Origin: Sedimentisphaerales bacterium
Lineage (GTDB): Bacteria; Planctomycetota; Phycisphaerae; Sedimentisphaerales; Anaerobacaceae
Length of the DNA stretch: 33,033 nucleotides
Direction of reading: 5' to 3'
NCBI GenBank assembly: GCA_016932095.1
Contig: JAFGDN010000034.1
Coordinates: 1-33,033, forward strand
A program made the translations under genes and the position numbers. Under the pieces are notes generated by a model. The model worked only from the letters and a program-made list of their open reading frames with translations, had not been told where the DNA came from and searched no databases. Position 1 is the first letter of the stretch, and each line of letters begins with the position of its first letter. Positions 1-33,033 of this stretch are shown in pieces.

Positions 1-340
1 ACACTGTATTTTTATCAGCCACAGAGCAAAGGAGTGCACAGAGATTTCAACTGGTTTTGTGTGCTCAATGCGAACTGTGCTCCAAATACGATTTGTGCGC
101 CAGTCCCTCATCTTACACACGAGACCAACTGCGTTGTTCTCCCGTCTTTTGCCGGAACCGGCTGAAATGAAGCTATCCTTACGATAGATTAAAGAAAAGG
201 ACTAATGGATTTCTGATCCTTCGACTTCGCTCAGGACAGGTCCTTCGACGCGCTACGTTTGTTCGATTTTACTCACCACAAGTCGCTTCCCGGCCTACGA
301 ATTGCCGGGACAGGCAGGACAGATAACACAGATTCAGCCG

Positions 341-370
341 GAGGACTGAGGACGGAAGACAGAGGACGGA
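341..370. repeat. GGACGGAAGACAGAGGACGG-family repeat, copy 1
   Basis: This is an AG-rich quasi-repeat built of GGAC/GAAGAC/AGAGGAC words. Related copies lie at 4050-4100, 7523-7560 and inside the histidine kinase gene at 9162-9240. The copies share word composition rather than exact length, and each is flanked by unrelated sequence. Confidence 0.75.
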
Positions 371-379
371 TTAAAATCA

Positions 380-438
380 TTTCCGATTTTCGATTGTCGA
401 TTGACGATTTAATCCAATCACAGATTACACGGATTGGT
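380..438. repeat. GATT-rich quasi-repeat patch
   Basis: Iterated words such as CGATTTTCGATTGTCGATT are followed by an ATCACAGATTACACGGATT phrase. Similar CGATTT/GATTGCC patches occur near 638-667, 4110-4153, 9930-9957 and 10505-10603. All lie outside convincing genes. Confidence 0.6.
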
Positions 439-490
439 TTCAATTGAAAGTGTAAAATGTAAAGTGCAAAACCATAACGTAAAGTGCGGA

Positions 491-526
491 TTTGGGTCCC
501 CTGTTACGGGGCCAAGTTAGCAGATT
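491..526. repeat. GGGTCCCCTG-family repeat, copy 1
   Basis: The phrase GGGTCCCCTGTT, then GCCAAGT, then a CAG, recurs at 9961-9990. Shorter relatives with TACTGGGTCCCC lie at 4014-4037 and 4176-4189. The recurrence in four separate spacers marks a dispersed family. Confidence 0.65.
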
Positions 527-895
527 CTCGGGGAGATCCGGGGGATGAGGATGCCGCCGAAGGCGGGGTTTAATAATAAATTCCTTCGACTTTTCTCAGG
601 ACATAGTTGACAGAAAGCGCGGAAGGAATAAGGGATTGCCGATTGTAGAATGTCGATTTAAGATTGCTTTTTAACACAGGAGAAATAAGGCCGCGAGATA
701 AAATTTGATATTCTTATTTGCAGGCGACAAACAGGATTATATAATGAGATTCGACATGCTCAACACTCTGAATGAAGCTATTTATGCCTTTTGAGAATTG
801 GTTATCCACCTTCGTTAAAAATACGGCGGATAGGTTTCAGCCCCGATTACGGATGTCGAGGCCAGGCGGGGTAAATTGACAGAAAATTGCGGCCG

Positions 896-995
896 GAATA
901 TCTTAGACAAGCTTTTTCGATAAAGACATTTGAGGGCACGCAGAATAAGCAGACAGAAGAAAGAAATAGAAGTAGGCGATTGTCCTAAGATATTC
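896..995. repeat. 100-bp element bounded by inverted repeats
   Basis: The left arm GAATATCTTAGACAA (896-910) is the reverse complement of the right arm at 980-995, except for one extra C in the right arm. The arms enclose about 69 bp with no frame. No target-site duplication is evident beside the arms. It could be a decayed MITE-like element or a long-range regulatory repeat of the downstream gene. Identity is unproven. Confidence 0.55.
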
Positions 996-1011
996 TGACC
1001 ATAGGTTTTCT

Positions 1012-1050
1012 ATAGTTATTACTATAATCTAATTATTACATAGTTATTAC
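1012..1050 (+). promoter_or_regulatory. Putative promoter/operator: 11-bp direct repeats around a TATAAT box
   Basis: ATAGTTATTAC occurs at 1012-1022 and identically at 1040-1050, 28 bp apart. The shared core TTATTAC also occurs at 1033-1039. A perfect TATAAT lies at 1023-1028, directly between the two full repeats. No good -35 box stands 17 bp upstream. The arrangement suggests a repressor or activator site on the promoter of the gene at 1073, and the AT-rich background lowers its significance. Confidence 0.45.
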
Positions 1051-1072
1051 TTTTTTAGCATGAAAGGAAAAA

Positions 1073-3544
1073 ATGTCATCGCAAAACGCAGATGGAATAG
1101 ATGCTGCATATAAAGATTTGAAAAACCTACTTCCCGACCTTCAGAGATGGGTTACTACAATTTCTAATGAGCAGGATACACGTTTAAAGATGATTGACCC
1201 CATATTCATACGTGTTCTAGGATGGGATCCTAGCGCGATTGCAACAGAAGAATACACGGGTGAAGGATTTGTTGATTATAAGTTTTCGATTGATGATCGA
1301 GCGCGTATGGTGGTCGAAGCTAAACAGGATGGAACAGATTTAGGTATTGCGAAAAGAACGCCTGGAAAACCCTATAAACTCGATGGGCCGGTACTGAGAC
1401 AAAAACCCTTACCTCTAGATGGAATTATCCAAGCCATTCGATATTGTGGTGCAAAAAATGCAGAGTTAGCTTGTGTAACCAATGGTCGTGAATGGATCAT
1501 ATTCCGGGGAAGTCGTTTAGGCGATGGAAGAGATACACTAAATGGTATGGCATTTATTTTCCCAACCTTAGAGTCCGTAGAAAAAAATTTCACTCTATTT
1601 TTCGATTTAATTGGAAGGTCTCGCGTAGAAAAATACATATTCCGTGCCTATTTTCAAGAGGCAGAAGGTCAAATAATAAGAGCTAAATCTTTTAGTCGGA
1701 CACTTTGGGCTATAAATGGATATAGATTAATAGAACGTTCTCCTTTGTCCCAAGATATCGATCGTGTAATGACAACATTCTTCCGTCGAATATCTGGAGA
1801 TGATGATCCTGAGATGCTTGCGAAGTGTTTTGTAACTACTAAGGAAAGCCAACTTGCGGACGAGAGGCTGATTCGAATTACTGATGAGCTTGCCACAAGA
1901 GTCAGAGATTTAGATACTAATGAAGCTACTGCATTAACTCAAGTTATCAAGCGGATACACGAAACGCAACGAAATGAATTTGTCTTGTTAGTAGGAACAA
2001 AAGGAGCAGGGAAATCGACATTTATGGATCGGTTCTTCCGCTATGTTTTACCTAAGGAAGTGCAAGATGTTTGTATTGTTGCTCGTCTTGATGTAGGAAA
2101 TAGCCACGGAGACACAGAGACAGTAGTTCAATGGTTGGATCGTTGCCTTTTGGATGAACTCGAGCAAACCCTTTTTGGGGAGGGAGGGCCAACCTACGAA
2201 GAGCTTCAAGGAATGTATTTTGATGAATACACACGCTGGATTCGGGGACCACACAAATTTTTATATGAAACCAATAAAACTGAATTCAAGGAAATCTTTG
2301 GCACACACATTGATAATAGACGCGAACAACATCCCGAAGATTACATAAGACGAATGATTCGGCATATCGTTTTTTCTCGAAGAAAAGTTCCGTGTTTGGT
2401 CTTTGATAACACAGATCATTTTAGTATTCGATTTCAAGAAAAGGTCTTCCAATACGCACGCTCAATCTATGAAAGCGAGATGTGCCTTGTTCTTATTCCA
2501 ATAACGGACAAAACGAGTTGGCAACTATCTCAGCAAGGAGCCCTTCAATCGTTTGATAACGAAGCATTTTTCTTGCCAACTCCACAACCTCGAATTGTTG
2601 TCGAACGTCGGATATCATTCCTTGAAGATATACTTAAGAATGAGAGAAGAGAAAAGGGTAAAGGATATTTTTTCGGAAAAGGTATTCAACTATCATTGGA
2701 TGACCTTCAGGGTTTCGTAACTTGTCTTCAACATGTGTTTTTAGAGACAGGGTCTGTTTCCAGTTGGATCGGAAACCTTGCAAATAATGATATTCGAAGA
2801 TGTTTACATCTTTCGCGGGAAATTGTTGCATCGCCATATCTTCGAGTTGTGGATCTTCTTAAAGCCTTCATCGCAAAAAGCGGTTACCAAATTTCAGAGT
2901 TTGATATAAAAAGGGCAATCATCCGAAAAGGGTATAACATATATCCTACTGGACAAAACGAATTCGTGCAGAATGTTTTTGCCCTCAACACAGAAGTTGA
3001 ATCTACGCCGTTATTATGTCTTAGGATTTTAAGGCTTCTTCGTGACGCTAAACATCACGAGGCTGGCGGTCTAGAGGACTATGTTATAATTGAACAAACT
3101 CTTGATTATCTTCAAGCTTTGAATATCGACCGTCGTGCAACGCTCTTATGTTTGGATGCCATGTTAAAGACAGGTCTTTGCTATAGTTATGACCCAACAA
3201 TTCAAGATATCCATAAAGTAGATAAGATACAGATTTCCACCTCTGGTCATCAACATCTGCTTTGGGGAAGTTGGGATGATACATATATTGGGTCAATGTT
3301 GAAGGTTACTCCAATAGTAAATGAGACTGTTTACAATTCCATTCATTCTCTTGAAACGCAAGATAAGGATATTCGATGGCGTTTGGAACTCATAATATTT
3401 ATGCAGTATCTCTTGGATGAAGACAATACTTTTATTATAGACATAGATCATCCCGCATACTTAGGCCAATTGAAGCTTAAACAGGCTATAAAGAAAAAAA
3501 TAAGAAAATTGCAAACAGATAAAGAAGAAAAATCCAATATATAA
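1073..3544 (+). CDS. HsdR-N-like PD-(D/E)XK nuclease fused to P-loop ATPase; candidate defence protein
   Basis: This 823-residue protein appears to be a fusion. Residues about 20-190 resemble the N-terminal nuclease domain of type I restriction HsdR subunits: VDYKF (D68), VVEAK (E82, K84), then QAIRY and CVTNGREWIIF. Residues about 295-480 form a P-loop ATPase with Walker A GTKGAGKS (308-315) and a Walker B-like CLVFDNTDH (441-449). NDIRRCL looks like a sensor-2 helix. The region after about 640 looks like a winged helix. The ATG follows GAAAGGA at good spacing. There is no HsdM/HsdS, helicase or methylase beside it, so it is not a classical restriction system. Hand counts give 38% GC at 1141-1200 and 35% at 2401-2460, against 63% at 5101-5160 in guaA, which suggests transfer. 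The fold assignment is by motif reading, and the anti-phage role is inference. Confidence 0.8.
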   Translation: MSSQNADGIDAAYKDLKNLLPDLQRWVTTISNEQDTRLKMIDPIFIRVLGWDPSAIATEEYTGEGFVDYKFSIDDRARMVVEAKQDGTDLGIAKRTPGKPYKLDGPVLRQKPLPLDGIIQAIRYCGAKNAELACVTNGREWIIFRGSRLGDGRDTLNGMAFIFPTLESVEKNFTLFFDLIGRSRVEKYIFRAYFQEAEGQIIRAKSFSRTLWAINGYRLIERSPLSQDIDRVMTTFFRRISGDDDPEMLAKCFVTTKESQLADERLIRITDELATRVRDLDTNEATALTQVIKRIHETQRNEFVLLVGTKGAGKSTFMDRFFRYVLPKEVQDVCIVARLDVGNSHGDTETVVQWLDRCLLDELEQTLFGEGGPTYEELQGMYFDEYTRWIRGPHKFLYETNKTEFKEIFGTHIDNRREQHPEDYIRRMIRHIVFSRRKVPCLVFDNTDHFSIRFQEKVFQYARSIYESEMCLVLIPITDKTSWQLSQQGALQSFDNEAFFLPTPQPRIVVERRISFLEDILKNERREKGKGYFFGKGIQLSLDDLQGFVTCLQHVFLETGSVSSWIGNLANNDIRRCLHLSREIVASPYLRVVDLLKAFIAKSGYQISEFDIKRAIIRKGYNIYPTGQNEFVQNVFALNTEVESTPLLCLRILRLLRDAKHHEAGGLEDYVIIEQTLDYLQALNIDRRATLLCLDAMLKTGLCYSYDPTIQDIHKVDKIQISTSGHQHLLWGSWDDTYIGSMLKVTPIVNETVYNSIHSLETQDKDIRWRLELIIFMQYLLDEDNTFIIDIDHPAYLGQLKLKQAIKKKIRKLQTDKEEKSNI

Positions 3545-3660
3545 TAATTGTAATAATCAGTTCTTAATCTGACATTGAAAACGCTCATCAAAAGAACTGG
3601 ATTCCGAAACGGCATCACCCGGCAAAACCATTCGAGTGCAGGCGGGCAAATAAAATGTGT

Positions 3661-3674
3661 CCCGCGAACGCGGG
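3661..3674. repeat. Small perfect hairpin CCCGC-GAAC-GCGGG
   Basis: A 5-bp GC stem with a GAAC loop is followed by GAATGAC. It has the look of the short palindromic intergenic elements found in many bacterial genomes. There is no T-run after it, so it is unlikely to be a terminator. Confidence 0.5.
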
Positions 3675-3717
3675 AATGACAAAAAATAATCCTCACGCCT
3701 GCACCCCCGGCCAGAGA

Positions 3718-3754
3718 CCGGGGCTATATACACCGCAAAGCGGTAAAGGGGTAA
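3718..3754 (+). repeat. 37-bp direct repeat, copy A
   Basis: This matches 3968-4004 at 34 of 37 positions by eye. The unit starts CCGGGGC, contains ATATA, and ends CGCAAAGCGGTAAAGGGGTAA. Within it ACCGC-AAA-GCGGT can form a hairpin. GGGG-TAAA-CCCC follows in this copy only. Confidence 0.75.
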
Positions 3755-3967
3755 ACCCCGTTACCTAAACGAAAGGTGACGGGGCGAAACATTGCGCTGC
3801 GCGATTTGGTGAAACAAATATGGATTCCCTGTTGCAAACTTAAAGAGGCAACTTACCGGGAACAGGAAGGAAAATTCGGAAAGGGCAAAATCGTTAATAG
3901 ATTCCGATAGATAGCGTTTGCCGACCCCGGCCACGCTCCCTGCCTAAGGCGTGAAGGGACAGAAGGG

Positions 3968-4004
3968 CCGGGGCCATATAAAACGCAAAGCGGTAAAGGG
4001 GTAA
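3968..4004 (+). repeat. 37-bp direct repeat, copy B
   Basis: This is the second copy of the 37-bp unit, differing from copy A at three positions. Both copies are preceded by GC-rich CCGG words and lie in the same spacer, so this is a local duplication or two members of one dispersed family. Confidence 0.75.
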
Positions 4005-4049
4005 GGCAACGGATACTGGGTCCCCGCCTGCGCGGGGACAGGCGGGCGG

Positions 4050-4100
4050 GAGGAGAACGGAAGACAGAGGGCAGAGGACGGAAAACGGAGGACGGAGGGG
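4050..4100. repeat. GGACGGAAGACAGAGGAC-family repeat, copy 2
   Basis: This is the longest intergenic copy. It has repeated GGAGGA, ACGGAAGACAGAGG, GCAGAGGACGG and AAACGGAGGACGGAGG words, followed by GATT-rich sequence as in copy 1. That the two families travel together at 341-438 and 4050-4153 suggests one composite element. Confidence 0.7.
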
Positions 4101-4219
4101 AATCGGATTAAATAATTGCCGATTTACGAATTCCAATTTCCGATTTTTGATTAAATTAAGAACTCAGCATCGAATACTGGGTCCCCTGCTGTGAAACCAA
4201 TGCAGCGGCCACCCGGGGA

Positions 4220-4269
4220 TGAAATTGATGTCAATTGGTTACCAAATAACGAAGTTGACATCAATTTCA
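4220..4269. repeat. Perfect 15-bp inverted repeat upstream of guaA
   Basis: TGAAATTGATGTCAA (4220-4234) and TTGACATCAATTTCA (4255-4269) are exact reverse complements separated by 20 bp. The spacer itself begins with the near-palindrome TTGGTTACCAA. The stem is AT-rich and has no following T-run, so it is not an ordinary terminator. The right arm contains TTGACA (4255-4260), a consensus -35 hexamer, but only a poor -10 (GCAAAT) stands 17 bp later. An operator overlapping a promoter is possible. Confidence 0.7.
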
Positions 4270-4412
4270 GTTTTGGCGCAAATCTCTTTTGCAAATTCCG
4301 CGTAATCTGCGGTGAAAAAACCATTCGCAATTGCTTATTGCCGAACGATTACTATAATCAATACCATTGTTCAGTTTACCCTTTGGATATTAAACGCGAT
4401 TCGCCTCGCGAA

Positions 4413-4448
4413 CGACGAAATACGACCGACGAGATACGAGCGACGAAC
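4413..4448 (+). repeat. 14-bp tandem repeat abutting the guaA start
   Basis: CGACGAAATACGAC is followed by CGACGAGATACGAG and the partial CGACGAAC, about 2.6 units. The array ends 8 bp before the guaA ATG and occupies the place where a Shine-Dalgarno sequence would be. No good one is visible there. Confidence 0.65.
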
Positions 4449-4456
4449 AACAAATT

Positions 4457-5998
4457 ATGAATAACGAAACTATCGCCATATTCGATTTCGGCAGCCAATA
4501 CGGCCAGCTTATCGCCCGCCGCGTCCGCGAGCACAATGTTTTCTCGCAGCTCGTCCCGCCGGATACCTCCGCTGAGCAACTTGCCAAGTTAAATACCAGG
4601 GGCATAATCCTTTCCGGCGGCCCGGCAAGCGTCTATGACAAAGACGCGCTCAAGTGCGATGAAAAAATCTTCGACCTCGGCATTCCCATCCTCGGCATCT
4701 GCTACGGTATGCAGCTCGGCTGCCAAATCCTCGGCTGTAAAGTCATACCCGCCCGAAGCAGGGAATACGGCAGGACCACCCTCTCGATTATTGACAAAAC
4801 CGACCTGTTCCTGAACCTATCCGAATCGACTACCGTCTGGGCGAGCCACGGCGACCAAATTGAAGATATGCCTAAGGATTTCGCCCGTCTTGCCTATACC
4901 AAAACCTGCCCGTTTGCGGCCGTGCGATACCCGAAAAAGAAATTCTTCGGCGTCCAGTTCCATCCGGAGGTCTCACATACGCCAAAGGGTTCTGTGATTT
5001 TGAAAAACTTCCTTTATAACGTCTGCGGCTGCACAGGCGACTGGAAAATGAGCGATTTCGTCGGCCAAACCGTCGAAAAAATACGCAAACAGGTCGGCTC
5101 TTACGCCATAATCTGCGGCCTAAGCGGCGGCGTCGATTCCTCGGTAACGGCGGCGCTGGTTCATAAGGCCGTCGGAGACCAGCTCGTCTGTATTTTCGTC
5201 GATAACGGCCTGCTCCGCAAAAACGAACGCGAAGAGGTCGAATCGACCTTTCGCGACCACTTTCATATCGACCTGCGCGTCGTTGACTGGTCTGAACAAT
5301 TTCTTACTAAACTGGCAGGCGTTACCGACCCCCAGCAGAAGCGAAAAATCATCGGCGCAGAATTCATCGAGGCCTTCAAATCCGAGGCATCCCGAATCCC
5401 CAGGGCCAGATTCTTAGCCCAGGGAACGTTATACCCCGACGTTATCGAAAGCGGCGCCCGGGACGGTAACGCCGCGGCGAATATCAAGCTGCATCACAAC
5501 GTCGGCGGCCTCCCAAAAGAGCTTGGCTTCGAATTAGTCGAGCCGCTGAGGGATTTGTTTAAAGATGAGGTGAGGGTCGTCGGCGAATACCTCGGTCTGC
5601 CTGAGGATGTTGTCTGGCGTCATCCCTTCCCAGGGCCGGGGCTGGCGGTCAGGGTCATCGGCGAGGTTACCGCCAAACGGCTGGAAGTCCTGCGTGCAGC
5701 CGACGAAATCCTTATCGACGAAATCAAATCCGCAGGGCTTTACAGGAAAATCTCACAGGTCCTGGCGGTGTTGGTTCCCGTTCAGACCGTCGGCGTTATG
5801 GGCGACGGCAGGACCTTCGAGAATGTAATAGCAATCCGCGCGGTCGAAACCCCCGATTTTATGACCGCCGACTTCTCGCAAATCCCATACGATGTCCTGG
5901 CCACCATTTCCAGCAGAATCATCAACGAGGTCCGCGGCGTCAATCGGGTCGTTTACGACATATCCAGCAAGCCCCCTGCCACAATCGAATGGGAATGA
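4457..5998 (+). CDS. guaA: GMP synthase (glutamine-hydrolysing)
   Basis: The enzyme makes GMP from XMP, ATP and glutamine in the cytoplasm. It has 513 residues, a normal length for the fused two-domain form. The N-terminal class I glutamine amidotransferase shows the nucleophile Cys82 in GICYGMQLG and His169/Glu171 in QFHPEV. The ATP-pyrophosphatase domain shows SGGVDSS at 223-229. The C-terminal dimerisation domain carries the usual HPFPGPGL and ends KPPATIEWE. All catalytic residues are present. The ATG is the only sensible start, but the leader is repeat DNA without a clear ribosome-binding site. The gene overlaps the PAP2 gene downstream. No purine riboswitch was recognised in the leader. 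Confidence 0.97.
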
Positions 5999-6741
5999 GC
6001 CGACACCTTATTACGCTGATTATAGTTATTTTTCCTCAATACGCTGTTTATGCGGAATCGACGGACATCGGCGATTTTGCGTCAAGGTTTCTCGACGACG
6101 CAAACGAGACGTTTATAAAACCGAATAATATAGCAGCTTTGCTGCTGGCCAGCGGGGCCGGCGTTATCCTGCACAATTCCGACGCCGACAGGAACCTCAA
6201 CGATAATTTCGAACGTCATCGCGCCTTCAACGACACAACCGACAAGACATTCGACCTCATCGGAAATCCCGCAATTCAAATAGGGTCGGCTGGTATTTGG
6301 TATCTGTTCGGTCACGCAAACGCCGACGAGCTAAACAAGCAAAGGGCCATGACAATGCTAAGCGCATTGGCCATAACCGATACTGTAACATTCGGCCTGA
6401 AGGCAATCGTCAATACCGAACGACCAAACGGCGATAACCATTCCTTCCCAAGCGCGCATACCGCAAGCTCATTTTGCGCAGCATCGGTCCTCGATGAATA
6501 TTACGGCCCAAAGGTCGGCATACCGGCCTATATCGCCGCCTCACTGGTTGGCTGGCGAATGATGGATTCCGGCGACCACTGGGCATCCGACGTGCTTTTT
6601 GGAGCAACGCTGGGCTTCATCGTCGGCCATTCAGCAGCCGGTAAACACAAACAGCTCGAAATCGCCGGCTTTCAGGTAGAGCCACTATTAAGCTTAAACG
6701 TCAATTCCGCAACCGGAATTTGCCTGGTAAAACGCTTTTAG
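5995..6741 (+). CDS. PAP2-family phosphatase, exported or membrane-attached
   Basis: This is a type 2 phosphatidic acid phosphatase-like protein of about 248 residues. The first 25 residues form a hydrophobic export signal ending near AVYAES. The family's three motifs are present: K-x6-RP (KAIVNTERP), PSAHT, and a third motif in [14 protein letters not shown]. In the third motif six residues, not the usual five, separate Arg from His. Such enzymes hydrolyse lipid phosphates or undecaprenyl pyrophosphate, and the substrate cannot be told here. The start at 5995 makes an ATGA overlap with the guaA stop, suggesting translational coupling. An in-frame ATG six bases earlier is possible. A functional link to GMP synthesis is not implied. 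Confidence 0.88.
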
Positions 6742-6844
6742 AAACACTGATTTACCCCGTATGGTATTTTCGAATGAATGGCAAACATCCTATAATATAA
6801 TGGATGACTGTGATGAAAGGGCTGAAATGAATATAATTTTTTAC

Positions 6845-6873
6845 TTGACAAATACATAGGTTGATAGTTAAAT
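6845..6873 (+). promoter_or_regulatory. Sigma70-type promoter for the response regulator gene
   Basis: TTGACA (6845-6850), a 17-bp spacer, then TTAAAT (6868-6873, four of six matches to TATAAT). It lies in the 202-bp spacer after the PAP2 gene and about 70 bp before the ATG at 6944, a plausible leader length. Confidence 0.55.
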
Positions 6874-6943
6874 TAGGGCAATGAGGCAATTTGGATAGAA
6901 TAGCAGCAAGGACCGGCATTGAATTTGCAGAGGAGAGCTTAAA

Positions 6944-7522
6944 ATGAAGGAGCTTTTCACTACAGGAGAAGCAGCGGATGTTTGCAGGGTCAGCCAACAG
7001 ACGATAATCAGGTGTTTCGATTCCGGCCGGCTGGAGGGATTCCGAGTACCGGGGTCGCGTTTCAGGCGGATACCACGCGACAGCTTAGTGAAGTTTATGA
7101 AGGCAAACGCCATTCCCTTAGACGCCCTCGATACAGGTAAAAAGAAGGTTCTGATAGTCGATGACGACGCTGAAATCGTGGATTTATTAGTGGAAGTTCT
7201 GACTCGTGACGGCAGATTCGATGTAAAAACGGCAACAAGCGGATATGAAGCCGGGATACAAACCCATCGTTTCAGACCCGATTGCCTCCTTCTGGACTAT
7301 ATGCTGCCGGATGTAAACGGTAACATTGTTTGCCATACAATAAGGAGAAATCCTGAGTTCGAGAACATCAAAATCATCATTGTAAGCGGTGTAATCAAGC
7401 AGGATGAGATAGACCAGCTTTTGAAATCCGGGGCACAGGACTTTATCAAGAAGCCATTCGATATAAATGATTTAATCAAAAGGATTTGCACGACTCTCGA
7501 AATAGCTCAGCGGGCGTCATAG
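6944..7522 (+). CDS. Response regulator: excisionase/MerR-type HTH plus receiver domain
   Basis: Domain order is inverted relative to common regulators. Residues 1-55 are a short HTH of the excisionase/MerR (HTH_17) kind: LFTTGEAADVCRVSQQTIIRCFDSG, with RRIPRDSL. Residues 67-185 are a CheY-like receiver with acidic VDDD (72-75), phospho-acceptor Asp118 in LLDYMLP, Ser148 and Lys170 in FIKKPF, so it should be phosphorylatable. ATG follows GAGGAG at good spacing. It sits 80 bp before a histidine kinase on the same strand, and repeat copy 3 lies between the two. They probably form a two-component pair. Targets are unknown. Family assignment is firm and partnership is inferred. Confidence 0.9.
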   Translation: MKELFTTGEAADVCRVSQQTIIRCFDSGRLEGFRVPGSRFRRIPRDSLVKFMKANAIPLDALDTGKKKVLIVDDDAEIVDLLVEVLTRDGRFDVKTATSGYEAGIQTHRFRPDCLLLDYMLPDVNGNIVCHTIRRNPEFENIKIIIVSGVIKQDEIDQLLKSGAQDFIKKPFDINDLIKRICTTLEIAQRAS

Positions 7523-7560
7523 CGGAGGACGGAAGACAGATGACAGAGAACAGACGACGG
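7523..7560. repeat. GGACGGAAGACAGAGGAC-family repeat, copy 3
   Basis: GGAGGACGGAAGACAGATGAC is followed by AGAGAACAGACGACGG, beginning right after the response regulator stop codon. It fills most of the 80-bp gap to the kinase gene. Confidence 0.7.
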
Positions 7561-7602
7561 TTTCCTGTTTTCTGTCTTTTAATTTGTGATTAGAAAGGTT
7601 TT

Positions 7603-9906
7603 ATGACGGGAAAGAATAACGATATATCTGCTGTTTACAAAATTGAGCAGGCAATAGGACAATGCGAAATAGTGCCCATATTGCCTGCAGTTGTCTCGCG
7701 CTTTCTTGCCCAGCTTGCCGGAATGGAGCTTACCCCCGCTACACTGGCGGAACTACTCGAATCTGACCCTGCTTTGACAATTCTGGCGCTGCAGCTTTGC
7801 CGGAAAAAAGGGATAAGCATAAATGCCGCGACAGGTGCGGGTGTTTCCTGGATTCAACAAATGTTCAGGACAGTAACGCTGCGTGAAATCAGGGACGCGG
7901 TTTTGTCGGCCAGGATTTACGGCAGTCTTGAAGAGGACGTCAGGACCGGGTTTCGAAGAGAGCTGACGCGACATTCGTTAGCGGCGGCCTGCTGCGCCGA
8001 GCGACTGGCGCAAGCGGCGTCGCCTGCGCTCAATGGACGAACGTCTTACCTCGCGGGACTTTTACACGACACGGGGAAATTCCTTTTAGAGGAGGTAATG
8101 CCGAAGAGTTTTGACGCCCTGCTGGAAGAGGCCAGGTCGGGAAAGAGCAGTTTTTGTTTCGTTGAGCGGAAAAACCTCGGGACAGACCACACGATAATCG
8201 GCAAGCGGTTCGCCCAGAAGCTGCGCCTTCCGGGCGAGGTCATACTCGGAATCTGGCTTCATCATGAGCACACAGGCGCTCTGTCAGAAGCTGTTCCGCA
8301 GGCGAGGATTGCCTGCGTCATCGAGCTTGCCGACTGCATAGTCCGCCGGTCAGGTATCGGCGAGTCGGGAAGCTATGACGAAGCAGCAGCAGAAACAATC
8401 GACTCGATAACATCGGGATTAGGCCTGACGAGCGAGCAGATTCAGCGGGTTGAGCAGGATCTGCCTGAAATTGTCCGGCAGAAAAGTGAAACAGCGGGCC
8501 TGACAATATTGCGGCCTGGATGGGCTTACTGCAACGCATTGCGTGAGATAACGAGCCAGCTTACCGCGGAGAGCGCAAGATTATCCGAGGAAAGCGTCCG
8601 CCTGCAGAGTAACGCAAGCCATTACGATTTTGTCAGAGAATTGCTGCCGAACGTCAATTCGACAACGACGGCGATAGAAGTCGCGGAGCAGTTAGCCATC
8701 TGCTGGCAGCGGTTCTACCAGACGGGGCCGGTATGCGTTTATCTCATCGGGGCCGACACGGCGAAAAGCGTCGAAGCAGTCATAGTTGAGAATCAACAAA
8801 AGACAAAGACATCGGTGTTTGACGTTCCCGAGGATATCGTTTTAATCCCACAAACAGCAAGCGATAAATTCGAAGTTCTCGATGCGTCTGATTATGCGGA
8901 CTGGCTGTTAGAGCAATCCGAGGTTGAATTTGACCTTGGCCGGACAAAACTTATCCCGTTACAGTCGGCGGGAAGGACCGTGGGGGTAATAATTTTCGAG
9001 CTTCGTCATCCGGCTGGTTCGACAAGCTCACCACAAGGGCAAGGCGATATTTCGCAGCGTTTCGCGCCGGCAGCAAGATTAGGGGCGATATTGCTGGATT
9101 TGCTCGAGTCAATCAGGGCGGAGCAGTGGTTCGCGGAGAGGTTTGCAGAGGTTTTAACTACCGGAGGACAGAGGACGGAGGACAGAGGACAAAAAATTGA
9201 ACGTCCAACATCGAACATTGAACAAAGAACACAGAAGACAGATGCAGAGGCGCTGGCGGAAATGGCGGCTGGTGCAGCGCATGAATTGAATAATCCTCTT
9301 TCGGTCATATCGGGCAGGGCCCAATTACTGGCAAATACAGAAACGGACCCTGAGAAAAAACGGATATTAGAACAGATACAGCAAAACGCGGGAGAATTAG
9401 CCGCGATAATTGATGATTTGATGAGCTATGCGAACCCGCCGGCGCCCAAGCCGACGGAAATGACCATAAGGCAGATTATCGACGAGGCCATCGACCTTGC
9501 GGGCACAAAGACGCCGATTAACCGGGCCAATATCAAGATTGAAATTTCGCCTGATACGCCAAACGTTTTTGTCGATTCGGCCCAGATTGACATAGCAGTA
9601 TCGAATATAATTTGCAACGCCCTTGAATCATACGAGGGGCAGGCCGGGTCGCTGACGATACAAGCGTCCGGCGATAAAACGAATTCATTGGTTACCATTC
9701 AAATCATCGATACCGGCCGGGGAATGGATGAGCAGACGCTTGCCAAGGCGGCGCAGCCGTTCTTTTCGGCAAAGCCGGCGGGCAGGAAACGAGGGATGGG
9801 GCTGGCACATTGCCAACGGCTGATAGAACTCAACAGAGGAACGCTCGCAATCGAAAGCGAGGAGGGAAAAGGGACAACGGTGACGGTTGGGCTGCCGTGC
9901 AGGTAG
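7603..9906 (+). CDS. HDOD/HD-domain sensor histidine kinase
   Basis: This is a 767-residue cytoplasmic-looking protein with no membrane segment. Residues about 20-250 are an HDOD/HD domain that keeps a complete set of HD-type residues: His124, His155-Asp156 (LLHDTGK), His196, His220-His221 and Asp244. There is no GYP motif. Residues about 340-515 look like a divergent GAF-type sensor. The kinase core follows: H-box AAHELNNPLS with His560, N-box NIICNALESY, G1 DTGRGMD and G2 GMGLAHC, ending in a normal HATPase domain. About 26 codons just before the H-box (9162-9240) are dispersed-repeat DNA read in frame. It probably signals to the neighbouring HTH-receiver protein. A weak AAAGG-type Shine-Dalgarno precedes the ATG. 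The input signal is unknown. Confidence 0.9.
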   Translation: MTGKNNDISAVYKIEQAIGQCEIVPILPAVVSRFLAQLAGMELTPATLAELLESDPALTILALQLCRKKGISINAATGAGVSWIQQMFRTVTLREIRDAVLSARIYGSLEEDVRTGFRRELTRHSLAAACCAERLAQAASPALNGRTSYLAGLLHDTGKFLLEEVMPKSFDALLEEARSGKSSFCFVERKNLGTDHTIIGKRFAQKLRLPGEVILGIWLHHEHTGALSEAVPQARIACVIELADCIVRRSGIGESGSYDEAAAETIDSITSGLGLTSEQIQRVEQDLPEIVRQKSETAGLTILRPGWAYCNALREITSQLTAESARLSEESVRLQSNASHYDFVRELLPNVNSTTTAIEVAEQLAICWQRFYQTGPVCVYLIGADTAKSVEAVIVENQQKTKTSVFDVPEDIVLIPQTASDKFEVLDASDYADWLLEQSEVEFDLGRTKLIPLQSAGRTVGVIIFELRHPAGSTSSPQGQGDISQRFAPAARLGAILLDLLESIRAEQWFAERFAEVLTTGGQRTEDRGQKIERPTSNIEQRTQKTDAEALAEMAAGAAHELNNPLSVISGRAQLLANTETDPEKKRILEQIQQNAGELAAIIDDLMSYANPPAPKPTEMTIRQIIDEAIDLAGTKTPINRANIKIEISPDTPNVFVDSAQIDIAVSNIICNALESYEGQAGSLTIQASGDKTNSLVTIQIIDTGRGMDEQTLAKAAQPFFSAKPAGRKRGMGLAHCQRLIELNRGTLAIESEEGKGTTVTVGLPCR
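9162..9240 (+). repeat. Dispersed repeat inside the histidine kinase reading frame, copy 4
   Basis: Words GGAGGACAGAGGACGGAGGA and ACAGAGGAC are followed by an AACGTCCAACATCGAACATTG-like phrase and an ACAGAAGACAG end. It is translated as GGQRTEDRGQ...RPTSNIEQRTQK. It is about 79 bp, keeps the frame, and falls in the linker between the sensor region and the H-box. Confidence 0.8.
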
Positions 9907-10284
9907 CGGATAGCGGGCAGCGAATAGATAGATTTTCGATTTGCGATTTTCAATTTAACCTGGGTCCCCTGTTCTAAGCCAAGTAAACAGCGATCGATAA
10001 TCTGCGCTACGCTACGATAGGATGGAAGGCGCTACCAGGTATAGCGGCGCTGCGGCAGAGGTTAAGCAATATAGTCCGAAAACGAGGGCACAGGAGCAAA
10101 GATAGCCGATTTATGAACCCCAAATGGTGGTTTATTGGCAGGAAACGCGGTTTTTTGGCGATTGCAAGCCCATTGCCGTTAAGGAAAAAGGCCGGGTTGT
10201 TCAGTCGGCAGCTCTTTATGACGATTAAGTATGAACGTAAGACAGTATAAACCCGAAACCAAACATAAAATGAAAGGTAAAACA
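9907..10284. other. Gene-free spacer with repeat phrases
   Basis: It begins with AGCGGATAGCGGGCAGCGAATAG-like words and a GATTTTCGATTTGCGATTTTCAATTT-type patch (9930-9957), then the GGGTCCCCTGTT repeat (9959-9990). The rest (9991-10230) shows no frame with coding character on either strand. A minus-strand frame at 10007-10414 runs across the zinc-ribbon gene and has no recognisable content. The last 54 bases could extend the zinc-ribbon protein but lack a Shine-Dalgarno sequence. Confidence 0.65.
9959..9990. repeat. GGGTCCCCTG-family repeat, copy 2
   Basis: CTGGGTCCCCTGTT, then GCCAAGT and AACAGCGAT, aligns with 491-526 over about 30 bp with small gaps. Both copies lie next to GATT-rich words, supporting one composite dispersed sequence. 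Confidence 0.6.
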
Positions 10285-10503
10285 ATGCAGGCAGAAATAA
10301 AGTGCCTAAGATGCGGCAGCACAAATTTAAAGCCAAGCCACTTCGAGTCAACGGGCAGGATTTACTCCCGCCCAAAGAACGCGACAATAATGGGCATACT
10401 GCAGACCGGCGCACACGTCACGGCGATGATGTGTTTCGACTGCGGCCACGTTGAGCTTTTTGTTGACGTAAAGAAAGCCAAGGCGATTGCCAAGAGCGCG
10501 TAA
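10285..10503 (+). CDS. Small zinc-ribbon protein
   Basis: This 72-residue protein has two CxxC knuckles: CLRCGS near the N-terminus and CFDCGH after an intervening segment ending in TAMM. It is a typical zinc-ribbon nucleic-acid-binding or adaptor fold. The chosen ATG follows GAAAGG by a normal distance. Upstream in-frame ATGs at 10231 and 10270 would add 18 or 5 residues, but their codons are a poorly folded lysine-rich stretch without a Shine-Dalgarno sequence. No specific function can be assigned. The next gene, a GAF protein, starts 115 bp downstream. Confidence 0.72.
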   Translation: MQAEIKCLRCGSTNLKPSHFESTGRIYSRPKNATIMGILQTGAHVTAMMCFDCGHVELFVDVKKAKAIAKSA

Positions 10504-10522
10504 TTACGATTGATAATCGATG

Positions 10523-10603
10523 ATTGATTATTGATTCTCTGAAGCATCGCATCGACTATCGCAATATCGATTCGATTTTGCTGACGCATTATCAATAATC
10601 AAT
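10523..10603. repeat. Perfect 13-bp inverted repeat between zinc-ribbon and GAF genes
   Basis: ATTGATTATTGAT (10523-10535) is exactly complementary to ATCAATAATCAAT (10591-10603). About 55 bp of ATCG-rich words lie between. The arms are themselves GATT-family words in opposite orientations, so this may be two repeat patches rather than a designed hairpin. Confidence 0.6.
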
Positions 10604-10618
10604 GAGCGTGAGGGTGCG

Positions 10619-11242
10619 GTGATTGACGAAAGACGACATCAACGATTGCGTCTGCTTATAAGCCGACTCAACAAAGAGCGCAAAAAGCAGGGCAGGCAAA
10701 TAGACATACTCTGCAACGACCTGATAGCCGCTCAAAAGCACTTCGTCAAGTCGCTGAAGGTCATCGGATTTGCGGCGGACTTTTACGAGGCGATAATGGG
10801 GCTGACGGAGCTCAATGAGCTTTTAGGCGCGGCCGGCAACCTGATTAAAGACCAGGTAATGGATGTCAACGTCGCGTTCTTCCTGCTGCATAACCAAAAT
10901 TTCGAGATGCACATTTTCGAGAGCGAACAGCCGATTGACCTTGAGGAGAAACGTATCGAAAACTTTTTCACGCCGGAACTGGTTGACAATATCGCGCAGT
11001 CGAACCGGATTTGCACCATTGAGGATATGCTGACAATGGGCCTGGCGGCCAACCCGCTTTACCTTGAAAAAATCGCCGCAATAGGAATACCTCTGAATCA
11101 GCATGGGACATCGCTGGGCTTTATCCTTCTGTACCGCGCCAACACAAGACCGTTTAGTCCTGAAGAGCTTCAATCCATCGACCACGTTTCAACTGGCCTC
11201 GCCCGTGGAATCGCGGCGTGCCAAATACTGGCCAGCGTTTAA
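10619..11242 (+). CDS. GAF-domain protein with N-terminal coiled coil
   Basis: The protein has 207 residues. The first 45 are strongly charged (RRHQRLRLLISRLNKERKKQ) and likely helical or coiled coil. Residues about 60-205 look like a GAF domain: MDVNVAFFLLHNQN, a central acidic helix, GIPLNQHGTSLGFILLYR, and the FSPEELQSIDHVSTGLARGI end typical of GAF modules. No output domain is attached, so it may act as a ligand-binding regulator or partner of another protein. The start is GTG preceded by GAGGG. Nearby ATG and GTG codons in other frames hit an early stop. The neighbouring two-component genes make a signalling role plausible but unproven. Confidence 0.75.
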   Translation: MIDERRHQRLRLLISRLNKERKKQGRQIDILCNDLIAAQKHFVKSLKVIGFAADFYEAIMGLTELNELLGAAGNLIKDQVMDVNVAFFLLHNQNFEMHIFESEQPIDLEEKRIENFFTPELVDNIAQSNRICTIEDMLTMGLAANPLYLEKIAAIGIPLNQHGTSLGFILLYRANTRPFSPEELQSIDHVSTGLARGIAACQILASV

Positions 11243-11388
11243 TACCCCACATTCCTTTGTTGTTTTTACGACCGTGCGCCTTCTCAATTCCTGTAAAATC
11301 AAACAGCCAGTCAAAATTGTTGCACAAACCGTTTATCTGCGCATAATAATAGTAATAGAAATATAGGTTTTTCAGCAGGGTTTGAAAT

Positions 11389-11709
11389 ATGGAAAGCAAG
11401 GAACAAATCAAAACAGAACAATTTGAGACGGTCGAGCCGATAGGCAAGCGAGTGCTGATTCGCAAGGATGAGGATAAAAGGCAGACCAAGGGGGGCATTC
11501 GTCTGCCCGACAACATCGAGATTCCGACTATCACCGGCAGAATCGTTGAAATATCGGCTGAGGTTGAAAATACGCCTGATTTACCCCTGCGGAAATACGA
11601 TAAAGTGCTTTTCAATCCCAAGGGCGCCATACCCGTCGATTTCGAGGGCGATAACCGTCTTTACGTCGTCGAGGTCGAAAACGTCGTCGCGGTTTTCAGA
11701 AAATCCTGA
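11389..11709 (+). CDS. groES: GroES-family co-chaperonin (Cpn10)
   Basis: The protein has 106 residues, slightly longer than the usual 95-100. It begins with a polar extension, then VEPIGKRVLIRKDE, the mobile-loop GGIRLPDN expected to contact GroEL, TGRIVEIS, KYDKVLFNPKGA, and YVVEVENVVAVF at the C-terminus. It should cap a GroEL ring and assist folding. No groEL lies beside it, and the promoter region shows no CIRCE inverted repeat (TTAGCACTC-N9-GAGTGCTAA). An extra, stand-alone GroES paralogue is therefore likely. The gene ends just before a bidirectional terminator. The ribosome-binding site (CAGGGTT) is weak. Confidence 0.9.
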   Translation: MESKEQIKTEQFETVEPIGKRVLIRKDEDKRQTKGGIRLPDNIEIPTITGRIVEISAEVENTPDLPLRKYDKVLFNPKGAIPVDFEGDNRLYVVEVENVVAVFRKS

Positions 11710-11744
11710 TAAACCTCTAATCCTGCCTGCTGCATAATAAAAAT

Positions 11745-11770
11745 GCCAGAAGGTGCTTGTTCCTTCTGGC
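11745..11770. terminator. Bidirectional rho-independent terminator
   Basis: GCCAGAAGG (11745-11753) and CCTTCTGGC (11762-11770) form a perfect 9-bp stem with an 8-base loop. TTTT follows on the plus strand and an A-rich ATAATAAAAA run precedes it, which reads as a T-run on the minus strand. It sits between convergent groES and PEP-CTERM genes and can serve both. Confidence 0.88.
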
Positions 11771-11817
11771 TTTTCCAGGTTGCCGGACCGAAATCGGCAA
11801 ACGGGGGACAAATCAAA

Positions 11818-12462
11818 TCATAGCGTTTTGTGTTTTTCTCCCGTTCTCCTGTTTCGATGTTTTGCAAGCATCGCCATACCCAAAAACAGCAACGTAACGG
11901 TTGCCGGCTCCGGAACCGAGGGAACAGGAACGTCGCTTTGGCCCTGGTCATCGGGGACGGGGACGTCATCGATTTCATCTTCATCCGGCGGGCGCTTCGG
12001 CCAGCGCCATTTGTGGGGTCTTCTTCCGCCTATGGCCTGCTCGAGGGGAGCGGCAATATCACCCGCGGAACGATACAGGCCGCCGCGGCCGCCCGATACC
12101 TGGGCTTCTTCCTCGGCCATCTCCATAAGGTCAAATTTTGAACGCTCGAAGACGGCGATAACGATTTTTGGCGAATCGAGGAATACGAGCGTGCTGCTTG
12201 ACGCGGCTTCTTTGACTCTGCCCTGCCAGCAGACAAACTGATAACCCGGTTTCGGCGAGGCGGACAATGTTACTTCGGCGTCCCTGTCATACATATGAAC
12301 ACCGGGGGAAATGTTTAACGAGCCGCCTTCAGCGGGCGTAACCTGCAATAACAAGGCGGTGCCACTATTTGCGCCAGAGGCCTCGCCGATGAAACCCGGC
12401 AGCAGAATTGTCATAAAACAAGCTGCCGATACAAACATTAAGTTTGAAACTCTATACGACAT
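11818..12462 (-). CDS. PEP-CTERM secreted protein with InlB B-repeat-like domain
   Basis: The protein has 214 residues. It has an N-terminal signal peptide (to about residue 30, ending GEASGA) and a region at about 38-105 resembling the divergent InlB B-repeat: VTPAEGGSLNISPG, VTLSASPKPGYQFVCWQG, IVIAVFE. A proline- and aspartate-rich linker (PPDEDEIDDVPVPDD) follows. The C-terminus is a PEP-CTERM signal: VPEPATVTLL, a hydrophobic helix, then RNRR. Such proteins are exported and processed by an exosortase to the cell surface or extracellular matrix. No exosortase is in this window. It is third in a minus-strand run of PEP-CTERM genes, 38 bp after the previous one. ATG follows a close AGGGGAC. 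Confidence 0.85.
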   Translation of the reverse strand: MSYRVSNLMFVSAACFMTILLPGFIGEASGANSGTALLLQVTPAEGGSLNISPGVHMYDRDAEVTLSASPKPGYQFVCWQGRVKEAASSSTLVFLDSPKIVIAVFERSKFDLMEMAEEEAQVSGGRGGLYRSAGDIAAPLEQAIGGRRPHKWRWPKRPPDEDEIDDVPVPDDQGQSDVPVPSVPEPATVTLLFLGMAMLAKHRNRRTGEKHKTL

Positions 12463-12500
12463 TGTCCCCTGTATTTATTTCAACTCGGTCTCACTATTTT

Positions 12501-13166
12501 CTACGAATGCCGATTATTTTTCGTGTGGCGTCTTGAAACAATAAAAGCCAAAGCGCCGCCAAGCAATACAATCGACGCCGGCTCAGGACTAGGAGCAGGT
12601 GGTGCACTCTGTTCGGTGACCACGACCCTGAAATCGCCCGCAACAGGCGCATACGCACTGCTAAAAATCAGGAAGGTCGAAAGCTCGCCCGCGTTAATGT
12701 ATCCCACACCCGGCGACCAGGTCCAACTGCCTTGCTTATCAGTATCGCTTGGGTTCGGGTCGGGCATCACTGCATCTGCGTGATCCGGGTCCGCTACGGC
12801 CTGCGTCAGATGCATCAAAAACTGGGCAATCGGGTTGCCGGACAAATCCACCAGGTTTAAAGATGTCACGTCTGTTTGTGCATTATTGGCGTTGATCAAC
12901 TGGTAGGCGTAGAGATAACGGTCGGTATCAGGGAAGTCGATATCGCTGACCCAGTCAACCTCATCGGAATAGGTCTGCATATCATAGACGTTAAAAGTCA
13001 GCATCACGTTAATGTTTTCTTCCTCGTTCTCGAAGATTTTGTAGCCGGACCAGCCGTTATCCTCGCCATATGTGCTGTCCGGCAGATAATACGGCGCGGC
13101 CGACGCGATTCGGGCCAGCGACCCCAGAAGAATCATTACGCCCGCGATACAGAAACTTTTGCGCAT
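12501..13166 (-). CDS. PEP-CTERM secreted protein, middle gene of the operon
   Basis: The protein has 221 residues. The chosen ATG is eight bases after AGAGGG and begins a clean signal peptide (MRKSFCIAGVMILLGSLA, cleavage near ASAAP). A start at 13238 would put 24 polar residues ahead of the signal and is unlikely. The mature part is acidic and beta-rich-looking (YLPDSTYGEDNGW, NVMLTFNVYDMQTY, DRYLYAYQLIN), with no family I can name. The C-terminus is PEP-CTERM: SPEPASIVLLGGALAFIV followed by SRRHTK. Gaps of 64 bp upstream and 38 bp downstream to two other PEP-CTERM genes suggest one transcript. Surface or matrix location is expected from the sorting signal. Confidence 0.82.
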   Translation of the reverse strand: MRKSFCIAGVMILLGSLARIASAAPYYLPDSTYGEDNGWSGYKIFENEEENINVMLTFNVYDMQTYSDEVDWVSDIDFPDTDRYLYAYQLINANNAQTDVTSLNLVDLSGNPIAQFLMHLTQAVADPDHADAVMPDPNPSDTDKQGSWTWSPGVGYINAGELSTFLIFSSAYAPVAGDFRVVVTEQSAPPAPSPEPASIVLLGGALAFIVSRRHTKNNRHS

Positions 13167-13230
13167 TTTCATCACCCTCTTTTCTCGATTTCGTTCGAAA
13201 TTCTTATATTGTTTGCCTAACGATGAACTT

Positions 13231-13899
13231 TCAGACATTTGGTTTTCTCCTCAAGCCCAGCACAAATCCCAGCCCCAGCAGCGTAAGCGTCGCCGGTTCG
13301 GGTACTACCGGCTGGGGTATGCAGTTTGTGTCAACAGTAATCTGGTCAACGTAAATGTCGCCCTTAATGGTAATCCACTCAATCGATGGATTGGGCCAGA
13401 TATGAATTTTGTAAAGCGTGCTTACCCACTCATCTCCAAGGGACGTGTTTTCTTTCACGATTTCCATCCTGTCGTAACCGATATCGGTTTCGACGCCCAG
13501 AATGGGAATGTTAGGCAGACGGCTAAAATCATAATCGCTGGCCTTCCAGACCAGCTCAATCCACATATCCTTTTCCGTCAGCATAACAGTATTATTCGGA
13601 ATGCTTATATCTATCAAATCCGTAAGGATGCATATTCCCGAATGCTGGTCTAAAGACAAGCCCCACTGGGAGTTTCCGTAATCAAGCGTCGGCGTTCCGA
13701 AAAGGTTATCACAGCCGGGGTCGGGATCTGCGGGTTCGTTATAGGGTTCAGAAAATGACCATTGCTGAAAAGTGGTCCCTTCCTCTCCCCGCCAGGCAGG
13801 CTCGGCAAAAGCGATAGTCGGCAGAAATGCCAAAACGCACACAAGCGTAAGAAACGCTTCTGTTTGTTTTCGAGACATCTTCACCTCAATCTTTTTCAT
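13231..13899 (-). CDS. PEP-CTERM secreted protein, first gene of the operon
   Basis: The protein has about 222 residues, with a signal peptide (FLTLVCVLAFLPTIAFAEPA) and a C-terminal sorting signal VPEPATLTLLGLGFVLGLRRK. The mature region (WRGEEGTTFQQWSF, MWIELVWKASDY, IEWITIKGDIYVDQITVD) suggests an all-beta extracellular domain, but I do not recognise the family. Two starts are well placed: ATG at 13899 after GGAGG, and ATG at 13878 after GAGGTG. The first is given. It leads the three-gene PEP-CTERM run and is preceded by a gene-free stretch of about 500 bp. Function is unknown beyond export and probable exosortase processing. Confidence 0.82.
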   Translation of the reverse strand: MKKIEVKMSRKQTEAFLTLVCVLAFLPTIAFAEPAWRGEEGTTFQQWSFSEPYNEPADPDPGCDNLFGTPTLDYGNSQWGLSLDQHSGICILTDLIDISIPNNTVMLTEKDMWIELVWKASDYDFSRLPNIPILGVETDIGYDRMEIVKENTSLGDEWVSTLYKIHIWPNPSIEWITIKGDIYVDQITVDTNCIPQPVVPEPATLTLLGLGFVLGLRRKPNV

Positions 13900-14414
13900 C
13901 AACACCTCCGTGCCCGTTAAAATCTGAACATCCGCCGATTTATCGCAATTTATTTCACGCCTTTTTATCTTTTAATCGCTTTTTAAAGCGCTCATACGCA
14001 AACGTAATATGGCTCTCCCGAACGCCCCTGCCGTATGCGCGCGGAATGGGCGCCCGTCTCTTCTCTGAATCTCTTCCCGAAAATAACCTCCACCCCGAAA
14101 TACGCGGTCAGACCCTTATTCCAACCGCCATCTCAATGGCTGTAAGCACCTATAAATAAAGCACTTACATCATCTACACAAGTGAATTTTCCCCTTTTCC
14201 CCGCTATTGAACTTAGCTACTTCACTATAAAAGAAAGAACTCACTGTCAAAGAGCACTACCGCATTCTCTATCTCTTCTTCTGTGAGTTTTCTCGTCAGC
14301 CCCCAAGCTGACAATTGCATTAAAACATATTCAGTCAAACAAGTCAAGAGAATTTTTGAAAAAAATAAAAATATTTTTTCATATCCGGACCTGCCTGATT
14401 TGGCATATCGGCAA
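13900..14414. other. Gene-free region: long leader of the PEP-CTERM operon
   Basis: No gene is seen. A plus-strand frame at 14283-14720 is antisense to the aminotransferase for most of its length. On the minus strand this is the upstream region of the PEP-CTERM run. It contains G-rich words (GGGGAAAAGGGG, GGGGTGGAGG), a possible 8-bp hairpin at 14140-14168 that pairs only in the minus-strand RNA through two G-U pairs, and CATACG/CGTATG complementary words. I could not match it to a known riboswitch. A GTCAGC-CCCCAA-GCTGAC hairpin at 14295-14312 lies just downstream of the aminotransferase gene. Confidence 0.55.
14224..14250 (-). promoter_or_regulatory. Possible promoter of the PEP-CTERM operon
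   Basis: On the minus strand a consensus TTGACA (14245-14250) is followed 15 bp later by TATAGT (14224-14229, five of six matches). The spacer is shorter than the usual 16-18 bp, which lowers confidence. It would give a leader of roughly 310-320 nt before the first PEP-CTERM start. Confidence 0.35.
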
Positions 14415-15629
14415 CTATTGTTTTACCTTTCTTATGGGTCTTTCTTTTACGAAGCGGCTGATATTGCGGACGGCCTGACGCAGGCGCTGCTCGTTTTCAA
14501 CCAGAGCGATTCTTACGCAGCCCTCGCCGTTTTCGCCGAACGCCCTGCCGGGTGCAACCGAGACCTCTGCGTTTTCCATCAGGTCCATAGCGTAATCGAT
14601 GGTGCCCTTGCCCTTGAGATGTTCCTGCGGGATTTTCGCCCAGACGAACATACTGGCGCGTGGCTTCGGCACTTCCCAGCCGAGACGCGTCAGGCCGTCG
14701 CAGACAACGTCCCTGCGTAATTGATACTTTTTGTTCTGTGCGACGATATCGCCATCGCAATGCCTCATCGCGATAATACCGGCAATCTGCACGGCCTGAA
14801 ATATGCCGTAATCGTAATAGCTTTTTATGGTGGCAAGGTAGTTAATCATATCGCGGTTACCTGCGGCGAAGCCGATTCTGAAGCCCGCCATATTATAGGG
14901 CTTGCTCAGCGTGGTAAATTCGACGCCAACATCTTTGGCGCCTTTTGTGGAAAGGAAGCTCGGCGCCTTGTAGCCGTCGAAGCAGGTCTCGCCGTAGGCG
15001 AAATCGTGAATGACTGCAATGCCGAAACGCCTTGCTACATCGACAACCGGCTCGAAGAAGCCCTCGTCGACCGTCATCGCGGTCGGGTTGTGCGGGTAAT
15101 TCAAAATTAAAAGTTTCGGCTTGGGATACAGGTTTTCGCAAACCATCGCGATATTATCTATAAATTTATGGTCGCAGCCCAGCGGGACCGAAATGACGTT
15201 TGCGCCGGCCAAGGCAACGGCGTAATTATGAATCGGGAAGGCCGGGTCGGACACTATGGCCGTATCGCCGGCGCCGAGCATCGCCAGGCACATATGGCTG
15301 AAGCCCTCTTTGGACCCGATACACGCCAGAACTTCCTTTTCGGGGTCCAGCTCGACGTTCCAGAGATGAGCGTATTTTTTAGCCATTTCATTGCGAAGCC
15401 CCTTTATACCCCGTGATGCGCTATAGCGGTGGTTGCGCGGGTCTTTTGCGGCCTCGCAAAGCTTGTCTATCACGATTTGCGGTGCGCTATCGGACGGGTT
15501 TCCCATACCGAGGTCTATGATATCCGCTCCCGCCTGGCGCTTTGCCAGCTTTAGGGCGTTTAACTGGGCAAACAGGTAAGGCGGCAGCCGGGTTATCCTG
15601 TGCCCCGGCTCTATCTTAAAATCGCTCAT
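14415..15629 (-). CDS. Class I PLP aminotransferase (AlaC/LL-DAP-aminotransferase-like)
   Basis: The protein has 404 residues, normal for the family. The start MSDFKIEPGHRITRLPPYLF, then IIDLGMGNP and NHRYSASRGIKGLR, match the AlaC group of alanine/glutamate-pyruvate transaminases, often annotated as LL-diaminopimelate aminotransferase. PLP-site residues are Asn181 (YPHNPTA), Asp209 (IHDFAY), Lys243 (LSKPYNMAG, Schiff base) and Arg251. It should transfer amino groups between an amino acid and a 2-oxoacid. Substrate choice cannot be fixed from sequence alone. The first possible GTG (15653) lies in repeat sequence, so ATG at 15629 is preferred although its ribosome-binding site is weak. It is 165 bp after the next upstream gene, so it may have its own promoter. 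Confidence 0.92.
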   Translation of the reverse strand: MSDFKIEPGHRITRLPPYLFAQLNALKLAKRQAGADIIDLGMGNPSDSAPQIVIDKLCEAAKDPRNHRYSASRGIKGLRNEMAKKYAHLWNVELDPEKEVLACIGSKEGFSHMCLAMLGAGDTAIVSDPAFPIHNYAVALAGANVISVPLGCDHKFIDNIAMVCENLYPKPKLLILNYPHNPTAMTVDEGFFEPVVDVARRFGIAVIHDFAYGETCFDGYKAPSFLSTKGAKDVGVEFTTLSKPYNMAGFRIGFAAGNRDMINYLATIKSYYDYGIFQAVQIAGIIAMRHCDGDIVAQNKKYQLRRDVVCDGLTRLGWEVPKPRASMFVWAKIPQEHLKGKGTIDYAMDLMENAEVSVAPGRAFGENGEGCVRIALVENEQRLRQAVRNISRFVKERPIRKVKQ

Positions 15630-15650
15630 AATTTTCTCACAATCAAATCT

Positions 15651-15714
15651 CACCGCAGAGACCGCAGAGCACGCAGAGATTTTTTATGTTTTTTTCTGCG
15701 GTTTTTGCGTGTTC
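15651..15714 (-). repeat. CTCTGCGGTCTCTGCGGTGA-family quasi-repeat
   Basis: On the plus strand ACCGCAGAG is repeated as ACCGCAGAG and CACGCAGAG (15652-15678). After a T-rich loop, complementary CTGCGG and CCGCGG words follow. The phrase is of the dispersed intergenic kind and runs right up to the aminotransferase start. A related CCGCGTAATCTGCGGTGAAAA phrase lies near 4298-4318. Confidence 0.6.
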
Positions 15715-15794
15715 CGCGGTAAAACTTATCGGCCAGTGTATCGAAAACGGGTTAATTTTCAAAGGATTTTATCAGCCAAGACAGAAATGAATAT

Positions 15795-16718
15795 CTACTT
15801 GAGGCCGAAATGTTCGGGATAACGATATTTCACCAGGTATAGTGCAAGAACCGCCTGGACAGTTGCGTGTGCGTCGCTGGGGGTCCTGGAAATGGAGAAT
15901 ATTGGTTTTCTTCTTATCGTGGTGAAACAAAACCACCTGTCGTTCCAGCCGCCGTCGGGCTGTTGATTGGCGATTATTCGTTCCACCCATCGCCGTCTAA
16001 TCTTCTGCGGGTGGCCGGCCCGCAAAACAAAAGCCACCCTCTGAATATATATGTCAACGACTGGTATATTGAGGTTCAGGTCGCCCCCTGTTCTCTGACA
16101 TAAATGCTCAATCAAATCATCGAGACGCTTACTCGGCTCATACCTGTCTCGTAGCATAGTCAGCGCAAATAACTGGTGCGTAAGCTGGCGTCTGTGCCAT
16201 TTTTCATAATCAAACATACCGAGGTCATCATGGTCGATTTCGGCCTTTTCCGGGGCAATGGCGTATAGCGCCCATTTGTTATCCAAATTGTCATTCGCGA
16301 TTGCCAGATTCAACTCCCGTTTATCGACCGGCCAGTTCGGGTCAACCTCACGATTCCAGCTCCTCGAATAACCCGAAGCCGAACGATTGAGAAAAGACCT
16401 TACTATGCCGTTGAAAACGGGGTTGGGCCTTACGTCGTTACATTCACGCAGCATCGTCATAAGAGCGGCGTTTTTGTCCGCAAGAATATCCAACCTGCTC
16501 CCTTCCACCCAGTTTTCCGAACGTCTCAAGGCCTCATCCAGCCGATTTTCAAAGGTTTCATCGCTCCACATACTAATATTGTTACAGGCAATCAATGCAA
16601 CGAATACGCCGATTATAACGACGAACAAAACAACGGCACAGAACAGGAGCTTTCGCAGAGTAGAGCGTTTCTTTTTATTGCCGGCCATATACTTGCTCTG
16701 GTCTTTCGTCTGTTCCAT
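15795..16718 (-). CDS. Membrane-anchored protein with alpha/alpha-toroid-like C-terminus
   Basis: The protein has 307 residues with a short basic cytoplasmic start (NKKKRSTLRK) and one membrane helix (about 24-46, LLFCAVVLFVVIIGVFVALI). The rest is predicted outside and largely helical. The C-terminal part (RIIANQQPDGGWNDRWF, then SDAHATVQAVLALYLV) recalls prenyltransferase/squalene-cyclase-type repeats, where a QxxDGGW element ends a helical turn. No catalytic motif of those enzymes is evident, so it may be a binding or structural fold. ATG follows AGAGGGAG at good spacing. It lies 21 bp after the DUF885 gene and is probably co-transcribed with it. I do not recognise a specific function. Confidence 0.75.
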   Translation of the reverse strand: MEQTKDQSKYMAGNKKKRSTLRKLLFCAVVLFVVIIGVFVALIACNNISMWSDETFENRLDEALRRSENWVEGSRLDILADKNAALMTMLRECNDVRPNPVFNGIVRSFLNRSASGYSRSWNREVDPNWPVDKRELNLAIANDNLDNKWALYAIAPEKAEIDHDDLGMFDYEKWHRRQLTHQLFALTMLRDRYEPSKRLDDLIEHLCQRTGGDLNLNIPVVDIYIQRVAFVLRAGHPQKIRRRWVERIIANQQPDGGWNDRWFCFTTIRRKPIFSISRTPSDAHATVQAVLALYLVKYRYPEHFGLK

Positions 16719-16739
16719 TTTACTCCCTCTTAATCAATG

Positions 16740-18518
16740 TCATATTCCGTCTCGTTTCCGTTTTATCCAGGTTTTGACATTGCTTTCGAGAACGTTAAGG
16801 GGAACGGCGCCCTGTCTCAGAATGCAATCGTGAAACTGGCGGACGTCAAACTTATCACCCAATTGTTTTTCCGCTAAATTCCGCAATTCGCGGATTTTAA
16901 GTTCGCCCATTTTATAGGCAATTGCCTGTCCCGGCCAGACGATGTATCGGTCAACTTCGACCTCGATTTCCTGCCGCGGCATCTTAATATTAGCAACCAT
17001 ATAATCGATTGCCTGTTCGCGCGACCAGCCGAAATAATGGATACCGGTATCGACGACCAGCCGGCAGGCGCGCCACATTTCGAGAGTCAGCCGGCCAAAA
17101 TCGCTGTTGGGGTCGCCATACATACCGATTTCAAGCCCCAGCCATTCCGCGTATAACGCCCAGCCCTCGACAAAGGCGGTAAAATGCGCAAATCGCCGGA
17201 AGTTTGGGACGCCTTTTAGCTCCTGCTGAAGTGAGATTTGAAGGTGATGGCCCGGGACCGTTTCGTGCATCGAAAGCGCGGTTAACGTATATAGACGCTT
17301 ATTTTCAAGGTTATGGGTGTTTATATAGAAGAAGCCGGCGCGTGAGCCGTCTCCCGCGGACGGCATATAGTATGCCATTGCGGTCTTCGGCGCAAGGTAG
17401 TCAGGAACCTCTTTGATTCCAAACGTCATTCGCGGCAACGTCCTGAACAGCTTAGGCAGCGAGCCGTCCGCTGTCTTGACCACAAAGGACGCCTGCTTCA
17501 ATAACTCCTGCGGAGTAGCTACAAAACGCCGGTCGCCAGAGGTCAGATGTTTTTCGAAACCGTTCATATCATTTTCAAAGCCGCATTCGGCAATCAGCTT
17601 TTCCATTTCTGCCTTAATGCGTTTCACCTCGTTCAAACCGATATCGTGAACGAGCTTTGGCGTAACATCAAGGGTTGTTTCGCTGCGGACACAGTGCTCA
17701 TAGAACGCCCTGCCGTGAGGCAGCGACGACGCGGCTATATCCTGGCGAGCGGCCGGGATATATTCATCCACCATAAATTTCAAAAACGCCTTATAACCCG
17801 GCACAACGGATTGAGTTATTGCTTTACGGCCGGCTTCGGTGAGCCGCATGCGGTCTGCCTCATCGATAATCTCAGGGAACTTCTCGAACGGCTTAAACAG
17901 CAAGCTTTTATCGGGGTCGTTAACGATATGGGCCTGTATCGACTTTTCGACGCCGGTCATGACTACCCGCGGGACAACATATCCCCTTTGAATACCCATC
18001 CGCATCAGGTCGATATGCTGCCGGGCGTATGCCTCGAAACCGTTGAGCCGGGCAATGTAATTTTCGTAGTCCCAGGCGTTGTTGAGGGGAACCTCATCAG
18101 GCAGCTCCGCGAAATGAGTATGAAAACCGCCCATTTGCGAAACGGGCATCAGGTACGTGTTAAACTCGAACCACTTCAGGCCGTCCTCCCTTTTATATTT
18201 GAATATATCATAGTTTAATTGCTCGTCAGCAGTCAGCTTGCTTCGGTCTATCGCTTTAAGCCGTTCGAGGAACTCACGGTTCTGCTCATTTTCCCTGATA
18301 ATATCCTGTTCGGCAACACTGGGTAACCTGTCATTGAACCGGTTGTCGCCGGTGTGCGTGGCGAAAAGCGGATCTTCCTTCATTACAAATTCCCAGTGGT
18401 CATCGAAAAGCTCCTGAAGCTGCCGCGAGGCCGGGTTAGTATGGGCACACCCCCCTGTAAAAATCAGGTATAATATGACCGCTGATAAAAAGACAGTTGC
18501 TCTCAGGTAACTGGTCAT
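16740..18518 (-). CDS. DUF885-family metallopeptidase-like lipoprotein
   Basis: The protein has 592 residues, typical for DUF885. The N-terminal hydrophobic segment ends in FTGGCAHT, an imperfect lipobox with Cys24, so the protein is probably anchored in the envelope. The family motif MHETVPGHHLQ carries His418, Glu419 and His424, and Glu451 in EGWALYAEWLG is a likely third zinc ligand. Together they resemble gluzincin-type peptidases. A secreted or periplasmic peptidase is the usual reading. The natural substrate is unknown. ATG follows GAGG. The gene is 35 bp downstream of miaB and 21 bp upstream of the toroid-like protein gene, so it sits inside a minus-strand transcription unit. Confidence 0.88.
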   Translation of the reverse strand: MTSYLRATVFLSAVILYLIFTGGCAHTNPASRQLQELFDDHWEFVMKEDPLFATHTGDNRFNDRLPSVAEQDIIRENEQNREFLERLKAIDRSKLTADEQLNYDIFKYKREDGLKWFEFNTYLMPVSQMGGFHTHFAELPDEVPLNNAWDYENYIARLNGFEAYARQHIDLMRMGIQRGYVVPRVVMTGVEKSIQAHIVNDPDKSLLFKPFEKFPEIIDEADRMRLTEAGRKAITQSVVPGYKAFLKFMVDEYIPAARQDIAASSLPHGRAFYEHCVRSETTLDVTPKLVHDIGLNEVKRIKAEMEKLIAECGFENDMNGFEKHLTSGDRRFVATPQELLKQASFVVKTADGSLPKLFRTLPRMTFGIKEVPDYLAPKTAMAYYMPSAGDGSRAGFFYINTHNLENKRLYTLTALSMHETVPGHHLQISLQQELKGVPNFRRFAHFTAFVEGWALYAEWLGLEIGMYGDPNSDFGRLTLEMWRACRLVVDTGIHYFGWSREQAIDYMVANIKMPRQEIEVEVDRYIVWPGQAIAYKMGELKIRELRNLAEKQLGDKFDVRQFHDCILRQGAVPLNVLESNVKTWIKRKRDGI

Positions 18519-18553
18519 CGTTAAATTCCTCTCAAAGAATCATGCCTGTAGAT

Positions 18554-19942
18554 TTAGACCAAATTGCCGAAAAGAGTCAAGGGGCTTGTTCGGGTAATTC
18601 CGACGTTTGCGAACTTACCGGCTAATGTTTCAGGGCCGTCGAAGACGACAATCCAGTCGCCAGCGGTTCTGCCAATCAATTGTAAATCTCCAGGTTTATC
18701 CTCGATGCTTCGACGCGATTTTTTACTTGGCCCTTCAACGAGGATTTTAACGGTTTTACCCACAAACTCACTGGCCAAATCGCCGCTGATTTGTTCCTGA
18801 ATCTTTAATAGCTCGATATTCCGTTTGTTTTTGATGTCCATCGGGATATTATCTTCCAGTCGTTTATCAGCAACCGTCCCGGGTCGAGGCGAGTATTTGA
18901 AAATGAATGAGTTTTTGTATTTTGATTTTTTGAGAAGGCCGACTGTCTGAGTGAAATCATCATCGGTCTCATTCGGGAAGCCCACAATAAAATCGCCGGC
19001 GATTGAAATATCCGGCACGATTTGCCGGGCAATATCAAGCAATCCCAGGTATTCGGCTGAGGTGTAGCCGCGATTCATCATTTTGAGGATTTTATCTGAG
19101 CCGCTCTGCGCCGGTAAATGCAGATACCGGCAGACCTTCGGCACGGCGCACATTGCTTTCATAATTTCATCGAAGTATTTTTCGGACGGGTAACTGGTAA
19201 CAAACCTTAGCCATTCGATGCCGGCGACTTCGCCTGCCATATAAAGCAGGTCGGCGAGACAATATGTCTTGTCGCCGGTTTTATATTCATAAGCGTTTAT
19301 CCTCTGGCCGAGGAGTGTAACCTGTTTAATGCCGTTGTCGGCCAGTTTTTTAATCTGTTCGATAATCGCCTCGGGGGGACGTGAGGTTTCCTTTCCCCTG
19401 ACGTATGGCACGACGCAATACGAGCAGAACTTGTCGCAGCCGTGCATTGCCCGAACGAACGCCTGGCCTGGTATTTCAGCATCATCTATGCCAAATTCGG
19501 TTTCAAACCGTTCCAATTCCTGACCATCAGAGGACGCTTTTCGGATTTCCTCCGTAACCAGTAGTGCTTTTTTCTTTTCTTTCATCGCCTGTTCAATTAG
19601 TCGCGGTATATGTGCTATCTGCATCGGCCCGCAGACAATATCAACTGCCGGCTGTTTGAATAATTCAACACCCAGACGCTGTGCCATACAGCCGATTACG
19701 CCGACTACAAAATCGGGTTTCGATTCCTTGATATGCTTGAGATGCCCTAAATGCGATAAAACCCTTTGTTCAGCATGGTCGCGGACTGAGCAGGTATTAA
19801 AAAGCACCACGTCGGCTTCCTTGACGCTGCCAACGAGTTCAAAACCAGCATTGCGCAAACCGGCCTCAACAAGCGCACTATCCAACTTGTTCATTTGGCA
19901 GCCGAATGTTTTTATATGCACGTTTCTTCCAGTAATAGACAT
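18554..19942 (-). CDS. miaB: tRNA-2-methylthio-N6-dimethylallyladenosine synthase
   Basis: This radical-SAM methylthiotransferase acts on i6A37 of tRNAs reading UNN codons. It has 462 residues. The N-terminal UPF0004 domain holds the auxiliary cluster cysteines Cys15 (FGCQMN), Cys51 (NTCSVRDHAEQ) and Cys85 (GCMAQR). The radical-SAM triad is Cys169, Cys173 and Cys176 in GCDKFCSYCVVPYVRG. A TRAM domain lies at the C-terminus (VGKTVKILVEGPSKKS). NTCSVRDHAEQ and YVRGKE favour MiaB over MtaB or RimO. The ATG at 19942 lies five bases after the ATPase stop codon, suggesting coupling. An upstream ATG at 19975 would overlap the ATPase gene and add a non-family extension. The associated i6A-forming miaA is not in the window. 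Confidence 0.95.
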   Translation of the reverse strand: MSITGRNVHIKTFGCQMNKLDSALVEAGLRNAGFELVGSVKEADVVLFNTCSVRDHAEQRVLSHLGHLKHIKESKPDFVVGVIGCMAQRLGVELFKQPAVDIVCGPMQIAHIPRLIEQAMKEKKKALLVTEEIRKASSDGQELERFETEFGIDDAEIPGQAFVRAMHGCDKFCSYCVVPYVRGKETSRPPEAIIEQIKKLADNGIKQVTLLGQRINAYEYKTGDKTYCLADLLYMAGEVAGIEWLRFVTSYPSEKYFDEIMKAMCAVPKVCRYLHLPAQSGSDKILKMMNRGYTSAEYLGLLDIARQIVPDISIAGDFIVGFPNETDDDFTQTVGLLKKSKYKNSFIFKYSPRPGTVADKRLEDNIPMDIKNKRNIELLKIQEQISGDLASEFVGKTVKILVEGPSKKSRRSIEDKPGDLQLIGRTAGDWIVVFDGPETLAGKFANVGITRTSPLTLFGNLV

Positions 19943-19947
19943 TATAG

Positions 19948-22647
19948 TTATCGTTTCCAGGAAAACGGTTGCCATTTGCCGAGGCCGAATAATTCAGGAG
20001 AGATGACCTTGCGGAACGTTTCAAATACAAAGATAAACAGGCCTGGCATCAGCACTATGGCCCATTCGAACGTCCGCAACGAAACAGTGTCCATCGGCTG
20101 GTGCATAAAGGGAAGATAAATGACAGCCAACTGAAGCACAAGACCGGTCAGGACGGCCAACAGCAGCCAGCGGTTCTTAAAAAAGCCGAGTTTGAAAATA
20201 GTTTGCACGTCGGAGCGGGCGTTAAAAGTCAGCAGCCACTCAAAAATCACTATACTGCAAAAGGTCATCGTACGCGCCTCGTGAATTTCATAGTGACGAA
20301 GCGTCCAGTAGAACACCAGAAAAGCGCCTATGCCCAGCATTCCCGCCAAAACAGATATTCGCATAAGCATACCGGGAAAAAGCAATCCGACTTTCGGATT
20401 TCGCGGCGGATACGACAACTCATCCCCGGCGTGGGGTTCAACACCAAGCGGTATGGAAACCAGCGCTCCGGTAACGAGATTAATCCACAAAATCTGCAAA
20501 GGAACGAGCGGCGCCTCCCCCACAAATATAACACCCAGAAAAAGGGTGAGCAGCTCGCCGAAGCAGGTGGTCATAAGAAAGAAAATAACGTTTCGCAGGC
20601 GATTAAAAATTGCCCTGCCTTCCTCAACGGCTGTAACAATCGAGGCGAAATTGTCGTCGGCGAGAACCATATCAGATGCTTCTTTTGCCACGTCCGTGCC
20701 CGTAATTCCCATAGCAACCCCGATATCGGCTGCTTCCAGCGCCGGGGCGTCATTTACGCCGTCGCCGGTCATAGCGACAATGTGGCCGAGTCGTTTGAAC
20801 GCCTGGACTATTCTGAGTTTATGCAGGGGTTCTATACGGGCAAAGACGACCGCATCGTTTATTTTTTTCTCGAGGTCTTCGTCCGACATTTGGCTGAGGT
20901 CTTTTCCCGTCAAATTCAAGCTGCCTTCAAGTCCGAGGTCCTTGCCGATAGCTTGTCCGGTTATGGGATTATCACCGGTCGCCATTACAACTTTGATTCC
21001 GCCCTTCTTACAGGTTGCAATCGCCCGCCTTGCTTCTTCACGCGGCGGGTCAATCATTCCGCAAAGGGCCACAAAAACCAGCTTGCCGTTCATACCCTGC
21101 TCATCAAGCTTTACTGACTCCTGCAAAAAGTCCATATAAGCCGCCGCCAGGACCCGCATAGCGTCGCGAGCCATAGCATCGGCGGCTTCAAGAAAATCCT
21201 TCCGGGAGGATTCGGCCAGGGGTTCGACTTTGCCGGATTTGAGATAAAATCCCGACATAGCAATAATCTTTTCAACCGAGCCCTTTACGCAGGCGACTTT
21301 AACATTCTCAATCTGATGGAGCGTCGCCATAAACTGCTTTTCGCTTTGAAAGGGAATCTCGTCGAGCCGAGGGTATTTGTTTTCAAAATCTTCCTTTTTC
21401 ATTCCCATTTTAGCGGCAGCCACCACCAAAGCGCCTTCGGTCGGGTCTCCTATGATTTCATAAGAATCATTCTTGGAGGAAAGATGTGAATCATTACACA
21501 GAACCGCCGTCTCCAGAAGTTTCCGTATGCCGGGCGACCGTTCAGGGGACACCGTCTGACCGTTTTGCTGAATCTCTCCCTTCGGCTGGTATCCCTGTCC
21601 GGTAACGTCGAAGTATTCGCCGTCGGCAAATATTCTTTTTACCGTCATCTGGTTCAGGGTGAGTGTCCCCGTTTTATCCGTGCAGATAACAGTCGTGGAG
21701 CCGAGTGTTTCAACGGCGGAAAGCTTTCGGATTATGGCGTTTTGCCGGGCCATTCTCTGCATTCCGGCAGCCAGCAGAACGGTTACAACTGCGGGAAGCC
21801 CCTCAGGTATCGCCGCCACTGCCGCAGCGACCGCCATCATAAATACGTCCACGGGGTCAATTTTTTTCCAAAATCCGAGTATGACAAGCAATATGCCGGC
21901 GAACAGAATAATCCAAAGAAGCGATTTGCCGAGCTTATCTATGCTTTTCTGCAGAGTGGTTTTTTCTTCTTTTACGTTTAATAACGCTGAGGCAATCCTG
22001 CCGATTTCCGTTCGCATACCGGTTGCGGTAACAACCGCGGTCGCTCTTCCGTAAACGGCGGCAGTCCCCGTGTAAATCATATTCTTTATCTCAGCAAGAG
22101 GGGTCTCCTGCTCGATAACCTGAGTGTTTTTGTCAACGGGCAGTGATTCCCCGGTCAGCGAGGCCTCGTTGATTTTAAGATTGGCCGCTTCAAGCAAACG
22201 AGCATCGGCAGGAATTTTATCTCCGGCCTCCAGTATTATTACATCCCCGGGGACAATCTCAGAAGAATTAATAACTTCTATACTTTTATTGCGTTTGACC
22301 TTGGCTTTTGGCGAAGCCATTTGCATTAAAGCATCCATCGCCTTTCCGGCGCGATATTCCTGTATAAATCCAACTATCGCCATAAAAAGGAGCACACCGA
22401 CGATTACCATAGCGTCGAACGGCCCCTTGACAAATATCTTAATGCTTGCCGCGGCGACCAGAATATATACGATGGGATTTAAAAATTGTCTGAAGAACAC
22501 AACAAGGGCTGAAACCTTTTTCCTGCTCTCAAGCTGATTCGGGCCAAAACGCTGTAATGCGGATTTGGCCTCACCAGATGTCAAGCCGTCTGCTCTTGAA
22601 TTAAGCTCGCTGAAAATTTCGTCAGGTTTTTGACGATACGCTTCCAT
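19948..22647 (-). CDS. P2-type cation-transporting ATPase (SERCA/PMR1-like)
   Basis: The protein has 899 residues, with the full P-type plan: cation-ATPase N-domain, actuator motif TGES (165-168), M4 PEGLP (281-285), phosphorylation motif DKTGTLT with Asp324, ATP-binding KGSVEK, and hinge GDGVNDAPAL (628-637). It uses ATP to move a cation across the membrane. Ion ligands differ from SERCA: M5 reads TTCFGE (Cys695 at the SERCA Asn768 position, Glu698 kept) and M6 reads NLVTGAL (Asn723 kept, Gly727 where SERCA has Asp800). Glu282 of M4 is kept. Calcium is therefore not assured. The ATG at 22647 follows GGAAGGA. A TTG start 42 bases upstream has less support. miaB follows after five bases. Confidence 0.92.
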   Translation of the reverse strand: MEAYRQKPDEIFSELNSRADGLTSGEAKSALQRFGPNQLESRKKVSALVVFFRQFLNPIVYILVAAASIKIFVKGPFDAMVIVGVLLFMAIVGFIQEYRAGKAMDALMQMASPKAKVKRNKSIEVINSSEIVPGDVIILEAGDKIPADARLLEAANLKINEASLTGESLPVDKNTQVIEQETPLAEIKNMIYTGTAAVYGRATAVVTATGMRTEIGRIASALLNVKEEKTTLQKSIDKLGKSLLWIILFAGILLVILGFWKKIDPVDVFMMAVAAAVAAIPEGLPAVVTVLLAAGMQRMARQNAIIRKLSAVETLGSTTVICTDKTGTLTLNQMTVKRIFADGEYFDVTGQGYQPKGEIQQNGQTVSPERSPGIRKLLETAVLCNDSHLSSKNDSYEIIGDPTEGALVVAAAKMGMKKEDFENKYPRLDEIPFQSEKQFMATLHQIENVKVACVKGSVEKIIAMSGFYLKSGKVEPLAESSRKDFLEAADAMARDAMRVLAAAYMDFLQESVKLDEQGMNGKLVFVALCGMIDPPREEARRAIATCKKGGIKVVMATGDNPITGQAIGKDLGLEGSLNLTGKDLSQMSDEDLEKKINDAVVFARIEPLHKLRIVQAFKRLGHIVAMTGDGVNDAPALEAADIGVAMGITGTDVAKEASDMVLADDNFASIVTAVEEGRAIFNRLRNVIFFLMTTCFGELLTLFLGVIFVGEAPLVPLQILWINLVTGALVSIPLGVEPHAGDELSYPPRNPKVGLLFPGMLMRISVLAGMLGIGAFLVFYWTLRHYEIHEARTMTFCSIVIFEWLLTFNARSDVQTIFKLGFFKNRWLLLAVLTGLVLQLAVIYLPFMHQPMDTVSLRTFEWAIVLMPGLFIFVFETFRKVISPELFGLGKWQPFSWKR

Positions 22648-22719
22648 AAATACATCCTTCCTGCTGGATGTTATACCTTTTGGAATCAACAGTTTTCATA
22701 AATTTCTATGCTGCCTTTG

Positions 22720-23484
22720 CTATTTCTCGGCGACAACGAGCATTTCAAAATCCTCCGGCGTCAATATATCTTTTCTTGAGAATGCCCCGAGTTTCGCTCC
22801 CATAATGTCTATTTTTTCGTATCCGAGCGATTTTAGAAGCCAGGTTATCTCACTGTGCACATAAAAACGCTCATTACATTGTAATTCTTTTTTATTTCCA
22901 GCGTCGTCTTCGAAGACGCCTTTGGTATGTTCCCGAAATGTCATCAAATCAAAAGTGTCGCTTTTAAATGTAGCATTTGTTTGGGCACCTGCTGACTCAT
23001 GAACTTGCTTGACCGAATGATAAAGCGGAAACAGCCCGTTTAATGTTGTGAAAATAAATTTTCCCTTGTTTTTTAGCGCCCTGGTCACATTTTTAAGTAT
23101 CTCGAAATTCATTTCGTCTGTTTCCATCAAAGGAAAACCGCCTTCACAGAGCATTATCGCCGCATCGAATTCACCATCAAAAGGAAGAGCCCTGGCGTCG
23201 TGCTTTTGAAAATCAATTTTCAGACCTGACTGTTTTGTTTTTTCTCTTGCCCAGGCAAGCTGGGAATCAGACAAATCTATACCTGTAACATGATAACCCC
23301 TTTTAGTCAGTTCAATCGAATGCCTTCCCGTGCCGCAGCCGATATCGATGATTTTTAAAGATTTGTCAAAGGCCAGTTCCTTTTCGATAAAATCACATTC
23401 ACCGAGTGTTCCCTGAACGTAGCACTCTTTATCATACGTCTGTCCGTAATTTTCAAATAACGATTCATACCACTGTTTCATCAT
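22720..23484 (-). CDS. Class I SAM-dependent methyltransferase
   Basis: The protein has 254 residues. Motif I is IIDIGCGTGRHS (Asp47, Gly49, Gly51, Gly53), with the acidic end of strand 2 in VTGIDLSD and the later KHDARALPFDGEFDAAIMLCEGGF matching motifs II-III. The fold binds S-adenosylmethionine. The C-terminal half (FYVHSEITWLLKSLGYEKIDIMGA) is typical of small-molecule methyltransferases of the Methyltransf_25/11 type. Substrate is unknown. Two ATGs in tandem follow AAGGTCTGA, and the first is used. It lies between glgX (75 bp) and the P-type ATPase (72 bp) on the same strand. No link to glycogen metabolism can be read from the sequence. Confidence 0.88.
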   Translation of the reverse strand: MMKQWYESLFENYGQTYDKECYVQGTLGECDFIEKELAFDKSLKIIDIGCGTGRHSIELTKRGYHVTGIDLSDSQLAWAREKTKQSGLKIDFQKHDARALPFDGEFDAAIMLCEGGFPLMETDEMNFEILKNVTRALKNKGKFIFTTLNGLFPLYHSVKQVHESAGAQTNATFKSDTFDLMTFREHTKGVFEDDAGNKKELQCNERFYVHSEITWLLKSLGYEKIDIMGAKLGAFSRKDILTPEDFEMLVVAEK

Positions 23485-23559
23485 TTCAGACCTTTTTTCT
23501 TAACCACTTTCAGTATAAGCACTAAAGAATAAAATAAACCGATATACCGTATTAACTCA

Positions 23560-25665
23560 TCATTTATTGACGAGTACCGCTATGCTTCTTGGGGTAATAT
23601 GATAAGTGTTCTGATGTTTCAATAATTCCTCTTTGCCGGCGGGTAAAAAGTCCTCTCCGCTTTCGCGGCTGGTATCCACTATTTGATACCACTTCAAACC
23701 CTGACGCTCCATAAGCTTCACATATGCGCCGCGGCCCGCTGCATTCAGGATAAAGAAAAGGAAACAGTCCTGCGTCTGATTCGGGCCTGCTTTGCAGTGG
23801 ACCTGGTAACAGAGGATTTTGCCTCTCGATTGCTCCGGCTGAGGTGTGTCTAAGTTTTTGCCGCACCAGGTTATTTCCGAACCGATGCCTTTCTGTTCTA
23901 AAACGGTGTATTGTTTCCTGAGCGCAATCGCCTTTTTGAAAAATTCGAGAATATCCCGATTTGTTTGCACGTCCTGCCAGTTCAACCAGGTAAGCTCGTT
24001 GTCCTGGCAATATGCGTTGTTATTGCCTTTTTGGGTGCGCATAATCTCGTCGCCATAAAGGACCATCGGTGTGCCCGAAGAAAACAGCAAAATGGAGACG
24101 GCGTTTTTGAGAAGTTTTTTCCTCAAAGCGATGACGTTCGTATCCGATGTTTGGCCTTCGACGCCGCAATTTGTCGAATGATTGTCATTTGTTCCGTCTT
24201 TATTATCCTCGTGGTTGGCCTCGTTGTGCTTGTCGTTGTAAGAAAACAGGTCAACCAGCGTGAAGCCATCGTGGCAGGTTATAAAATTTATACTGTTCGA
24301 GGGATGGTTTTCGTCATCTTTGTATATATCAGCAAATCCGGTCAGACATTTTGTTAATTCTGTTATCTGGCCGGCGTCGCCCCTGATGAATCTTCTGGCG
24401 GTATCCCTGAATTTTCCGTTCCATTCGGCCCAGCCCTTGGGGAATTGGCCGTTATGGTCCGCGGTCGGCTCCCAGGGCTCGGTGATGAGTTTTACCTTGC
24501 TGAAAACGGGGTCGGCGGCTATGCCCTTGAAAAAAGCGGAATCCCGGCTGAATTGCCCATTGAGCCGGGCGACGATTGGACAAATATCAAAGCGGAAGCC
24601 GTCAATATGATACGCCGATACCCAGTAACGCAGCGCATCAAGAATAAGGCGTAAAACCGGGAGATTCTCCGCATTCACGGTATTTTTGCACCCGACATCG
24701 TCTTTGTAACAACGCAGCGGCTCATTGGAGGTTTTTGGCTTTAAGAGATAATACGTCGGATTATCAATACCCTTGAAACACAACGTGGGGCCTAATGCAC
24801 CTCCCTCGCCTGTATGGTTATAAACAACATCCAGGATTACTTCGATGCCTGCCCTGTGAAGCTCCCTGACCAAGGCCTTGAATTCGGTTACCTGGCAGGC
24901 CGGCTGACTTTGCGTAGAATATGAAAACTCCGGCGAGAAATAACAAATAGTGTTATAACCCCAGAACTCCGTTAAGCCGTTCTTGATAAGCCGGTCGCTG
25001 ATGTGAAACTCGTTGACCGGAAGAAACTCCACGGCATTTATACCCAGCTCCTTGAGATATGGGATTTTTTCGATAAAGCCCAGATACGAGCCCGGATGCC
25101 GGACGCCTGATGACTTATGAGCGGTAAATCCCTTAACGTGGACCTCATAAATAACCAGCTTTTCGATGGGAATACCGGGTGAGGTAACGCCCTGCCAGTC
25201 GAAGGCATCGTCAACGACAATCGCCTTTGGCATTAAAAAAGTATTATCACGCTGGTCCATCGCGAGGTCTTTTTTTGGTGAATTTATGTCGTAGGCGTAA
25301 ATGAGGTTGTCTTTATTTCTGATTTTGCCGGTGAGCGCCTTAGCATATGGGTCTATGAGAAGCTTATAAGGATTGAATCTCAGCCCTTTGGCGGGGTCAT
25401 AATCACCATTTACCTTGTAGCCGTAAAGCTGTCCCGCTTTTAGTCCGTGGACGAATACGTGCCAGATATTTTCAGTTTTATTCTCAATTTTTATAACGTC
25501 CGTGGGTGTGGTATCAGCCGAATCGAAAAGCAAAAGGAATACCTCTTTTGCGTATTGAGAAAACAGGGCGAAATTGACGCCGTCCGCCATCGGCGTCGCA
25601 CCCAGCGGATTAGGACTACCGGCAGAGGTTCTTTTGTTCTTTTTATGTTCGAGAATATACGTCAT
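23560..25665 (-). CDS. glgX: Glycogen debranching enzyme (isoamylase-type)
   Basis: The enzyme hydrolyses alpha-1,6 branches of glycogen or limit dextrin. It has about 701 residues. A CBM48 N-terminal domain (GATPMADGVNFALFSQYA...) precedes the GH13 barrel. Catalytic residues by family pattern, numbered from this ATG, are nucleophile Asp360 (HIDGFRFDI), acid Glu396 (LITEPWE) and transition-state Asp466 (CHDGFTL). DVVYNHTGEG is conserved region I, and ALRKQ and WLNWQD are usual near the end. In-frame starts at 25689 (ATG) and 25701 (TTG) would add 8-12 residues that do not look like the family. The chosen ATG has no Shine-Dalgarno but lies just after a promoter-like sequence. A phosphofructokinase gene lies nearby on the same strand. 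Confidence 0.93.
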   Translation of the reverse strand: MTYILEHKKNKRTSAGSPNPLGATPMADGVNFALFSQYAKEVFLLLFDSADTTPTDVIKIENKTENIWHVFVHGLKAGQLYGYKVNGDYDPAKGLRFNPYKLLIDPYAKALTGKIRNKDNLIYAYDINSPKKDLAMDQRDNTFLMPKAIVVDDAFDWQGVTSPGIPIEKLVIYEVHVKGFTAHKSSGVRHPGSYLGFIEKIPYLKELGINAVEFLPVNEFHISDRLIKNGLTEFWGYNTICYFSPEFSYSTQSQPACQVTEFKALVRELHRAGIEVILDVVYNHTGEGGALGPTLCFKGIDNPTYYLLKPKTSNEPLRCYKDDVGCKNTVNAENLPVLRLILDALRYWVSAYHIDGFRFDICPIVARLNGQFSRDSAFFKGIAADPVFSKVKLITEPWEPTADHNGQFPKGWAEWNGKFRDTARRFIRGDAGQITELTKCLTGFADIYKDDENHPSNSINFITCHDGFTLVDLFSYNDKHNEANHEDNKDGTNDNHSTNCGVEGQTSDTNVIALRKKLLKNAVSILLFSSGTPMVLYGDEIMRTQKGNNNAYCQDNELTWLNWQDVQTNRDILEFFKKAIALRKQYTVLEQKGIGSEITWCGKNLDTPQPEQSRGKILCYQVHCKAGPNQTQDCFLFFILNAAGRGAYVKLMERQGLKWYQIVDTSRESGEDFLPAGKEELLKHQNTYHITPRSIAVLVNK

Positions 25666-25672
25666 AAAATCC

Positions 25673-25701
25673 AATATACCGGTTTGCATCAAGTGAATCA
25701 A
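25673..25701 (-). promoter_or_regulatory. Promoter-like sequence for glgX, possibly leaderless
   Basis: On the minus strand TTGATT (25696-25701), 17 bp, then TATATT (25673-25678) are followed by seven bases and the glgX ATG. Transcription would then start at or next to the initiation codon. If the upstream in-frame starts are used instead, this sequence is coding and the idea fails. Confidence 0.4.
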
Positions 25702-25722
25702 CTCGCTATCGGTCGATATTGC

Positions 25723-25751
25723 TTGCTACACCTGCGGCGCCGTGTTATTTT
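25723..25751 (+). promoter_or_regulatory. Possible promoter of the permease gene
   Basis: TTGCTA (25723-25728), a 17-bp spacer, then TATTTT (25746-25751), each matching four of six consensus positions. It lies in the glgX/permease divergent gap, about 38 bp before the GTG start. Confidence 0.3.
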
Positions 25752-25788
25752 ATTCAAAAATATTCGAACGGCGTGTAAGGAATATGAA

Positions 25789-27063
25789 GTGGTCGAACCC
25801 AAAATTGTATCTGTTGTTGTATTTGTCCTAACGTATGTTCTTTTCGTGCTTTTACCGAACAAACGGACTATTGTCGCCGTAAGCGGCGCACTTCTGACTG
25901 TGTTTTTGGGAGCAATTTCGTTCGCAGAGGCGTTCCGTGCGATAAACTGGAACGTGATGGGGATTTTCGTCGGAACACTGGTTATAGCCGATATATTTAT
26001 GGAAAGCCGCGTGCCGGCGTATCTGGCGGAATTAATCGTAGATAAAGCCAAAAATACCGCTTGGGCAATCCTCGCCCTGTGCGCCTTAACGGGTTTCATT
26101 TCCGCATTCGTGGAAAACGTCGCGACGGTCCTCATTGTCGCCCCAATCGCCTTGTCGCTGGCAAAAAAGCTCGATATAAATCCGGTCAAAATGATGATTG
26201 CAATCGCCATATCGAGCAATCTCCAGGGCACCGCCACGCTCATCGGCGACCCGCCCAGCATGCTGCTTGGCGGCTTCGCCAAAATGAACTTTATGGATTT
26301 CTTCTTTTATAAGGGCAGACCAAGCATATTCTTCGCGGTCGAGCTCGGCGCGCTGGCATCGTTCGTTGTCCTGTATTTCATTTTCAAAGGTTTTCACCAA
26401 AAAACCAGGCTTGTGCCTGTTGAAAAGGTAAAGTCGTGGTTTCCAACGTATCTGCTCATTGTGCTGATTGTTTTTCTGGCGTGCAGCTCCTTTTTCGACC
26501 CGGGTTTTTCATATACCGCCGGTGTTCTTTGTATGATATTCGCGGTGATTTCGATTATATGGGAAAAACTGGCTAACAAGGGCTCGATAATAGAAGGCGT
26601 CAAATCGCTCGACTGGGACACGACGCTTTTCCTTATGGGCGTCTTTATCCTCGTCGGCTCTATCACCATTACCGGCTGGATTGATGTAATATCGGAAACC
26701 CTCAGCGGACTCGTCGGTAAAAATATATTCCTCGGCTATACACTACTTGTTTTCATATCAGTTTTTGTCTCGGCGTTCGTGGATAACGTCCCTTTTCTTG
26801 TAGCGATGCTGCCTGTGGCCATTTCAATGTCGCAGCGTCTCGATATTAATCCATCGCTGTTTCTGTTCGGAATTCTCATCGGCGCCAGCTTGGGCGGCAA
26901 CATCACGCCAATAGGCGCATCGGCCAATATCGTCGCCTGCGGATTATTGAAGAAAGAGGGATACCCCGTAAAATTCGGCGAGTTCGCAAAAATAGGGTTC
27001 CCGTTTACGCTGGCGGCGGTAACGGCGGCATATCTGTTCGTCTGGCTTGTCTGGAAAAGCTGA
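25789..27063 (+). CDS. ArsB/NhaD/SLC13-superfamily permease
   Basis: The protein has 424 residues and about eleven membrane helices. It has two related halves. The first shows ENVATVLIVAPIALSLAKKL and SSNLQGTATLIGDPPSMLLG, and the second DNVPFLVAMLPVAISMSQRL and GASLGGNITPIGASANIVA. These are the hallmark hairpin signatures of the ion-transporter superfamily that includes ArsB, NhaD and the YbiR/citrate-type carriers. It moves an anion or exchanges Na+/H+, and which one is not decided. The frame stays open back to 25447, overlapping glgX, but GTG at 25789 follows AAGGA by seven bases and begins just before the first hydrophobic helix, so I use it. It converges on the phosphofructokinase gene with 21 bp between stop codons. 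Confidence 0.88.
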   Translation: MVEPKIVSVVVFVLTYVLFVLLPNKRTIVAVSGALLTVFLGAISFAEAFRAINWNVMGIFVGTLVIADIFMESRVPAYLAELIVDKAKNTAWAILALCALTGFISAFVENVATVLIVAPIALSLAKKLDINPVKMMIAIAISSNLQGTATLIGDPPSMLLGGFAKMNFMDFFFYKGRPSIFFAVELGALASFVVLYFIFKGFHQKTRLVPVEKVKSWFPTYLLIVLIVFLACSSFFDPGFSYTAGVLCMIFAVISIIWEKLANKGSIIEGVKSLDWDTTLFLMGVFILVGSITITGWIDVISETLSGLVGKNIFLGYTLLVFISVFVSAFVDNVPFLVAMLPVAISMSQRLDINPSLFLFGILIGASLGGNITPIGASANIVACGLLKKEGYPVKFGEFAKIGFPFTLAAVTAAYLFVWLVWKS

Positions 27064-27084
27064 GAACAACGAACACGGTTCAAA

Positions 27085-28176
27085 TTAGTCGCCAAAGCAC
27101 GTGCCGACGGACCTGGCCGAGATTATCAGCGGGTGTCCAAGCGGAACATTTCGCGGACCTTTGGCTGCCTCTTCAAGACCGACGGCGACTATATGGTCGC
27201 CCTTTACGCCGGCCATATATCCAAACTGCCCCTTTTCAATCATTTCAACCGCTTTGGTTCCCAGACGGGTCGCAAGCACCCTGTCAGTCGGCGTGGGTGT
27301 GCCTCCCCGCTGCAAATGGCCCAGAACCACCTGGCGGGTTTCTATACCCGTTTCCTGCTCTATTTTGTGCCCCAGTATAAAACTTATCCCGCCGAGGCGC
27401 ACCTGCTCGGGGCTGTCCTTTACGATTTGCCGGACTACGACCGAGCCGCCTTTCGGCTTTGCACCTTCCGAGACGACTATGATGCTGAACCGTTTGCCCA
27501 TCCTGTTTCTGCCTTTGACTTTACCGATTACAGATTCGATATGGTAAGGTATTTCGGGGATAAGGATTATATCGCCGCCCGCCGCGACGCCTGAATAAAG
27601 CGCAATCCACCCCGCGGTTCGCCCCATTACCTCGACAATCATCACACGGTGGTGCGATTGCGCCGTGGTATGCACGCGGTCGATTGCCTCGGCGGCAATC
27701 GAGACGGCCGTATCGAAACCAAAAGTAACGTCCGTCCCGCGAAGGTCATTATCTATCGTCTTGGGCACGGCCACAATCGGGACGCCATCCTTGTGAAATT
27801 TGCTCGCTATGGTTAGTGTTCCGTCGCCGCCTATGCAAACGAGGCACTCGACGCCGAGTTTTTTCAGGTTCGATATTACCATTCTCGAGACGTCACGAAA
27901 TTTCAGCGTTTTATCATTTTCCCCGGCGTATCTATACGGGTCGCACTTGTTCGACGTGCCGAGTATCGTGCCGCCGACGGTCAGTATGCCTGAAACATCC
28001 TCGTAATGGAGTTTTCTCCACTTTCGGCTGATAAGCCCCTCGAAGCCGTCCTCAATGCCTATAACCTCTATCCCAAGCTCGATAATCGCTTTTTTGGCAA
28101 CGGCCCTGATTACCGCGTTGGTCCCTGGGCAGTCGCCGCCGCCGGTCAGTATCGCAATCGACCTTTTCTTTTTCAT
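27085..28176 (-). CDS. pfkA: 6-phosphofructokinase
   Basis: The enzyme phosphorylates fructose 6-phosphate at C1 in glycolysis. It has 363 residues. TGGGDCPGTN (11-20) binds phosphate, GGDGT (116-120) and PKTIDND (138-144) include catalytic Asp142, and MGRTAGW, SEGA and HLQRGGTPTP are also conserved. Gly119 and Lys139 are the residues used to judge phosphate donor: Gly at the first favours ATP, while Lys at the second is shared with PPi enzymes and with Streptomyces-type ATP enzymes. ATP is the likelier donor but PPi is not excluded. The ATG follows AAGGATAAGG. An upstream start at 28233 would add 19 non-family residues. The gene is divergent from hemL. Confidence 0.93.
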   Translation of the reverse strand: MKKKRSIAILTGGGDCPGTNAVIRAVAKKAIIELGIEVIGIEDGFEGLISRKWRKLHYEDVSGILTVGGTILGTSNKCDPYRYAGENDKTLKFRDVSRMVISNLKKLGVECLVCIGGDGTLTIASKFHKDGVPIVAVPKTIDNDLRGTDVTFGFDTAVSIAAEAIDRVHTTAQSHHRVMIVEVMGRTAGWIALYSGVAAGGDIILIPEIPYHIESVIGKVKGRNRMGKRFSIIVVSEGAKPKGGSVVVRQIVKDSPEQVRLGGISFILGHKIEQETGIETRQVVLGHLQRGGTPTPTDRVLATRLGTKAVEMIEKGQFGYMAGVKGDHIVAVGLEEAAKGPRNVPLGHPLIISARSVGTCFGD

Positions 28177-28352
28177 AACCTTATCCTTAAAAACAGAAAG
28201 CAAGCATATAAAATTGTCGTAAAAACGCAACATACAACTGTTTCAGTTTCAGCATAGTGTGTAGCCGAGCGTATAACCGTTCGGCCTTGATGTTCGCTGC
28301 AAATTACAAATGGCAATTGACGGTCAGGCGTCGGGCGTTTAGGATTTGAAGG

Positions 28353-29669
28353 GTGAAAAACGTGAAATCCCGAAAATCCCAGTCAAAATCAGTATCGGCT
28401 TTTGCTGAGGCACTCAATTACATACCCGGCGGAGTCAATTCCCCCGTTCGGGCGTTCGGCGGCGTTGACCGTAAGCCCCTTTTCATCGCCAAAGCCAAAG
28501 GTTCAAAAATATATGATATCGACGGCAATGTTTACATCGACTATGTCGGCTCGTGGGGGCCGATGATTTTAGGCCACGCCCACCCTGCCGTCGTCAAAGC
28601 AATTCAAAATGCAGCAAAAAAAGGCGCGAGTTTCGGCGCACCTACGCTTGCTGAGACCAAACTGGCAAAAAAAATATGCTTGTCATTTCCTTCAATTAAA
28701 AAAGTGCGTTTGGTCAGCAGCGGCACCGAGGCGGTTATGACAGCTATTCGCCTTGCAAGAGCGTATTCCCATAAGGACTTGATAATCAAAATGGCCGGTT
28801 GTTACCACGGCCACAGCGACGCGCTGTTAGTCGCGGCCGGTTCAGGCGCAGCCGAACACGCCGTGCCATCAAGTGCAGGCGTCCCCCCTGCCGTTGCAAA
28901 TCTTACGATTGTCATACCATACAACGACCTCGAAGCGGCGAAAAAGGCATTTCAAACTCACAAGGATAAAATAGCTGCAATAGTCGTCGAGCCAATCGCC
29001 GCGAACATGGGTGTTGTTCCACCAAACGAGGGCTACCTACAGACGCTTCGCAATTTATGTGATAACGAAAAAGCCATGCTGATTTTCGACGAGGTAATAA
29101 CCGGCTTCCGTGTCGCCCTCGGCGGTGCACAGGAGCTTTACGGTATCAAGGCAGATATTACCTGCTTAGGCAAAATCATAGGCGGAGGCCTGCCTTTAGC
29201 GGCGGTCGGTGGACGAGCACAAATTATGGATATGTTAGCGCCCATCGGGCCCGTTTACCAAGCGGGCACGCTCAGTGGTAATCCCATCGCAACAGCCGCG
29301 GCGAATGCTACACTCGATATTCTTTCAAAAGGCGATTGCTATAAAAAACTTGAAGCCAAAACCTCAATGCTGGCTGAAGGTTTGAAAAACGCCGCCAAAA
29401 AGCAGAATGTCCCCATTATTATCAATCGCGTCGGGTCGTTATTGAGCTGTTTTTTCACAAATCGGCCGGTTTGTAATTTTGAGGACGTAAAAACTACCAA
29501 TATCCGCCAGTTTAAGGCATTTTTCACTGAAATGTTAAAACAGGGTATTTATATCGCCCCAAGCGCGTATGAGGCGATGTTTCTCTCCCTGGCCCATTCC
29601 AAACAGGACATCGAAAAAACCGTCGAATCCGCACAAAAAAGCTTCCAGAATCTGCGAAAATTTTCTTGA
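28353..29669 (+). CDS. hemL: Glutamate-1-semialdehyde 2,1-aminomutase
   Basis: The enzyme converts glutamate-1-semialdehyde to 5-aminolevulinate in the C5 route to tetrapyrroles. It has 438 residues and uses PLP. Family signatures are PGGVNSPVRAFGGV, VGSWGPMILGHAHP, SSGTEAVMTAIRLAR, GCYHGHSD, IFDEVITGFR (Asp246 contacts the PLP ring) and CLGKIIGGGLP with Schiff-base Lys274, then GTLSGNP. The start is GTG; either 28353 or 28362 could serve, since AGGA and GAAGGG are both at reasonable distance. Other heme genes are not in the window. The stop codon overlaps the promoter-like sequence of the following gene. Confidence 0.95.
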   Translation: MKNVKSRKSQSKSVSAFAEALNYIPGGVNSPVRAFGGVDRKPLFIAKAKGSKIYDIDGNVYIDYVGSWGPMILGHAHPAVVKAIQNAAKKGASFGAPTLAETKLAKKICLSFPSIKKVRLVSSGTEAVMTAIRLARAYSHKDLIIKMAGCYHGHSDALLVAAGSGAAEHAVPSSAGVPPAVANLTIVIPYNDLEAAKKAFQTHKDKIAAIVVEPIAANMGVVPPNEGYLQTLRNLCDNEKAMLIFDEVITGFRVALGGAQELYGIKADITCLGKIIGGGLPLAAVGGRAQIMDMLAPIGPVYQAGTLSGNPIATAAANATLDILSKGDCYKKLEAKTSMLAEGLKNAAKKQNVPIIINRVGSLLSCFFTNRPVCNFEDVKTTNIRQFKAFFTEMLKQGIYIAPSAYEAMFLSLAHSKQDIEKTVESAQKSFQNLRKFS

Positions 29670-29694
29670 CAATTCTGAACGCCTTTATTAGCAT
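29666..29694 (+). promoter_or_regulatory. Sigma70-type promoter for the beta-helix protein gene
   Basis: Consensus TTGACA (29666-29671) overlaps the hemL stop codon. A 17-bp spacer leads to TAGCAT (29689-29694, four of six matches). The ATG at 29732 follows about 37 bp later, with an excellent Shine-Dalgarno AAGGAGG between. Confidence 0.5.
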
Positions 29695-29731
29695 TAACTA
29701 CGGATTAAAATTGCAGGTAAGGAGGTAATAT

Positions 29732-31387
29732 ATGGGTAAGAGAATTGTCGTATCGGTCATTTCGATATTGGTTGTATCTCCCTGTTTGGCGAGAATAATC
29801 ACCGTCGATGACGACGGCCCTGCCGATTTCAGCAACATTCAGGCCGCTATAAATGACGCCAACAACGGAGATGAAATCATTGTAGGCATCGGAACCTACA
29901 ATGAAAACATCAACTTTAACGGCAAGAACATCAATTCACATTCAACGAAACCTATGAATCCGTTTGTAGTTGCAAATACAGTCATCGAAGGTCTTACGCT
30001 TGGTGGTTCAGTAGTGTCCTTCTCCGGAGCAGAATCCAACACCTGTGTTCTTTCCGGTTTTACCATAACTGGGGGCAGCGGGACCGAGACTCCCGACCAT
30101 AGTTACAGCTATGGAGGGGGTATATATGGAAACGGCACTCTTGCCACAATCCAGTTTAACGTCATCTCAGAAAACATGGCGTTGTCTTTGTTTTATGGCG
30201 CCGGTTTTGGAGGCGGAATCTATAATTGTGATGGTATTATACAAGGTAACATAATCTCGAATAACACCGCTTCGCGTGACCTGGAAAGTTTCGAAAACGC
30301 CGGGGGCGGCGGGCTTTTTGGATGTGACGGCATAATTCAGAACAATATTATCTCATATAATAAAATTTTCGGTAAAGTGGAACTGGCTGATATCGGAGGC
30401 GGGCTGGGCAACTGTAACGGAACAATCCGGAATAACACAATTTTCCACAACTCAGCCGGTTCGGGGGGAGGGCTTAGTAATTGCACCGGAACTATTATAA
30501 ATTGTATTATATGGCAAAATACTGCCAATCAGGGCGCACAACTTTACTCATCATCCACGCCTTCTTATAGCTGCATTCAGAACTGGCCAGGCGGCGGCAC
30601 CGGAAATATAAGTGCAGACCCGTATTTCGCAGGCGATTATCACTTGGGGTCGCAGGCGGGACGATGGGACCCGGACGCTAAAGTTTGGGTTCAAGACGCA
30701 AATACAAGCCCCTGTATCGATGCCGGAGACCCGAATTCGGACTGGACAAAAGAATTGTGGCCAAACGGTAAAAGAATCAATATGGGCGCTTACGGCGGGA
30801 CGTCGGAGGCAAGTATGTCAATATCAGACGCCGGCAACATAGCAAATCTCGATAACGACCCCTGCGATATTGTTGATTTGAATGACCTTGCCGTGTTCGC
30901 GGGCAAATGGTGCTATGAGGAAAACCTGCTGGCTGAGGATTTGGACAGGAACGGCCGCGTGGATTTCAGGGATTACGCCTTTTTCGGCAGCGAGTATTTC
31001 GATACGCACCCTGTCGAGGAGCCGGGCGAGACGGGAATTTCATACACGATTACACCATGCGAGCCGGGATTATCGCAGGCCGGAACTTATGAACTGATGG
31101 ACGGCACGCGATTTACCGTTACCGTCAACGGACATTTTATACACTTCGAGGATATGATGGTCGGCAACTGCTGCACCCCCCTGTCGAATCTCTTTCTTGA
31201 TATGATAATCGACGGCAATCTTATAACCATTTATGAGATTGAAATACTGCCTCAATTCCCATGTTTCTGTATTTGCGATTATCCGGTTGAAGCGGACGCC
31301 GGGCCGTTTGAAAGCGGAACATATACACTTGAGGTTTACGAGGACTACGGCGGTTTCATAGGCAGCACAACGTTCACAATAGAATAA
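29732..31387 (+). CDS. Secreted right-handed beta-helix protein with dockerin-like calcium loops
   Basis: The protein has 551 residues. The signal peptide (residues 1-20) is followed by ITVDDDGPADFSNIQAAI, a usual entry into pectate-lyase-like beta-helices. Residues about 128-265 contain five imperfect repeats of the form GGG...CxGxIxxNxIxxN. Residues 374-414 form a dockerin-like pair: a degenerate first loop (DNDPCDIVDLND) and a canonical second loop (Asp403, Asp405, Asn407, Asp411, Asp414). A cysteine-rich C-terminal beta domain (about 436-551, with NCCTP and CFCICDYP) is unassigned. No catalytic residues of a polysaccharide lyase are evident and no PEP-CTERM is present. AAGGAGG before ATG is the best ribosome-binding site in the window, implying strong expression. 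It is probably an extracellular binding or adhesion protein. Confidence 0.87.
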   Translation: MGKRIVVSVISILVVSPCLARIITVDDDGPADFSNIQAAINDANNGDEIIVGIGTYNENINFNGKNINSHSTKPMNPFVVANTVIEGLTLGGSVVSFSGAESNTCVLSGFTITGGSGTETPDHSYSYGGGIYGNGTLATIQFNVISENMALSLFYGAGFGGGIYNCDGIIQGNIISNNTASRDLESFENAGGGGLFGCDGIIQNNIISYNKIFGKVELADIGGGLGNCNGTIRNNTIFHNSAGSGGGLSNCTGTIINCIIWQNTANQGAQLYSSSTPSYSCIQNWPGGGTGNISADPYFAGDYHLGSQAGRWDPDAKVWVQDANTSPCIDAGDPNSDWTKELWPNGKRINMGAYGGTSEASMSISDAGNIANLDNDPCDIVDLNDLAVFAGKWCYEENLLAEDLDRNGRVDFRDYAFFGSEYFDTHPVEEPGETGISYTITPCEPGLSQAGTYELMDGTRFTVTVNGHFIHFEDMMVGNCCTPLSNLFLDMIIDGNLITIYEIEILPQFPCFCICDYPVEADAGPFESGTYTLEVYEDYGGFIGSTTFTIE

Positions 31388-31589
31388 GTCGCCGTTGTTG
31401 GCACATCGTAAAGCAAAACAGCAATCCTTGCGCCCCCGCAATAAAATACTTGAACTGGCAAAGGTCGCAGGTCATAATATCAGTCAACTCGGAATAAATA
31501 ACAATAAAACCAATTACGACCTGAAACCAGCGTGAGATATGGAATTGGAATTTGAAGATGAGCCGAAATCCGAAGACAGGAGATATAAA

Positions 31590-32357
31590 ATGAACCAGGA
31601 AAGCCCGCGGACGAGCAATCTCGTCGATACTACCGATTGTCTCGAGGCAATCAGCGTAATCAGGTGCTGGAAGAATCTGCTTTTTATCCTGATATTTTTA
31701 GCGCTTTTGTTTTTACAGGTATCGTTTCTTCTGGTGAGCTTGAATCAGGTGCGGGCGGATGAGCCGACGGCGGTTGTGGTTGTTCAGCCCAATGAGGGTG
31801 CAGAACCCGAAGAAATGCCGGGGCCGGAAAACGTCGAGAGTAAAATCGAGAAGGCGGCAAAAGATATTGTCGCCGAGCCAAATTTTCAGTCGAAGCAGGC
31901 CTGGGCGGAACCAAATCAGCCGCCACAAAAAAGAATCAATCTTCCGCCGGTCAAGCCGAAAGTCAAACATATAAAGGCGGTCGTGCGATTTCTTAATTTT
32001 CTACTGATACCAAGTTCCATGATTTACTGCCTGACGATGCTCTTTGCGATGAAGATTTCACTCATCGGCCGATTAGGCGGCATCAATCATATCACACGGG
32101 CGTTTTTCACGTCGCTTTTGTTTGTCGTGCTGCTATTGCCCTGGCAGCTATTGTTCTCGCCGGTATTCGCCGGGGCGATGTTTACGCCGGACGAGCTGAT
32201 AAAGGACTGCGCCGCAGCGACAACCATGTTCGCCCTCGCCTGCCTTTACCTGCGATTTACCGTCTATTGGCTGCTGGTCCTGCTGCTGCTGTTGTTTGCG
32301 CAGGTTCGCAGCATGCGATGGGCAAGGGCGACGCTCCGCCGACTGGAAGTATTATAA
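31590..32357 (+). CDS. Membrane protein of unknown function
   Basis: The protein has 255 residues from the ATG that follows CAGGAG by seven bases. An upstream frame start at 31539 adds 17 charged residues and has no such site. There is one membrane helix near residues 30-52 (LLFILIFLALLFLQVSFLLV). A loop of about 80 residues follows, rich in Pro, Glu and Lys (GAEPEEMPGPENVESK, NQPPQKRINLPPVKPK), then about three more helices (VVRFLNFLLIPSSMIYCL, FFTSLLFVVLLLPWQLLF, YWLLVLLLLLFA) and a basic C-terminus. I do not recognise a family. It is 32 bp before an LpxL-like acyltransferase gene, so an envelope role is possible, by context only. Confidence 0.78.
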   Translation: MNQESPRTSNLVDTTDCLEAISVIRCWKNLLFILIFLALLFLQVSFLLVSLNQVRADEPTAVVVVQPNEGAEPEEMPGPENVESKIEKAAKDIVAEPNFQSKQAWAEPNQPPQKRINLPPVKPKVKHIKAVVRFLNFLLIPSSMIYCLTMLFAMKISLIGRLGGINHITRAFFTSLLFVVLLLPWQLLFSPVFAGAMFTPDELIKDCAAATTMFALACLYLRFTVYWLLVLLLLLFAQVRSMRWARATLRRLEVL

Positions 32358-32389
32358 AATCCCCGGGCAGGCCTGGGGGCTAAACGATT

Positions 32390-33033
32390 ATGACAGGCCC
32401 GGTTTTCGTCAAAAAGAAAACTCCGAAAAAACGCAACGTCGTCTTCGACTGGCTGGCGTATATCGGTCTGCGAATACTCGTTATAATCCTCTACTTTTTC
32501 AGCGTCGAAACTAATCTAAGGTTCGCACGTTTTCTCGGCCGGCTGATGTGGAAGCACTATCATAGAGGCAGACAACGGGCGCTCGATAACCTTCGAGCAA
32601 GCTATCCCGACAAGGACGAGCAATGGATAAACAGCGTCGGTCAGAAAAGCTGTGAGAGTATCGCGATGCTGGCGGTTGATGTGTTTTTTACGCCCAAGCT
32701 GGTAAAGAAGGAAAACTGGCGGCAATACTCGCGATTCAAAAACGCAGAGCGGGCAAAGTGGCTCAGTAAGGAAAACAAGGGCCTGATTTTCGTCGGGGCG
32801 CACTACGGCAATTTCGAAATCATCGGCTATATGCTCGGCCTTTTCGGCTTCAACGTTTACAGCGTCGCAAGGCCATTGGATAATCCATTCATAAGCAAAT
32901 ATCTTTATGGTGTTCGCAAACGCGCTGGGCAGAAAATCATCGACAAAAAAGGCGCAGCAGAACTCTTTGACAAGGTCGCATCAAAAGGCGCAACGCTTGG
33001 TTTCGTGGCAGACCAGGACGCGGGGCGAAAAGG
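32390..33033 (+). CDS. LpxL/HtrB-type lipid A acyltransferase, cut by window end
   Basis: The first 214 codons are present and the frame is open at the window edge; the full protein is usually about 300 residues. After a basic start (KKKTPKKRN) comes one membrane helix (LAYIGLRILVIILYFF). The catalytic HX4(D/E) motif is GAHYGNFE (His and Glu). Typical family segments QRALDNLRASYP and GFVADQDAG are also visible. Such enzymes transfer acyl chains from acyl-ACP to lipid A precursors or related lipids at the inner membrane. The exact acceptor cannot be told. ATG follows a modest GGGGG. It is 32 bp downstream of the unknown membrane protein and may be co-transcribed. Confidence 0.87.
   Translation, partial: MTGPVFVKKKTPKKRNVVFDWLAYIGLRILVIILYFFSVETNLRFARFLGRLMWKHYHRGRQRALDNLRASYPDKDEQWINSVGQKSCESIAMLAVDVFFTPKLVKKENWRQYSRFKNAERAKWLSKENKGLIFVGAHYGNFEIIGYMLGLFGFNVYSVARPLDNPFISKYLYGVRKRAGQKIIDKKGAAELFDKVASKGATLGFVADQDAGRK

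Follow-up and report, generated by a model that had tools for sequence, protein, structure and literature searches.

The gene and its locus

The window, i.e., the whole 33,033-nucleotide stretch of DNA analysed here, carries at positions 1073–3544 of the forward strand an intact open reading frame, which starts with ATG, lies directly downstream of an AGGA-type ribosome site and encodes a protein of 823 amino acids. From the N- to the C-terminus, this protein comprises a predicted HsdR-N nuclease domain, a predicted AAA+ ATPase and a winged-helix-like C-terminal part. It was found to be a full-length member of phrog_14719, a PHROGs v4 sequence cluster of unknown function: the profile match (E = 2e-215) covered 801 of the 823 residues (residues 7–807 against positions 2–809 of 833), and no difference between the window protein and the cluster was found. 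The same profile search returned phrog_14719 for all 14 members scanned. A sequence search of solved structures with the window protein gave no match.

The motifs listed in the original prediction, namely D68, E82, K84, VTNGREWIIF, GTKGAGKS (308–315) and CLVFDNTDH (441–449), were all located at the residues given; to these, our analysis added an invariant E33, a Q120xxxY124 motif, and the pair R513/R575. Thirteen residues (E33, D68, E82, K84, Y124, G308, G313, K314, D445, N446, D448, R513, and R575) were identical in all 50 aligned relatives, despite identities to the window protein as low as 16–20%, which indicates strong purifying selection on both domains, beyond chance.

In line with the original description, the chain contains no helicase, and no methylase or specificity gene was found in the window, which on the upstream side covers the 1072 bp between the contig edge and the gene. 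No other defence gene was found within the window, nor any Rfam family or tRNA, and therefore no tRNA-borne integration site is in view. The remaining genes include three consecutive PEP-CTERM-tailed proteins on the reverse strand (11818–13905), one of which has an InlB-type B-repeat domain, and an unusual arrangement at 6944–9906, where a response regulator with an N-terminal HTH_17 helix-turn-helix lies beside an HDOD/HD-fused histidine kinase.

The low GC content noted previously was borne out (GC 0.39; GC3 0.305 versus 0.41–0.68 in 15 neighbouring genes). The repeat-rich spacers, which had been taken as a second sign of transfer, did not retain this meaning, as the GACAGAGGACRGA repeat was found 29 times genome-wide. 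Repeats of the GACAGAGGACRGA type occur on many contigs, often in spacers, and were rejected as island borders; in the window, short repeats of this kind are present at 339–370, 4053–4098, and 9162–9191.

In three congeners (L097–L099; relatives and other loci compared here are numbered with the prefix L), guaB ends approximately 40–60 bp before guaA. In the source genome, guaA (window 4457–5998) is instead preceded by the window gene and a spacer of about 0.9 kb, and guaB is located on a different contig (G000:C91:919-2388, L102), where it is followed by 918 bp, containing an unrelated small secreted-protein-like open reading frame, before the contig ends. The two genes are thus adjacent in the congeners and separated here, which indicates that the guaBA junction was opened, probably through insertion of the window gene, with the two contigs presumed to adjoin. 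Judged from its low GC3 and the lost guaB–guaA adjacency, the window gene looks like an acquisition, and a recent one.

Nuclease, ATPase and C-terminal domains

The predicted nuclease domain, of the HsdR-N-type PD-(D/E)XK class, occupies approximately residues 8–200 (1094–1672, forward strand, as are all features below). It contains E33 (1169–1171), an acidic residue in the helix preceding the nuclease core, and the catalytic motif D68...E82-x-K84 (1274–1324); all four residues were conserved in 50 of the 50 relatives. The Q120xxxY124 motif (1430–1444) is of the kind found in HsdR/RecB-type nucleases; position 120 was Q in 33 relatives and E in 17, and Y124 was present in all 50. Across the relatives, the motifs followed the order E...D...ExK...[QE]xxxY...[TS][ND]G, which we take to be the HsdR-N order. 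Of the 14 relatives scanned with Pfam, 5 matched HSDR_N_2 and 2 matched HSDR_N.

Residues 1–205 were modelled separately from a 32-sequence alignment (pLDDT 91). The best structural match of this model was HsdR 3h1t (Z 11.0; 120 residues superposed with an rmsd of 3.4), followed by BpuSI (Z 10.6) and DrdV (Z 10.0); the same three structures were near the top of a Foldseek search, in which no match reached E < 0.001. The predicted PD-(D/E)XK nuclease is thus present in the model as an HsdR-N restriction-endonuclease fold, and by motif and modelled fold residues 1–205 are an HsdR-N nuclease.

The AAA+ ATPase, predicted to be of the ORC/Cdc6/TnsC/CED-4 type, extends over approximately residues 222–633 (1736–2971). 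It contains the Walker A motif GTKGAGKS (1994–2017) and the Walker B motif CLVFDNTDH (2393–2419), in which D445, N446, and D448 are invariant. The full-length model (pLDDT 82.5) matched ORC, Cdc6, TnsC, and CED-4 with Z values of 12.2–14.6; scores for ORC, TnsC, and CED-4 lay within about 2 Z units of each other, so that STAND and ORC/TnsC types score alike. The invariant R575, in the sequence NNDIRR (2783–2800), occupies a sensor-2-like position and, from the alignment, looks like part of a sensor-2 motif, an ORC-type trait. Of the "sensor-type NTPase" that had been proposed, the fold (ORC/Cdc6/TnsC/STAND-like) was recovered, and a sensor role is plausible only. The Walker B motif reads DNxD, with N446 replacing the usual AAA+ catalytic glutamate in all 50 relatives, which makes ATP hydrolysis uncertain. 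ORC, Cdc6, TnsC, and CED-4 ATPases assemble as rings or filaments.

Cdc6 (1fnn) aligned across model residues 228–808, and since the alignment reaches residue 808, the model places a winged-helix-like part after the ATPase, in agreement with the tail originally described. This winged-helix-like and helical C-terminal part spans residues 640–823 (2990–3541). No C-terminal repeats were reported by Pfam, and the protein ends about 190 residues past the ATPase.

An HsdR-N domain could also be the remnant of a type I restriction subunit, orphaned by the loss of its partners, and some relatives are indeed annotated as "type I restriction endonuclease". This origin is scarcely tenable, as it is already contradicted by the motor, which is an AAA+ of the ORC/STAND type: Pfam and structure comparison revealed no SF2 helicase domain in the window protein, and no ResIII/SWI2_SNF2 match. 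Moreover, the catalytic and ATP-binding residues are kept in 50 out of 50 relatives across great divergence, which argues for a family of its own rather than an orphaned HsdR.

Some relatives carry an additional C-terminal domain, either a cold-shock domain (Pfam CSD in 4 members; 6 of the 50 alignment rows by motif) or an S1 domain (16 of the 50; one by Pfam, the others by motif). Neither was found in the window protein. On the tree of relatives, the S1 tail has a single origin and the cold-shock tail requires three changes. Both kinds of tail belong to the OB folds and bind nucleic acid in single-stranded form.

Distribution and genomic context of relatives

Relatives were found on three MAG contigs, from Desulfobulbaceae, Omnitrophota, and Gemmata (65, 50, and 46% identity, respectively), as well as in 30 plasmid records, 39 IMG/VR contigs, and 15 of 5426 E. 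coli chromosomes. In the phylum of the window, 7 of 392 genomes, in scattered families, contained a family member according to a trimmed profile; the untrimmed profile held cold-shock genes, which had inflated the count to 56/61. The nearest relative on the tree comes from the Desulfobulbaceae MAG, whereas L075, L074, and L078, which belong to the same family, order, and class as the window, fall on another branch; the tree as a whole does not track the organisms. The distribution is therefore patchy and mobile, and homologues are not fixed in core genomic contexts. No match was obtained when three distant members were compared with 50,697 phage genome records.

Two relatives whose match started at profile position 165 (L082 and L083) were considered as carriers of other N-terminal effectors; this was rejected, as both have an HsdR-N-like motif. 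Some copies are broken, with an in-frame stop (L081 and L087), split frames (the Rhizobium plasmid copy L010) or a short frame (L042, although its near-copies in E. coli are mostly intact).

In 16 of the 39 IMG/VR contigs, the family gene is located in P2-like prophages, in a slot bounded by the replication gene gpA and the portal gene gpQ. This slot was mapped with three L058 genes identified by PHROGs, namely gpA, gpQ, and terminase, which served as tblastn queries. Both flanks were present in 11 contigs (L032, L033, L037, L040, L049, L057, L058, L062, L063, L065, and L067) and a single flank in five (L038, L044, L045, L060, and L066), in four of which the contig ends there. The copies in the slot were of the cold-shock type (L032 and L033), the no-tail type (L037, L038, L040, and L045) and the S1 type (L044, L049, L057, L058, L060, L062, L063, L065, L066, and L067). 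These types correspond to three distant branches, which makes three or more separate entries into the slot probable. The cold-shock-type copy L032 shares the main branch with the window protein (31% identity). The gpA-gpQ slot is an anti-phage hotspot, where P2 itself carries old and tin (PMC9122126). It also holds non-defence cargo, such as partition genes, which counts against a defence reading (PMC9122126).

In E. coli, the family gene occupied accessory slots in two other prophages, namely between the DUF977 and DUF1367 genes of Rac (8 of the 5426 genomes) and between the DUF977 gene and hokD of Qin-like prophages (7 genomes). WP_040091717.1 and WP_151312481.1 are proteins of the Rac type, and WP_001349602.1 is one of the Qin-like type. 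Further homes were plasmids, including one with integrating-conjugative-element genes (L011), a phage-plasmid-like replicon (L014), and phage neighbourhoods of tail and recombination genes.

With such hosts, the protein might serve the mobile elements themselves, as a nuclease-bearing DNA loader of the TnsC/MuB/ORC kind, acting in prophage or plasmid replication, transposition or maintenance rather than in defence. The best fold matches include TnsC and MuB, and plasmid copies are common and sometimes lie near a replication gene (L008, L013, and L015). We nevertheless regard this as improbable: the family gene is a single gene, without a transposase or conserved replication partners, it is found in variable accessory slots of many unrelated elements, and it stands alone on chromosomes such as that of the window.

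Defence genes were found near the family gene in 3 of the 10 MAG/genome loci (type I R-M, TIR/ThsB, and Dnd-like), a raw count with no matched background. At L002, the family gene and a type I R-M operon share 4 bp. At L086, it lies near a DndC-like gene with AAA_23 and HNH genes; as the PADLOC tally is pooled over loci, the DndC-like gene was assigned to L086 from its sequence and a PAPS_reduct match. At L001, two TIR/ThsB proteins are encoded nearby, together with an integrase. In addition, the family gene of a plasmid (L006) adjoins an HsdR/N6-methylase. No recognisable defence gene adjoined the family member at L003, L074, L085, L088, or L089.

Two of these neighbourhoods have features of their own. 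The DndC-like gene of L086 is followed first by the AAA_23 ATPase gene and then by that of an HNH_2 nuclease (4901–8216), forming a phosphorothioation-like set, possibly a variant. At L001, a TIR/ThsB-like domain is fused to an 8xMP membrane domain (697–1977), with the second, small TIR protein upstream; the pair may possibly be a separate defence unit.

Candidate function and comparison with known systems

We interpret the window protein, with a probability of roughly 0.68, as a single-protein defence against phages or, more broadly, mobile elements, in which an HsdR-type nuclease is gated by an AAA+ ATPase. This reading draws on the nuclease fold and motif, the ORC/Cdc6/TnsC/CED-4-like ATPase, the invariant catalytic and ATP-binding residues, the absence of helicase partner domains, the mobile and patchy distribution, and the repeated siting in phage defence slots. 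The nuclease fold, the patchy mobile relatives and the placement in the P2 hotspot thus support the single-gene defence candidate of the original prediction. The anti-phage reading is weakened by the lack of a match in the 50,697 phage genome records, by the defence-free neighbourhoods of several relatives and of the window gene itself, and by N446 in Walker B.

In the proposed mechanism, the ORC/Cdc6/TnsC/STAND-like ATPase would bind ATP and, upon a phage trigger or contact with foreign DNA, might switch state or assemble. This change would position or pair the N-terminal HsdR-type nuclease domains on DNA, and the paired domains would then cut. Their target could be phage DNA alone, as in restriction, or also that of the host, as in abortive infection. 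The C-terminal winged-helix part, with the cold-shock or S1 domain of some relatives, may provide contact with nucleic acid or a ligand.

Alternatively, the protein might be a type IV-like restriction enzyme. Its winged-helix or tail domain would then recognise foreign or modified DNA directly, and its ATPase would load or move the nuclease; neither an infection sensor nor cell death would be involved. In favour of this, the nuclease is a restriction-type domain, no methylase was found near the window gene, and one relative is annotated as "Predicted type IV restriction endonuclease". Moreover, the L002 gene runs into a type I R-M operon, and the fold matches are to ORC/TnsC-type ATPases, which load on DNA. 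However, Pfam found no modified-base reader domain, and the ATPase, which is no SF2 helicase, was unmatched by McrB-type models; we consider this alternative rather unlikely.

If the single-protein defence reading is true, it would represent restriction-type cutting under initiator-like ATPase control, without methylase or helicase. The members in E. coli prophages make this function accessible to ordinary plaque assays. It is also conceivable, although doubtful, that the relatives together form an unnamed, widespread defence family, in which the helicase motor and partner subunits of an HsdR-type nuclease were swapped for a self-contained ORC/TnsC-like AAA+ loader. The C-terminal OB-fold tails, absent from some members and made up of one or two cold-shock domains or of S1 in others, would be exchangeable and would read single-stranded nucleic acid from phage replication.

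No named system could be assigned originally, and no PADLOC system (2023 models) fits the window protein, which gave weak P-loop matches only (e.g., mad8, E = 0.005); AriA was matched by 2 of the 14 relatives only (E = 0.003). The family is conserved, mobile and spread across several bacterial phyla; it is filed under "unknown function" and missing from the 2023 defence catalogue. In the literature, we found no paper naming it and no published phage-protection, nuclease or ATPase assay of a member. In the DefensePredictor article, whose supplementary tables lie outside this comparison, 42 systems of E. coli were validated; PD-(D/E)XK or P-loop NTPase domains occur in many of them (PMC13092281), and a relative may already be among the 42.

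The N-terminal nuclease of HsdR (HSDR_N/HSDR_N_2; 3h1t, 2w00) shares its fold and the D...ExK and QxxxY motifs with the window protein; however, in HsdR the nuclease is followed by an SF2 helicase and HsdM/HsdS are required, whereas the window protein has an ORC/STAND-type AAA+ and appears to stand alone. The type IIG restriction enzymes BpuSI and DrdV have a similar nuclease fold (Z ~10), together with methyltransferase and target-recognition domains, both of which the window protein lacks. ORC/Cdc6, TnsC, and CED-4 have the same succession of AAA+ fold and winged helix (Z 12–15), but no nuclease, and the Walker B of the window protein differs in its DNxD sequence, with N for the usual catalytic E.

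STAND defence proteins with Mrr or BpuSI_N nucleases have been described (PMC9122126). Like the window protein, STAND/Avs-type proteins combine an N-terminal nuclease effector with a STAND-like NTPase and, like the family, they are mobile single genes also found in prophage or satellite hotspots. They differ in their C-terminal repeat sensors, in place of which the ATPase of the window protein is followed by only some 190 residues that include a winged-helix-like part, and the PADLOC (2023) Avs models matched neither the window protein nor the 14 relatives scanned at E 0.01. CoCoNuT/McrBC type IV systems resemble the family in associating a nuclease with an NTPase and, in some members, cold-shock-type OB folds (PMC11090510), but consist of two or more genes with an McrB GTPase, whereas the family has one gene and a different NTPase. 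OLD, Gabija, and PARIS use a TOPRIM nuclease and an ABC-type ATPase, in contrast to the HsdR-N nuclease and ORC-like ATPase of the window protein. A nuclease and an NTPase in one chain is a known design, which the family realises by pairing HsdR-N with an ORC/TnsC-like AAA+.
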